The notes below the pieces were generated by a model. That model saw only the letters and a list, made by a program, of their open reading frames with translations, searched no databases and had not been told where the DNA came from. A DNA stretch of 64,000 nucleotides from an uncultured Clostridia bacterium (GTDB lineage Bacteria > Bacillota_I > Bacilli_A > RF39 > UBA660): NCBI GenBank assembly GCA_947165135.1, contig CAMUZE010000003.1:26370-90369 (forward strand), in the 5' to 3' direction. Positions 1-64,000 of the stretch are shown piece by piece (positions within the stretch are counted from its first letter, which is position 1; the number at the start of each line of letters is the position of its first letter). The translations under genes were made by a program, and so were the position numbers.

Positions 1-874
1 GTTCTATTTTCATTATTTGTTTTTTAACTAAATCTTTATCTAAATTTTCTAAATAACAAACAGTTATAACAGATAAAGCATTAAGAAGTAGATGATCTGC
101 ATTAAATGGGAAAGTAACATTCATATATTTTTTTCCTTTAATAAATACATCAGCAATAGTATTATCATTTTTATATTCTATATTTTTTAAAGTAACATCA
201 TTATTATCATTGAATCCATAAAATAATACTTCTTTATTTGTTTTAATTTTTCTTGTATTAGAATCATCTCCACACATTATTACAATGTTTCTTGCTTTAT
301 TTGCAAATTCATTAAACGCATCTATTACATCATCTAAATCTTTATAATAATCTGTATGATCAAGTTCAATATTAGTTATTATTGCATAATATGGATTATA
401 TGATAAGAAATGTCTTTTATATTCACATGCTTCTAGGGCAAAGTAATTATTTCCTTTATTAGCAAAACCAGTTCCATCTCCAATTAGATAATTAACTCCA
501 AAAGGTTCTAAAACATATTTAAACATTGTTGTTGTACTCGTTTTACCATGACAACCAGATATTGCTATTAGTTTAGTGTTATCAGTTATTTTTGCTATCA
601 TTTCTTGATATGTATATATTTTAAGATTTAATTCATTTGCTCTTTTTACCTCTTCATTTTCAATGGTAAATGCATTTCCTTGAACAATTGTCATTCCTTC
701 TTTAATATTATCTTTGTTAAATTCAAATATTTTAATATTTCTTTCTATTAATTGTTCTTCAGTAAAGAAATGATCAGGTTTATCACTTCCCATAACAATA
801 TATCCTAAATCATGCATAATACATGCAAGTGAACTCATTCCACTACCTTTAATACCAATAAAATAATATATCAT
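1..874 (-). CDS. murC: UDP-N-acetylmuramate--L-alanine ligase (partial, runs off window start)
   Basis: Reverse translation begins MIYYFIGIKGSGMSSLACIMHDLGYIVMGSD... and contains the Mur-ligase P-loop ISGCHGKTSTTTM and NIELDHTDYY; truncated so absent from the ORF track. Confidence 0.92.
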   Translation of the reverse strand, partial: MIYYFIGIKGSGMSSLACIMHDLGYIVMGSDKPDHFFTEEQLIERNIKIFEFNKDNIKEGMTIVQGNAFTIENEEVKRANELNLKIYTYQEMIAKITDNTKLIAISGCHGKTSTTTMFKYVLEPFGVNYLIGDGTGFANKGNNYFALEACEYKRHFLSYNPYYAIITNIELDHTDYYKDLDDVIDAFNEFANKARNIVIMCGDDSNTRKIKTNKEVLFYGFNDNNDVTLKNIEYKNDNTIADVFIKGKKYMNVTFPFNADHLLLNALSVITVCYLENLDKDLVKKQIMKIE

Positions 875-966
875 TTATATTCACCCTAAATTAATTATAC
901 AATAAATATTATTATAGACAAAGTATTTATTTTGAATTATAATAAATCTTATATTCTGGGGGAAAT

Positions 967-2343
967 ATGGAAAATAAAGAAACATATAATATTAATTATG
1001 GATATACTACTTTTTTGGCTTTTTTAATGTATTTAAGATATAATAATAGTAGAAAAATTGAAATAGAAATACTATTAAAATACCCAGAATTACTTTTAGA
1101 AACTTTAAATGAATCAGAAAAAGAAAATTATAATATTATTATGGGTATAGATGATAATAGTTTTTATGACTTTTTAAAGCTAAATAAAGAGATTTTTACT
1201 ATAGATGATAAATATGTTTGTTTAAATGAAAAAGTGTCTATAAATGACTTAAATAGAGTATTAGAGACATATAATTTTCCATTCACCAGTTCTGCTATAC
1301 ATGTAATAAGATTTGATAATAGTTTAAAAGAGTCATTAAAATTAAATGGCATTAGAGATACTCTTAATAAATTTTATAATGTTGAAGATAAAATAAAATC
1401 ATATTATCTTTCATATGCTTATGGGTTAGATAAACCAAATTATCCCGAAAAAATAAAAATTTTATTAGAAAAAAGAAATGATTTTTATTCTAAACTAGCA
1501 TTAAGAAGTAAAGATTATGTTGGAGATTGTCATAGTGAAGTAAGTACTATTGATAGAGAAAATCCATTTGAGTATTTTTATCCAGTTGATAATGAAATTG
1601 ATTACGATGAAATGTTTCCAGACGCTATTAATTTGGTGGATGAGGTATTAAATGATGTTTATATGTTTACTATTTTTATTGAAACTAGTAATCCTAGTAA
1701 ATATAGAATGTATGAAGATGTTAATGGGCTTGATTTAAAATATGCGTATAATATTGATGCTGGTACTAATGATGAATATAGAAGAGAGTTTAAAAAAAGT
1801 GTAATGAAGAACTCTATTCAAACTGGTAAATTAATATTTACTCCAAGAACTAGAAGTCAAATGCTATTCTATCTTGGATATATTAAATGTATAAATGAAT
1901 TATTAGATAAACTTGGTGATAATGAAGAATTAAAATTAATTAAATATAAATTGATATACTTACTTGATGATAATTCATTAAATTTAATTAATGAAGATAA
2001 TATTGATAGAGAATATGATAGATTATATAAAAAATATTTAGAAGAAAAACAATATAGTAAAGAAGAGGCATATGAAACATTTGATGAATATGATGATATT
2101 AATATTGATCCATTTGAATTAGATTGGTTTCAAGTATTAATAAAAGCATTTATAATTGATCTATTTGATGGTGAATTATATGATGAAATGCTTACATATA
2201 AAAAACTTGCAATGATAAGAAATTATTATCAAATTACTAAAGATGAAGAAATAATGAATTTAATGAATAAATATTCAGATCATCCAAAGTTTTGGGAATA
2301 TATGAAATATATAAGAAGTGGTAAACAACTAATAAAAAAATAG
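967..2343 (+). CDS. hypothetical protein (458 aa)
   Basis: Long ORF preceded by TGGGGGAAAT; no family recognised. Confidence 0.75.
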   Translation: MENKETYNINYGYTTFLAFLMYLRYNNSRKIEIEILLKYPELLLETLNESEKENYNIIMGIDDNSFYDFLKLNKEIFTIDDKYVCLNEKVSINDLNRVLETYNFPFTSSAIHVIRFDNSLKESLKLNGIRDTLNKFYNVEDKIKSYYLSYAYGLDKPNYPEKIKILLEKRNDFYSKLALRSKDYVGDCHSEVSTIDRENPFEYFYPVDNEIDYDEMFPDAINLVDEVLNDVYMFTIFIETSNPSKYRMYEDVNGLDLKYAYNIDAGTNDEYRREFKKSVMKNSIQTGKLIFTPRTRSQMLFYLGYIKCINELLDKLGDNEELKLIKYKLIYLLDDNSLNLINEDNIDREYDRLYKKYLEEKQYSKEEAYETFDEYDDINIDPFELDWFQVLIKAFIIDLFDGELYDEMLTYKKLAMIRNYYQITKDEEIMNLMNKYSDHPKFWEYMKYIRSGKQLIKK

Positions 2344-2368
2344 TTTCAAATTTGAAACTATTTTTATT
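2341..2368. terminator. bidirectional intrinsic terminator
   Basis: Perfect 20-bp palindrome TAGTTTCAAATTTGAAACTA flanked by A-run and T-run between convergent genes. Confidence 0.75.
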
Positions 2369-3041
2369 ATAGAAAATGAATTGTATAACTATTTGATAAA
2401 CTTCTTTTTTTGCCTTTCTTAAGTTTTCCATCTTCACATAATTTATGAAATTCATTACTAAATTTAGTAAGTTCTTCTATATCTTTTTTACTTGGCATTT
2501 CATTAACAGAATTTTTTTTGTTGCTTTTTGAATTAAATATAGCCTGTGCTTTTTCTAAGTAAAGCATAAATTGTTGCACTTGTAGATCATCTTCTAAATC
2601 AAAACCAGTTTTATCTGCAACATACATAATTGTACCTTCAGTATCCTCTGCAAATCCAACTAAAAATCCATAAATCATTTTTGCTGTTGGTTCGATAGTC
2701 ATAGTAACATTTTCAGTTTTACATTTATTTTTTAATTTATTAATTATATCTATAAATAACTTAATGCCATCATTTTCTTCAAATGGTATTTCTTTAACTG
2801 TGCCATCAGATAATCTATTCATTAAAGACATCATATCAAAAGTAATACTATATAATGCTTCAGCTAAATTAAGTTCATCGTAATTTTTAGGATCTAATAA
2901 TATTTCTAATGTTCTCTTAGCATTTTCATCGATATTTTCTTTATTATCATCTATTAGTTTATTCAAAACCCAAATATTTTTTCTTAACTTACTAAAATAA
3001 TTCTGTTTTCTTTTATTAAATACTTCTGCATAACTTTCCAT
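2367..3041 (-). CDS. hypothetical protein (224 aa)
   Basis: ORF with upstream TTGACA-17-TATCAT promoter-like sequence on the minus strand. Confidence 0.7.
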   Translation of the reverse strand: MESYAEVFNKRKQNYFSKLRKNIWVLNKLIDDNKENIDENAKRTLEILLDPKNYDELNLAEALYSITFDMMSLMNRLSDGTVKEIPFEENDGIKLFIDIINKLKNKCKTENVTMTIEPTAKMIYGFLVGFAEDTEGTIMYVADKTGFDLEDDLQVQQFMLYLEKAQAIFNSKSNKKNSVNEMPSKKDIEELTKFSNEFHKLCEDGKLKKGKKRSLSNSYTIHFL

Positions 3042-3132
3042 ATATTACACTCCTTTGATAGTTATATATGATATATTATTTAAAAGAAATTGTCAAGTTA
3101 AAACCATACTTTTTTGAAGTATGGTTTAAAAA

Positions 3133-4113
3133 TTACATATGTAGTGTTAAAGTTTTTTCTCTTTTAACTACTTTTCCTGGTAGTTTTACATCTTCTTCAA
3201 CTAAAATAGGTTGTTCATTAGCAAAGAATAGTACTACTTTTCCGGAAGATTTCACTTCACCAACATTAGTATTATTTTCTAAATCAATTGCACCAAGTAA
3301 AGTATATCCATCTGGAATTTCAAATTTAAAGTTTCCATAATTATCAAATATTTCAGAATAATCACATGAATAATATATTACATGTGAATGTGGCTTATAA
3401 AAATTATCTCCATACATATTTTCAAATTCAGAATAATCTTCAGTATTTTCATATACTTTTCCAAAAGATCCATCAGACCAAATTTGATTAAGAGTTTCAT
3501 ATTTTTTCGTTTCTTGGTCTAATAATATGCTTTGCACATACATATCTGCTCGTGTATTAAGGTTTTTTTCAACCGGATCAACATTAAAATATATCCAAAC
3601 ATAAGGTTTGCTTTTATCTTCTTCATCAATTCCTACATATACATACCCATATCCTTCTGGCAAATATGGTACTATAACATTACCATTAGTCCATCCATCT
3701 TCTATGTTTTGATTGATTTGTCTTTCCGCTGAATTTATAACCATATGTACCCCTGGTTCAAGAATTACTGTTCGATTTAAATCATCCATATCGAATTCTC
3801 CTATTAAAGGTATACGTGGCATTTCATCTTTTGGTTCTGAAGTTGGCTCTATAGTTGGCGTTGCCGTTGGCTTTTCAGTTGGCACTTCAGTAGGTTCAAT
3901 AGTAGGTGTTGCCGTTGGCTTTTCAGTTGGTACTTCAGTAGGTTCTATAGTGGGTGTAGGGGTTACTATTTTGGTTGGTTCTGGTGTTTCTTCTAGAATA
4001 GTAGCAGTTACTTCTACATTTGAATTTTGTATTTTTTTATTATCTTTACATCCTCCCATTAGACCTAGTGATGCAATTATTGCTAATAAAGATGCTTTTA
4101 CTCTTGGTTTCAT
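3133..4113 (-). CDS. lipoprotein with Pro/Thr-rich tandem-repeat linker
   Basis: Lipobox LGLMGGC; linker (PTIEPTEVPTEKPTAT)n followed by a globular domain. Confidence 0.8.
   Translation of the reverse strand: MKPRVKASLLAIIASLGLMGGCKDNKKIQNSNVEVTATILEETPEPTKIVTPTPTIEPTEVPTEKPTATPTIEPTEVPTEKPTATPTIEPTSEPKDEMPRIPLIGEFDMDDLNRTVILEPGVHMVINSAERQINQNIEDGWTNGNVIVPYLPEGYGYVYVGIDEEDKSKPYVWIYFNVDPVEKNLNTRADMYVQSILLDQETKKYETLNQIWSDGSFGKVYENTEDYSEFENMYGDNFYKPHSHVIYYSCDYSEIFDNYGNFKFEIPDGYTLLGAIDLENNTNVGEVKSSGKVVLFFANEQPILVEEDVKLPGKVVKREKTLTLHM
3845..3965. repeat. 48-bp coding minisatellite (~2.5 copies) encoding PTIEPTEVPTEKPTAT
   Basis: Near-identical tandem units within the lipoprotein ORF. Confidence 0.75.
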
Positions 4114-4204
4114 ACAATCTCTCCTTTAGGCATATTATACATTATTTAATAAATAATTGTAAATATTTTTCTTAATCTATTAGTAATATCATTTTTAATG
4201 TAAT

Positions 4205-4330
4205 AAAAAACAATTCATTATAGAATTGTTTTGCATTTACAAGTGGTGCCTGTAGCCGACAGCTACTGAACACAATAACCTCATTCCATTACAATTATGA
4301 TTCTACTCTTGTCCAAATAATAAGTAAACA
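4205..4330 (-). ncRNA. candidate small RNA with intrinsic terminator
   Basis: Minus strand: ACAAG...hairpin GTAGC-TGTC-GGCTAC...CTTGT followed by AAAACAATTC-TATAAT-GAATTGTTTTTTATT; no ORF. Confidence 0.4.
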
Positions 4331-4361
4331 AATTTGTAATAAAAACTTTCAAATTATTTAA

Positions 4362-4904
4362 CTAATTAAGTATCTTTCTTTTAACAGGCAATTTAGAATA
4401 TGTTTGTTTATAATATTCGAGAATAGTTAGTAATTCCTTCACAAAATATATATTTCTTGGATTAATAGTTTGATTATTTAAAACTAATTCTTCTAAGTTA
4501 TCAATAGAAATTAATTCTAATCTAAAGTTTCCTTTTTGTTCTTTTTCTGTTAAAGATTGTTTACTTGTACCTTTATATTTTCCAACAAAATAATGTGTCG
4601 TTATTAATCTATTTTGTAAATTACCATCTCTTTTTGGATAATTATTTTGATAGTATTTTAAGGTGTTTAAATATGTTAATTCGTCTAGATTATAATCAAT
4701 ACCAATTTCTTCTTTTAATTCTCTGATAATAGCTTCTTCGGTAGTTTCACCTTGATCTATAGAACCACCTGGTAGTAAAAAAGTATTGCCATAATTTGCA
4801 ATTAATATATTATTATTTTCATCTATAAGTAAAGCTCTTACTTTTGAATTAAATTCTTGTATTTCTTTTAATTCTAAATTATCCTCATTAATTATTAATT
4901 CCAT
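4362..4904 (-). CDS. NUDIX hydrolase
   Basis: Nudix box GSIDQGETTEEAIIRELKEEIGI; start placed at MELIINED because the upstream extension overlaps the tRNA-operon terminator. Confidence 0.85.
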   Translation of the reverse strand: MELIINEDNLELKEIQEFNSKVRALLIDENNNILIANYGNTFLLPGGSIDQGETTEEAIIRELKEEIGIDYNLDELTYLNTLKYYQNNYPKRDGNLQNRLITTHYFVGKYKGTSKQSLTEKEQKGNFRLELISIDNLEELVLNNQTINPRNIYFVKELLTILEYYKQTYSKLPVKRKILN

Positions 4905-4952
4905 ATATCCACCACCAACAAAATATTGATACTTATTATAACATAAAAATAA

Positions 4953-4976
4953 CAAAAAACGAACACAATGTGTTCG
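4953..4976 (-). terminator. terminator of the tRNA-Met/tRNA-Leu unit
   Basis: Minus strand CGAACACA-T-TGTGTTCG followed by TTTTTTG. Confidence 0.8.
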
Positions 4977-4989
4977 CATGAAATCTAAC

Positions 4990-5074
4990 TGGTGCAGGTG
5001 AAGGGACTTGAACCCCCATGGATTGCTCCGCTAGATCCTAAGTCTAGTGCGTCTGCCAATTTCGCCACACCTGC
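4990..5074 (-). tRNA. tRNA-Leu(UAG)
   Basis: GCAGGTGTGGCGAAATTGGCAGACGC...ACTTAGGAT...GTTCAAGTCCCTTCACCTGCACCA; long variable arm; CCA encoded; anticodon TAG. Confidence 0.95.
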
Positions 5075-5083
5075 AAAATAAAG

Positions 5084-5160
5084 TGGTGGACCTTGTAGGA
5101 CTCGAACCTACAACCGCCCGGTTATGAGCCGGATGCTCTAACCAATTGAGCTAAAGGTCC
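5084..5160 (-). tRNA. tRNA with CAU anticodon (likely elongator Met)
   Basis: GGACCTTTAGCTCAATTGGTTAGAGCATCCGGCTCATAACCGGGCGGTTGTAGGTTCGAGTCCTACAAGGTCCACCA. Confidence 0.93.
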
Positions 5161-5273
5161 ATCGCTTATTAATAATAACATAAAATATTTTCAAATTCAA
5201 TAATTTTTTTTAAATAGTTAATTATTTTAAAAAATATGATATATTATAATTGTTTAAGTAGAATAATATTAAT

Positions 5274-6518
5274 ATGACTATATTAAATTATAAATCAAAC
5301 TTTATAAAATTCATTATTTATATTAGTGCTTTTCTAATATTATTATTTGTTATGGTTAATATTGTTTATACTGAACCACAAAGAATTAAAAGCTCTATAA
5401 TTAATTCAAATATAAAATTTGTTGATGAAATTACAAATATTGATGTAAATTATCCAAGATTCAAAGATGAAAAAATAGATAAAATTATTTCAAATTATAT
5501 ATATAATTATGTAAGGATTTTTAAAGATAAAGAAGAAAATAAAACTCTTAAAATAGATTATGAAATATACTATCAAGATAATTACATAAATATAGTATTT
5601 AATTTAAATAATAGTTTGGATAATATTAAATATAAAAATATTTTATTAAACTTAAATACTAAAAATATAGAATATGTTTCTAATATATATGATAAAGAAT
5701 TTTTAGAAAAAAATATTAATGAAATAGTCTATTATAAATATGAATCTAAAATATATGATAAAGTAAAAGAATCTAATGTAAATAATCATACTTATATTAT
5801 TAATGAAAATAAAATGATTATATATTTTTATGATATAAAATTTGATGAAATAGATTATTATCCATATATTACTATTAATTTAACTGAAGATACTAGTAAT
5901 GAAATAACTGCTAATTATAAATATGATAAATATATTGCTTTTACATTTGAAGATGGACCTTCTAAATATACTGAAGAAATATTGAAAACTTTAAAATATA
6001 ATAATTCAACAGCAACTTTCTTTATGCTAGGTAATAGAATGAAATATAATAAAGATATTGTACTTGAAGTATATAATTCAAATAATGAAATTGAATCTCA
6101 TACATATTCTCATAAAAAATTAACAAAATTAAATAAAAATGAAATAGATAATGAAATAAATTCAACAGAAATAATATTTAATGAAATAACTGGAGATAAT
6201 TTTAAATATATAAGGCCACCATATGATAGCTATAATAAGACAATTACATCATTAAATTATCCTTTAATATTATGGAGTGTTGATTCTAAAGACTGGTTAT
6301 ATAAAGATAGTATAAAAGTATATAATGAAGTAATAAAAGATGTGTGTGATGGATGTATTGTTCGTTTACATGATATTTATTTTGAAACGATAGAAGCAGT
6401 AAAAAAATTAATACCATGTTTAAATAATCTTGGCTATAATGTTGTTAGTGTAGATGAACTTATGAGAATTAAGAATTATATTCCTAAAAATGGAGAAACT
6501 ATAAGAAAAATAAAATAA
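5274..6518 (+). CDS. polysaccharide deacetylase (NodB homology) with N-terminal membrane anchor
   Basis: FTFEDGPS, ESHTYSH, RPPYDSYN, LWSVDSKDW and RLHDIY motifs; N-terminal TM segment. Confidence 0.88.
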   Translation: MTILNYKSNFIKFIIYISAFLILLFVMVNIVYTEPQRIKSSIINSNIKFVDEITNIDVNYPRFKDEKIDKIISNYIYNYVRIFKDKEENKTLKIDYEIYYQDNYINIVFNLNNSLDNIKYKNILLNLNTKNIEYVSNIYDKEFLEKNINEIVYYKYESKIYDKVKESNVNNHTYIINENKMIIYFYDIKFDEIDYYPYITINLTEDTSNEITANYKYDKYIAFTFEDGPSKYTEEILKTLKYNNSTATFFMLGNRMKYNKDIVLEVYNSNNEIESHTYSHKKLTKLNKNEIDNEINSTEIIFNEITGDNFKYIRPPYDSYNKTITSLNYPLILWSVDSKDWLYKDSIKVYNEVIKDVCDGCIVRLHDIYFETIEAVKKLIPCLNNLGYNVVSVDELMRIKNYIPKNGETIRKIK

Positions 6519-6593
6519 TAAAAAATTTCTTTATTTTTCTACATTTGTGTGCTATAATCATATCAATGAATTAATTTTAATTCATTTTTAACT

Positions 6594-6669
6594 GGACCGT
6601 TAGCTCAGCTGGTAGAGCAATCGACTCTTAATCGATGGGTCTAGGGTTCGAATCCCTAACGGTCCACCA
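6594..6669 (+). tRNA. tRNA-Lys(CUU)
   Basis: GGACCGTTAGCTCAGCTGGTAGAGCAATCGACTCTTAATCGATGGGTCTAGGGTTCGAATCCCTAACGGTCCACCA; loop CTCTTAA. Confidence 0.95.
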
Positions 6670-6678
6670 GTTGAAATT

Positions 6679-6701
6679 AAAGAGCATTTTTGCTCTTTTT
6701 A
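6679..6701 (+). terminator. terminator downstream of tRNA-Lys
   Basis: AAAGAGCA-TTTT-TGCTCTTTTT. Confidence 0.8.
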
Positions 6702-6756
6702 TTTGATATTTCAAATAATATATGATATATTACATTATAACTTCGGAGGGATATTT

Positions 6757-7530
6757 ATGAATAAAAAAAGAATACGTGCTATAGCATTATCTGCAATATT
6801 ATCTGCTGGTTTGGCAGGTTGTATTCCACAAGAATTATCTGCAGATGTTAGTAATGTTGAAATATTAACCACTAATGATGAAGAAACTGGTAAAACATTA
6901 AATCAAGGTGTAGCACAAGAAAAAGATATACAGGGAGAAAAATTTAAATTATCAATTCATTATTTAAGTGGTGAAGATACTTGGAGGATTACATCAAATA
7001 AAAAATTATATTTTGAAATTAAAACATTAAATTTACCTGATAATTTAGCTGTATACATTGATAATATTCATATGGATACATCAATTGTTTCAACTAAAGC
7101 AGCATTTGATGGTATTATGCAAGACACTATGGATGATAGAATTCATAATTCATTAATGTTAGGTTTTCCAATAGATAATGAACGTTCATATTTTGGAGTA
7201 AATGAAATAGAAGGACAAAATGATTCTTTTATTAGTGGTTATAGTTATGGTAATGCATATTATCATGGTGGATCAGTATATCAAAGAAGATATTTAGAAT
7301 CAGATTATCTTGAAGATGGTGTTTGGGCAAATAAAGTTGATGTTGTTATTGACTTATTAATTTGTGATAAAACTACAGGTGAAGTTTTAAGACAAGTAAG
7401 TGTAGATTCTAATTTATTAATTGAAGTTAATGATAAAGTAACATTTTTAGAAAAAGGGGATTATGTTACTTATGATTATGATAGAGATGGAAGTAAAAAA
7501 GAAATTAAAAGAGTTAAAAAGAATGATTAA
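6757..7530 (+). CDS. lipoprotein, unknown function
   Basis: MNKKRIRAIALSAILSAGLAGC lipobox; RBS GGAGGG upstream of the ATG at 6757. Confidence 0.8.
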   Translation: MNKKRIRAIALSAILSAGLAGCIPQELSADVSNVEILTTNDEETGKTLNQGVAQEKDIQGEKFKLSIHYLSGEDTWRITSNKKLYFEIKTLNLPDNLAVYIDNIHMDTSIVSTKAAFDGIMQDTMDDRIHNSLMLGFPIDNERSYFGVNEIEGQNDSFISGYSYGNAYYHGGSVYQRRYLESDYLEDGVWANKVDVVIDLLICDKTTGEVLRQVSVDSNLLIEVNDKVTFLEKGDYVTYDYDRDGSKKEIKRVKKND

Positions 7531-7590
7531 TTAAATATTTCTACTAGAAGATAAATAAAATATATTGTATAATTTTATTGGAGGTAAGGA

Positions 7591-8043
7591 ATGAAAAAAC
7601 TATTTAAAGAATTTAAAGAATTTGTTCAAAGAGGAAATGTAATGGATATGGCAATTGGTGTTGTTATAGGTAGTGCTTTTGGCGCTATAGTAACATCAAT
7701 AGTTAATGATATCATTATGCCACTTGTTTCATTATTAACTGGTGGAGTTGATTTTACTAATTGGTTTGTTGCTCTTGACGGAAATAAATATGAAACTTTA
7801 GAGGCAGCTCAAACTGCTGGAGCAGCAACATTAAATTACGGTAATTTAATTTCAGTAGTAATTAATTTTATCATTGTTGCATTTTGCATATTCCTAGTAG
7901 TAAAAGCTATTAACAAATTAAAAGATTTAAAGAAAAAAGAAGAAGTAGCAAAAGAGGAAGAATCTCCAGTTAAATCTGATGAAGTATTACTTCTTGAAGA
8001 TATTAGAGATTTATTAAAAAAGCAAACTAAAAAAGAGAAATAA
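7591..8043 (+). CDS. mscL: large-conductance mechanosensitive channel
   Basis: [46 protein letters not shown] signature. Confidence 0.96.
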
Positions 8044-8054
8044 AAAATTCTCTT

Positions 8055-8192
8055 TTAATTTGCAAATATTGCACTAAATACTATTGTAAATAAACTAGCC
8101 ACCATAGCAATTAACATTAACCATGCAACCACTTTAATCCAAAGTGGACCAGATTTCTTTTTCTTTTTTTGTTTTTCTTTTTCTTTTGCCAT
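8055..8192 (-). CDS. 45-aa basic single-pass membrane protein (DUF4044-like)
   Basis: Minus strand MAKEKEKQKKKKKSGPLWIKVVAWLMLIAMVASLFTIVFSAIFAN*; below the ORF-track size cutoff. Confidence 0.65.
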   Translation of the reverse strand: MAKEKEKQKKKKKSGPLWIKVVAWLMLIAMVASLFTIVFSAIFAN

Positions 8193-8258
8193 ACTTTATA
8201 CCTCATAACAATTATAATATATTGTAATAAAAAAATAAAGTAATAAATATAATTTAAT

Positions 8259-8834
8259 ATGAAAATAATTAGATCAAGAATATTTAAATTATTAATACTT
8301 ATATTAGTAGTTGGGTTTTTACTTGGAATAATTAGTTTTATTTTATCTGATAAGAAAGAAATAAATAGTGATGTTATTAACTATATAAGTTTAATTAAAA
8401 ATGGAGGATTTAATAAAATTTTAGGAATATATAATAGTATTACATCAAATATAAAATATAGTTTTTATATATGGATATTTGGAATACTATTTATATTTGT
8501 ATTTATTAATTTGTTTATAATAGTATATAAAGGCATATCACTTGGTTTTATGATCTCATCTATAATTTATACTTATAAATTAAAAGGAATAATATTAAGC
8601 CTAATATTGCTTATAAATAACATATTAAATATAACTATTTTTATATTATTAACATACTATAGTATTAATTTTGCAATAAAATCATATAACTCATTTAGAA
8701 ATAATAGATTAGTAAATTACAAAGACTTTTTTAAAAATTATATTTTATTATATTTAATATTTGTTTTTATGCTTATATTATGTAGTTTGTTTGAAATATA
8801 TATAAGTTCAAATTTAATAAAATTTGTAGTATAA
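8259..8834 (+). CDS. SpoIIM-like (stage II sporulation protein M family) membrane protein
   Basis: Multi-TM protein with a YKGISLGFMISSI-type segment and overall SpoIIM-like layout. Confidence 0.6.
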   Translation: MKIIRSRIFKLLILILVVGFLLGIISFILSDKKEINSDVINYISLIKNGGFNKILGIYNSITSNIKYSFYIWIFGILFIFVFINLFIIVYKGISLGFMISSIIYTYKLKGIILSLILLINNILNITIFILLTYYSINFAIKSYNSFRNNRLVNYKDFFKNYILLYLIFVFMLILCSLFEIYISSNLIKFVV

Positions 8835-8861
8835 TGTACATGTCGAAAGGAATGTATATTT

Positions 8862-9956
8862 ATGAAAGTAGTAGTAGGTATGAGTGGTGGAGTAGATTCT
8901 GCAGTAGCAGCACTTCTTTTAAAACAACAAGGATATGAAGTTGTTGGATTATTTATGAAAAACTGGGATTCTAACATAAATAATGATAAAGAAGGTATTA
9001 CTGATGGTGTTTGTCCTCAAGAATTAGATTATAGAGATGCTCAAAATGTCTGTGATGAAATAGGTATCCCTTTATATAGGGTAGATTTTATTAAAGAATA
9101 TTGGGATGATGTATTTAAATATTTCTTAAGTGAACTTGAAAAGGGTAGAACTCCTAATCCTGATATTATGTGCAATAAATATATTAAATTCGATAAATTT
9201 AAAAAAGAAGCTAAAAAATTGGGTGCAGATAAAATTGCTACTGGTCACTATGCTCGCATTGAAGGAAATAAATTATTAAGAGGGGTAGACAATAATAAAG
9301 ATCAAACTTATTTTTTAAGTCAAGTTACTCCAGAACAGTTAAAAGACGTAATGTTTCCAATAGGACATTTAAATAAAAGTGAAGTGCGTGAAATAGCTCG
9401 TAAAAATCATATTCCTGTTGCAGAAAAGAAAGATTCTACTGGTATATGTTTTATTGGTGAAAGAAATTATCAAAAATTTGTTGCTAATTACTTAAAAGGT
9501 AAAAAAGGTGACATTATAGATGTAGAAACTGGAAATAAAGTAGGGGAGCATAATGGACTTATGAATTACACTATTGGTCAAAGACGTAATGTAGGCCTTT
9601 CTGGTGATGCAAAAAGACATTATGTTTGTGGTAAAGACTCTAAAACTAATACATTATATGTAGCATATGGTGATGACTCTAAATATCTATTATCAGATGA
9701 AGCAATTATTGAAGATATAAATCATATTTCAGATAAATGTCCTACATTTGCAACAGCTAAATTTAGATACAGAAGTGAAGATATACCTGTTACTATAGAA
9801 TATCTAGATAATAACGAAATTAAAGTAAAGTATACTGATGGTAAAGCAGTAACTCCTGGACAAGCATGCGTTATATATTTAGGCGAAGAATGCATTATGG
9901 GTGGTATAATTAAACAAGTATTTAAAGATAATAAAGAATTATGGTATTTGAAGTAG
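8862..9956 (+). CDS. mnmA: tRNA-specific 2-thiouridylase
   Basis: [65 protein letters not shown]. Confidence 0.97.
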
Positions 9957-9963
9957 CAAAATC

Positions 9964-9992
9964 TTGAAAAATAAGCGAATTTATGGTATAAT
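9964..9992 (+). promoter_or_regulatory. sigma-A-type promoter
   Basis: TTGAAA-17 nt-TATAAT immediately upstream of the structured leader. Confidence 0.7.
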
Positions 9993-9997
9993 TAACA

Positions 9998-10108
9998 TTG
10001 TTGAAAGGGAGTAGTTCCATCAATAGATGTTATAATTCAATAACACGGTTAATACCTGGATTATATGTAAAGAACAAGACTTTTATAGAAATATAAAAGT
10101 CTTTTTAT
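9998..10108 (+). promoter_or_regulatory. structured leader RNA, candidate yybP-ykoY (Mn2+)-like riboswitch with intrinsic terminator
   Basis: GAAAGGGAGTAG...CAAGACTTTTATA: 5' AAAG/GGAGTAG and 3' CAAGA/CTTT resemble the yybP-ykoY ends; terminator AAGACTTTTATA-GAAA-TATAAAAGTCTTTTTAT overlaps the 3' arm. Confidence 0.45.
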
Positions 10109-10128
10109 ATTTCAGAAAGGAGAAAAAT

Positions 10129-10497
10129 ATGGAAAAGAAAAATATTAGAAAGGCAATAATGACAACTGCTTTAATTGGAGGACTTGCCTTTGCAACACTC
10201 GGATGTAGCTGTAATTATGATATGGTAGATTTTAAATATAATTTTAATAAAGCAATTATATTTAATGGTAATACGGCTACAATAGTTGAAATTGAAAAGT
10301 GGACTGATTATGATGGCGAACAACTTCAAATAGTTACAAAAGATGGAGCAATAATTATAACATCATCTTTTGATACAAAATTAATTAATGATATAAATTC
10401 CACAGTAAAAGCAGATGATATTGCTAGATCAATCTTAGGAGAAGATGCTGAAATTAATTATTTAGGTCAAGGAAAGCAATTAACTCTAACTCCTTAA
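10129..10497 (+). CDS. small lipoprotein
   Basis: Lipobox LAFATLGC; paralogous to 10557..10910. Confidence 0.75.
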   Translation: MEKKNIRKAIMTTALIGGLAFATLGCSCNYDMVDFKYNFNKAIIFNGNTATIVEIEKWTDYDGEQLQIVTKDGAIIITSSFDTKLINDINSTVKADDIARSILGEDAEINYLGQGKQLTLTP

Positions 10498-10556
10498 ATT
10501 GACAAAATATACCAAATATAATACTTACAATTATTTAAAAGAGAGGTGAATATAAT

Positions 10557-10910
10557 ATGAATAATATTAAAAGAAGAAAAGCTATAATGGCAGCTGCTTT
10601 AAGCGGAATGCTTGCTGTTACATCTTTAACAGGATGCGGCAATAATAAACCTAATTATAAAGCAATTATTTTTGAAAATAATAGAGCAACAATAATTGAA
10701 ATTAATCGATATAATTATTCTACAGGAGGTTCTGTGATTTTGTACTTACCAAGCGAAGAAATAATTGTTACTTCGACAATTAATACTAGAATTATTACTG
10801 AAAGAGGTTCTATTACTGCAGAAGATATAGCAAAAAGTATAGCAGGAGATGATATAGTAATTAACTATTTAAATAGTGATGATCAACTATTACTTAAAAA
10901 AGGTAATTAA
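10557..10910 (+). CDS. small lipoprotein, paralogue of the preceding gene
   Basis: Lipobox AVTSLTGC; shared KAIIFxxNxATIIEIxxxxx and AEDIAxSIxGxDxxINYL patterns. Confidence 0.75.
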   Translation: MNNIKRRKAIMAAALSGMLAVTSLTGCGNNKPNYKAIIFENNRATIIEINRYNYSTGGSVILYLPSEEIIVTSTINTRIITERGSITAEDIAKSIAGDDIVINYLNSDDQLLLKKGN

Positions 10911-10925
10911 TATTACCTTTTTTAT
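10898..10925 (+). terminator. intrinsic terminator
   Basis: AAAAGGTAAT-TAAT-ATTACCTTTTTT. Confidence 0.8.
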
Positions 10926-11002
10926 TTTATATTTTTATTGACAAATAAGTGTAAAGTATTATACAATTATTATGTAAGATACAGAGTAGAGGAGAGTAAA
11001 CT

Positions 11003-11770
11003 ATGAAAGAATTAAATGCCTTATTAGGTGAACTTGGTATATCAAAAGTAAAATTAGCTAAATATTTAGGTGTTTCAAGACAAATGATATATAATTATTT
11101 GGAACTTGATTCATTAAATAAATGGCCTCAAGAAAAAAGAATATTATTATTAAAACTATTGGATATTGAAAATGGTGATGATGCAACTATTAAAAGTATT
11201 AATGTTAATAGTGAATATCTAGAAAATGTAGAAACAAGATTAAATCAAAATGTAAAAGATTTAAATTCTCAAGTATTTAATTATAAGAATCTAACTAAAG
11301 AAGAACAAGAATTATTAAATGATATTGTATTTTTAATTAAAGAAAAATTCACTGAAGAAAAAACAAAAGATACATATTATACATTCTTATATTTATATCA
11401 TGTATTACAATCAATTGATAATATTCCGGAAATTAAATATATATTTGGATATATATCTAAAAAGACCGGATTTACTAATCCAAATGAGTTTAAATTTAAT
11501 GAAACAAAGCAATTCATTTTAGAAAGTATTATCTATACTGCATTTAACTTATACAATAATGGAGGAGCATCCAGATCTAAACTTACTGAATCTCATAATA
11601 GATTTGTACAAGAAATTGAACAAGATAAAGAAGAAAAATTAAGTAGAACACAACAATTAAATACTGTTAAAATTCAAGCATTAAAAGAATTAGGATATAC
11701 AGAAATAACTAAAGATAATGCATCAGAAGTATTAAATAAAATGGCAGAAATAGAATCAAGAAAAGTATAA
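11003..11770 (+). CDS. helix-turn-helix (XRE-like) DNA-binding protein
   Basis: N-terminal LLGELGISKVKLAKYLGVSRQMIYNYLELDSLNKWP HTH. Confidence 0.75.
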   Translation: MKELNALLGELGISKVKLAKYLGVSRQMIYNYLELDSLNKWPQEKRILLLKLLDIENGDDATIKSINVNSEYLENVETRLNQNVKDLNSQVFNYKNLTKEEQELLNDIVFLIKEKFTEEKTKDTYYTFLYLYHVLQSIDNIPEIKYIFGYISKKTGFTNPNEFKFNETKQFILESIIYTAFNLYNNGGASRSKLTESHNRFVQEIEQDKEEKLSRTQQLNTVKIQALKELGYTEITKDNASEVLNKMAEIESRKV

Positions 11771-12164
11771 TCATAGGTTATATACTACTTTTGATAATTT
11801 ATGTTATGTTAACTTCTTAATTAAAATTAGAATAATATATAAATAGAATATGTTATTCTTTTTTATTTATATTAATTATTATTCATATATATAGATAATA
11901 TTAAATTATAATATTTAATTAATTATAATTTATTTTAAAATATTATATTATGTATTTTGCATCGAATTATTAAAAATAATATTAATTATTTATTTCAATG
12001 AAGATATGTATTTTTATATTCTGCATCGAAATAAGATAAAATGAATAGTTATTCATCTCAAAGCAGATTTCTAATTATACTTACCCTCTTCATTTTAAAA
12101 AAATATGTAATAGGGAGACAATTTTATTTTTTTTATTATATTTTAAAATTTATTTGATTTTCTA

Positions 12165-12214
12165 ATTTGCAACGAGATATTATTAGATGATTAATTATCT
12201 TATTAGATGCAAAT
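12165..12214. repeat. imperfect inverted repeat ATTTGCA...TGCAAAT in AT-rich noncoding DNA
   Basis: atttgcaacgagatattattagatgattaattatcttattagatgcaaat. Confidence 0.5.
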
Positions 12215-12275
12215 TATAAATCATATATATTTTTGATTACTACTTCCCCTACCTTATTAAATTGGAAGTAGGGGT

Positions 12276-13019
12276 CTATAATATAAATGATAGTATAAAA
12301 AATAACACTACCCCTACTATATATCCAATATAGCTATAATTAATTAAATTATATTTTTTTATTTCTTTGTAAATTTCATTAATGCTTAGTGAAATCATTA
12401 ATCCTGATACAAATATTAATATAAATGAAATCATAATATTACTTATATAATTTTTAAGGAATATATATGAAAGTAGTGCACCTATGGGTTCAGCAATACC
12501 TGAAATAAAAGTATATTTTAAAGAAAGTCCCCTACTTCGGCCACTATAATAGAGTGGGACTGCAATTGAAATCCCTTCTGGAATATTATGTAGTATTATT
12601 GCTAGAAATAATTTATACCCTACTCTTATATTTACATAACTACTCATAAATACTGCTATACCTTCTGGAAAATTATGCAGCATTAAAGATATCATGCTTA
12701 ATATTCCGATTTTATATAATGAAGACTTATATTTAATTCTATTTGTTATAAGATATATTGTTAAATAGCCTAATATAAAAGTTAAAATAATTAATAATAT
12801 TCCAAAATATTTACCATAATAACTAATCATATTTATTGATGAATTTGGTAATAAATCAAATATTGAAATAAGTACCATTATTGAAATTGAAAAAGATAAT
12901 GAAATCACAATAAACTTATTAATATTTTTTATTTTAATAAAAATAAATAGTCCTCCAATAAGAGTACTTAATCCTGCAATTAAAGATAATAATAAAGGAC
13001 CAAATATTTCCATTTTCAT
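12276..13019 (-). CDS. ZIP family metal transporter
   Basis: HNFPEGIAVF, HNIPEGISIAVPLYYSGRSRG, GIAEPIGALLSYIF motifs. Confidence 0.9.
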   Translation of the reverse strand: MKMEIFGPLLLSLIAGLSTLIGGLFIFIKIKNINKFIVISLSFSISIMVLISIFDLLPNSSINMISYYGKYFGILLIILTFILGYLTIYLITNRIKYKSSLYKIGILSMISLMLHNFPEGIAVFMSSYVNIRVGYKLFLAIILHNIPEGISIAVPLYYSGRSRGLSLKYTFISGIAEPIGALLSYIFLKNYISNIMISFILIFVSGLMISLSINEIYKEIKKYNLINYSYIGYIVGVVLFFILSFIL

Positions 13020-13080
13020 ATTAAAATATTATACATTTTAAAAATATTTATAACCATAATAATACTAGGTGGTGATAAAA

Positions 13081-13197
13081 TTGGCAAACGCTAGAAATAA
13101 TTCTAGATGTAAATCTAATGCTAGATCAAAATCTAGAAGTAATAGTAATGCAAGAAGCAATTCTAGAGCAAAAATGTCAAATTCTAGAAGTCGCTAA
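13081..13197 (+). CDS. 38-aa Ser/Arg/Asn-rich basic microprotein (TTG start)
   Basis: AGGTGG RBS 8 nt before TTG; MANARNNSRCKSNARSKSRSNSNARSNSRAKMSNSRSR*; terminator follows; absent from ORF track. Confidence 0.6.
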   Translation: MANARNNSRCKSNARSKSRSNSNARSNSRAKMSNSRSR

Positions 13198-13205
13198 TTG
13201 TAAAG

Positions 13206-13235
13206 AAAAGATATTTCTAATGAATATCTTTTTTA
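13206..13235 (+). terminator. intrinsic terminator after the microprotein
   Basis: AAGATATT-TCTAATG-AATATCTTTTTT. Confidence 0.7.
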
Positions 13236-13263
13236 ATTATGTTATAATTTATTTGGTGAAAAT

Positions 13264-14601
13264 ATGACAAGATACGTAAAAAAAAGAAGATTAAAAAGAT
13301 GGGTAAGAAAATTCTTAAGAAGATCTTTCTTATTATTTATAACTGTATTAACATTATTTATTATATATAAAATTGAATATAAAAAAGTATCAATTAAAGA
13401 TATATATTTAGAAAATAATAAATTATTTGTTAAATTTAATTCTAAAATAAATAAAGATATTATTTGTGCACTATCTAAAGAAGAAAATGATTCATCAGTA
13501 AAAGACACTGAATGGATTAAAATCAAAGATAAAGAATGTGTATTTGATTTTAATGATGATAACTATAATTTATTTATTAAAAAAAATGATAAACTTATAT
13601 ATTCTTCAAATGATAGTAAAGTATTAGATTTTGAATTTGATGATACAACTAAATATTATGCAGTAAATAATGAATATAATTTAAAATATAAATATAAATA
13701 TATTGGAAAAAATCCAAAAATTACATGGAAAAGTTCAAATGATAAAGTTGTTACTGTTGATGCTGGAACAATAAAAACAATTAGTGATGGTGAAGTATCA
13801 ATATTTGCAAATTTCGAAGGTAAATCTAAAACATTAGATATTACCTCTACTTCATTAATTGTTGCTAAGCCTAAAGAATATGATTTAAAGAAAAAATACT
13901 TACCATGTGATAAATATACAGAAGAAGAAAATGATAAATTAGATGAAATATTAGATTATAGAGTACATCAAGTTGGTTTTCAAACTAGAGCCTCAGCAGC
14001 TGAAGCAGCAAGATTCTTAACTTTAGAATTACCATATAGAATAAATTATTTCTATGAAACTGGAAGACTTACTCAAGCAAATAAAATAGATGGTGAAGGA
14101 AGATATTATCATGTTGGCTTATATTTAAATTCATCTAGATATAAAAGTATAAGTAAATCTACTTCTAAACCAAAGACTTGGGGATGTTCAATGTATGACA
14201 CACCTGTTCACAGGAATGTAGATAATGGGCTTGATTGTAGTGGATTCGTTTCGTGGGCTTTATTAAATGCAGGATTTGATGTTGGAGATTTAGGTGCTGG
14301 AGTAAGTAATGTTAAAAATCTATCTCAAAGTTTAGGCGAATTTAAGGATAGTTCTGTATCGTTAGCTAAGAAACTTAAAGTCGGTGATTTACTATTCAGT
14401 TATAAAGCCGGAGGACACATAGGTATATTAGTTGGTATAGATGATAATTATTTCTATACAGCTCAAGCGTTATGGACAGGACAAATTGGTGTTATTATCA
14501 CAAAAGCAACGGCAAGTGAACTAGCAAAAGAATTTCCTAAATTTGTACTTATGGATAAATTCTATAAAGAAGACGGAGAACTTACAAATATGTGGTACTA
14601 A
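13264..14601 (+). CDS. membrane-anchored NlpC/P60-type cell-wall hydrolase with Ig-like (BIG2) domain
   Basis: NGLDCSGFVSWALLNAGFDVGDLG, VGDLLFSYKAGGHIGILVGID; ITWKSSNDKVVTVDAGTIKTISDGEVSIFA Ig-like segment. Confidence 0.88.
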   Translation: MTRYVKKRRLKRWVRKFLRRSFLLFITVLTLFIIYKIEYKKVSIKDIYLENNKLFVKFNSKINKDIICALSKEENDSSVKDTEWIKIKDKECVFDFNDDNYNLFIKKNDKLIYSSNDSKVLDFEFDDTTKYYAVNNEYNLKYKYKYIGKNPKITWKSSNDKVVTVDAGTIKTISDGEVSIFANFEGKSKTLDITSTSLIVAKPKEYDLKKKYLPCDKYTEEENDKLDEILDYRVHQVGFQTRASAAEAARFLTLELPYRINYFYETGRLTQANKIDGEGRYYHVGLYLNSSRYKSISKSTSKPKTWGCSMYDTPVHRNVDNGLDCSGFVSWALLNAGFDVGDLGAGVSNVKNLSQSLGEFKDSSVSLAKKLKVGDLLFSYKAGGHIGILVGIDDNYFYTAQALWTGQIGVIITKATASELAKEFPKFVLMDKFYKEDGELTNMWY

Positions 14602-14630
14602 AAAAAGAAACTATTTAGTTTCTTTTTTTA
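14600..14630. terminator. bidirectional terminator between convergent genes
   Basis: AAAAAAGAAACT-ATTT-AGTTTCTTTTTTT. Confidence 0.8.
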
Positions 14631-15486
14631 TTGGATTAACATGAATAACTGCTAGATATATTTCATCTATTGTATCTATTATTTCATCTTCAAGTCTATC
14701 AGCTATTTCATGACTTTCAAAAGTAGATAAATTCCCATCTACAAATATTGTAAGCGATATTTGATATTTATACCCTACCGGTGTTGAATTGAAGTGATTT
14801 ACTTTTTTAATTTCATCATATTTTTTAATAATCTCTAATACTTTCTTTTGAGTATCAATTGATGCTGCTTTATCCATTAAAACATCATAACTTTCAATGA
14901 ATATTTTAATTGATGTATAAATAATCCATAAAGATATAATTATTCCAACTACCCCGTCTAAATAGAAAATATTAAATCTTGCTAAGATACATGATATTAA
15001 GTTAAGTGATGTGATTATCATATCATTGAAATGATCTTTAGAATTTGCTTTTACTAATAGATTATTATATCTTTTATATATTTTATTTGTATAAAGATAT
15101 AAAAACAACTTAACTAATATTGTTATAATACATACAACAATTAACCATATTGAATAATTATATTTTGTTTTATTAATTATAACTAGTAATGAATCTTTAA
15201 ATACATATAATGACATTAAAATCATTGATATACTTATTAATAATGAATATATATATTCAGCTTTCCCATGGCCTAAATTATGATCATCATCAGACGGTTT
15301 ATTAGCTATTTTATTTCCAATAAAAGTCATTAATGAAGAAAATATATCACCAGCACTATTAAATGCATCTGCAATCATAGATCTACTTCCAGATATAAAT
15401 CCTATTATAGATTTAATAATCAAAAGAAAAACATTACCTAAAATTCCAAATATACTTGAATTTTTAGTACTTTTATATCTTGACAT
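14611..15486 (-). CDS. cation diffusion facilitator (CDF) transporter
   Basis: SGSRSMIADAFNSAGDIFSSLMTFIGNKIANKPSDDDHNLGHGKAEYI. Confidence 0.93.
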   Translation of the reverse strand: MSRYKSTKNSSIFGILGNVFLLIIKSIIGFISGSRSMIADAFNSAGDIFSSLMTFIGNKIANKPSDDDHNLGHGKAEYIYSLLISISMILMSLYVFKDSLLVIINKTKYNYSIWLIVVCIITILVKLFLYLYTNKIYKRYNNLLVKANSKDHFNDMIITSLNLISCILARFNIFYLDGVVGIIISLWIIYTSIKIFIESYDVLMDKAASIDTQKKVLEIIKKYDEIKKVNHFNSTPVGYKYQISLTIFVDGNLSTFESHEIADRLEDEIIDTIDEIYLAVIHVNPIKKETK

Positions 15487-15583
15487 AAGAATTCCTCCTA
15501 ATGATAAAATAATTATATAATATATTTATATAAAAATAAATAATTATGATATACTATTATTATGATATGAAAGGAAGTAAAAT

Positions 15584-17146
15584 ATGAAAAATAAATTAGT
15601 AATGGTAATAATGGATGGAGTTGGATATAGTGAAAATAGTAATGGTAATGCCGTTAAAAATGCTAATACCCCTACTCTAGATTTATTAATGAATAAATAT
15701 CCACATACATTAATTAATGCACATGGTACTTATGTAGGACTTCCAAGTGATGAAGATATGGGAAACTCTGAAGTTGGTCATAACGCTATGGGATGTGGTC
15801 AAATATATTCTCAAGGAGCAAAACTAGTAAATGAAGCAATAAATAATAAAACTATTTTTAATAGTAGAACATGGAAAGAATTAATAAATTATTGTAAAAA
15901 TAATACACTTCATTTAATTGGATTATTATCAGATGGTAATGTTCACTCAAATATTAATCATCTGTTTGAATTAATAAAAAGAGCCAAAGAAGAAAATATT
16001 AAAAAAGTAAGAATACATATATTATTAGATGGCAGAGATGTTCCAAAAACTAGTGCATTAATATATGTTGATGAGCTGGAAAATTTATTAAAAGAATTAA
16101 ATGATAATACATTTAATGCAAGAATTGCTTCTGGTGGTGGACGTATGAATATTACTATGGATAGATATGAAGCAAATTATAAAATGGTAGAAAAAGGATG
16201 GCATACCCATGTTCTTGGAGATGCAAGGCACTTTGAAAATACTAAAACTGCTATTGAAACAATGAGAAATGAAAACCCTGAAGTTATTGATCAAGACTTA
16301 GAACCATTTGTTATTGTAGAAAATAATATTCCAATTGGTACTATTGAAGATAATGATTCAGTTATATTCTTTAACTTTAGAGGAGATAGAGCTATTGAAA
16401 TATCAAGAGCATTTGATGAAGAAAATTTTGATAAATTTGATAGAATTAGATATCCAAAAGTATATTATGCCGGAATGTTAGAATATGATAGTGAGGCTAA
16501 AATACCAAAACATTTCTTAACTGAACCACCAATGATAAAAAATACTTTAACAGAAGAATTAAATAAATATAATATAAAAGAATATGCCATAAGTGAAACG
16601 CAGAAATACGGACATGTAACATACTTTTGGAATGGTAATAGACAAGACAAATTTGATGATAATCTAGAAACTTATGATATAGTACCAAGTGATATAATTT
16701 CATTTGATAAAAAACCTGAAATGAAATCATTTGAAATAACAGATAAATTAATTTCTGCTATTGAAAGTAATAAATATGATTTTTTAAGAATTAACTTCCC
16801 AAATGGAGATATGGTTGGACATACTGGTAATTATGAAGCAACTATTAAAGCTATGGAAGCAGTTGATAAAAATTTAAACAGAATACTTAATACTTGTCTT
16901 AAAAATAACTATATATTAATAGTTACTGCTGATCATGGAAATGCGGAAGAGATGTTTGATAAAAATAATAATACAAAAACATCACATAGTCTAAATAAAG
17001 TACAATTTATAATTGCTACAAATAATATTAATTTTAAAATAAAAGAAGGCAATTTTGGACTTGCAAATATTGCTAGTACAATTACTACCCTATTTGATAT
17101 ACCTAAAAATCCTTCTTGGAAAGAATCAATAATAGAAAAAGAATAG
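15584..17146 (+). CDS. gpmI: 2,3-bisphosphoglycerate-independent phosphoglycerate mutase
   Basis: MVIMDGVGYSENSNGNAV...DEDMGNSEVGHNAMGCGQIY...LIVTADHGNAEEM. Confidence 0.97.
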   Translation: MKNKLVMVIMDGVGYSENSNGNAVKNANTPTLDLLMNKYPHTLINAHGTYVGLPSDEDMGNSEVGHNAMGCGQIYSQGAKLVNEAINNKTIFNSRTWKELINYCKNNTLHLIGLLSDGNVHSNINHLFELIKRAKEENIKKVRIHILLDGRDVPKTSALIYVDELENLLKELNDNTFNARIASGGGRMNITMDRYEANYKMVEKGWHTHVLGDARHFENTKTAIETMRNENPEVIDQDLEPFVIVENNIPIGTIEDNDSVIFFNFRGDRAIEISRAFDEENFDKFDRIRYPKVYYAGMLEYDSEAKIPKHFLTEPPMIKNTLTEELNKYNIKEYAISETQKYGHVTYFWNGNRQDKFDDNLETYDIVPSDIISFDKKPEMKSFEITDKLISAIESNKYDFLRINFPNGDMVGHTGNYEATIKAMEAVDKNLNRILNTCLKNNYILIVTADHGNAEEMFDKNNNTKTSHSLNKVQFIIATNNINFKIKEGNFGLANIASTITTLFDIPKNPSWKESIIEKE

Positions 17147-17147
17147 T

Positions 17148-17642
17148 TTAACCTATTCTTTTTAATTGTTTTTGTTGTTTTTCTTGTAATAAATCATCAA
17201 TATCTCTATATTCCAAATTTAATTTTTTAAATATTTTTAGTATTTTTCCAAATGATACATGTTTATTATACCATTTAACAATCCTATTTTTATTGCAAAC
17301 ATTATTAAATAATTTACATTTGTCATCAATTATAAACAGATCAACTATAGGATGTTCTTCATAACCTGCGTAATCAGTTGGCTCTTTAAATCCATACTCT
17401 GGTAAAATCTCATCTAATATTTTAATGGTAGTTATTATTTTTTCTGGATCATCATTATCATATTTTACTCTCAAATAAACTCCTCTAAATAAATATGATA
17501 GTATTAAAAATGCATCTTTTTCACTCATATTATCAGGTAAAGTAAAACATTTACTAGGATATTCAATTGCATGTATTTTATCTTTGCTATATCCATAATT
17601 CCAGTAATAAAAAGCATAAACTTTCTTATACATATAATTCAC
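17148..17642 (-). CDS. hypothetical protein
   Basis: ORF only. Confidence 0.6.
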   Translation of the reverse strand: MNYMYKKVYAFYYWNYGYSKDKIHAIEYPSKCFTLPDNMSEKDAFLILSYLFRGVYLRVKYDNDDPEKIITTIKILDEILPEYGFKEPTDYAGYEEHPIVDLFIIDDKCKLFNNVCNKNRIVKWYNKHVSFGKILKIFKKLNLEYRDIDDLLQEKQQKQLKRIG

Positions 17643-17662
17643 CTCGATTAGGGATTATCCTA

Positions 17663-18349
17663 TCACATATTTAATAAATATTCAATCATATTGTTAATTT
17701 TATTATTATGAAGTAATTTAAACATTATTATAGCACCACTAATATTTAATAAATAATCATCAACATCAAATGTTCCTGATAATGTTAGAAATTGTGTTAA
17801 CTCAATAACACTAACAATTACAAACATAGTTATCAAAAATACTTTTAAATTATTTTCTTTTTTTAATAGTCTTGGTAAAAAGAATGCAAAAGGCATACAT
17901 ATAATAAAATTACCTAAAGTATTATTTATTAATAATGATAAAGTTAAGTCACCATCAAAATATTCAGAAAATAATTTAATTATCATTCTAAAAGGTATAA
18001 AATTTACAACATTATAATAATAATCATACAATACTACTTTATTCCATTTAACTAATAAAAATCCATTTCTAAAATAATATAAATCTAATAAAGTTATTTT
18101 AAAAAGAAAAATAACATATAAAATAAACCATATGATGAGATTTAGTCTATAAAATGTATTCTTATACTTATTATTATATTTTTTTCCAAAATAAGCCCCA
18201 AAATATGTTAAAACAACAACTAATAATAGTAATAATATTCTTATTATAGGACTATATGTATTTTTACTTAAAAATTCTATATAAAAATATAATTGAATTA
18301 ACAATATAGATAAAGAATATAAAATAATAGATATTACTTTATTTTTCAT
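17663..18349 (-). CDS. VanZ-like membrane protein
   Basis: VNFIPF...NTLGNFIICMPFAFFLPRL...VIELTQFLTLSGTFDVDDYLLNISGAIIMF. Confidence 0.85.
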   Translation of the reverse strand: MKNKVISIILYSLSILLIQLYFYIEFLSKNTYSPIIRILLLLLVVVLTYFGAYFGKKYNNKYKNTFYRLNLIIWFILYVIFLFKITLLDLYYFRNGFLLVKWNKVVLYDYYYNVVNFIPFRMIIKLFSEYFDGDLTLSLLINNTLGNFIICMPFAFFLPRLLKKENNLKVFLITMFVIVSVIELTQFLTLSGTFDVDDYLLNISGAIIMFKLLHNNKINNMIEYLLNM

Positions 18350-18423
18350 ATTATTTCATCATCTACTATTTGATAGAACAAAAAAACTCTAACACTAAAA
18401 GATTCTTTTTTAATTAAATACAT
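18346..18423 (-). CDS. 25-aa upstream peptide translationally coupled (ATGA overlap) to the VanZ-like gene
   Basis: GTAGGAGGTACAATG start; MYLIKKESFSVRVFLFYQIVDDEII*; stop TGA overlaps the VanZ ATG. Confidence 0.5.
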   Translation of the reverse strand: MYLIKKESFSVRVFLFYQIVDDEII

Positions 18424-18431
18424 TGTACCTC

Positions 18432-18875
18432 CTACAGATTATCCAATTTAATTAGTTCATCATTATTAGATTTAGGTTCTTTTAAATTAATAACTTCTGC
18501 ATTATATTTTCTTTTTAATAATTCAGTTGCTTTATTTTCTTTACCACTTCCACTATATAAAACAAATGTAACATTTTTAGAAGTTAAATCAATTTTATCA
18601 AGTAAACTATTAATTGGGCTAGAAAGTTTACTATTCCATATAGGAGAACCAATAATAATTTTACCATATTTATTTAAATCAATATCTACTCTATCTATCT
18701 TATCTTTATAATTAATCATTGCTTTATAACCACCAACTAATATAGACAAAAATCTATTCTTTGGTAATTCTTCATAAGTAATAATTTTATATGTATCAAA
18801 ACCTATTCTTTTTAAATAAGAAGAAACTATATCTCCATTACCTGTAAAACTATAATATATAAATATTTTTTTCAT
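18432..18875 (-). CDS. flavodoxin-like protein
   Basis: IFIYYSFTGNGDIVSSYLK...IIIGSPIWNSKLSSPINSLL...FVLYSGSG. Confidence 0.8.
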   Translation of the reverse strand: MKKIFIYYSFTGNGDIVSSYLKRIGFDTYKIITYEELPKNRFLSILVGGYKAMINYKDKIDRVDIDLNKYGKIIIGSPIWNSKLSSPINSLLDKIDLTSKNVTFVLYSGSGKENKATELLKRKYNAEVINLKEPKSNNDELIKLDNL

Positions 18876-19285
18876 CTAACTAGCTCCTTTAATAATATTT
18901 CTAATTCATCTAGCATCTTATTTATATTACTATATTTAATTAACTTTATATTTTTATTTCCTCTTATCATTGCAGTTAAATTAGTATTTTCATCATATAT
19001 ACATATTATTTTTTTATTTAAACTTTCAGCATATGCAATTTCATAACCTACTCCTAATGAAGGAGTAGAAACTTCTGCTACTAAAGCATCACATTCTTTT
19101 ATCCAGTTAATATCTCTTATATAAATATCTTCTTCGGAATTATTTTGTTCTAATTCAAAAACATTAGGAGAAGCAACATGTTTATCTAACACATTTCCAT
19201 ATTTATTTAATAATTTATTAATTTCAATAAATACGCTTAATTTATCTCTACCACTTCTGATAGAACCTGCAAAATAAAATTTCAT
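18872..19285 (-). CDS. nucleoside 2-deoxyribosyltransferase / DNPH1-like nucleotide N-hydrolase
   Basis: FYFAGSIRSGRDK...RDINWIKECDALVAEVSTPSLGVGYEIAYA. Confidence 0.85.
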   Translation of the reverse strand: MKFYFAGSIRSGRDKLSVFIEINKLLNKYGNVLDKHVASPNVFELEQNNSEEDIYIRDINWIKECDALVAEVSTPSLGVGYEIAYAESLNKKIICIYDENTNLTAMIRGNKNIKLIKYSNINKMLDELEILLKELVR

Positions 19286-19301
19286 ATTACTCTCCCAATA
19301 T

Positions 19302-19916
19302 TTAATTTTTTTGTACTAATCTTCTTTTTATAATATTTTCTGTAGTTATATCTTTAGGAACTTTTTTAATATTAATTGGTCTATAATGTACGAATTCTCT
19401 TTTACGATTTAATTCTTCTTTTCTATTTGATATAAAATATCCTATTGGTAGACGATAAATATTGTATTCAGTTTCACTTTCAAAAACTTCAGTTTGTGAT
19501 TTACATCCATTGTCTTCTGTACATTTCCAATCGCTATATTTATTTACTCCACCTATCCATTCTTCAATAGAGTATTCCATTTGTTCTAATAATTCCAAGT
19601 TAACAGGAAGTAATATTAATTCAAATATATCTTTTCCAAACTTACCATCTTCAATTCCTTTAGTGATTGTTAAGGACATATCAACAGGTTCAACACTAAT
19701 ATCATAATACATGTTAGGTTCATCTTTACTCATAAATCTATGAATTTCAGGTGTCTCTAAAGGATCATTTTCTTTTTGAAATTTAATTTCGTCTCTGATT
19801 TTAGTAATTGCTTCTTCAGGAATTCCCCTTAAAAATTCTAATATTTCCTTTCCTTGTTTTTTATCTGCTCTAACTATATACCATAGAGCAGTGTCATAAT
19901 CTTTGTCAAATATCAT
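19302..19916 (-). CDS. hypothetical protein
   Basis: ORF with AGGAGG-like RBS. Confidence 0.65.
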   Translation of the reverse strand: MIFDKDYDTALWYIVRADKKQGKEILEFLRGIPEEAITKIRDEIKFQKENDPLETPEIHRFMSKDEPNMYYDISVEPVDMSLTITKGIEDGKFGKDIFELILLPVNLELLEQMEYSIEEWIGGVNKYSDWKCTEDNGCKSQTEVFESETEYNIYRLPIGYFISNRKEELNRKREFVHYRPINIKKVPKDITTENIIKRRLVQKN

Positions 19917-19954
19917 ATTTAACCTCCTAATATAATTTTACAATAAATTGATTA

Positions 19955-20707
19955 TTAAATAAATAAAATCATTAATATATCAGATATTAAATGTGAAAAA
20001 CCATGTGATATCATTGCATATCCAATACCATATTTTCTATATAAATAACCAAAACATAATCCAAGTGCACCATTAAATAAAAAACATCTAAATACTAGTA
20101 GTGGTGTTAATGTAGTCATGGACATTGTACTTGGTATATGACCTACTGCAAATAACAAAGCAGAAATTATATTAGCAATAGCATATACTTTTGTCGGAAC
20201 TTCTTTATTTTTATAAAATAACTTAGATATAATAAATATTATTAATGACATAAAAAACAATCTCATCATTACTTCTTCAATAATTCCACCTACTAATAAA
20301 CCACTTATTACTTTACTAAAAGTAGGGACCGTATTATATAAATTATATACCCAACTATTAAAAGAACCAAATATTAATTTGTCAAATGGAAATAAAATTA
20401 ATGCTCCAATAATAGTGATGGTACATGTTATGATAACTGCTTTTTTATCATATTTAAATTCTTTCCATAAATCTATCTTTTTAGAAAAAATTATTCCAAA
20501 AAATGCAAGTACTACTCCATATAAAATACCATATTGAATCATAGTAGATATTGCTAGTATTTCTTTAGTAACGTTTTGTTCATTTAATTTTTCTATCATT
20601 TCTAAAGTTAGAGTATCATAATAATAATATCCTAAAAAATATCCTCCAATTAATCCTCCAATTAAAATGAACAATAAAAATTTCCAATGTTCTTTAATAT
20701 ATTCCAT
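19955..20707 (-). CDS. CPBP-family intramembrane metalloprotease
   Basis: GIIEEVMMRLFF, FAVGHIPS, FNGALGLCFGYLYRKYGIGYAMISHGFSHLISD motifs. Confidence 0.88.
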   Translation of the reverse strand: MEYIKEHWKFLLFILIGGLIGGYFLGYYYYDTLTLEMIEKLNEQNVTKEILAISTMIQYGILYGVVLAFFGIIFSKKIDLWKEFKYDKKAVIITCTITIIGALILFPFDKLIFGSFNSWVYNLYNTVPTFSKVISGLLVGGIIEEVMMRLFFMSLIIFIISKLFYKNKEVPTKVYAIANIISALLFAVGHIPSTMSMTTLTPLLVFRCFLFNGALGLCFGYLYRKYGIGYAMISHGFSHLISDILMILFI

Positions 20708-20710
20708 ATA

Positions 20711-21094
20711 TTACCTCACAATATTTCCATTCTTATATATACCATAATATAAATCATAAGCAAAATCATTTTCAGGTATTTCACCAAAATAAATATTAAA
20801 TTCTTTAATGTTTAACGTTTTAGATATTTCGTCTAAATAATTTAATGATTCATTTATTAATTTATCATCATATATAAAATTATCTTTATAAAATACCAAA
20901 TCACCATTTAAATAAAAGCCTCTAGTAATTTCATTAAAAGTATCTTTATTTATGCCTTTAGATGTGCAATATTCATAATGTGACATTAAACTATTATCTG
21001 GTAAAAATTCTAAAAATCCATTTAATATTATAAATGCTTTTCTTTGTTTATGAAAATCCCTACTCTTTTCATCTGTATTATATCTATAATCCAT
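20711..21094 (-). CDS. hypothetical protein
   Basis: ORF preceded by AAGGAGAA. Confidence 0.6.
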   Translation of the reverse strand: MDYRYNTDEKSRDFHKQRKAFIILNGFLEFLPDNSLMSHYEYCTSKGINKDTFNEITRGFYLNGDLVFYKDNFIYDDKLINESLNYLDEISKTLNIKEFNIYFGEIPENDFAYDLYYGIYKNGNIVR

Positions 21095-21105
21095 TTATGT
21101 TCTCC

Positions 21106-21624
21106 TTAATTTAATCTATTTAATAATTTTTTAATTTGAGGCTTATGTAATGTTGCTAAAGTTTAAAGACAATATCCTCTATAATATTTAATTCCACCTT
21201 CACTATATTCATTAGTTTCATAGTATCCATCAGTAATATGAAATTCTTCTTTAATATTTAAATAATTTTTACATTCATTTACACATCCTATTATTTCTTC
21301 TTTTGTTACTGTATTCCTCATAACAGTAAATTGAAAATTATCACCCCAAACAAATGGATCAATAAAATTACCATCCCAATTTTGAATAATAGAATTCCAA
21401 GGCCTAACAAATCTTTTATCATTTATTACAATTTGTATTTTAGTTTTTTGCTGTTTTTCAAGTAATTTACTGATATATATGCTTAACTATATTATTTTGT
21501 AATATTGTTCTTTTTTTTATGACATTAATTTACTATCAAATACATCAAAAGAAACGACATAATATTGTGCCTTAGGATTTTTTTGTGCAGATAAATATAA
21601 ATCTAAATATTCTTCATAAGCCAT
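21106..21624 (-). pseudogene. decayed hypothetical ORF with three in-frame stops
   Basis: Single 173-codon frame MAYEEYLDLYLSAQKNPKAQYYVVSFDVFDSKLMS*KKEQYYKII*LSIYISKLLEKQQKTKIQIVINDKRFVRPWNSI...YYRGYCL*TLATLHKPQIKKLLNRLN*. Confidence 0.7.
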
Positions 21625-21650
21625 AATTAACCTCATTTTCAAATAATTCG

Positions 21651-22640
21651 CTATAATTTATTATCTACTTTTAATTTTCTAATATATTCTCTTTGTGTTT
21701 CAAGATACTTTTCTTTATTTTTTAATAATTTTCTTATCTCTTTTAAAAATTCTTCATATTGGCTATCTTTAAAATAAAATTTAGCATATCCTTTTTCTCC
21801 AAATTTATTAACAAGTACATCATATGCTCTTAAAAATAACTCTTCATCAGTCGCATTTGGATTTAGTTTTTTACCATATGTATAAGTTCTTCTTAAACAA
21901 TCTTCTACTTTATTATTTCTATCTGCAGATGAAACTATTCTTCCATATATACTCCTTGGATCATCTTTCGCTGAAGCTCTATGATCTTCAATAGCTTCTT
22001 TAATTATTACTAATTCTTTATCACTAAAGAACATAGATAAATTTTTATCTTTTGACATAATATCAGCAGAAATAATTTCGTGAGTTTTAGAATCTATATG
22101 ATGTCCTATGTCATGATAAGCAGCTATAACGTATACCATATTTAAATTTACATCCAAATTATTTTCCTCAACTAATTCAAAACTTCTTTTTATAACATCT
22201 TTGATATGCTCTATTCCGTGACCAGATTCATTTTTAGAATATTCTGGAAAAACATTATTTTCAATATACTTTTTTAATTCAGAATTTATATTCATCATAC
22301 TTTTTTCAATAATAAATTCTTTTGTATTAATCATTTTCTCCTCCTCTTTTGTTAATGGCTCAACTCTATGTGTTTGTCCAAATTCATTTTGTTTATCTTT
22401 ATCTAACTCCACATAAAAATCATCTATTTCTCTTGCGAATAGCATTTTATTAAAAATATTCAAATATATAACCAAATTAGTAGCTTTACTAACATCATTA
22501 CTACCTGTGTATTCAATATTACTGTCTAAATCTTTACCTTTATTATTTAAAGAAATAATTCTATATATATTTTTATCAATTAATCTTTTTCCTTTAAAAT
22601 GCTTATATAGAGAACCTATTTTAATTATATCATCAATCAT
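21651..22640 (-). CDS. DUF1653-like N-terminus + HD-domain phosphohydrolase
   Basis: YKHFKGKRLIDKNIYRIISL...MLFAREIDDFYVEL; HGIEHIKDV...AAYHDIGHHID...IEDHRAS; start at MIDDIIK with AAAGGAAGACA RBS. Confidence 0.75.
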   Translation of the reverse strand: MIDDIIKIGSLYKHFKGKRLIDKNIYRIISLNNKGKDLDSNIEYTGSNDVSKATNLVIYLNIFNKMLFAREIDDFYVELDKDKQNEFGQTHRVEPLTKEEEKMINTKEFIIEKSMMNINSELKKYIENNVFPEYSKNESGHGIEHIKDVIKRSFELVEENNLDVNLNMVYVIAAYHDIGHHIDSKTHEIISADIMSKDKNLSMFFSDKELVIIKEAIEDHRASAKDDPRSIYGRIVSSADRNNKVEDCLRRTYTYGKKLNPNATDEELFLRAYDVLVNKFGEKGYAKFYFKDSQYEEFLKEIRKLLKNKEKYLETQREYIRKLKVDNKL

Positions 22641-23109
22641 TGTCTTCCTTTCTTGTATATGCTCCATCAGTTTTACAATCATATGTTTTAATGGTTTTAT
22701 CTTCTAAAAATGCACCCTCATAATTAATAAATGGTTTAGGTAAATTATTAATATCAGCCCAAATTAATTCATCACATTTATCAGTTTCTATTATTTTAGG
22801 AGTGCCTTTATATTCTTTAATTTCAAAATAATAATCAATGTATGGTTCTAATAATGTACCATTTATTTCAAAAAAATTTCTTCTAAGTACAACATAACTA
22901 TTTATTATTTTTTTAATATCGATTTTTATTCCTAATTCTTCTTTCGCCTCTCTTATTAAAGCATCATATTGGTTCTCTCCTTCATCAATATGACCAGCAG
23001 GTAAAGCATAATATCCTGACCATAATTTAGTTCCTTTTCTTTTTTGTAATAATATTTTATTATTTTTATATATTATCATATGTACTGCACTTTTAAAAAT
23101 AGCTTTCAT
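22633..23109 (-). CDS. NUDIX hydrolase
   Basis: GHIDEGENQYDALIREAKEELGI. Confidence 0.9.
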   Translation of the reverse strand: MKAIFKSAVHMIIYKNNKILLQKRKGTKLWSGYYALPAGHIDEGENQYDALIREAKEELGIKIDIKKIINSYVVLRRNFFEINGTLLEPYIDYYFEIKEYKGTPKIIETDKCDELIWADINNLPKPFINYEGAFLEDKTIKTYDCKTDGAYTRKEDND

Positions 23110-23127
23110 ATATTACTTCCTTTCTAA

Positions 23128-23553
23128 TTAATTCAAATTTTTACTTTTATATCGTATTTTTAACTCTCTTACTTGACCATCAACCTTTTTTGAATCTATA
23201 TGTATATCTATAATTTCATAATCTTTTAAGTTGTTAATTGTGTCTTCTGTCATTTTGCTTCCCACTTCAAAATACATATTTCTAATAAATGATTTTTGTG
23301 CGTCTGTAAGTAATTTCCAATTTGCTTGTATTGAATAGCCATGATCAAAAAATGTACTATATCCCATCCTACACCATCCCATACATATCAATATTTCATC
23401 ATAAACTGATGATTTAGTTTTTGATTTACAATATTCTTCAATCAATTTCTTTGATAAATCATCATGCCCATATCTATCACAGGTGAAAAAATTACCATCC
23501 GGTGCTAACCAACCAATATATTTATTAAAATCATTTTCTGCTTCTTCATTCAT
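23128..23553 (-). CDS. hypothetical protein (WLAPDGNFF-type)
   Basis: ORF; GWLAPDGNFFTCDRYGHDDLSKKLIEEY resembles a phage/plasmid-associated small-protein motif. Confidence 0.65.
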   Translation of the reverse strand: MNEEAENDFNKYIGWLAPDGNFFTCDRYGHDDLSKKLIEEYCKSKTKSSVYDEILICMGWCRMGYSTFFDHGYSIQANWKLLTDAQKSFIRNMYFEVGSKMTEDTINNLKDYEIIDIHIDSKKVDGQVRELKIRYKSKNLN

Positions 23554-23556
23554 ATA

Positions 23557-24753
23557 TTATTTCCTTTCTAAAAGACAAATAGACTCAATATGTTTAGTTT
23601 TATTAAACATATTTATACATTCTAATTTCTTTAATGAGAAATTACTTAATAAATTAATATCCCTTTTTAATGTTTTAGGATTGCATGATACATAAATAAT
23701 TTTTTTAGTATTCAAATTATTTAACAAATTAATCACTTTATTAGATAGACCACTTCTAGGTGGGTCTATTATAACTACATCATAATTATCTTTTTTTAAT
23801 AAACTAGCATCCCCACATATAAAATGAATATTATTTATATGATTTAATGATTTATTAATATTAGCATTAAATATTGATTCTTTATTTATTTCAATGCCAG
23901 TTATTTCTTTAAAATTATCCTTTAAATATATTCCAATTGTTCCAGTACCACAATATAAATCTAAAAGTTTATTTCCAGTACCTGCATATTCTTTAACTTT
24001 ATCATATAAAAGAATCATATTTTCATAATTAATTTGAAAAAATGCATTAGGATATATACTATATTTAATACCATTTATTTCTTCAATTATATAAGCATTT
24101 CCATATATTAATTTATCATTTAAATATAATGAACTAATTTTATATTTTTTAATTAAATTATTATAATCAATTTTAGATATATTTCCATTAATTATAATCA
24201 TTGTTTCATTACTAGTAACTCTTATTATTATTTCATCTATTTTATTTAAATTTGAACCTTTAAAATAGTTATAAATTGAATTTATTCTATCATCTAAAAG
24301 TAAACAATCAGAAAACTCAACTATATTATTAGATTTTTCATCATAATAACCTATTTTATTATCTTTTACATGAAAAGTTGCTTTATTTCTATAATTATAT
24401 TCATTATTAGTTAATACTTCTTTAATATTTGAATTAAATAATTTATTTATTTCATTTAATTTTAATTCTTTTTCATTATGAAAAGTTGTGTGCAAAAAAC
24501 TACATCCGCCACATTTATTATAGCAAGGACATTTAATTTCACATCTTAATTTGCTAGGTTTAATAATATTAATTATTTTAGCATTAGCAAATCTTTTGTT
24601 AATACTAGTTATTTCTATCTCAATTTCTTCATTTTTTAATGCATATGAAACAAATACTACAAAATTATTTATTCTTGTAATTCCATTTCCATTTGAATCA
24701 TTATCATCAATAATTACTGTATATTTGTTTCCAATTTTCATAATATACCCCAA
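23557..24753 (-). CDS. 23S rRNA (uracil-5-)-methyltransferase, RlmD/TrmA family
   Basis: CPCYNKCGGCSFLH Fe-S Cys motif; LLDLYCGTGTIGIYL; DPPRSGLSNKVI; YVSCNPKTLKRDI. Confidence 0.93.
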   Translation of the reverse strand: MGYIMKIGNKYTVIIDDNDSNGNGITRINNFVVFVSYALKNEEIEIEITSINKRFANAKIINIIKPSKLRCEIKCPCYNKCGGCSFLHTTFHNEKELKLNEINKLFNSNIKEVLTNNEYNYRNKATFHVKDNKIGYYDEKSNNIVEFSDCLLLDDRINSIYNYFKGSNLNKIDEIIIRVTSNETMIIINGNISKIDYNNLIKKYKISSLYLNDKLIYGNAYIIEEINGIKYSIYPNAFFQINYENMILLYDKVKEYAGTGNKLLDLYCGTGTIGIYLKDNFKEITGIEINKESIFNANINKSLNHINNIHFICGDASLLKKDNYDVVIIDPPRSGLSNKVINLLNNLNTKKIIYVSCNPKTLKRDINLLSNFSLKKLECINMFNKTKHIESICLLERK

Positions 24754-24789
24754 AATAATTATACAATAAAAAACTAGTTTTCACTAGTT

Positions 24790-26394
24790 TTAATTTGAAC
24801 CTTCCCAAGTAATACATCCATTAGTAACATTGCTTGTATTATCTTTAACGCATGTTACACCAGATGCCCATTCCCAACCAGGAGTATATGTAGTAAATTC
24901 ACTTGATGATGATTTTCCTTGAATGGTTACGGATGTTAATTGATTATTTGAAAAAGAATTCATTATAATTATAACATTACTTGGTATTGTTACGGATGTT
25001 AATTGATTATTTTGAAATGCACTATTTAATATTGAGATTACATTATTTGATATTGTTATGGTTTTTAATTTATTATTAGAAAAGGCATTATCTCTTATAT
25101 ATTTAACAGTATTTGGCAATATAACAGAAGTTAATTGATTATCAGAAAAGGCATATCTTTCTATGGATGTAATACCACTTGGTATTGTTATGGACGTTAA
25201 TTGATTATTTCGAAATGAATGTTCACCTATTGAAGTGACACTACCTGGTATTGTTACGGATAATAATTGATTATTATAAAAGGCATGTTTTCCGATTGTT
25301 GTAACACTATTTGGAATCACAGGATTTTTATTTACTCCACCATAACTTACTATAGTTGTATTATCAATTCCACTAGATGTTCTTTTATATATAAACGATT
25401 GATTATCAGGCAATTGATTGTTATTAAACGCTGATGCACCTATTGATGTAACACTATTTGGTATTGTAATGGAAGTTAATTTGTTAGCATAAAATGCACT
25501 TGCTCCTATTGAAATGACACTATCTGGTATTGTTAATGATGTTAACAGATTACTCTCAAATGCATGATCTCTTATATATTTAACACTATTTGGTATTGTG
25601 ACTGATGTTAATTTGTTACTTGCAAATGCAGAAATTCCTATTGATGTGACACTATTTGATAATGTTACAGATGATAATTGATTAATTGAAAAAGCTCGTT
25701 CCCCTATTGATGTGACACTATTTGGAATTATTACTGATGTTAATTGATTGCTCGGAAATGCATAACTTTCTATTGTTATAATACTATTTGGAATTATTAC
25801 TGATGTTAATTGATTACTTTCAAAAGCTCTGTAACCTATTGATGTAACTGGTTTCCCTTCAATTGTTGATGGTATAATTACATCTCTAGTGCAACTATTA
25901 TAATCAGTAATTTTAACTTCATCATTTGATATTGTATAAGTAAAACATGATACATCAGTTGGTTCGGCAGAAGTGTCAGTAAGTGATATTACAAGTATAT
26001 TATTAGTATCTAATTCACTTATTGTTTCTACATCTTCTACTTTTGCATTATCAATTGTTCCTTCTTTATTATATTGGTAAGTACCATTTGTTACTTGTAT
26101 TTTTGTAATTACTCCATTACTGTCAGTCACTATTTTATATTTTAAATTTTTTCCACCAGTTATCTTTAACGCTTTAGGACTCCCTGTTATATTAGAATAT
26201 GTTTGAGAAGTACCACCATCAAATAAATACTGCTGTCTAGTAGTTCCTATTAAATTATTTACTTCATTTACAAATGAATTTCTTCTTGCATCATTATACA
26301 TTTTTAATACATTTGGAAGTGCTATTATAACTAGTATTGCTAAAATTGCTATTACTGCTAGTAATTCTACTAATGTAAAGCCAAGTTTTTTCAT
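24790..26394 (-). CDS. type IV pilin-like N-terminus fused to BspA-type leucine-rich repeats
   Basis: MKKLGFTLVELLAVIAILAILVIIALP prepilin motif; many copies of NQLTSVTIPNSVTSIGxxAFxx. Confidence 0.9.
   Translation of the reverse strand: MKKLGFTLVELLAVIAILAILVIIALPNVLKMYNDARRNSFVNEVNNLIGTTRQQYLFDGGTSQTYSNITGSPKALKITGGKNLKYKIVTDSNGVITKIQVTNGTYQYNKEGTIDNAKVEDVETISELDTNNILVISLTDTSAEPTDVSCFTYTISNDEVKITDYNSCTRDVIIPSTIEGKPVTSIGYRAFESNQLTSVIIPNSIITIESYAFPSNQLTSVIIPNSVTSIGERAFSINQLSSVTLSNSVTSIGISAFASNKLTSVTIPNSVKYIRDHAFESNLLTSLTIPDSVISIGASAFYANKLTSITIPNSVTSIGASAFNNNQLPDNQSFIYKRTSSGIDNTTIVSYGGVNKNPVIPNSVTTIGKHAFYNNQLLSVTIPGSVTSIGEHSFRNNQLTSITIPSGITSIERYAFSDNQLTSVILPNTVKYIRDNAFSNNKLKTITISNNVISILNSAFQNNQLTSVTIPSNVIIIMNSFSNNQLTSVTIQGKSSSSEFTTYTPGWEWASGVTCVKDNTSNVTNGCITWEGSN
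24900..25860. repeat. ~69-bp coding tandem repeats (23-aa LRR_5 units)
   Basis: Recurrent GATGTTAATTGATTATT...AATGC units. Confidence 0.85.
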
Positions 26395-26461
26395 CTAATA
26401 TCACCTATAATAATTATAAATAAATCTAAAAAATATATCAATAAAAAATAGATATTTCTAT

Positions 26462-27622
26462 CTATTCTTTTTTTAAATCATTAAATATTGACTCACCAAT
26501 TCCAATTGTATTTTCAATTCCAAAGTTATCTAGTATAGTAGCACCTACATCTGCAAATGTTCTTCTATCTGGAAGATGTTTACCTTTTTTAAATAATGGA
26601 TTATATATTAATATTGGTACCATCTCACGTGTATGATCTGTTCCTTTAAATGTAGGATCATTACCGTGATCAGCTGTTATAATTAATAAGTCATCATTTT
26701 TAAGGTTTTTAAGTAATATTGGTAAATAATAATTAAATTCTTCAAGTGCTTTTAAGTATCCTACTCTATCTCTTCTATGACCATATAACATATCAAAATC
26801 ATTTAAGTTAGCAAATAATAATCCTTTAAATTCACCTTTTGCAAAATCAATTAATTTCATCATACCATCTATATTATCTTTAGTTTTAATTTTAACAGCA
26901 ATACTCTTATTATTAAATATATCTGATATTTTACCAATAGCAATGGTTTCAACACCATTTCTATCAAGTAAATCAAGTACATTAAGTGGTGGATCTAATG
27001 CATAATCATGTCTTTTTGGAGTTCTTGTAAAAGAACCAGGTCTTCCTATAAATGGTCTTGCAATAATTCTTGCAATCTTATATTCATCACCTTTAGTAAG
27101 TTCTCTTACAGTTTCACATATTTTATATAATTCTTCTACTGGAATAACATCTTCATGTGCTGCGATTTGTAAAACTGAATCAGCTGATGTATATATAATA
27201 AGAGCTCCAGTTTTCATATGCATTTCACCAAGATCTTCAATTATTTGTGTTCCACTTGCAGGTATATTTCCAATTACTTCTCTTCCAGTTGCTTGTTGTA
27301 TTTTAGATATTAATTCAAGTGGAAAACCATTTGGATAAGTTTTATATGGAGTCTTTTGAACTGCACCCATCATCTCATAATGACCATTTAAAGTATCTTT
27401 TGCTAAATTAATAGGTTTAGCTCTCATATATAGGCCTCTTGTATTTTCTACATGTTTTCCAACTAATTCTGTCATTCCTAATCTTTCTAATACATCTAAA
27501 TTATATGCATCTCCAATAGTATGTAAAAATGTATTAGAACCAACATCATCATATTTTTCTGCATCTGGTGCTTCTCCAATCCCTACACTATCAAGAACAA
27601 CTAAAAATACTCTTTTAAACAT
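26462..27622 (-). CDS. deoB: phosphopentomutase
   Basis: VFLVVLDSVGIGEAPDAEKYDDVGSNT...HRRDRVGY...ITADHGNDPTFKGTDHTREMVPIL. Confidence 0.96.
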   Translation of the reverse strand: MFKRVFLVVLDSVGIGEAPDAEKYDDVGSNTFLHTIGDAYNLDVLERLGMTELVGKHVENTRGLYMRAKPINLAKDTLNGHYEMMGAVQKTPYKTYPNGFPLELISKIQQATGREVIGNIPASGTQIIEDLGEMHMKTGALIIYTSADSVLQIAAHEDVIPVEELYKICETVRELTKGDEYKIARIIARPFIGRPGSFTRTPKRHDYALDPPLNVLDLLDRNGVETIAIGKISDIFNNKSIAVKIKTKDNIDGMMKLIDFAKGEFKGLLFANLNDFDMLYGHRRDRVGYLKALEEFNYYLPILLKNLKNDDLLIITADHGNDPTFKGTDHTREMVPILIYNPLFKKGKHLPDRRTFADVGATILDNFGIENTIGIGESIFNDLKKE

Positions 27623-28526
27623 TTAAATCACTCTCCTTAGTACTTCTATTAAAATACTCATTATAACTATCTTTAACAAATTTATTAGCAAGATGTGTAT
27701 ATACTTCAGTAGTAATTACATTTTCATGTCCAAGTAATTCTTGAACACTTCTTATATCTGCTCCACATTCAATCATATGAGTTGCAAAACTATGTCGCAG
27801 GGTATGTGGTGTAATATCTTTATTAATTTTTTTGCTTTTAGCAATCTTACCAATTATTTTATATAATCCTTGTCTTGTCATTTTTGACCCATGATTATTT
27901 AAAAATAAAGTATCACATACTCTTTTTCCTTCTACAAATAACATTGGTCTATATATATTAATATACATATCAAGATAGTTAACTGCTATTTTAGATAATG
28001 GAACGATTCTTTCCTTGCTTCCTTTTCCAAATACATTTACTACCATATTAACAAGATCAATATTACTTACATCTAAATTTATAAGTTCACTAGCACGTAT
28101 TCCACTACAATACATAAGTTCAAGTATTGCTTTATTTCTATAATCAAATGGTGTTTCTAAATCTATATCTAATAATTTATCAACTTCTTCAATTGATAAA
28201 TATTTTGGAAGAACTTTTTTTCTTTTTAAACATTCAATATCTTCACTAACATTTATAAATCCTTTAAATGAGAACAAATATTTATAAAATCCTTTTATAC
28301 TAGATATAATTCTATTAACTGAGTTTTCATTATATTTTGGTAATATCTCTGTAATATATTTTTCTATATCTTTTTTATCAATATTAATTATATTTTTATT
28401 TACATAATCCAAAAAACATCTTATATCTCTTATATAAGATTCAACTGTGTTTTCTGAATAGTTTTTATCAATATTAAGATATCTACTATAATCATTTACA
28501 TATTCTTTATTATCAATATCTATCAT
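27615..28526 (-). CDS. xerD: tyrosine recombinase XerD-like
   Basis: CSGIRASELINL, HTLRHSFATHMIECGADIRSVQELLGHENVITTEVYTHL; adjacent to deoB as in Bacillus. Confidence 0.85.
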   Translation of the reverse strand: MIDIDNKEYVNDYSRYLNIDKNYSENTVESYIRDIRCFLDYVNKNIINIDKKDIEKYITEILPKYNENSVNRIISSIKGFYKYLFSFKGFINVSEDIECLKRKKVLPKYLSIEEVDKLLDIDLETPFDYRNKAILELMYCSGIRASELINLDVSNIDLVNMVVNVFGKGSKERIVPLSKIAVNYLDMYINIYRPMLFVEGKRVCDTLFLNNHGSKMTRQGLYKIIGKIAKSKKINKDITPHTLRHSFATHMIECGADIRSVQELLGHENVITTEVYTHLANKFVKDSYNEYFNRSTKESDLNV

Positions 28527-28564
28527 ATTATCACAATATAATTATATAATAATTAATATATATT

Positions 28565-29599
28565 TTAAATGTTATCTGTATCTTCTTTACACATTCTAGC
28601 CTTTTTATTGTCAATTATGTTAAATATTATTCCACCAAGTATCATTGGAAAATAGTAAGAAATAAATCTCCATAGTATTAAACTTGTAAGAACAACATTT
28701 TCTGGAACAAATAATATATAATAATTTACATATGCATATTCTATACCTACACTACCACCAGGTATCGGTACGAATGTTGAAGCTACATATATTAACATAG
28801 TTAAAACTATTGTATAAAACATATTAATATTAACACTACTATCTATAGCAAGTATCATAAAATATGGAACTAATGCATAAAATATAAAATTTATTATGTT
28901 TAATATAACACATTTAAATATTAATTTTTTATTATTAACTATATCTTTAAAACCATTTGAATATTCATTACATTTGTTATACCAACTATCTATAGTTTTT
29001 TCTTTGTTTTTTACTATTTTAATTTTATTTAAAAAAGTAATAATTCCTGATCCTATTCTTTGTGCCGCATTTATTTTCACTGAAACAAATATTGCAATTA
29101 AAAGACCAATTGAATTAAATATAAGTCCAAATATTGTTAATCCCCATAAAAAATCACTTGGATTAATATTTAATATATATTTAAATAACATTGATATCAA
29201 AACTAATATTATTAACGATATTTCATGTATTATAAACATCTCTGTAACAACTAACACTCCATCAGTTACTTTAACATTATCTCTTGATAATTGATATACT
29301 TGTAATGGTTGTCCACCTAATGAAAAAGGTGTAATCCCATTAAAAAATTTTGACATTATATTTAATAACAAAGATTGCTTCAATGTATAATTTTTATTAT
29401 GTTTATTTATTAGTAACTTTAAAACAATTGCTTCTGCTAAAAAATATAAAAACCACACTAATAGTGCTAATAATAAAAATAATAAATTTGATGAGAATAA
29501 TAAATTAACTGACTCAAAAAAATTATCTTTTAAAATGTAATATAGCAAGAATGCAGTTAATAAAAACATAAATGTACTTCTAAAAACTATTTTTTTCAT
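28565..29599 (-). CDS. flippase-like / lysylphosphatidylglycerol synthase TM-region (UPF0104) protein
   Basis: NGITPFSLGGQPLQVYQLSRD; VPIPGGSVGIEYAY. Confidence 0.85.
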   Translation of the reverse strand: MKKIVFRSTFMFLLTAFLLYYILKDNFFESVNLLFSSNLLFLLLALLVWFLYFLAEAIVLKLLINKHNKNYTLKQSLLLNIMSKFFNGITPFSLGGQPLQVYQLSRDNVKVTDGVLVVTEMFIIHEISLIILVLISMLFKYILNINPSDFLWGLTIFGLIFNSIGLLIAIFVSVKINAAQRIGSGIITFLNKIKIVKNKEKTIDSWYNKCNEYSNGFKDIVNNKKLIFKCVILNIINFIFYALVPYFMILAIDSSVNINMFYTIVLTMLIYVASTFVPIPGGSVGIEYAYVNYYILFVPENVVLTSLILWRFISYYFPMILGGIIFNIIDNKKARMCKEDTDNI

Positions 29600-29695
29600 A
29601 TTTATCTTCCTTGTATGCTACTTAATTATATCACATAAATTAAATATATAGTATTTTATTTAAAAATTTGATACAATAGATTATGGTGTTTAAAA

Positions 29696-30892
29696 ATGGA
29701 ATTATTACAAAATAAATTAAGACCAACTTTACTTAAAGATGTACTTGGACAAGAACATTTAATTGGAAAAGGAAAAGTACTTACTAATTTAGTAAAGAAT
29801 AAAATGTTATTTAATATCATTTTCTATGGTAATAGTGGTTGTGGTAAAACTACTGTTGCTCTAGCACTTGTTAATGAACTTAAAATGAGATACAGAATGT
29901 TAAATGCAACAATTAATTCAAAAAAAGATTTTGAAGTAGTAATTGAAGAAGCTAAATTATATGGAAATATGATATTAATAGTAGATGAAATTCATAGAAT
30001 GAATAAAGATAAACAAGATATATTACTTTCTTATATTGAAAGTGGTCTTGTTACTTTAATTGGTCTTACAAATTCAAATCCATATCATTCAATTAATCAA
30101 GCTATAAGAAGTAGATGCCAAATAATTGAATTAAAAGCATTAAATGAAAAAGATATTGAAACTGGTATTAAAAGAGTAAAAGATGTATTACCAGATATTG
30201 AAATAGATAATAAAGTAATTAAATATATTGCTAAGCTATCTAATGGTGATATTAGATATGCATATAATTTAATAGAGTTTGCTTATTATGGATATGATAA
30301 AAAAGTAACGATTGATAATATTAAATTATATAATAACACTCCTTCATTTTTTACTGATAAAAACGAAGATGGACATTATGATATGTTATCAGCATTTCAA
30401 AAAAGTATTCGAGGAAGTGATGTGGATGCATCTTTGCACTATCTTGCAAGATTAATAGTTAGTGGTGATTATGATTCAATTTATAGAAGAATGATTGTAA
30501 TTGCATATGAAGATATAGGCCTTGCTAATCCTGGGATTGGTCCTAAAGTTATTGCAGCAATTGAAGCAAGTGAAAGAGTTGGATATCCTGAACTAGTAAA
30601 ACCATTATCAGTAGTAGTAATTGAAATGGCATTAAGTCCAAAAAGTAATTCAGCAGATCAAGCAATTAATGAAGCAATTAAAGATATTAATGAAGGTAAT
30701 GTTGGAAGAATTCCAAATCATATAAAAACAACTTCGCCTGATTATAAATATCCTCATAATTATCCTAATTATTGGGTTAAACAACAATATTTACCTGATA
30801 AATTAAAAAATAGAAAATATTATTATCCAAGAAAAAATAAATATGAAACTGAAATGACTAATTTTAATAATAAAATTAAGGAGGAAAAATAA
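29696..30892 (+). CDS. rarA: replication-associated recombination protein A (AAA+ ATPase)
   Basis: RPTLLKDVLGQEHLIGKGK; FYGNSGCGKTT; VDEIHRMNKDKQD; YEDIGLANP. Confidence 0.94.
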   Translation: MELLQNKLRPTLLKDVLGQEHLIGKGKVLTNLVKNKMLFNIIFYGNSGCGKTTVALALVNELKMRYRMLNATINSKKDFEVVIEEAKLYGNMILIVDEIHRMNKDKQDILLSYIESGLVTLIGLTNSNPYHSINQAIRSRCQIIELKALNEKDIETGIKRVKDVLPDIEIDNKVIKYIAKLSNGDIRYAYNLIEFAYYGYDKKVTIDNIKLYNNTPSFFTDKNEDGHYDMLSAFQKSIRGSDVDASLHYLARLIVSGDYDSIYRRMIVIAYEDIGLANPGIGPKVIAAIEASERVGYPELVKPLSVVVIEMALSPKSNSADQAINEAIKDINEGNVGRIPNHIKTTSPDYKYPHNYPNYWVKQQYLPDKLKNRKYYYPRKNKYETEMTNFNNKIKEEK

Positions 30893-31644
30893 TGTGTGAT
30901 GTACAAGCAACACCAAAGGCAGTAGATTATTCTACAGAGGTAATAAGTGATATAGAAGAAAGAATTAGAAATGGTGAAAGTGTTACTGATAATGAAGTAG
31001 AACTTTTACTAAATTATATTTGTTATAGTGTAAGACAAAAACTATCTGATGATATGTATAAAGCTACTTTCAAAGGAAAAGATTTAGAAGCAGCATCAAT
31101 AGTATGCAATTATCTAAAAGATTTAAATGTAAATGCAAAAGTATTAAATACTAAAACAACTATAGATTATAATGCTACTAATAACAATTTTGTAATTGCA
31201 GCTATCAAAGTAAATATGTATGGAATTGAAGATGTTTTATATTATCTAATAGATCCTACATTTAAACAATTTTGTTTATTTGAAAAGAAAGATGCAAACA
31301 AATTAAAAATAAGAGACGGAATAATATATGAAAAACCTAGTATTGGACATTATATAAATCCAGAAGATGCTGAATTTGTTGCCGATTTTTTATACTTTGG
31401 ATATATGTATTTAGATTCAGATGCTGCATCTGTATATGGAAATGCATTTTATGATTCAAGAGTACCTGAAAAGATATCTGATACAAAAAAATGTGCTATA
31501 CCAGGAATGGTATATTATGAAAAATTTATATCTGCTGAACCTAGTCCAATGTATTCTAAAAAAGAATTAGAAGATAAAAATATATTACTCGAACCAATAA
31601 AACAGAAATCTTTACAATTTAAAAAAGATGTAACTAGCGCATAG
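30892..31644 (+). CDS. hypothetical protein, possibly papain/transglutaminase-like fold
   Basis: ATG overlaps rarA stop; YLIDPTFKQF motif. Confidence 0.5.
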   Translation: MCDVQATPKAVDYSTEVISDIEERIRNGESVTDNEVELLLNYICYSVRQKLSDDMYKATFKGKDLEAASIVCNYLKDLNVNAKVLNTKTTIDYNATNNNFVIAAIKVNMYGIEDVLYYLIDPTFKQFCLFEKKDANKLKIRDGIIYEKPSIGHYINPEDAEFVADFLYFGYMYLDSDAASVYGNAFYDSRVPEKISDTKKCAIPGMVYYEKFISAEPSPMYSKKELEDKNILLEPIKQKSLQFKKDVTSA

Positions 31645-32311
31645 TTACATCTTTTATTATATAATTTGTTATTAATAATCCAGCAACTCCTGGAACAAAA
31701 GCAGTTGATCCTAACATACTACTATTGATTGCTTTTTCAGTTGATGTTACTACTACTACATCTTTCATATATTCTCTATATCTAGATAATTCATGTCTTA
31801 CTTTTTTAGCAAGCGGATCAGTTTCAGTTTTATCAAGAGTAGTAATTATTAATTTGGTTGCATCAAATTTATTAGCAGTTCCCATGGAAGAAACTAGCTT
31901 TATATTTCTATCATGACATTCTTTAACTAATCTTACCTTTACTTTAGTAGTATCACATGCATCAATTATATAATCATATTGTTCACCAAATAGAAGTTCA
32001 AAATTATCATCAGTAATATATGTGTTTATTATATTAACGATAGCATTTTTATTAATCTTTTTAATTCTTTTTTTCCATTCTCTAGTTTTATATTTATTAT
32101 TATTCTTTGAAGTTGCTATTAATTGTCTATTAATATTGCTAGGTTTAATTGTATCACCATCAACAAGAGTAATATTTTCAACACCACATCTAACAAGTGA
32201 TTCAATTGCATATCCCCCTACACCACCAAGTCCAATAATTAGTACTTTTAATTTTTTTATCTTATTTAAATTTTCTTCACCAACTATTGCCTCTAGTCTA
32301 TCTAGATTCAT
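31634..32311 (-). CDS. tcdA: tRNA threonylcarbamoyladenosine dehydratase
   Basis: VLIIGLGGVGGYAIESLVRCGVENITLVDGDTIKPSNINRQ; YIIDACDTTKVK. Confidence 0.93.
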   Translation of the reverse strand: MNLDRLEAIVGEENLNKIKKLKVLIIGLGGVGGYAIESLVRCGVENITLVDGDTIKPSNINRQLIATSKNNNKYKTREWKKRIKKINKNAIVNIINTYITDDNFELLFGEQYDYIIDACDTTKVKVRLVKECHDRNIKLVSSMGTANKFDATKLIITTLDKTETDPLAKKVRHELSRYREYMKDVVVVTSTEKAINSSMLGSTAFVPGVAGLLITNYIIKDVTMR

Positions 32312-32351
32312 AATTTGCCTCCTTTAAAGGTAGGAATATTTTACCATAAAA

Positions 32352-32515
32352 AAAGCCTAGTGTAAATACAGTGTAATAAAGCTCGCGTTCCCGCAAGTGG
32401 TAGGACACATAATATATTCGGGATCTTGCACAATGGCAATATTCAACGCCCTATATTAATTAGTCCCCCTATAATATTACATAGCCGAGATTATATCCAT
32501 ATTTATCATCTAGGT
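32352..32515 (-). ncRNA. ssrS: probable 6S RNA
   Basis: GC-enriched noncoding island with stable hairpin CTTGCG-GGAA-CGCGAG, AT-rich promoter upstream and T7 run at the end; located upstream of tcdA as 6S-1 is in Bacillus. Confidence 0.6.
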
Positions 32516-32591
32516 TAATTATATATTATCACAATTATATTTATTTGTCTATAATGTTAACAAAACTTGACACTTTGTCTGTATAAGTATT

Positions 32592-33614
32592 TTAATTTAT
32601 AAAATGACCATACTTAGAAGTTTCATAATAACACTTATTTAATAAATCTAAATCTTTAATTATATTTTCTGGCATACATTCTTTGTATAATCTATTATCA
32701 ACATTAATATTTCCAATATTAGAATTAATCATTATTGATAATGGTTTCTTTACTCCAATAGCATAACTAATAGATACAGTGCACCATTTCAAATTATATT
32801 TTTTTAAATAATCTACTGCAATTAATCTTGCTTTATAAGCTGCAGATCTATCAACTTTAGTTGGATCTTTCCCAGAAAATGCTCCACCTCCAACCTTAGA
32901 AAAAGTATGATAATTATCAATAAGTAACTTCCTTCCAGTAAGTCCGGCATCACCTTCAAATCCACCTATTTCAAATCTACCAGTTGGATTTATTAAAAAT
33001 TTTTCTACTTGAATATTATATTTATCACATATTTTTTTAACTAGATATTTAATTATTCTATCGGTTTTATTTCTTTCAAATTCAGAATTTTGATAAGATA
33101 TTGTAAAATACTTTATTTTAATTAAATTCATATTATTATCATAATATCCAGTTATTTGAGCTTTACCATCACTTTTAAATCTAGAATCTGTTTTTCTAAG
33201 TAAATCATATTCCATAGATAATTCTTGTAATATTACCATTGCGGTTGGTAAATATTTATCTGTTTGATTACATGCATATCCAAACATAATGCCTTGATCT
33301 CCTGCTCCTAAATTAGAGCTGCTAGTACCAAGAGCAATATCCATACTTTGAACTCCAAGATTATTAATTATTTCATAATTTGTATTATATCCTATATCAC
33401 ATAATACATTTTTTACTACTTTTGAAATATTTACCTTAGCTTTAGATGTAACTTCTCCTGTTATAAAAATTTTTCCTTTTCCTCCCATTACTTCAATTCC
33501 ACATCTTGAATTTTTATCTCCTTTTAAGTATTCATCTAATAATGCATCACTTATTTGATCACATACTTTATCAGGATGTCCTCTAAAAACAATTTCATTA
33601 CTGTATAATTTCAT
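32592..33614 (-). CDS. metK: S-adenosylmethionine synthetase (short, divergent)
   Basis: GHPDKVCDQISDALLDEYL; GAGDQGIMFGYA; NPTGRFEIGGFEGDAGLTGRKLLIDNY; GGGAFSGKDPTKVDRSAAYKAR. Confidence 0.96.
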   Translation of the reverse strand: MKLYSNEIVFRGHPDKVCDQISDALLDEYLKGDKNSRCGIEVMGGKGKIFITGEVTSKAKVNISKVVKNVLCDIGYNTNYEIINNLGVQSMDIALGTSSSNLGAGDQGIMFGYACNQTDKYLPTAMVILQELSMEYDLLRKTDSRFKSDGKAQITGYYDNNMNLIKIKYFTISYQNSEFERNKTDRIIKYLVKKICDKYNIQVEKFLINPTGRFEIGGFEGDAGLTGRKLLIDNYHTFSKVGGGAFSGKDPTKVDRSAAYKARLIAVDYLKKYNLKWCTVSISYAIGVKKPLSIMINSNIGNINVDNRLYKECMPENIIKDLDLLNKCYYETSKYGHFIN

Positions 33615-33650
33615 AAATTTCCTCCCTTCAGTAATATTACCTTAGAAAGA

Positions 33651-33678
33651 AAAAATACCTAAGATAACTTAGGTATTA
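33651..33678 (-). terminator. riboswitch expression-platform terminator
   Basis: Minus strand AATACCTAAG-TTAT-CTTAGGTATTTTTT. Confidence 0.85.
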
Positions 33679-33681
33679 ATA

Positions 33682-33770
33682 AGCTATCCTTATCCATCTG
33701 GGTTTACCACCTAACTAAAAAGGTTGGTGTGACCTGTGAGCCAGTCTCTAAGTCACTCTTTATAAGGTAA
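33682..33770 (-). promoter_or_regulatory. SAM-I (S-box) riboswitch upstream of metK
   Basis: CCTTATAAAGAG...GACTGGC...ACCAACC...AGGTGGTAAACCC...GGATAAGG; P1 CCUUAU/AUAAGG; alternative antiterminator GATAGCTTA/TAAGTTATC. Confidence 0.82.
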
Positions 33771-33817
33771 TTTTAAATTGTTTGCCCATCGGCAATTAAA
33801 TTATAACATAAATATTA

Positions 33818-34216
33818 TTATTTGCAAGTAAAGCCTTCTTCTTCTGCAGTTTTTAATACATCTTCTTTACTTTGACCAACTACTTTTTCAGAGTCTTCTT
33901 CTTCCTCATCTTCAAAAGCATCTAAGTCTTTGATTGTAATTTTTGTACCAGAACAAGATATATTATCTTTTTGGTCTGATTCTTTAAATAGATTACAGAA
34001 AGTTTCAGCTAAAGTTTTATCTTCAAAATCATACACCATAGATGCATTAGTAGCTTTATCACTGCTATCAAAATCAACTGTTACTTCTACTGTCATTTTT
34101 TGACCTTCTTCTTCTGCAGTTTTTGAGCAAACAACTTGATTCTTTTTGCCACATCCAGTAACTACTAATAACATAACAGCGCAGCACAAAAATATAACTA
34201 ATTTTTTCATAGGCAT
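33818..34216 (-). CDS. lipoprotein (DUF1307/YehR-like)
   Basis: Lipobox LLVVTGC. Confidence 0.75.
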   Translation of the reverse strand: MPMKKLVIFLCCAVMLLVVTGCGKKNQVVCSKTAEEEGQKMTVEVTVDFDSSDKATNASMVYDFEDKTLAETFCNLFKESDQKDNISCSGTKITIKDLDAFEDEEEEDSEKVVGQSKEDVLKTAEEEGFTCK

Positions 34217-34265
34217 CCTCCTTTATTTAATTTTACCATTATATAATAATTAACACAATTATTTA

Positions 34266-35240
34266 TTATTTTGATAATTCAATTTTTTTCTCTTTTTTTA
34301 AAATTGCTTCTTTAATTAAATTTAAAATGAATAATGTTTCACTATTAAGAGGCATACCAGCAGCTTTTAAATGTCCTCCACCTTCTTTTGTAAAACTTTT
34401 TGCTATTTCACCTACATTAATATCATCTCTTACTGTTCTAAAAGAAAACTGATTTCTCTGGAAATTAAGTATTAAAATAAAATCTAATTCATCTTTATAT
34501 TTTTTTGATAATTCATTACCAACTATACTTCTATAAGATTCAGAAATTGAAACTCCAACTTTATATCCATTTAAATTAATTCTAATTAGATTTTTATCAC
34601 AAACATCAACATATTCGCGTCTTCTTTCTAATTCTAAATTAATTAATTCTCTATCTTCTGGTGTAATTGGATCTTTTCCATTTTTAATTCCGTTACAAAA
34701 TCTATTTATAAAATTATCAATGCCAAGTATTCCATATAACATAACCAAAGTACAACCATACTCATTACCGCAAAATGGTCCTTTTGTATCATAACTTCTC
34801 ACAGCTTCTAAATACTTATCTAAATATTCACTTTTATATTTAAAATCCTTTTCTATATGTTCATAAAATAATGTTGTTCCACATTCAAGTCTTCCATTTC
34901 TTTCATTAACAATGTTTACAAATGGATACTTATTCATTACATCAACTTCTGATAAATGATGATCGAAATGTCTAATTCTTTTTTTAAGTTCTTCATTTGC
35001 ATCAATAATCTTTATTGCAGATGGTCTTAAAGATATATCTGTTATAAATATTTCATCATATTTTTTATATAAATCATTCTTTACTAACTTATTTAATAAT
35101 TCTTCTAATTCAGAAAATTCAACTAAACAATAATCAATATTTTCATAATGTAATTTAGCAAGTATAACAGAAGATAATCCATCTACATCAGCAATATGTG
35201 AAATAATAAGTTTTTTTCCGCCATTATAATGTTCTTTCAT
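34266..35240 (-). CDS. DHH-family phosphoesterase
   Basis: ISHIADVDGLSSVILA, ITDISLR, RHFDHHLSE; C-terminal EGGGHLKAAGMPL DHHA1 motif. Confidence 0.9.
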   Translation of the reverse strand: MKEHYNGGKKLIISHIADVDGLSSVILAKLHYENIDYCLVEFSELEELLNKLVKNDLYKKYDEIFITDISLRPSAIKIIDANEELKKRIRHFDHHLSEVDVMNKYPFVNIVNERNGRLECGTTLFYEHIEKDFKYKSEYLDKYLEAVRSYDTKGPFCGNEYGCTLVMLYGILGIDNFINRFCNGIKNGKDPITPEDRELINLELERRREYVDVCDKNLIRINLNGYKVGVSISESYRSIVGNELSKKYKDELDFILILNFQRNQFSFRTVRDDINVGEIAKSFTKEGGGHLKAAGMPLNSETLFILNLIKEAILKKEKKIELSK

Positions 35241-35279
35241 ATTTTAACTCCATATCAAAATTTCAAATAATACATAAAA

Positions 35280-35840
35280 TTATTTATTAGTCTTTTTTAA
35301 AGAATTTTGTTTATTAATTATTTTTTCTCTAATAACTTCAGGGTTGGAAAATATTTTTCTAAACTCGTCAACTATTTCATCTTTATCACTTATTTTTTCA
35401 GTTTCAAATATAGCATCTGGAAGAAAGTATAACTCTCTAAAATTTGTAAATAACAAATTATTATTATTCTTACCAAATTTCTTTTCATAAATATATTTCA
35501 TATTTTCTAATGCTTCAGCATCATAAAAATAATAACAGATTTTATTCATACCAAATATACAACGTGCATAATATACACCATCTGGAGTCAAAAGTCTAGC
35601 TTCAACAATTTCTCCATAATATCTAAAAGAAAAACCTTCATCATTATATTTGATTTCATCTCCATCAATCAACACTTTACCATTTGGATTAGTTAAAACA
35701 ATATGTGGAATGTTGCCATTTTTATAAGATATACTTATATCTTTTGGCTTACAATAATCCCCAAACATTTTTACTGCAAAATCAGCAGCATTATCACCAA
35801 CATGACTATCAACTAAACAAGTTTTTAAATCAAATTTCAT
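35280..35840 (-). CDS. hypothetical protein
   Basis: ORF. Confidence 0.6.
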   Translation of the reverse strand: MKFDLKTCLVDSHVGDNAADFAVKMFGDYCKPKDISISYKNGNIPHIVLTNPNGKVLIDGDEIKYNDEGFSFRYYGEIVEARLLTPDGVYYARCIFGMNKICYYFYDAEALENMKYIYEKKFGKNNNNLLFTNFRELYFLPDAIFETEKISDKDEIVDEFRKIFSNPEVIREKIINKQNSLKKTNK

Positions 35841-35932
35841 TCTATCACATCCTTAACTCTATATATTAAATGTATTTCTATTCTTTGTCAATAAAAAGAA
35901 TAATTTATAATTAAAATATCATATAATTTATT

Positions 35933-37234
35933 ATGTTAAAACAAATAAAAGATAACTTATTTATTAAATCTACACTAATATTATTATTTGGTGGAGTTTT
36001 AGGAAAATTAGTTGGTTTTATATTAAGAATTATAATTACAAGATATCTAGGTACAGAAGGAATGGGACTTTTAAGTTTACTATCCCCTACTGTTTCTCTT
36101 CTAACAGTAATTGCTACTTTTTCATATCCAACTTCAATTTCAAAAGTAATATCTGAAAGAAGTACAACTCCAAAATCAATAATCATTTCTTTAATACCAT
36201 TATCATTACTTATGAGTCTACTTATTATTTTAATTGTTATTCTTTTTGCACCTATTTTATCTACATATTTACTTAAAAATTCAACTTTATATTTTCCCTT
36301 AATATGTATTTCAATAACAGTTCCATTTATAAGTGTATCTTCAATTATAAAAGGATATTTTTGGGGAAGACAAAATATGTTTCCATATATGATGTCAAAT
36401 TTTATTGAACAAATAGCTAGGCTTATATTAATAACATTATTTATAAATAAATTTTTACAAATGGGTATAATCCAAACAATATGTTTTATTATTTTAGTAA
36501 ATGCAGTTGGAGAAGTAATATCTCAACTTGTAATGATATATTATTTTCCAAAAAATAGTATAAAATTTGATAATTTAAATATTAATAAAAATGACATAAG
36601 AAAAGTAATGGATATAAGCGTTCCAGCAACATCAAGTAAAATAATTGGATCAATTTCATATTTTTTAGAACCAATAATACTTACAAATATTTTATTATAT
36701 GTTGGATATACAAAAGAATATATAGTTTATGAATATGGAATAATTAATGCATATGCTTTATCACTACTTTTAATGCCTCAGTTTTTTACTCAAAACATGG
36801 CTTCATCTTTAGTCCCAGAATTATCTAAGTATTATAGTCAAAATAATAAAGATATGTGTAAAAAAAGAATAAAACAAATAGTTTTATTCTCTTCAGTTAT
36901 TGGAGGAATTTCAACTTTAATAATAACAATATTTCCAAATTTCTTTTTAAATATTTTATATCATACTAATGAGGGAATAGATTATATAAGATTATTAAGT
37001 CCATTTGCCATACTTTTTTATATAGAGTATCCTTTAATAAATGCTCTTCAAGCACTAGGAAAAAGCAAGTCAGCCATGAAATGTACAATTATTACTTCAA
37101 TAGTAAGATTAATATCTATAGTGGTATTTTCTTTATTAAAATTTGGAATGTATAGTTTAGTTATATCAATTATAATTAATTTAGTATTATCAACATATAT
37201 GTATTATAGAGAAATTAAAAAAACATTATCTTAA
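35933..37234 (+). CDS. SpoVB/MurJ-like polysaccharide flippase (MOP superfamily)
   Basis: LLFGGVLGKLVGFILRIIITRYLGTEGMGLLSLLSPTVSLL; multi-TM. Confidence 0.88.
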   Translation: MLKQIKDNLFIKSTLILLFGGVLGKLVGFILRIIITRYLGTEGMGLLSLLSPTVSLLTVIATFSYPTSISKVISERSTTPKSIIISLIPLSLLMSLLIILIVILFAPILSTYLLKNSTLYFPLICISITVPFISVSSIIKGYFWGRQNMFPYMMSNFIEQIARLILITLFINKFLQMGIIQTICFIILVNAVGEVISQLVMIYYFPKNSIKFDNLNINKNDIRKVMDISVPATSSKIIGSISYFLEPIILTNILLYVGYTKEYIVYEYGIINAYALSLLLMPQFFTQNMASSLVPELSKYYSQNNKDMCKKRIKQIVLFSSVIGGISTLIITIFPNFFLNILYHTNEGIDYIRLLSPFAILFYIEYPLINALQALGKSKSAMKCTIITSIVRLISIVVFSLLKFGMYSLVISIIINLVLSTYMYYREIKKTLS

Positions 37235-37876
37235 TATTTCATTTCTTTTAATTACATATATCTTACTATTTTTATAAAACGCATAAAAAACTTCATTGAT
37301 ATCTAATTTATTTTTATCCAAATAATCATTTAACCATTTTTCATCTTTTTCTATATATTCCAATGTATCTTTTTGAATAACACCATCTAATATTAAAGGA
37401 AAAGGATTAGTTGTTCTAGAAACAATAAAATCATACTTAAATATATTTAATTTACCACTATTTTCTAATATAGCATATTCTACATCTTTTAAATTTTTAA
37501 TACCATTATTTCTAAGTTCTAATAATAAATCATCTAAATTATATCTTTGTTTTAACATTTCTTTATAATTAATAATTCCTTTATTTATTATTAAAGATGG
37601 TTTACCATCCATTAAATTTCTAAATTTATTAAACTTTAATGATAAAAATCCTACAGATAATTCAAAAAATAAAAGTATTATTATAGGAATAACTGTAAGT
37701 AACATAGAATCTTTATAATTTTCAATACTTATTGCTACTAATTCCGCAATTAAAAGACTAACTACTAAATCTTGTATAGATAATTGACCTACTTCTCTTT
37801 TACCCATAATTCTAAATATTATTAGTACAAATATATAAAAGAAAACTGTTCTTAAAATAACTAATATTAAATCCAT
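37226..37876 (-). CDS. DUF421 (YetF-like) membrane protein
   Basis: RIMGKREVGQLSIQDLVVSLLIAELVAISIE. Confidence 0.9.
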   Translation of the reverse strand: MDLILVILRTVFFYIFVLIIFRIMGKREVGQLSIQDLVVSLLIAELVAISIENYKDSMLLTVIPIIILLFFELSVGFLSLKFNKFRNLMDGKPSLIINKGIINYKEMLKQRYNLDDLLLELRNNGIKNLKDVEYAILENSGKLNIFKYDFIVSRTTNPFPLILDGVIQKDTLEYIEKDEKWLNDYLDKNKLDINEVFYAFYKNSKIYVIKRNEILR

Positions 37877-37949
37877 TATATCACCTAATATTATTATGTA
37901 ATATTCATATTATTTTTAAACATAAATATAATTAATTAGGTGAATATAT

Positions 37950-38306
37950 ATGAATAAAATAATTAATTATATTAAAAGTATATCTTTATTTCTATTAATT
38001 TTTATTATTTATTTATTAATAATATCTTTAATTTCATATTTTGAATTATTATCATTTAAAACTATAGGAATAATTAATTATATAATGATTTTATTATTAT
38101 TTTTTATACTTGGTTTTAAAACATCACATTTAGAGCAAAATAAAGGCTATTTAAATGGATTTATAGTTTCATTAGTATTAATTATCATATTTACAATAAT
38201 AACTCTTATAATTGATAAAATTGACTTTTCAAAATTAGTATATTTTCTTACTTTAATAGCATCTTCAGTTACAGGTGGAATAATTGGAGTAAACAAAAAA
38301 CACTAA
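37950..38306 (+). CDS. TIGR04086-like membrane protein
   Basis: 4-TM small protein, TGGIIGVNKKH C-terminus. Confidence 0.6.
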   Translation: MNKIINYIKSISLFLLIFIIYLLIISLISYFELLSFKTIGIINYIMILLLFFILGFKTSHLEQNKGYLNGFIVSLVLIIIFTIITLIIDKIDFSKLVYFLTLIASSVTGGIIGVNKKH

Positions 38307-38316
38307 ATTGTGTTTT

Positions 38317-40478
<2,162 letters not shown>

Positions 40479-40536
40479 AATATCCACTAGGAAAACAGCC
40501 TAGCGATTCACCTCTTTTTTCGATTAGATTATAACA

Positions 40537-40564
40537 TAAAAAAAGAGTTTTTAAAACTCTTTTA
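40537..40564 (-). terminator. intrinsic terminator after the Cys-rich pilin gene
   Basis: Minus strand AAAAGAGTTTTAAAAACTCTTTTTTT. Confidence 0.75.
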
Positions 40565-41269
40565 ATATAACTCATGAGATGGAGGCGTAATTGGAGTGAT
40601 TGGTTTAATTGATCCACAGAAAGTACACATAGTTGCGCCTTCGTCACTACAAAAATTAACACCACATGGTGTACATGCTTGATTACCAGATACTGTTTTA
40701 TACGTATTAGCAGGACATGGCATACATTTACTAGTTCCACTATCTTCAACTAAATATTTACCTGGTTCACATCCTAAATCAGTTTCACTACCAGATTCAT
40801 ATCTTTCGTATGCTTCTTCTTCAACTTCTAAGATATTAATTATATCCACATCTTCAAGTTCTGAAATTCTGTCTAAATAATCAAGTTCATTTATATCTAA
40901 TTTACTTCCAAATAAACTAACAAATGCTGTTTGGAAAGTACCATCAGTAACATAAAAATTTAATACCTCACCTGAAGTATTAAATTCAATAAAGTAATCT
41001 ATATTCTCTCTTCCACTTAATGAAAGTTGAGTACTTTGACATCCATCACATCTAGCATAAAATATTTCTGCATCACCATTTGTCATTGAATCTAATAGCC
41101 ATTGTTGTAAAGCTGTCTTATAAATATTTTTTGCTTCATTAATAAAACTTGCTTCTTTAGCATCATTATATGTTTTAATAATATTTGGTAGTGCAATAAT
41201 TACTAATATTGCTAGTATTGCTATTACGGCTAATAATTCTACTAGTGTAAATCCCTTTTTATTTTTCAT
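40562..41269 (-). CDS. type IV pilin-like N-terminus fused to Cys-rich (GCC2/GCC3- or TNFR-like) C-terminal module
   Basis: KKGFTLVELLAVIAILAILVIIALPNIIKTYNDA; CEPGKYLVEDSGTSKCMPCPANTYKTVSGNQACTPCGVNFCSDEGATMCTFC. Confidence 0.87.
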   Translation of the reverse strand: MKNKKGFTLVELLAVIAILAILVIIALPNIIKTYNDAKEASFINEAKNIYKTALQQWLLDSMTNGDAEIFYARCDGCQSTQLSLSGRENIDYFIEFNTSGEVLNFYVTDGTFQTAFVSLFGSKLDINELDYLDRISELEDVDIINILEVEEEAYERYESGSETDLGCEPGKYLVEDSGTSKCMPCPANTYKTVSGNQACTPCGVNFCSDEGATMCTFCGSIKPITPITPPSHELY

Positions 41270-41322
41270 ATGCTCACCTACTATATTAACATTATATAAT
41301 TATTTATAAAAAAAAGCAATTA

Positions 41323-42108
41323 TTATTGTTTTTTAAATTTTTCATGATTTTTTCTTCTTCTAAGAATGGGCTTTTTATTATCTTGACTTTTAGTAGCATC
41401 TTCTTTTTCACGTCTTAAATATGATATTTTTTCTTTAGTATTCATTTCATTGTATGGTATCGATTTATTATTATTTTGTGTTTGATTTAGTTCCTCAGAT
41501 GCTTTTCTTAAATATTCTAGTTTCTCACTATCACTCATATTATTAAAATTAGGATCGATATTATAACCACTATAAAATAGATGTTCATATAATTTTAATG
41601 TTTCTCCAACCATTTTACTTAAATAACTATATTTTTCACTATTGCACATTTTATCAAAATCAGGGTCTACTTCATATCCATGATCTTTTGCAAATTCATA
41701 CATTTCTAAAATATCAACTGCTTGTTTTAATTGCTCTTTTTCATTTTCGTTAGCGCCTATTACTTCACCAAAAGTAAGTATCATATCTCTAATTTCATCA
41801 GTTTCATTCTGTTTTTTTCTACTATATATTTGATCTTTTAGTAACATTTTCATTTTATTATCAGCATAAGACCTTTTAAAATTAATTACTCTGATTATTC
41901 CTTTTAAACCTTTTAATATATTTATTACTGGAAATAAACATACAAATAGATTTTTTCCTATATCTTTTAAATCACAAAAAACACTATAGTTTTTATCATT
42001 ATAATTATATCCATCTTTATTTAATTTAATTTGAGTTAACGTTCTTTCAGTCATATATGGAACAAAGCCAAATATAACAGAGGCTAAATACATCATTTTC
42101 AAATCCAT
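41323..42108 (-). CDS. hypothetical protein with three degenerate (D/N)xMxxxEKxxYLxx repeats
   Basis: DKMCNSEKYSYLSK / NNMSDSEKLEYLRK / NEMNTKEKISYLRR. Confidence 0.7.
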   Translation of the reverse strand: MDLKMMYLASVIFGFVPYMTERTLTQIKLNKDGYNYNDKNYSVFCDLKDIGKNLFVCLFPVINILKGLKGIIRVINFKRSYADNKMKMLLKDQIYSRKKQNETDEIRDMILTFGEVIGANENEKEQLKQAVDILEMYEFAKDHGYEVDPDFDKMCNSEKYSYLSKMVGETLKLYEHLFYSGYNIDPNFNNMSDSEKLEYLRKASEELNQTQNNNKSIPYNEMNTKEKISYLRREKEDATKSQDNKKPILRRRKNHEKFKKQ

Positions 42109-42110
42109 AA

Positions 42111-42563
42111 TTATTCACCATTTTCACTATTTATAATATTATTCATTCTTTTTCTAGTAGCATTTAAACTTCTTACTGCTTCATCTGCATAATTTAAATG
42201 CATTGATATTAAAGGAACATATTTATTTAATATATTTAAAACAAATTCTCTATATAAATGATAATCTCTTTCTTTTTCTTCAGGTGTGATTGAAAAAATT
42301 AAATCTAGGTTTTCTTTATCACTATTTTTTAATTCTCCATAAAAAGTCTTATACCATTCAAATAGTTCTTCTAAGGTTGCCATATCATACATAACTTTTT
42401 TAAATAATTCTAGATTTGAAATAACTGAATTAATATAACTATTTAAATACTGCCAATGCATTATATAATCCGTATCTTCATATTCTTTTTGTGAATACAA
42501 ATCAATGTTTCTATTTCCCATTTTATCCATATGATACTCCTTAATTAAGAAGTATGATATCAA
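42111..42563 (-). CDS. hypothetical protein
   Basis: ORF. Confidence 0.6.
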   Translation of the reverse strand: MISYFLIKEYHMDKMGNRNIDLYSQKEYEDTDYIMHWQYLNSYINSVISNLELFKKVMYDMATLEELFEWYKTFYGELKNSDKENLDLIFSITPEEKERDYHLYREFVLNILNKYVPLISMHLNYADEAVRSLNATRKRMNNIINSENGE

Positions 42564-42600
42564 AATACAAACTTATTGTCAAATTAAAAAGTTAGAAAAA

Positions 42601-42894
42601 TTATAACTTATCAATTATATCTTCTAACTCTTCTTTTGGTGTAAATCCAACTAATTCTTTTTTTACTTCTCCATCTTTAATAAATTTCAATGCTGGTATG
42701 CTCATAACACCATATTCACGGGCTAATTCTTCATGACTATCAACATTTACTTTAATAATATCTATTTTATCATCTAATTCATCTAATACAGGTCCCATCA
42801 TCCTACAAGGACCACACCAATCAGCATAAAAATCAACCAAATGATTTCCTTTACTAATTAGCTCCTTAAAATTTTCTTTTTCTAAATATATCAT
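42601..42894 (-). CDS. trxA: thioredoxin
   Basis: VDFYADWCGPCRMMGPVLDEL; GVMSIPALKFIKDG. Confidence 0.97.
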   Translation of the reverse strand: MIYLEKENFKELISKGNHLVDFYADWCGPCRMMGPVLDELDDKIDIIKVNVDSHEELAREYGVMSIPALKFIKDGEVKKELVGFTPKEELEDIIDKL

Positions 42895-43574
42895 TAATCC
42901 AATTTTCCTTTCTCTCTTAATAATTCTACATTTTCTTCGTTTATTATATCATATTTTATAAACAGTTTAATAGCTTCTTCGTTAAATAGTTTTTTATCTG
43001 TTTTATATGTTTCTTTTAGTTCATACACATCTGTTATTGCAGATCTTGTATTTTTAATTGTTTCACTCATAATAGGAGTTGAATCTAGTATTTTATTCCC
43101 TAGTTTTGAATTAGAAAGTCCACTAATGTTTAAAAATGGCTGACTAGTTACAAATAAGAAAACAAATACTAACAAATACGCTTCTATAAAGCCCACTATA
43201 GCACCACCTATTTTAGATATAATTCCAAGTATAATTGTTATTTTTAATAGTAATTCAATTAATCCGGTTATTTTTAATATAATTCTTAATATTAAATAAA
43301 CTACAGAAAATATAACTAAAAAAGCAATCATTTCATATAACAAAATATTTAATATCGGAATACCACTATAAACACCTTTAAATGAAAAAAAAGGTAAATT
43401 TTTATATAAGAATGTCGCTATAGGAGTTCTTAATTTAAACGATATAATTAATGCTAGTACTAGTCCTACAAGTAACACTACTTCTTTTATTAATCCTCTT
43501 TTTAAACCAGCCATTACTCCTATAATTAAACAAACTATAATAATTGCATCAACAATATTCATTAATTCCTCCAT
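42894..43574 (-). CDS. CvpA-family membrane protein
   Basis: NIVDAIIIVCLIIGVMAGLKRGLIKEV; 4 TM pattern. Confidence 0.85.
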   Translation of the reverse strand: MEELMNIVDAIIIVCLIIGVMAGLKRGLIKEVVLLVGLVLALIISFKLRTPIATFLYKNLPFFSFKGVYSGIPILNILLYEMIAFLVIFSVVYLILRIILKITGLIELLLKITIILGIISKIGGAIVGFIEAYLLVFVFLFVTSQPFLNISGLSNSKLGNKILDSTPIMSETIKNTRSAITDVYELKETYKTDKKLFNEEAIKLFIKYDIINEENVELLREKGKLD

Positions 43575-44998
43575 TAGTAAACTACATAAGGTGAAATAGT
43601 ACTTCCACTGCCAGATTTTACTCTAACATTATTTTTTAATGTTATTACGGGTCTTACACCATGTTTTTCACTTACATTATGTTGAGATAGTTTTCCATCT
43701 TTTATAGTAAAATTATATGCATTGACTCCATTAAAATATGCGGGACTCATAGTCCAATAACTATCTTCTGAATTTAAATAATTATCTGATATTCTCTCAT
43801 CGTTAATACCAGCATATATTGCTTCATCAGATGTTAAAAGTCCTAAAGGATTAGATAATATATCGACATATAATTTATCATTACTTAGATCACATTTATA
43901 AGTATTAATATTATTGATATATCTATACATAGAATCATATCCAGTATTATCATTCTTATATCCATTAGTACCATAAATTACTTTTCCATAAGTAAATTTT
44001 GATGTTTTTCTATTATTACAATATGTTGAATTAGCAATAATAGATGAATATTTATTTAAGTTATTAGAATAATATGTATCTAAATACATTTTAATTTTAC
44101 TAGAATTAATATTTTGATGTTCTTTTTCATATGTTCCGCTATTAGCAGTACCATACATAAATCCCACATATGCATTATAATTAGATTTAGAATTATATTC
44201 ACTTTCACCAATTATGTTGTAAGTTCCATCGCATTCCCCATTATTAATTTCCCCATTATATATAACTCTTATACCATCATCTTCCGTAGTTCTAATAATT
44301 TTATAACATGTTTTATCAATTAATACATTATTATTTAAACTATTACTTCCTCTAAAGAAATAAACAGTTTTTCCTTCATTAGTATTATTGGTATAATATA
44401 AACCTTCTGTATATTGATTTTCTTCTATATTTTTTAAACTTTTAATACTATTATTATGTAATATTTTATATCCAAGTGTACCCTCTTCGAATGTAGAATA
44501 TTCATCATTAACTTTTACATTTATATTTGTAGAAAAAGTAGTATTATCTTTTGTATTTTCATTAACAATAATATTTAAATTATATTGATGTTCCTCTTTT
44601 GCATTTAATTTAATATTTGATGCTATAACATCACTAGATAGTGGCATATATGAATTACTTATATATGCACCAGTTTTATTTCCAATTAATGAATAAAATA
44701 TATCTTTATTATCCTTATAATTATTAACTAAATTAGTAAATTCAATATTGTAGTATAATATTTTATCTGTAGTATTTTTAACAACAAAATTTTTATTAAT
44801 TTTATCGCCTTTTTGTGCATTAACTAAAGCAATACTACTATTATCATTAAAAATAACGCTAACTCTATTTTCTTTATCATTATTACTAATCTTATTTCCA
44901 TAATTAAAATATGCATAGGTAGATACAATCATAAATAAAACAACAAAAAAAATTAAAATAAATAATATAATAGTTTTAGCACTTAATTTACTACTCAT
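43574..44998 (-). CDS. exported surface protein: TasA-like N-terminal region with C-terminal C-lectin/FGE-like module
   Basis: N-terminal TM ending STYAYFNYGN; C-terminal SYWTMSPAYFNGVNAYNF...HGVRPVITLKNNV. Confidence 0.65.
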   Translation of the reverse strand: MSSKLSAKTIILFILIFFVVLFMIVSTYAYFNYGNKISNNDKENRVSVIFNDNSSIALVNAQKGDKINKNFVVKNTTDKILYYNIEFTNLVNNYKDNKDIFYSLIGNKTGAYISNSYMPLSSDVIASNIKLNAKEEHQYNLNIIVNENTKDNTTFSTNINVKVNDEYSTFEEGTLGYKILHNNSIKSLKNIEENQYTEGLYYTNNTNEGKTVYFFRGSNSLNNNVLIDKTCYKIIRTTEDDGIRVIYNGEINNGECDGTYNIIGESEYNSKSNYNAYVGFMYGTANSGTYEKEHQNINSSKIKMYLDTYYSNNLNKYSSIIANSTYCNNRKTSKFTYGKVIYGTNGYKNDNTGYDSMYRYINNINTYKCDLSNDKLYVDILSNPLGLLTSDEAIYAGINDERISDNYLNSEDSYWTMSPAYFNGVNAYNFTIKDGKLSQHNVSEKHGVRPVITLKNNVRVKSGSGSTISPYVVY

Positions 44999-45100
44999 TT
45001 TATCACCTATTCTAAAAATATTATATAATTATTATACCAATTTTTCAATAAAATTTGAAATAATAAGGATTATTTGATAAAATATTCCTCGGAGGGGCAT

Positions 45101-45652
45101 ATGATAAAAGAATGTGATATTTTAACTGAGAAAGATAATAAAATATTAAGAAAAACTAGTAAAGAAGTTAAATTTCCAATGTCAGAAGATGATATATATT
45201 TAATAAATAATATGATTATGTATTTAAGACTTAGTCAGGATGAAGAATATGCTAAAAAAAATAATATAAGAGCTGGTATGGGTCTTGCTGCAATACAGTT
45301 AGGAATAGAAAAAAGATTCTTTGTAATATCATATAAAAAAGAAGATGGAACATTTGAAGAATATAAAGTAGTAAACCCAAAAATAATTTCTCATTCAGAA
45401 GAAGAAATATATGTAGAAGAAGGAGAAGGATGCTTAAGTGTTACTAGATATGTTGAAGGTATTGTTCCAAGATATGCAAGAATTACTGTAGAATATTATG
45501 ATGAATTTGGAAACAAACAAAATAAAAGAGTTAGAGAAGAAATTGCTGTAGCATTTCAACACGAAATAGATCACTTGAATGGCATATTATTTACAGATAA
45601 AATTGATAAGAAAAATCCATATAAAAACCAAGAAAATATGAGAGCTATATAA
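45101..45652 (+). CDS. def: peptide deformylase
   Basis: GMGLAAIQLGI; EGCLSV; QHEIDHLNGILF; RBS CGGAGGGG before the ATG at 45101. Confidence 0.95.
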   Translation: MIKECDILTEKDNKILRKTSKEVKFPMSEDDIYLINNMIMYLRLSQDEEYAKKNNIRAGMGLAAIQLGIEKRFFVISYKKEDGTFEEYKVVNPKIISHSEEEIYVEEGEGCLSVTRYVEGIVPRYARITVEYYDEFGNKQNKRVREEIAVAFQHEIDHLNGILFTDKIDKKNPYKNQENMRAI

Positions 45653-45746
45653 GTAAGCATTATTTGTTTACTTTTATTTTAATAAAAAGATTTACATAAT
45701 TAGATAAAAATTGTAAAATAGATATGTAAATAATATAGGAGAAAAC

Positions 45747-46679
45747 ATGGAAAAAGGGAATAAAATTAGATTTATAGTTTGGGGTTTTATATGGATTATT
45801 ATATTAGTTGCTTCATCATGTGGAATTTATTCGTACTATAATGGCTATGGCAAAAGTGGAAAACTAAGAAAAGAATTAATGCCTATAATTACAGAATTTA
45901 ATAATTTAATAGCACTAGAGCAATATAAAAAAGCTGGTGTTAAAGTTGAGGCGTCACTAATCAATAATGGAATTAAAGTAATATTTAATACAAGCATGTC
46001 AAATTTAACATTTACATTTGATTATGAAATAGTTGAAGATGAAAAGGTATTACATACAAAATATAATAAAGTTGATGAATCGACTGGAGTACTTGTAGTA
46101 ACTTCTATGTTTGATGCTGTTTCACTAATTAATAATCATTACGAAGGAGATTTGTTTGAAAGATTTGGCTATGGTGATTTATATAATACATCTATTAAGC
46201 AAGGAGGAAAAATAATAGTAGATTCAAACACAACTCATGCTTATATTAATATAAACACTACTTTACTTGATACAATAACAGACGAAGTATTAGATACATT
46301 ATATATTAAGGAAGAAGATATTACATCAATCAATGAAAACTTAAAAGATGATGGGGTATTTACTTTTACAAAATCAGAAACAAAATTATTTGTTGAAACA
46401 ACAGGGAATAAATATATACTTTACTTAAGAAATGGAAAATACGATAATAATTTGTATAAATCAATTAAATCGATAATCAATTCATTAGAAGTTGATAATA
46501 ATATTAAAGAAGAGTTTGAGCATAGTTATCCAATGATAAATAATTCAACAGAATTTGGACATTATATTATTACAATAGATGCTGATGTTAGTACAATGTC
46601 ATTCTTTGATAAAAAAGATAATGTAGTTAAAATTGAAATAATAAAAGAAAAATCAGGAGAAATATCTGAAATATCCTGA
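45747..46679 (+). CDS. hypothetical membrane-anchored protein
   Basis: N-terminal TM; RBS TAGGAGAA. Confidence 0.7.
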   Translation: MEKGNKIRFIVWGFIWIIILVASSCGIYSYYNGYGKSGKLRKELMPIITEFNNLIALEQYKKAGVKVEASLINNGIKVIFNTSMSNLTFTFDYEIVEDEKVLHTKYNKVDESTGVLVVTSMFDAVSLINNHYEGDLFERFGYGDLYNTSIKQGGKIIVDSNTTHAYININTTLLDTITDEVLDTLYIKEEDITSINENLKDDGVFTFTKSETKLFVETTGNKYILYLRNGKYDNNLYKSIKSIINSLEVDNNIKEEFEHSYPMINNSTEFGHYIITIDADVSTMSFFDKKDNVVKIEIIKEKSGEISEIS

Positions 46680-46684
46680 TTTTT

Positions 46685-49618
46685 TTAATTATCTAATTTA
46701 ACACTTACCACTTTAGATACGCCACTCTCTTGCATTGTAATACCATATAATTTGTCTAAAAATTCCATTGTTTTTTTCTTATGTGTAATTACAAGTAATT
46801 GCGTTTTATTTTTATAATTCTCTAAATATTGCCCAAAAATAGTGGCATTATTTTCATCAAGAGCACTCTCAACTTCATCTAGAATGACAAAAGGTACTTT
46901 TTCTAAATTCATTATTGAAAATAATAAACTAATCGCGGTCATTGTTCTTTCACCACCAGATAATAAACTTAACGGTTTTTCATTCTTACCAGGTGGAATG
47001 GCAATAATATTTATTCCTGTTTCAAGTATATTGTTTGGATCGGTTAGTTCTAAATGAGCACTACCACCTTTAAATAGTGTTTTAAATACTTTTCCAAATT
47101 CATTGTTAATATTATTAAATGTGTTTTCAAATCTGTCTTTCATAACTTCATCCATATCATTAATAATATTAAGTAAGTCTTCCTCACTCTTTTCCAAATC
47201 AATCTTCTGTTTATTTAAGAAATTAACTCTCTTAGATACTCTTTCATATTCTTCGATACTTCCTAAATTAACTTCTCCTAAAGACTTAATCTTTCTTCTA
47301 AGTGATGTTACTTTGCTTCTAGCAACATCTTCATCTATTTCTAAGATATATTCATTCTTAGCTCTTTCATATCCCAAATTATAATCTTCAGAAAGTCTAT
47401 TTAATAAATTATCAAGAGACATATTTAATTTAGTAATATCAATTTCTAATGAATTAATTTCATTATTAATTCTATTATATTCACTATTCATTTTTTTAAT
47501 AGACGTTTCTAAAGTAGAAAGATTAGAACTTAGTTCTATTTTTTCTTTATTAAATACTTCTAAATTATGTTCAAGTTCAAGTTTCTTTTGCTCATGTTTA
47601 TAATAATCTTCTATAACATTATTTAACTCATTATCAAGAGATTTATCACTTAGATTATCAATTTCATTGCTTACCATAGAAAGTTCATTATTAAGGCTTT
47701 CTAATTCTCTATTTTTGCTATTTAATAATTCATTATTTTTAATATTATCAATATTTAATTTATATATTGTATCTTTAATAATATTCAAATCATTATCATA
47801 AGTATTAATTTTATTTTCTAAAGATTTTATTTCTTCAATCATAGAATCAATAGATAGTTTTAATCTTTCAAGTTCATATTTATCACTTATATAAGAATTA
47901 TTAGTCTTAAAACTACCACCAGTCATAACACCACCAACATGTATTATTTCTCCATCAAGTGATATTACTCTATATCTATGATTAATCTTTTTACTAATCG
48001 CAATTGCTGTATTTATATTATCAGCAACAATAATATTTCCAAGTTGATTCATAACAATATTATAGTATTTAGAGTCATATGTTACCAAAGACGATGCTAT
48101 ACCAATATAACCAACAATATTACTGATATCTCTTAATATTTCTGGTTCAATACTCTTTGGCTTAATAACATTTAATGGGAAAAAAGTTGCTCTACCTTTA
48201 TTATGACTTTTTAAGTATTCGATTGCTTCTTTAGCACATGCTTCATCATCGACTACTATATTATTAGAAGATGCCCCTAAAGCGACATCTAACATTGTAG
48301 CATATTCTTTTTCTGTATCAATTAAAGATCCTAAAATATTATGTATTCCTCTTAAAGTTGGACTTTCTAATATACTTCTAACGCTATAAGGTACTTTATT
48401 CATTGAATTAATATTATTTTCAAGTACCTCAATTTCATTTTTACTATCAAGTATTTTTTTCTTTTTAGTATTTAATGTAAATTCTACTTTATATTTTTCA
48501 CTATTAATAGAATTATATTCATTATTAATAGAAGATAATCTCTCATTAATACCATTTATTTGTTCATTTAAATTCTTAATATCAAGTTCAATTAATGATA
48601 TAGAATTTTTAAGTTCACCTTCTCTATTTTTTAAATTAATAATATTATTTTTAACAGTATCAGATGTTTTGTCATATTTATTACGTTCAGTTAATAAAGT
48701 TTTTTTATTACTTAATTCGATTAATGTTTCATTTAATTTAAATATTTCATCACTAGTAGACTTAATTTTATCATCAATTGTCATAATACTGACTTTAAGT
48801 TTTTCTACTTCAGTATTATCAGAAGTACCTTCAGAATCAATTTTAATTATTTCTTCTTCTAGTCTTTCTTTTTTAGATTTTTTATTTTCTAATAAAGAAC
48901 TATACTCTGTAATGTCTTTAGCTATTAAAGCAATCTCAACACTTTCAAGTTCAGTTAATGATTCTTTATATTCATACGCTTTTTTAGATGCTTCTTCTAA
49001 AGGTAATAAATTTTCAGAGTTTTCTTTAATAATCAAATTTATTCTATCTATATTTTCATGAGTATGATTTAATTTAGATAAACTTTCCTCTTTTCTCTTT
49101 TTATATTTTAATACTCCTGCAGCATCTTCAAATATTATTCTTCTTTCTTCAGGCTTTTCGCTCAATATTTGATCAATTTTATTCTGTGGAATAATATTAA
49201 ATGATTCTTTACTTGATTTAGAATCCATAAATAAATTAGTAACATCTTTTAATCTACATTTTTCATTATTGATATAATATTCATTTTCTCCAGTATTATA
49301 GACTATTCTTTTAATTACAACTTCATTAAAATCAATATTAAGTGTCCTATCACTATTATCAAATGTAATAGATACGGAGGCAAAATTTGCTGGGTTTCTG
49401 CTTGTCGAACCAGTAAAAATAACATCAGTCATATTATTAGAACCACGTAATGATTTAATACTCTGTTCGCCTAAGACCCATTTTATGGCATCAACTATAT
49501 TGCTCTTACCGCTTCCGTTAGGCCCAACTATACCAGTAAATGATTGATCAAGTTCAATTGATATTTTATCTGCAAAACTTTTAAAACCCTGCATTTTTAT
49601 TTCTTTAATGTACATCAT
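46685..49618 (-). CDS. smc: chromosome segregation protein SMC (977 aa)
   Basis: MYIKEIKMQGFKSFADK...GPNGSGKSNIVDAIKWVLGEQS; hinge; LSGGERTMTAISLLFSIMNLEKVPFVILDEVESALDENN. Confidence 0.96.
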   Translation of the reverse strand: MMYIKEIKMQGFKSFADKISIELDQSFTGIVGPNGSGKSNIVDAIKWVLGEQSIKSLRGSNNMTDVIFTGSTSRNPANFASVSITFDNSDRTLNIDFNEVVIKRIVYNTGENEYYINNEKCRLKDVTNLFMDSKSSKESFNIIPQNKIDQILSEKPEERRIIFEDAAGVLKYKKRKEESLSKLNHTHENIDRINLIIKENSENLLPLEEASKKAYEYKESLTELESVEIALIAKDITEYSSLLENKKSKKERLEEEIIKIDSEGTSDNTEVEKLKVSIMTIDDKIKSTSDEIFKLNETLIELSNKKTLLTERNKYDKTSDTVKNNIINLKNREGELKNSISLIELDIKNLNEQINGINERLSSINNEYNSINSEKYKVEFTLNTKKKKILDSKNEIEVLENNINSMNKVPYSVRSILESPTLRGIHNILGSLIDTEKEYATMLDVALGASSNNIVVDDEACAKEAIEYLKSHNKGRATFFPLNVIKPKSIEPEILRDISNIVGYIGIASSLVTYDSKYYNIVMNQLGNIIVADNINTAIAISKKINHRYRVISLDGEIIHVGGVMTGGSFKTNNSYISDKYELERLKLSIDSMIEEIKSLENKINTYDNDLNIIKDTIYKLNIDNIKNNELLNSKNRELESLNNELSMVSNEIDNLSDKSLDNELNNVIEDYYKHEQKKLELEHNLEVFNKEKIELSSNLSTLETSIKKMNSEYNRINNEINSLEIDITKLNMSLDNLLNRLSEDYNLGYERAKNEYILEIDEDVARSKVTSLRRKIKSLGEVNLGSIEEYERVSKRVNFLNKQKIDLEKSEEDLLNIINDMDEVMKDRFENTFNNINNEFGKVFKTLFKGGSAHLELTDPNNILETGINIIAIPPGKNEKPLSLLSGGERTMTAISLLFSIMNLEKVPFVILDEVESALDENNATIFGQYLENYKNKTQLLVITHKKKTMEFLDKLYGITMQESGVSKVVSVKLDN

Positions 49619-49651
49619 ATCACCACTATTCTATTACTAAATAATTATATC

Positions 49652-49681
49652 AAAATAAAAAGAATGTCTCAAGACATTCTT
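49652..49681 (-). terminator. terminator at the 3' end of the fibre locus
   Basis: Minus strand AAGAATGTCT-TG-AGACATTCTTTTTATTTT. Confidence 0.8.
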
Positions 49682-49683
49682 AA

Positions 49684-50823
49684 TTATTTCTCATCTTTTT
49701 CTTTCTTTGTTAATGCAGCTTTATCAAGAGTAAATTTGTATAAAGTTTTGTCATTCGTTACTACAAAGAAACTCAATTCTCCAGGTATAACTTCATAGAA
49801 TAAAATTGGTAATGATAAATTTTCAGCAGCATCAACTAATTCTTCAAATTTTTCAATTTTAATTATATTATCAAATTTAGTTTCGTCAATATTTGTATTT
49901 TCATATGAACCATTTATCACTAGCTTATCATATTCATTAATAAATTTATTTAATGTAATATAATAAATGTTTCTTCTTTTAAATTTAATATATAATCTAA
50001 TACTTGTGATTAATAATAATAAAACTAATCCTAATGACACTAAAGCAACTACAAATAGAAGAATATTACTTACTGTTATTTTGCCCTTCGCAAATAACAA
50101 TCCATTATTATTAATTTCTTCGGTATCAATAGATATTCTAATAGTTTGTTCTGATAATGGAATACTAGCTTGTAATGTCCTATTAATAAACATTTGATCT
50201 TCATTATTTGAATGTTTACCAACAATATTAATATCCATATTAATTACTAATTTACTATAAGCACTAATTCCAAAATCCTTCTTATATCTATTAACTAAGC
50301 TATTATATTCATCATAATCAATAATTAAGTTTTCAGAAATAGTTAAATTATTTGAATTAACTACCTTTACATCTTTCTTAATCAAATCAAATGTCCTTGT
50401 ATATAATGGTTGACTATCACTGTCTTTAGATATTAATAATGTAGCAGTAATTTTATATGCATATGACATGTCTAGATTATCAGTAGCATGTATTTCATAT
50501 CTAAAATCTGGATTAATAGTATTTATGATATTAGCGACATACTCCATGCCTTCACCTAAATACTTTTCTTTATAGTAATTGTTTTGTTTTAAATAAACCT
50601 TATAGTCTACATCACCTTTTTCAACATACTCAACAATTACTTCTTGTTTCTTTAAATCCAATGATTTAATCAATAAAGATTCAGCAAGAGGCAATAATAT
50701 AATGGCAAGAACCATTAAAATTAATAACCACTTTTTAGTATTAAGTATTTTCTTTTTCTGCATTACATACAATTTATCATTGTCACTAATGTAACTTACA
50801 GATCCTTTATCCTTTTTATTCAT
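49684..50823 (-). CDS. DUF5305-like membrane protein
   Basis: N- and C-terminal TM segments, extracellular beta-rich middle domain; next to the SipW-like signal peptidase. Confidence 0.6.
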   Translation of the reverse strand: MNKKDKGSVSYISDNDKLYVMQKKKILNTKKWLLILMVLAIILLPLAESLLIKSLDLKKQEVIVEYVEKGDVDYKVYLKQNNYYKEKYLGEGMEYVANIINTINPDFRYEIHATDNLDMSYAYKITATLLISKDSDSQPLYTRTFDLIKKDVKVVNSNNLTISENLIIDYDEYNSLVNRYKKDFGISAYSKLVINMDINIVGKHSNNEDQMFINRTLQASIPLSEQTIRISIDTEEINNNGLLFAKGKITVSNILLFVVALVSLGLVLLLLITSIRLYIKFKRRNIYYITLNKFINEYDKLVINGSYENTNIDETKFDNIIKIEKFEELVDAAENLSLPILFYEVIPGELSFFVVTNDKTLYKFTLDKAALTKKEKDEK

Positions 50824-50827
50824 TATT

Positions 50828-51967
50828 CTACGCTCCTTTTGATAGTAAATTATGTAACCAAACTGATGGTAATCCTAAATATTTAATTTTATATTCTACT
50901 CTTCCTACTATATCATCTTTGACAACTACCCAACTATCTTCAGCATTGTCTTTATAATCACCTTTTGTTCTGATATAGTAATTATTATTTTTTTCAAGAA
51001 TACTTATTATTCTATGGGTATAAAGGGTATTCTTAACTTTAAACACTAGTACATCACCAACAACAAGTTCAGAAGGATTATCAGCATACCATTTATCTAT
51101 CACAACTATGTCACCGACTTCAATTGTAGGAGACATACTTCCAGATGCAATAGTCGCAACCCAATATCTAAACAAGTTACTGTAAATGCATACTAAGAAA
51201 ATTAAGAATAATACGCATAGAGTAATAAATATTTTAGAACCAATATGTTTATCTCTTGAATCTTTTCTCTCTCTTTTTCTAAAGTAAAAATTAATAAATT
51301 GCATATTAAATAATGGCATTAATATATTCATAATAGATGTTAAATATTCATCATAATTAGGTGTTATAGGAACAATATATTCATATATGCCCAATATCAA
51401 TGTATATACTAATGTAACAGCATATCCATAATTTTTACTATAAATACTCATTACTACATTTTTACTTATACTTGGAATTACAATTAAACAAACAAACTCC
51501 AATAGTACAAAATTATCAACAAAGTCATAAAAACTCATTGAATACATGATATCAATTAATACAAGTACAACAACAGATAAAATTATATTTATCAAATTCT
51601 TTTCACTACAAAATTGATATCTTAATAATTCCATCGGTACAATAATAAGAACTACAGGAATAATGTTCATTAACATACCGAAGATGTTTTTAGTATATGG
51701 AGACCTTACAAATCCACCAATAAAACCAATAGCATATGTTAAGAATAATATAGCTATTGTTATTACAGCAACAGTTATAATTATTTTTTTATTCTTAGCT
51801 ATCTTGTCCTTTTTAAATCCAATTAAGTATATTGACGCACCAAAACCTGCAAATAAAATTAAGCTTAATAAATATTCATTAATTTTAATGCCAAATATAA
51901 TGCATAAAGAAGCAAAAAGGATAAATATTATCTCTAAAAACAATATTTTCTTAGCATTACCCTTCAC
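50828..51967 (-). CDS. SipW-like type I signal peptidase with multi-TM N-terminal region
   Basis: SGSMSPTIEVGDIVVIDKWYADNPSELVVGDVLVFKVKNTLYTHRIISILEKNNNYYIRTKGDYKDNAEDSWVVVKDDIVGRVEYKI. Confidence 0.9.
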   Translation of the reverse strand: MKGNAKKILFLEIIFILFASLCIIFGIKINEYLLSLILFAGFGASIYLIGFKKDKIAKNKKIIITVAVITIAILFLTYAIGFIGGFVRSPYTKNIFGMLMNIIPVVLIIVPMELLRYQFCSEKNLINIILSVVVLVLIDIMYSMSFYDFVDNFVLLEFVCLIVIPSISKNVVMSIYSKNYGYAVTLVYTLILGIYEYIVPITPNYDEYLTSIMNILMPLFNMQFINFYFRKRERKDSRDKHIGSKIFITLCVLFLIFLVCIYSNLFRYWVATIASGSMSPTIEVGDIVVIDKWYADNPSELVVGDVLVFKVKNTLYTHRIISILEKNNNYYIRTKGDYKDNAEDSWVVVKDDIVGRVEYKIKYLGLPSVWLHNLLSKGA

Positions 51968-51979
51968 TTTTTATCCTCC

Positions 51980-52588
51980 TTATCCCATTTGTACTTGCTC
52001 ATATAAAATTACAGCTTCAATATTTGTTATAAGTACATCATTTTTAGGAAGTTCAGATGCATTAATATTATTAGAATAAATCAATGACATCTTTAATTTT
52101 TTATTATTATCTCCTAAAATTTTATCATTTGATGAATATAAAATATCTCCTGGAATTATTTCTTTTCCATCATCATAAGTCAAAGCATATCTGACATGCT
52201 TTAATACATTTCTGCAATCACTGTCAGACCCAATACATGTAGGATTAGTAACTTGAATAGAACTAACCATTGCATTAAATGTTCCTTTATTTTCAACATC
52301 AAATGTATATGATATTGAGTCTCCAGGTGCATAAAATGTTGTTTCAAAATTTGCTATTGTAGTAGCAGATTTTATATATGGAGAACCTTCAGGTTTTGCA
52401 TTACCAGAAATGTTAGGATCGGAAATATTATCAAATACAATTTCCCATTTTTCTCGAGAACCATCTTCTGAATCAGAAAACTGTATATCCAATGTATGAG
52501 TTAATGAAGCATACGCAAAAGAAATGGCAACAATAGATACCATTAAGCATAACATGCCAAACACTCTTACATCTCTAGACCTTTCCAT
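51980..52588 (-). CDS. TasA/CalY-like exported fibre protein, paralogue 3
   Basis: MERSRDVRVFGMLCLMVSIVAISFAYASLTHTL signal; FYAPGDSISYTFDVENKGTFNAMV. Confidence 0.75.
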   Translation of the reverse strand: MERSRDVRVFGMLCLMVSIVAISFAYASLTHTLDIQFSDSEDGSREKWEIVFDNISDPNISGNAKPEGSPYIKSATTIANFETTFYAPGDSISYTFDVENKGTFNAMVSSIQVTNPTCIGSDSDCRNVLKHVRYALTYDDGKEIIPGDILYSSNDKILGDNNKKLKMSLIYSNNINASELPKNDVLITNIEAVILYEQVQMG

Positions 52589-52615
52589 TTTATCTATTCT
52601 CCAATTTAATAATTA

Positions 52616-53221
52616 TTATAATACTGCTGTACCTTCTTGAGTATATGTAAGTGTAATACCAAGGCCACTAACATTTACATCGGCAGTTGGTAATTGTGCA
52701 GCTGTTGTTGTATCTTTATAAGTTAAAACAATTTTTAAATGTCTAACTCCTGTTTTAGCAGCAAGAACAGCATTATCTGCAGCAGTTAATTCAGTATTAG
52801 ATGTTGTATCATATAATTTATATGTTAAATTATTACATACAACACTTGCTTCACTAGTTTTTGTACTTGAACAACTAGGTGTACCTATTGTAAGACCTGT
52901 TAATTTGGCAGCAAAGTTACCAGCATTAACAACATCAAAAGTATAAGATACACTATCGCCAGGTGAAGCTAATTGCACTACATAATCGCCAATACTTGTT
53001 GCACCACTTTTAATTGTAGGTGCTGTGATTTCACTTCCAGTTCCAGTAGTAACTGCAGTACCTAAATTTGCAAAATGTACATCCCATTTAACAGTTTTAA
53101 CAGTACCACTACCATTAATAGTTAATGTTTGAGTAAATCCTGCATATGCAAGAGATACAGCTACTAATGACACAACTAATGCTAAAATACCAAATACTAT
53201 ATAATTTTTAGATTTTTCCAT
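52616..53221 (-). CDS. TasA/CalY-like exported fibre protein, paralogue 2
   Basis: MEKSKNYIVFGILALVVSLVAVSLAYAGFTQTLTINGSGTVKTVKWDVHFANL. Confidence 0.8.
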   Translation of the reverse strand: MEKSKNYIVFGILALVVSLVAVSLAYAGFTQTLTINGSGTVKTVKWDVHFANLGTAVTTGTGSEITAPTIKSGATSIGDYVVQLASPGDSVSYTFDVVNAGNFAAKLTGLTIGTPSCSSTKTSEASVVCNNLTYKLYDTTSNTELTAADNAVLAAKTGVRHLKIVLTYKDTTTAAQLPTADVNVSGLGITLTYTQEGTAVL

Positions 53222-53261
53222 TTTTATCGCCTTTCTAAAGTATAATTAATAATTGATTATA

Positions 53262-53292
53262 ACGGTATACTCCCATAAAGGGAGCATACCGT
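53262..53292 (-). promoter_or_regulatory. intergenic 12-bp-class hairpin between paralogues 1 and 2
   Basis: ACGGTATaCTCCC-ATAAA-GGGAGcATACCGT; no strong U-tract. Confidence 0.65.
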
Positions 53293-53336
53293 ATTATATT
53301 CAAAAATCAATTTATTTTCAGATAACTAACTTAATA

Positions 53337-53927
53337 CTATGGTTGAACATAGTTACCATCTTGAGAATAAGTAAATTGTACACCCAATCCACCGATTGTT
53401 ACATCAGATCCTGGAAGAACTGTACTATCTGCTTTATAAGTTAATGTTAAAACATAAGTTTGAGTTCCAGTATAAGCATCTAATATTGAGTTATCAGCAG
53501 CAGTTATTGCAGTAGAACTTCCTTTTTTAGTTAATGTATAAGTGATTTGATTACATAAGAAGTTTGTATCACCACTACATGTTGGAGTTCCAACAGTAAG
53601 ACCAGTTAACTTAGCATTAAATGATCCAGTATTAACTACATCAAATTCAAAACTTGCAGATTGTCCTGGAGTATTGAATGTTACATTGTAATCACCAATT
53701 TGAGTTGTATTTGATTGAATTACTGGTTCAGTTACCCAACTAGCACCTGTAGATACGCTCTTATTTGTAAGATTAGCAAAATGTACATCCCAACTAGCAG
53801 TTTTAATAGTAGCAGTACCATTGATATTTAGTGTTTGAGTAAATCCTGCGTATGCAAGAGATACAGCAACTAATGATACAACTAATGCAAGTACTCCAAA
53901 TACTACATAATTTCTTGATTTTTCCAT
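53337..53927 (-). CDS. TasA/CalY-like exported fibre protein, paralogue 1 (likely major subunit)
   Basis: MEKSRNYVVFGVLALVVSLVAVSLAYAGFTQTLNINGTATIKTASWDVHFANL; own consensus promoter. Confidence 0.8.
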   Translation of the reverse strand: MEKSRNYVVFGVLALVVSLVAVSLAYAGFTQTLNINGTATIKTASWDVHFANLTNKSVSTGASWVTEPVIQSNTTQIGDYNVTFNTPGQSASFEFDVVNTGSFNAKLTGLTVGTPTCSGDTNFLCNQITYTLTKKGSSTAITAADNSILDAYTGTQTYVLTLTYKADSTVLPGSDVTIGGLGVQFTYSQDGNYVQP

Positions 53928-54019
53928 CTTAAATCTCCCTTCTGTATATTTTGTAAATTACGCAACAATACACACTACTTTGCTTAGTGTCTATTATCTA
54001 TAACCTACTTTACTATTTA

Positions 54020-54048
54020 ATTATAATATTTATAGAATTTTATGTCAA
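54020..54048 (-). promoter_or_regulatory. perfect-consensus sigma-A promoter of TasA-like paralogue 1
   Basis: TTGACA-17 nt-TATAAT on the minus strand. Confidence 0.85.
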
Positions 54049-54055
54049 TAAATTA

Positions 54056-54820
54056 TCACAAAATTTCATTAGATAATTGCATAATATTTATGAAATTATT
54101 TATATATAAAATTGATAAAGCACCTATAATTAAAAATGGACCAAATGGTATAATTCCGTCTTTATTTTTTCTTATATAGAATAATGAGAATAATAATCCA
54201 GTAATAGATGCTATAAATAATGCAAAAAATGAGTTATACATTCCTATAGCAAGAGCAATAACCGCCATTAATTTAATATCTCCATCGCCTAAAGATTCTT
54301 TCTTAAATACCATATTTCCAATTAATTTAATTATATACATAAATCCAAACATAACAGCAGCAGACAATATGTACTTAAATGCATCTGTTTTTAAAAATGT
54401 AAACTGAAATATTATTAATAATATAGTACTAATTACAATTACTCTATCGGATATATAATAATATAAGAAATCACTAACTATTGTAACTATTAACACACAA
54501 GTAAGAATGGTAGATATATAAAACTTTAATGTAAATCCAAATACTAAATAATTTATTACAAACAGAACAGCAGATAATAATTCAGTTAAAAAATATATTG
54601 AATTTATCTTTTTATGACAATAAGCACATTTTCCTTTTAAAAAAGTATATGAAAGAAGCGGTATATTCATATACCATTTTAATTCTTTCTTACAATTTTC
54701 ACAGTAACTATTAGGATAAGTAGTTTTTATTTTATTTGGAATTCTATACCCCATACATCCTAAAAAACTTCCTATAATAGATCCTAATATAAACAATATA
54801 ATATAAATAAGTATTTCCAT
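54056..54820 (-). CDS. prepilin peptidase (A24 family)
   Basis: GSIIGSFLGCMGYRIP; YCENC...CAYCH zinc motif; SDFLYYYISD and LGDGDIKLMAVIAL aspartates; start at MEILIYI. Confidence 0.93.
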   Translation of the reverse strand: MEILIYIILFILGSIIGSFLGCMGYRIPNKIKTTYPNSYCENCKKELKWYMNIPLLSYTFLKGKCAYCHKKINSIYFLTELLSAVLFVINYLVFGFTLKFYISTILTCVLIVTIVSDFLYYYISDRVIVISTILLIIFQFTFLKTDAFKYILSAAVMFGFMYIIKLIGNMVFKKESLGDGDIKLMAVIALAIGMYNSFFALFIASITGLLFSLFYIRKNKDGIIPFGPFLIIGALSILYINNFINIMQLSNEIL

Positions 54821-54836
54821 TTTTCCCCCTATACAT

Positions 54837-56651
54837 CTATTTAATTGTTTGATAAATTCCAAACATTGGAACAACTATAGCAACAAGTATAAATCCAACA
54901 ATAACTGCTAAGAAAACAATCATAATTGGTTCAATAAAGGTTTTAATTTGATTAACGCTATTTCTTTCTAGTTTATGATAATAGTCTCCAACTTTATCAA
55001 GCATCTCAGCAAGTTCTCCTGTTGATTCACCTGTCAATATCATATAATAAGCAACTTCTGGTACTGCCCAATGATCTTTAAAAGATACACTCATTTTTTC
55101 ACCTTTAAGTAAATTGTTAATTGTTTTAAGCATTATTGCTTTATATATTTCATTACTAGTAATTTTAGCAAGAATATCTATACTATCAGTTAACAAAACA
55201 TTATTCTTATTTAAAGTAGCAAAAGTTCTTGCAAATAATGCCATTTCTTTAGAAATAATTAAATTTCCAACAACAGGTAATTTCATAAATAATGTTTGAT
55301 TTAACGTTCTAAATAATTTAATTTTCTTATATGCAAGAATATATAGAGAAATAACAAGAACAATAAATCCAATAATATTCATATATTTTGTTTTAATATA
55401 TGCTGAAATATTCAGTGTAATTTGTGTAACAGGATTCAATTCTGCCTGCATAGATTCATATACACCTACAAATTGAGGAACTATATATACAAGCATAAAT
55501 ACTACAATACCTATTGCAAATATTAATACTATTGATGGATATGTAAGTGCACTTATAATTGCCTTTTTAGTATCTTCTATTTCTTGATAATAATTACTCA
55601 TTTCATCAAGAGTATCCTCAATATTACCTATCATTTCAGCTGATTTAATCATATTAACAAGTAATGCTGGAAAAGAGTTTCCTTGTTTTTTTAATGCTTC
55701 ACTAAATGGTTCTCCCATTGTAAGTTCATATATAATTGAATCATATATACCTTTATATTTTCTTCTTTTATCTTGCTTTGCTAAAACTTTGACAGCATCT
55801 GTAAGAGGAATACCACTTCTAACATAAGTGGATATTTGAGCAAGCCAGAATATTAAATCTTTATTCTTCATTCTTCTCTTAATACTAGATGATTCAGTAT
55901 GAAAGAAATTAATTGCCCAAGATGTATTTATTTCATATACTGTCATACCTTTATCAATCAAATATGAATAAACATCTAATTTAGATTGAGCAGCAAAATA
56001 TCCCTCTTCTAATACACCGTCTTTATTCCTAGCTATATATTTATATGTCTTCTTTTCATTTGTTTTAACAACATCATCACTATTAGGATCTATTGACATA
56101 ACTTTAAGACTTGCTTCTTTTTTGGCTTGGGCTGCTTTAACAGATGGAATCTCATTATATTTTTTATTAATATATTCTCTTACTGTTTGAGTAAATGTTT
56201 TACCACTTTCTTGCTCTGCAGCACTTTTCTTTTTAATCTTATTTATTGATTCTTTGGTTTTATAATATGTACTAATGATTGGTTTGCTAAATTTTCTATA
56301 TAAATAGGTTGGAAAACCTATAAATAATAATTCCAAAACGTATGCAGTTCCATTATAAAATGCTTTAAATAATTCATATATCTCTATAAAAGGTCTTCTA
56401 AAAAGAATTTTATATATTGCTTTAAAAACTAAAAAGATATAAGAAAAAAAAGATAAAATAAAAGAAAAGAAAAAATCAAATACTTTAAATAATGGATTAC
56501 TAGATTTCTTAGTAGTTACATTTTCACTAGCCTCTACTGCTTTTGCCTGCTTTGCAGTAGGAGAACTAGTATTATTAGTTACATTAACCGTATTTGTCTT
56601 TTCAGTCTTATTTTGTTTTTCTACTTCTAATGCTGCACTTTTTTGACCCAT
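54837..56651 (-). CDS. GspF/PilC-type inner-membrane assembly protein with ~200-aa N-terminal extension
   Basis: GVLEEGYFAAQSKLDVYSYLIDKGMTVYEI; LAQISTYVRSGIPLTDAVKVLAKQ; FARTFATLNKNNVLLTDSIDILAKI; IEPIMIVFLAVIVGFILVAIVVPMF. Confidence 0.92.
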   Translation of the reverse strand: MGQKSAALEVEKQNKTEKTNTVNVTNNTSSPTAKQAKAVEASENVTTKKSSNPLFKVFDFFFSFILSFFSYIFLVFKAIYKILFRRPFIEIYELFKAFYNGTAYVLELLFIGFPTYLYRKFSKPIISTYYKTKESINKIKKKSAAEQESGKTFTQTVREYINKKYNEIPSVKAAQAKKEASLKVMSIDPNSDDVVKTNEKKTYKYIARNKDGVLEEGYFAAQSKLDVYSYLIDKGMTVYEINTSWAINFFHTESSSIKRRMKNKDLIFWLAQISTYVRSGIPLTDAVKVLAKQDKRRKYKGIYDSIIYELTMGEPFSEALKKQGNSFPALLVNMIKSAEMIGNIEDTLDEMSNYYQEIEDTKKAIISALTYPSIVLIFAIGIVVFMLVYIVPQFVGVYESMQAELNPVTQITLNISAYIKTKYMNIIGFIVLVISLYILAYKKIKLFRTLNQTLFMKLPVVGNLIISKEMALFARTFATLNKNNVLLTDSIDILAKITSNEIYKAIMLKTINNLLKGEKMSVSFKDHWAVPEVAYYMILTGESTGELAEMLDKVGDYYHKLERNSVNQIKTFIEPIMIVFLAVIVGFILVAIVVPMFGIYQTIK

Positions 56652-56753
56652 AAACCTTTCCCTCTTATTCTATACAAAGAAATTATATCATATATTTCAA
56701 CAAATAAAAAGATTAAATTAACATTTTAATTATTAACTAATATAATATTATAG

Positions 56754-57008
56754 GTGATAATTCAAATGAATTTAAGTATACTAGAATTATTCAAAAAGCT
56801 TAGTTTATCAAATATAATTTCTAATACAAATAAAACACTTGGAATTATTAAAAAAACTATACCAGTATATAGACAAGTTAAACCTTATATGACACATGAA
56901 AAATCACTATTTAAAAAAGATGATTCTAACATAATAAAAGAAAGTAAGATATTAAAAGATGAACATACAAGAACAAATTTTAATGATACTCTTACTTTCT
57001 TTAAATAA
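56754..57008 (+). CDS. small YqfQ/VrrA-like protein
   Basis: ISNTNKTLGIIKKTIPVYRQVKPYM resembles the YqfQ pattern; coding not certain. Confidence 0.45.
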   Translation: MIIQMNLSILELFKKLSLSNIISNTNKTLGIIKKTIPVYRQVKPYMTHEKSLFKKDDSNIIKESKILKDEHTRTNFNDTLTFFK

Positions 57009-57009
57009 A

Positions 57010-58794
57010 TTATTCTTCACTATCAGTGCTTAATATTGATAAGAATGCTTCTTGTGGTATAGATACACTACCTACTTGTTTCATTCTTTTTTTACCTTCT
57101 TTTTGTTTTTCTAATAGTTTTCTTTTACGTGAAACATCCCCACCATAACATTTTGCAAGAACATTCTTTTTTAATGCACTAATATCTTCTCTAGCAATTA
57201 CTTTTGATCCTATAACTGCTTGTATTGGAACTTGAAACATTTGTTTAGGAATTATTTTCTTTAAATTTTGGCATATTATTTTACCACGATTATATGCAAA
57301 ATCTTTATGAACAATTAAACTTAATGCATCAACTATTTCACCATTTAGTAGTATATCCATTTTTACAAGTTTACTTTCTTTATTACCAATAAACTCATAA
57401 TCAAACGATGCATAACCTTTTGTATAACTTTTTAATTTATCAAAAAAATCGTAAACAATTTCAGATAAAGGAAGTTCATATACAATATTTACTCTTGTCT
57501 CGTCTATATATGACATATTTTTATATATTCCCCTCTTATTTTGGCAAAGTTCCATAATCGAACCAACAAATTCACTTGGAACATATATATTACAATTAAC
57601 ATATGGCTCTAATATCTTAGATATTTTAGTAGGATCTGGCATTTTAGATGGTGCATCTATATTTATACTACTTCCATCATTTAATAAAACCTCATAAATA
57701 ACAGATGGACTTGTTGCAATAATATCTATTCCAAATTCTCTTTCTATTCTCTCTTCAATTATTTCCATATGAAGAAGTCCTAAAAATCCACATCTAAATC
57801 CAAAACCAAGTGCGATTGATGTTTCTGGTTCAAATACTAAAGATGCGTCTGATAGTTTTAATTTTAGTAATGCTTCTTTTAAAGTATTGTATTTTGAACT
57901 ATCTATTGGGTAAATACCAGAATATACCATAGGTAACATCTTTTTATAGCCAGGCAGAGCTTCAACATCTTCGTTAACAAGACATATAGTGTCCCCTACT
58001 TCTACTTCTGTTATGCTTTTAATAGATGCACTAATAAATCCAACTTCACCAGCAGAAAGAGAATCTTTTTTTATTTCATGAGGTGTATGTTTCCCAAGTT
58101 CTAATACTTCATATTCTGCTTTAGAATTTATAAATTTAATTTTGTCTCCAACCTTTACTTTACCATCCATTATTCTAACTAATACTACTACGCCTTTATA
58201 TGGATCAAAATAGCTGTCAAATATTAATGCTCTAAATTTATTAGATTCACTTTTAGGTGGATCTATTCTTTCTATTACAGCATCTAATAGTTCACTAACT
58301 CCTTCACCTGTTTTACCAGAACATAATAATATTTCTTCCTTAGTAAATCCAATTGTGTTTATTAATTCATTTGTTACTTTTTCTGGATCAGCATTTGGTA
58401 AATCTATTTTATTAATAACTGGAATAATTTTTAAATTTGCATCAAGAGCTAAATACAGATTAGCAAGAGTTTGAGCTTCAATTCCTTGAGTAGCATCTAC
58501 CACTAATATTGCACCTTCGCAAGCCGCTAAGCTACGACTGACTTCATAACTAAAATCTACATGTCCTGGTGTATCTATCAAATGTAATGTATACCCTTTA
58601 TATTTAAGTTCAACAGCATTTAATTTGATTGTAATTCCACGTTCACGTTCAAGATCCATAGAGTCAAGTATTTGTTCTTTACGTTCTCGTTCACTTACTG
58701 CACCACAAACATCGAGTATCCTATCAGCTAGTGTACTCTTACCATGATCTATATGTGCTATAATACAAAAATTTCTTATTCTTTCTCTTTCCAT
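57010..58794 (-). CDS. lepA: elongation factor 4 (LepA GTPase)
   Basis: [72 protein letters not shown]. Confidence 0.98.
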
Positions 58795-58843
58795 AAAAAT
58801 AATTTTAACACAATTTATGTTAAAAAAGAAGAAATAATTCTTC

Positions 58844-59626
58844 TTATTTACTTAATAACTCTGTAGAATACCAATAATATTCTCCACTTTTACTCTTCTT
58901 ATATGTATGCTTATATGTATATAGATAATCATTATAGTTATCTTCAACAAATTTATAATCAATAAAATTATCATTTGGAGAAGTATATATTATTTTTCCA
59001 GATGCATACTTATCATATAAATTTTTGCCATCTGAATAGAAAACATTTTCATATAAATAATATTCATCATTATTTTTTTCAGCATTTATTAATTTATATA
59101 GTGGTTCGTTATCAAAACTATTATTACCGTTTAAAGTCCAAATACACATTTCAGCCAAATCACATATTATTTGATAATATCCAGTTACTTCTCTTAAATC
59201 AAAGCTTACTGGAATAATACAATCATTATTATCTGGCGAACATTTATCAGCATATTCAATTATAGCATTATCTTGTATATTGAATACTTTCATTATATTG
59301 CTAGAAAACATATTCTTATTATACATATCTATAGATGCATTTTCTTTATTTAACTCATAAAATACATTTCTGAGTATGGTGTTTTTTGTAAGATCACTAT
59401 ATTTTATTAATTTATCTTGATAAACTGTTTTATAATTATCAAACATAGTATATAGTTTATTATCATGCAAATAATTATATAATTCTTTAACAGTTACATC
59501 ATTAATATCTACTACTGAATCATTGTTAGGAGTATTAGAATTTGGCTTAGGCTTAGATGAATAATAATATCCCAATATAACTAGTGACACTAATATTACT
59601 ATTAAAAACGCTAATATCTTCTTCAT
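58844..59626 (-). CDS. hypothetical membrane-anchored extracytoplasmic protein
   Basis: N-terminal [24 protein letters not shown]. Confidence 0.7.
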
Positions 59627-59636
59627 ATTTCCTCCT

Positions 59637-62537
59637 CTACATATTTTGCCAACTACCGCAATTATATTTTATTTTTCTAGTACAATTTGGACTATTTGCA
59701 TTACCTTGTCGATTTTGGCATGCAGCAGCAGCTGCACTTGCACAATTACCATAGTCTGAGCAAGCAGTCCAAAGCGAAGTGGAGTACACACCATTATTAC
59801 AATTAACAGCAGTGACAAATTCCCAGCCATATATAGTATCACAGCTACAACTTGCATCAGTTACAGTTACAGAATATGTTTTATTTGCAGCATTATTATA
59901 ATTTGTTGTATCTGTAGGTGTGAATGCAACTGTTATTGTTGCACTTCCTGCAGCAACACCTTTTACCGTAACAGTGTTATTTGTATTTGCTGCAATTTCA
60001 TTTGAACTTGCTTGACTTACTGTTGCTTTACCAGTCGCACTACTTGTTACTGTAAATTTACCTTTTACACTAGCTTTCTCATTATATGTTAAATTTGTTC
60101 CGATAACTGTTGTTCCACTTGTTGAGCTTAACGTTATTGTAGGTGTTGCTTTTGGTAAGTAACATGTAAATGTTTTATTTCCTGTTGTATTATCACTCCA
60201 TCTATAATCACTACTTGATAAAGTTGCAGTTATTGTATATCCACTAGTATTTACATTTGTTTGTGAATATCCACTTAATGTATATCCTGTTCCACTTGTC
60301 GCTGTTGTTAATGTTTGTGCACTTCCTGTATATGCAAAACTGCTATAACCACTTCCACATGTTGTCATTCCTGTACATTTGCATAAACTATTTGTCGGTA
60401 TTGGTACTTGAGTTAACCACCTTGCATATATAGTATGTGCAGAAGCAGTTGACATTGAACTACTAGATGTTATTGCATTTCCTCCTGAACTTTGTGCTGT
60501 ATTCCATTCTTTAAAAAAATATCCATCGCGTGTAACTGTTGGTAAGGTACCATATGTAGATCCAAAATTAATTTGTTTTGTTGCAGTTTTAGAGTCACCA
60601 GATTTTGTCCAGCCAGATGCATTAGATATAGTTCCACCATTAGCATCGGCAGTAATAGTAAATTCTCCAGCTCCCCAACTTGCAGTTAGAATTACAACCC
60701 CATTAGAAGTAGTTGATAAGTTTTTAAAATATGTACTTTTATTTAAACCATTCCAAAGACTTGTAGGATTATTTGTGGTTCCATGTCTTGCTGTAGAAGT
60801 ATCTATATCTCCGCTTGCTATCCATCCACCAAAATCATATCCACTACAAGTTGGATTAACAATAGCAGTTGATTTTATTAAATTTCCATAACTTATATTA
60901 GAAATTTGATCGTATGTTGTTGTATTTAATGGACATTCACTATTAGACTGAAATTTAACTGAATATTTTTTAACTGTCCAGTGTGCTTCTAAAGTGTGGT
61001 CTGCATTGGTATTTAATATTGAAATATTTGTTATTTTTGTACTATTTAAATACCAACCATCAAAAGTATATCCATCTTTAGTTGGAGTAAGTAATGTTCC
61101 GTACTCCACTCCATAAGTTAATTTCTTAATTGCCTTTACTTCATCATTATTCAATTCTTCACGAACACAATTTCCTGATCTATATGTTCCAATATGATTT
61201 GCATCGCAAGATGTAAATTCTGTAGGACACTCATATGCATTTTCAACAAGATTAGCAGAAATGATACCATAGGTGCCATCTGCTATCTGTCCACACACTT
61301 TACTTTGATAACTATATAATACATTAAGAAGTGTCCATCCATCGGAAGCAGTTAATAGTCCACCTTTTGCATCTAATGTAACGGTATATTTTCGTGCTCC
61401 CCATATTGCATAAACTGTTCTATTTCCATCTACAATACTATTTTCAGTAATTTTATTACCCGTTCCATCTGTTTTTGTATTCCATTCAACAAATGCATAG
61501 CCATCTTTGCTTGGAGTACATAATGTTCCCCAAGGAGAATCATAATATCCTTTTTTATTAGTGCACCCACTTCCACCATTGTTATCATATGTAAGAGTGT
61601 ATTCATCGGCTTGCCAATGAGCATATATATCTAAAGCATTTCTCATTATAGTATTTTCATCTATTTGACTTCCACCAGTAATATCTGTAAACCAACCTGC
61701 AAATGTATAACCAGTCTTTGTTGCTACTGGTAAAGTTGAAATTTTTTCTCCATATGAAATCTCTTTAGAAGCAGTTTTAAAATCTGATGATAATGTCCAA
61801 CCACTACTAGAACTCAAACTACCACCATTTGCGTGTACTACTAATTCATATCCTACAGCACCATCTTCAACATTACATATAATGTCACTTGTAACATTTT
61901 CAACTGTTAATTTACCATCTGAATATATAGCACCACAATCATTGCTTAAATATCTATATCCAGCACTACTACTTACCATTACTGGTTTAGTTCTTCCCTC
62001 TTCATCAGCAACCACACTATTAGGAGTAATAGTTAATCTTTCATCATTGTAACGAAATTGAACATTATATTTAGAAATAATTGTCCAAGGATTAACACTA
62101 CTTCCAGTTCCATTTAATTTAACAGAGTTTTTAATATAATTAGTCACTCTAATACCGCTACTATCATTAATAGTTAATTCATTTAAATTATTTTCTTTAT
62201 CTGGATCTATTGTAATAATTTTTCCATTTCTTGTTGACATAGTAAAAAATTTTAGTCCATTAAATAAATAAGTACTATTACCAACACTCTTTGATATTGA
62301 ATATTCATCTAAATTTAAAAGTCCACCAGTTTTAAAATCATTAGATCCATTATCAATTATTCCATCTTTAAAACCATATCTAGTGTTTTCAGTGACAATA
62401 TATCTTTGATAATTATCATATTTCTTTATATAGTCATTTGCAAATTTTGGTACTTTCTTATATATAGTATTAGCATCCACATGTACCATACAAACAAAAA
62501 ATATAAATATGTAAATTATAATCCTAAACTTCTTCAT
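59637..62537 (-). CDS. large secreted protein with Listeria-Bacteroides (InlB B-type) repeats and Ig-like domain, Cys-rich C-terminus
   Basis: Signal peptide; repeats GYTFAGWFTDITGGSQI, GYAFVEWNTKTDGTGNKI, GYTFDGWYLNS, GYFFKEWNTAQSSGGNAI; no LPXTG at the C-terminus. Confidence 0.9.
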   Translation of the reverse strand: MKKFRIIIYIFIFFVCMVHVDANTIYKKVPKFANDYIKKYDNYQRYIVTENTRYGFKDGIIDNGSNDFKTGGLLNLDEYSISKSVGNSTYLFNGLKFFTMSTRNGKIITIDPDKENNLNELTINDSSGIRVTNYIKNSVKLNGTGSSVNPWTIISKYNVQFRYNDERLTITPNSVVADEEGRTKPVMVSSSAGYRYLSNDCGAIYSDGKLTVENVTSDIICNVEDGAVGYELVVHANGGSLSSSSGWTLSSDFKTASKEISYGEKISTLPVATKTGYTFAGWFTDITGGSQIDENTIMRNALDIYAHWQADEYTLTYDNNGGSGCTNKKGYYDSPWGTLCTPSKDGYAFVEWNTKTDGTGNKITENSIVDGNRTVYAIWGARKYTVTLDAKGGLLTASDGWTLLNVLYSYQSKVCGQIADGTYGIISANLVENAYECPTEFTSCDANHIGTYRSGNCVREELNNDEVKAIKKLTYGVEYGTLLTPTKDGYTFDGWYLNSTKITNISILNTNADHTLEAHWTVKKYSVKFQSNSECPLNTTTYDQISNISYGNLIKSTAIVNPTCSGYDFGGWIASGDIDTSTARHGTTNNPTSLWNGLNKSTYFKNLSTTSNGVVILTASWGAGEFTITADANGGTISNASGWTKSGDSKTATKQINFGSTYGTLPTVTRDGYFFKEWNTAQSSGGNAITSSSSMSTASAHTIYARWLTQVPIPTNSLCKCTGMTTCGSGYSSFAYTGSAQTLTTATSGTGYTLSGYSQTNVNTSGYTITATLSSSDYRWSDNTTGNKTFTCYLPKATPTITLSSTSGTTVIGTNLTYNEKASVKGKFTVTSSATGKATVSQASSNEIAANTNNTVTVKGVAAGSATITVAFTPTDTTNYNNAANKTYSVTVTDASCSCDTIYGWEFVTAVNCNNGVYSTSLWTACSDYGNCASAAAAACQNRQGNANSPNCTRKIKYNCGSWQNM

Positions 62538-62601
62538 ATTCTCACCTATTATAATTATAAATATTTACAATATTTAAGTCAATAAAAAAAGTAGGAATAA
62601 C

Positions 62602-62820
62602 CTACTTAGCTTCTTCTTCAGCTTTAATCTTAATTGCTTCTTTACCTTTATAAAAGCCACATTTAGTACAAGCTCTATGAGGTGCAACTACAGCGCCACA
62701 ATTACTACAAGTAGTAACAGTAGGAGCAGTTTTCTTTAAATGAGTTCTTCTTTGTCTTTTAGCTGTTTTACTAATTCTTCTAAATGGTAATGCACCAAAT
62801 AATGTAATATTTAATTTCAT
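62602..62820 (-). CDS. rpmF: 50S ribosomal protein L32
   Basis: ALPFRRISKTAKRQRRTHLKK...CSNCGAVVAPHRACTKCGFYKGKEAI; start MKLN after AAGGAGGAATAAAA. Confidence 0.95.
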   Translation of the reverse strand: MKLNITLFGALPFRRISKTAKRQRRTHLKKTAPTVTTCSNCGAVVAPHRACTKCGFYKGKEAIKIKAEEEAK

Positions 62821-62975
62821 TTTTATTCCTCCTTCGGTATGTCTCTTTATTAAACCCTTTTTTGCTTTGCTAAAGTATTTTCTCATAAAAGCGCAAAAAT
62901 ATCAAGTATATTTTTCTATTTTATTGAAAAAAATATATATTTTGCTATAATTTAACATTAGAAAGGAAGAATATT

Positions 62976-64000
62976 ATGCAAAAAATAATAGGTATTGTAG
63001 CTGAATATAATCCGTTTCATAATGGACATATATATCAACTTAATAAAATAAAAGAAAAATATAATGATTCTATTATAATTGTTTGTTTATCTTCATCATT
63101 TACTCAAAGAGGAGAATTATCTATATTAAATAAATGGGAAAAGACAGAAGCAGCCTTATTATATGGTGCAGATATTGTAATAGAACTTCCATATGTATAT
63201 GCAACACAAAGTAGTGATGTTTTTGCAAAATATTCTATTCAATTATTAAATACTCTTCATATAAATACATTATGTTTTGGTACAGAAAAAGAAAATATGA
63301 ATGATATAATTAATGCAGCTAAAATACAAATAAATAATTTAAAATATGATAATTTAGTTAAAAAATATTTAAAAGAAGGTATTAACTATCCTACAGCATT
63401 AAATAAAGCATTAAAAGAACTATCGGGTATTGAAATAAATGAACCAAATGACTTATTAGCACTTAGTTATATAAAAGAAATATATAAAAATAACCATAAT
63501 ATAGAACTATTTAATATAAAAAGAACGTCTAAATATCATGACACTTTATCAAATGATAATATTGTTTCAGCACAAAATATTAGATATAAAATACTAAATA
63601 ATCAAGATTATAAAAATAGTGTTCCAGAATTTGTATATAATAAATTAAAAAACAAAAAAATGAATAATAAATATTTTGAATTATTAAAATATAAAATAAT
63701 AAGTGATTCTAATCTTGAAAAATACTTAGATGTTGATGAAGGAATAGATTTAAGAATTAAAAAAGTAATATCAAAGTCTAATACATTAGATGAGTTAATA
63801 AATAATATTAAATCAAAAAGATATACTTATAATAAAATAAGTAGAATGTTAAATCATATATTATGTTCATTTACAAAAGAAGAAAATAAATTAGTTAGTA
63901 ATCTAGAATATATAAGAATATTAGGTTTTAATAAAAATGGTCAAGAATATTTTAATCCTGATTTTGATTGTACAGCTGCTGATAAAAAGGAACAAGAAGA
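62976..64000 (+). CDS. tmcAL: tRNA(Met) cytidine acetate ligase TmcAL (YlbM), partial at window end
   Basis: MQKIIGIVAEYNPFHNGHIYQLNKIKEKYNDSIIIVCLSSSFTQRGELSILNKWEKTEAALLYGADIVIELPYVYATQSSDVFA; adjacent to rpmF as in Bacillus. Confidence 0.93.
   Translation, partial: MQKIIGIVAEYNPFHNGHIYQLNKIKEKYNDSIIIVCLSSSFTQRGELSILNKWEKTEAALLYGADIVIELPYVYATQSSDVFAKYSIQLLNTLHINTLCFGTEKENMNDIINAAKIQINNLKYDNLVKKYLKEGINYPTALNKALKELSGIEINEPNDLLALSYIKEIYKNNHNIELFNIKRTSKYHDTLSNDNIVSAQNIRYKILNNQDYKNSVPEFVYNKLKNKKMNNKYFELLKYKIISDSNLEKYLDVDEGIDLRIKKVISKSNTLDELINNIKSKRYTYNKISRMLNHILCSFTKEENKLVSNLEYIRILGFNKNGQEYFNPDFDCTAADKKEQE

Follow-up and report, generated by a model that had tools for sequence, protein, structure and literature searches.

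The window, the whole stretch of DNA analyzed here (64,000 nucleotides), is located on contig C3 of a draft genome of 1.24 Mb (43 contigs, 90.8% complete, 5.2% contamination). The seven same-strand genes named in a preliminary description of this DNA were all present on the - strand, and their identities held in profile searches. The genes and their signals, in the order in which they are read, were as follows:

54837..56651, - strand: PilC/GspF-type platform protein in the inner membrane, from a type IV pilus-like machine (T2SSF found twice, 181 bits; cut-off 25.2)
54056..54820, - strand: A24 prepilin peptidase, PilD (A24_N_bact, 99.8 bits; Peptidase_A24, 57 bits)
54020..54048, - strand: sigma-70-type promoter, TTGACA-17-TATAAT (12/12 to consensus), after pilD and ahead of the gene for subunit 1
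53337..53927, - strand: TasA/AbpX-like subunit 1, 196 aa (profile match to AbpX; AF2 model)
52616..53221, - strand: TasA/AbpX-like subunit 2, 201 aa (56% identity with subunit 1, alignment A1)
51980..52588, - strand: TasA/AbpX-like subunit 3, 202 aa, the divergent one (35% identity with subunit 1, alignment A1)
50828..51967, - strand: SipW-type (ER/archaeal, S26B) signal peptidase (TIGR02228, 69.7 bits; cut-off 51.85)
49684..50823, - strand: DUF5305 membrane protein (PF17231, 54 bits; cut-off 29)
49660..49681, - strand: bidirectional hairpin terminator 3' of the DUF5305 gene (9-bp stem and U-tract)

The window PilC was 604 aa long, with an N-terminus longer by approximately 200 residues, and for pilD the ATG at 54820 was preferable as a start to the TTG at 54874. 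The terminator that had been placed at 49.66 kb was found as the hairpin at 49660-49681, which works in both directions; none was found downstream of pilD ahead of the subunit genes. Promoter-like sites were not in excess in the region (63 observed, 64.4 expected), and such sites are therefore weak proof per se. The site at 54048-54020 was the sole 12/12 site in the scanned region, intergenic and correctly oriented, and it was kept in relatives: L089 has it at 12/12, and L083, where DUF5305 was only 53% identical, has 11/12 at the corresponding place in the alignment. In L081, which has two subunit genes left, the best site scored 10/12. The conserved promoter divides the seven genes into two units, pilC-pilD and the five fiber genes.

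The three exported proteins had been described as TasA/CalY-like. Their tandem arrangement, export, and architecture were borne out, and a profile of 32 relatives (A1) related them by sequence to a solved donor-strand member of the TasA/AbpX type: searched against the PDB, it matched AbpX (9sj2, E=2.6e-6; 9rhp, E=7.7e-5) and nothing else below 0.1. The part that did not stand was membership by the family model, as all three proteins stayed below the cut-off of Peptidase_M73 (PF12389, TasA/camelysin), which had no match in their own genome; the label "TasA-like" is thus supported by profile and architecture. Weak Peptidase_M73 matches were seen in subunits of the DUF5305 modules of relatives (G011, E=2.9e-4; G005, E=8.3e-4). 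The nearest solved relative by sequence, the bundling pilin AbpX of Pyrodictium abyssi, is archaeal, whereas the subunits here are bacterial. ABPx forms a donor-strand-exchanged fiber, as do TasA and ABP (PMC11952670). The subunit sequences were highly divergent (mean column identity 29%, alignment A1).

The AF2 model of subunit 1 (mean pLDDT 89.8) consisted of a signal helix (residues 3-29) and a beta-sandwich (48-190), and residues 30-47 between them were unpaired, with no secondary structure and lower confidence. In TasA, the donor strand is formed by residues 28-38 (PMC9674648); the unpaired stretch modeled here is a candidate for one, as TasA's would require. A fold search with the model returned no solved TasA and nothing at E<=0.001; the pilins CfaB, PapK, and FimI were matched weakly. 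The signal peptides of subunits 1 and 2 end in AYA and are followed by GF. Signals of proteins whose second mature residue is aromatic are cleaved poorly by E. coli LepB and accepted by SipW (PMC10269814). The class III prepilin motif (GFxxxE) was absent from the three exported proteins, which had no N_methyl or TIGR02532 match either.

The signal peptidase had been recognized by its SGSMSPT motif, which was located at residues 275-281, and it exceeded the TIGR02228 cut-off. Ser277 and His318 were invariant among ten relatives (alignment A3), and the peptidase profile matched SEC11A/SEC11C (E=1.6e-19) over profile residues 239-375, i.e., the final ~130 residues. By these sequence features, the window enzyme is classed as a SipW-type (S26B, ER/archaeal) signal peptidase. 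Its first ~240 residues resemble a polytopic membrane domain, and no relatives of this region were found. Five TIGR02228 enzymes and two DUF5305 genes are encoded in the genome; the presence of five enzymes weighs against taking the window peptidase as the exclusive partner of the window subunits.

The last gene of the row had been described as encoding a two-TM, beta-rich, DUF5305-like protein, and this was confirmed by PF17231. The model (AF2, mean pLDDT 82.9) and the sequence together gave a TM helix at residues 29-54, a beta-rich ectodomain at 61-246, a second TM helix at 254-284, and a cytosolic alpha/beta domain at 286-378. The DUF5305 profile found no solved relative by sequence in the PDB, and the fold search yielded low TM-scores only, the best match being the luminal domain of TMEM106B (E=8e-4, TM-score 0.13). 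As the ectodomain is without an informative solved relative, the role assigned to DUF5305 below is inferred. No paper on DUF5305 was found in a literature search of non-subscription papers, and no DUF5305 gene was found in 14 control genomes.

On the pilus side, it had been noted that no PilB or PilT ATPase is encoded near the locus, and none of that type was present within the window. The suggestion to look for PilB elsewhere in the genome led to one PilB on contig C17, and contig C5 carried a Tad-type set of CpaF, TadB, and TadC (names from translations); absence of PilB from the genome was thus rejected. Thirteen prepilin N-termini were scattered over the genome, two of them inside the window, and the A24 peptidase at 54056-54820 was the single one found. 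With one A24 peptidase and dispersed prepilins, PilD probably serves the prepilins and perhaps also the Tad pilins. All components of a minimal type IV pilus/ComG-type machine (PilB, PilC, PilD, prepilins) were found in the genome; in contrast to such a machine, their genes were dispersed, and they did not lie within the fiber unit. Nothing connects PilD with the TasA-like subunits, and PilC and PilD are neighbors of the fiber unit, outside it.

Gene neighborhoods were compared in samples of the order (146 genomes) and the genus (18 genomes). T2SSF (PilC-type) proteins were found in 138 of the 146 order-sample genomes, and DUF5305 was over the cut-off in 57. Among the matches listed, 54 genomes had both; the two were on one contig in five of these and <=10 kb apart in one, the window's own genome, the next distance being 17.8 kb, with some distances in this sample concealed by contig fragmentation. 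No subunit, SipW, or DUF5305 gene was found at 20 PilC loci of other genera, most of them with several kb of flank. Within the genus, PilC was present in 18/18 genomes, and the order lepA-pilC-pilD was constant wherever the contig was long enough. The position 3' of pilD was taken by the full fiber cassette in 3/18 genomes (the window's genome, L089, and L083), by two subunit genes alone in one (L081), and by other genes in 12 (in several, by ileS, encoding isoleucyl-tRNA synthetase); two were unreadable. G143 and G091 had DUF5305 over the cut-off, and no T2SSF protein was detected in either. The former showed the complete module (L108), and its genus, sampled with three members, had T2SSF in none of them. 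In other members of the window's genus (L090-L092, L094, and L096), apparent TasA-like genes lay upstream of lepA; they reached 16-27 bits only, look like a different exported family, and were not counted as support.

The preliminary description had linked the PilC-PilD genes and the TasA-like genes into one system. This link was not upheld, as the neighborhood was not kept in relatives, and it was also countered by the conserved promoter of the fiber genes, by the module occurring in two genomes without detectable PilC, and by PilB and prepilins being located elsewhere. From the survey and the two genomes without detectable PilC, it follows that pilus and fiber genes are separable and usually separate. 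The fiber gene set moves as a unit of its own, and its link with type IV pilus genes is a local one.

What is conserved around DUF5305 was determined from 49 genes (loci from the genome search and from a scan of named genomes, known duplicates dropped). The scan, for which five closer DUF5305 sequences were used as the query, yielded 30 named loci, from Bacilli of the gut and from certain Clostridia (Oscillospiraceae among them), and their gene order matched that of the window wherever readable. A SipW-type gene was located <150 bp from DUF5305 on the same strand in 43/49 neighborhoods (median gap 7 bp), a TasA-like gene was <=6 kb away in 45/49, and PilC was <=10 kb away in 3/49, all of one genus. 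Several exceptions sit at contig ends. The peptidase, DUF5305, and subunit-like proteins also occurred together in other Bacilli (L142 and L143). In L141, likewise from other Bacilli, a short exported protein lay between the peptidase and DUF5305, and DUF5305 was fused to an MshEN domain (39.2 bits, cut-off 23.1). This domain is otherwise known from type IV pilus/type II secretion ATPases and is potentially cyclic-di-GMP-binding.

On haloarchaeal plasmids, DUF5305 adjoined or was near an annotated signal peptidase I in 5/6 cases. The two annotated genes were directly next to each other in Halostagnicola, Natrialba, and Halocatena, one gene apart in Halobaculum, and <5 kb apart in Haloferax larsenii; near DUF5305 on the H. 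mediterranei plasmid, no signal peptidase was annotated within the stretch read. What the five loci share with the window is an archaeal-type signal peptidase beside or near DUF5305; gene order on the plasmids varies. None of the plasmid-locus proteins matched the subunit profile, and the archaeal evidence is therefore limited to the peptidase-DUF5305 pairing. Searching the plasmids with the window DUF5305 by tblastn found nothing. L140, a 60% GC contig in a class Bacilli bin whose DUF5305 led to the archaeal records, is most likely misplaced haloarchaeal DNA and therefore served as a pointer only.

We consider it likely that positions 49660-54048 hold an independent TasA/AbpX-type surface-fiber operon, with its own strong promoter, three subunits, a dedicated SipW-type peptidase, and DUF5305, and that it came to lie beside pilC-pilD by chance rearrangement. 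Sec would export the subunits, and the SipW-type enzyme would cut them behind an A-x-A sequence, the second residue beyond the cut being hydrophobic and in most cases aromatic. The N-terminal stretch set free in this way (approximately residues 28-40) would then slot into the groove of the subunit that follows, so that a donor-strand fiber is built. With its two membrane helices, DUF5305 would most likely be an anchor or nucleator at the fiber base, the part that TapA has in B. subtilis and CapP has in B. cereus; it may be complexed with the peptidase, and its cytosolic domain might report or regulate. PilC and PilD would be parts of another type IV pilus-like machine, the genes of which are dispersed. 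Small exported beta-sandwich subunits, a special signal peptide, and a dedicated SipW-type peptidase are likewise found in tapA-sipW-tasA of B. subtilis and in sipW-tasA, capP, and calY of B. cereus, and donor-strand assembly is presumed to be common to these systems and the one in the window. Unlike them, the window has no TapA or CapP but a two-TM DUF5305 protein, three tandem subunits below the Peptidase_M73 cut-off, and a peptidase of 379 aa whose N-terminal membrane domain is large. We class the fiber operon as a variant within the TasA/AbpX kind, one in which DUF5305 is a conserved component.

The exported proteins could instead be monomeric cell-surface proteins with a SipW-type signal. 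The lack of a solved TasA in the fold search and the high divergence are in line with this, but the AbpX profile match, the tandem paralogs, and a confident model that leaves an N-terminal segment unpaired make it unlikely. Slightly less likely still are two deliberately co-located and co-regulated appendages, a type IV pilus-like machine and a TasA-like fiber, in a subgroup of the genus. The arrangement has persisted, since it was seen in three species with DUF5305 identity down to 53%, and the seven genes share one strand with no intervening terminator found. However, the fiber genes have a separate conserved promoter, other genes follow pilD in 12/16 readable genus members and two subunit genes only in another, and 0/20 PilC loci of other genera had fiber genes. 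Adjacency in three genomes, together with the DUF5305-MshEN fusion in L141, could also be read as one hybrid fiber, in which PilC/PilD act on the TasA-like subunits or both subunit types co-assemble. This reading is scarcely credible, as the subunits lack both the GFxxxE motif and an N_methyl match, two genomes carry the module without detectable PilC, and the adjacency is absent elsewhere; the evidence from neighborhood, promoter, and motif led us to reject the hybrid.

For DUF5305 itself within the TasA/AbpX-type operon, the anchor or nucleator role was ranked first because known TasA-type systems need a helper for the fiber (PMC10151520, PMC13082335) and DUF5305 is a conserved extra gene. 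A serious rival, less probable but with a substantial share of our belief, is that DUF5305 is an accessory subunit of the SipW-type peptidase for substrate presentation or activity control, the exported proteins being mere cargo. The strongest signal is that DUF5305 adjoins the peptidase, and this position is kept more consistently than any fixed place relative to the subunits; on the haloarchaeal plasmids, too, the signal peptidase is the recurring neighbor. SEC11, the ER enzyme that the window peptidase resembles, functions within a complex. Set against this, B. subtilis SipW works without DUF5305, DUF5305 is absent from all 14 control genomes, although TIGR02228 has matches there, B. subtilis included, and the five TIGR02228 enzymes of the window's genome outnumber its two DUF5305 genes. 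The two roles are compatible with each other.

More speculatively, and on balance doubtfully, DUF5305 may be a membrane platform that donor-strand fibers share widely and that has so far been missing from their description. With an ER/archaeal-type signal peptidase as its partner, it would make up a machine of two proteins for processing, nucleating, and anchoring TasA/AbpX-like fibers in gut Bacilli, Clostridia, and archaea, and its cytosolic domain would have gained MshEN in one lineage. DUF5305 is a concrete candidate for starting or holding TasA-type fibers at the cell, which gives a first functional lead for this family, and, if the fiber reading is true, uncultured gut Bacilli with small genomes gain surface fibers. 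The nearest named relatives of the window's genome are metagenome-assembled gut Bacilli, and the closest, from goat omasum, has a DUF5305 protein 98% identical to that of the window.

Further features of the window and of contig C5 of the same genome (locus L007) were as follows:

Window 24790-26394 (-): protein of 534 aa whose prepilin-type N-terminus leads into a segment that matches leucine-rich-repeat adhesins (NF047961)
Window 40562-41269 (-): protein of 235 aa, matched as a prepilin N-terminus at 39.3 bits
Window 56754-57008 (+): small ORF of 84 aa between lepA and pilC, oriented opposite to both
L007 7595-12459 (+): Tad-type pilus locus with two CpaB-like proteins, CpaF, TadB, TadC, and a small pilin-like protein

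No other prepilin N-terminus in the genome scored as high as that of the 235-aa protein, whose gene was distant from the pilC and prepilin peptidase genes. The 534-aa protein is perhaps an adhesin displayed by the pilus machine. The genome carrying the Tad-type locus had a single prepilin peptidase gene.

The PilC protein of the window (54837-56651, -) had approximately 200 extra residues at the N-terminus, and the length of the PilC open frame ranged from about 424 to 870 aa across the order. An ORF similar in size to the 84-aa one was observed in the lepA/pilC interval in most members of the genus.

In many DUF5305 modules (L189, L193, L197, L202, L208-L210, and others), the gene after DUF5305 encoded a larger protein (460-1266 aa) that begins like TasA, possibly a tip or adhesin subunit; the window had no such protein.

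MshEN is an N-terminal domain type of type IV pilus and type II secretion ATPases. In L141, from another Bacilli genome, DUF5305 and an MshEN domain (PF05157; 39.2 bits, cut-off 23.1) were joined in one protein (8837-10774, +), and the same locus contained a prepilin-like gene (13519-14328). The contig of locus L140 (G238:C49) had 60% GC and haloarchaeal-looking genes; its presence in a genome assigned to the Bacilli most likely reflects a binning error.
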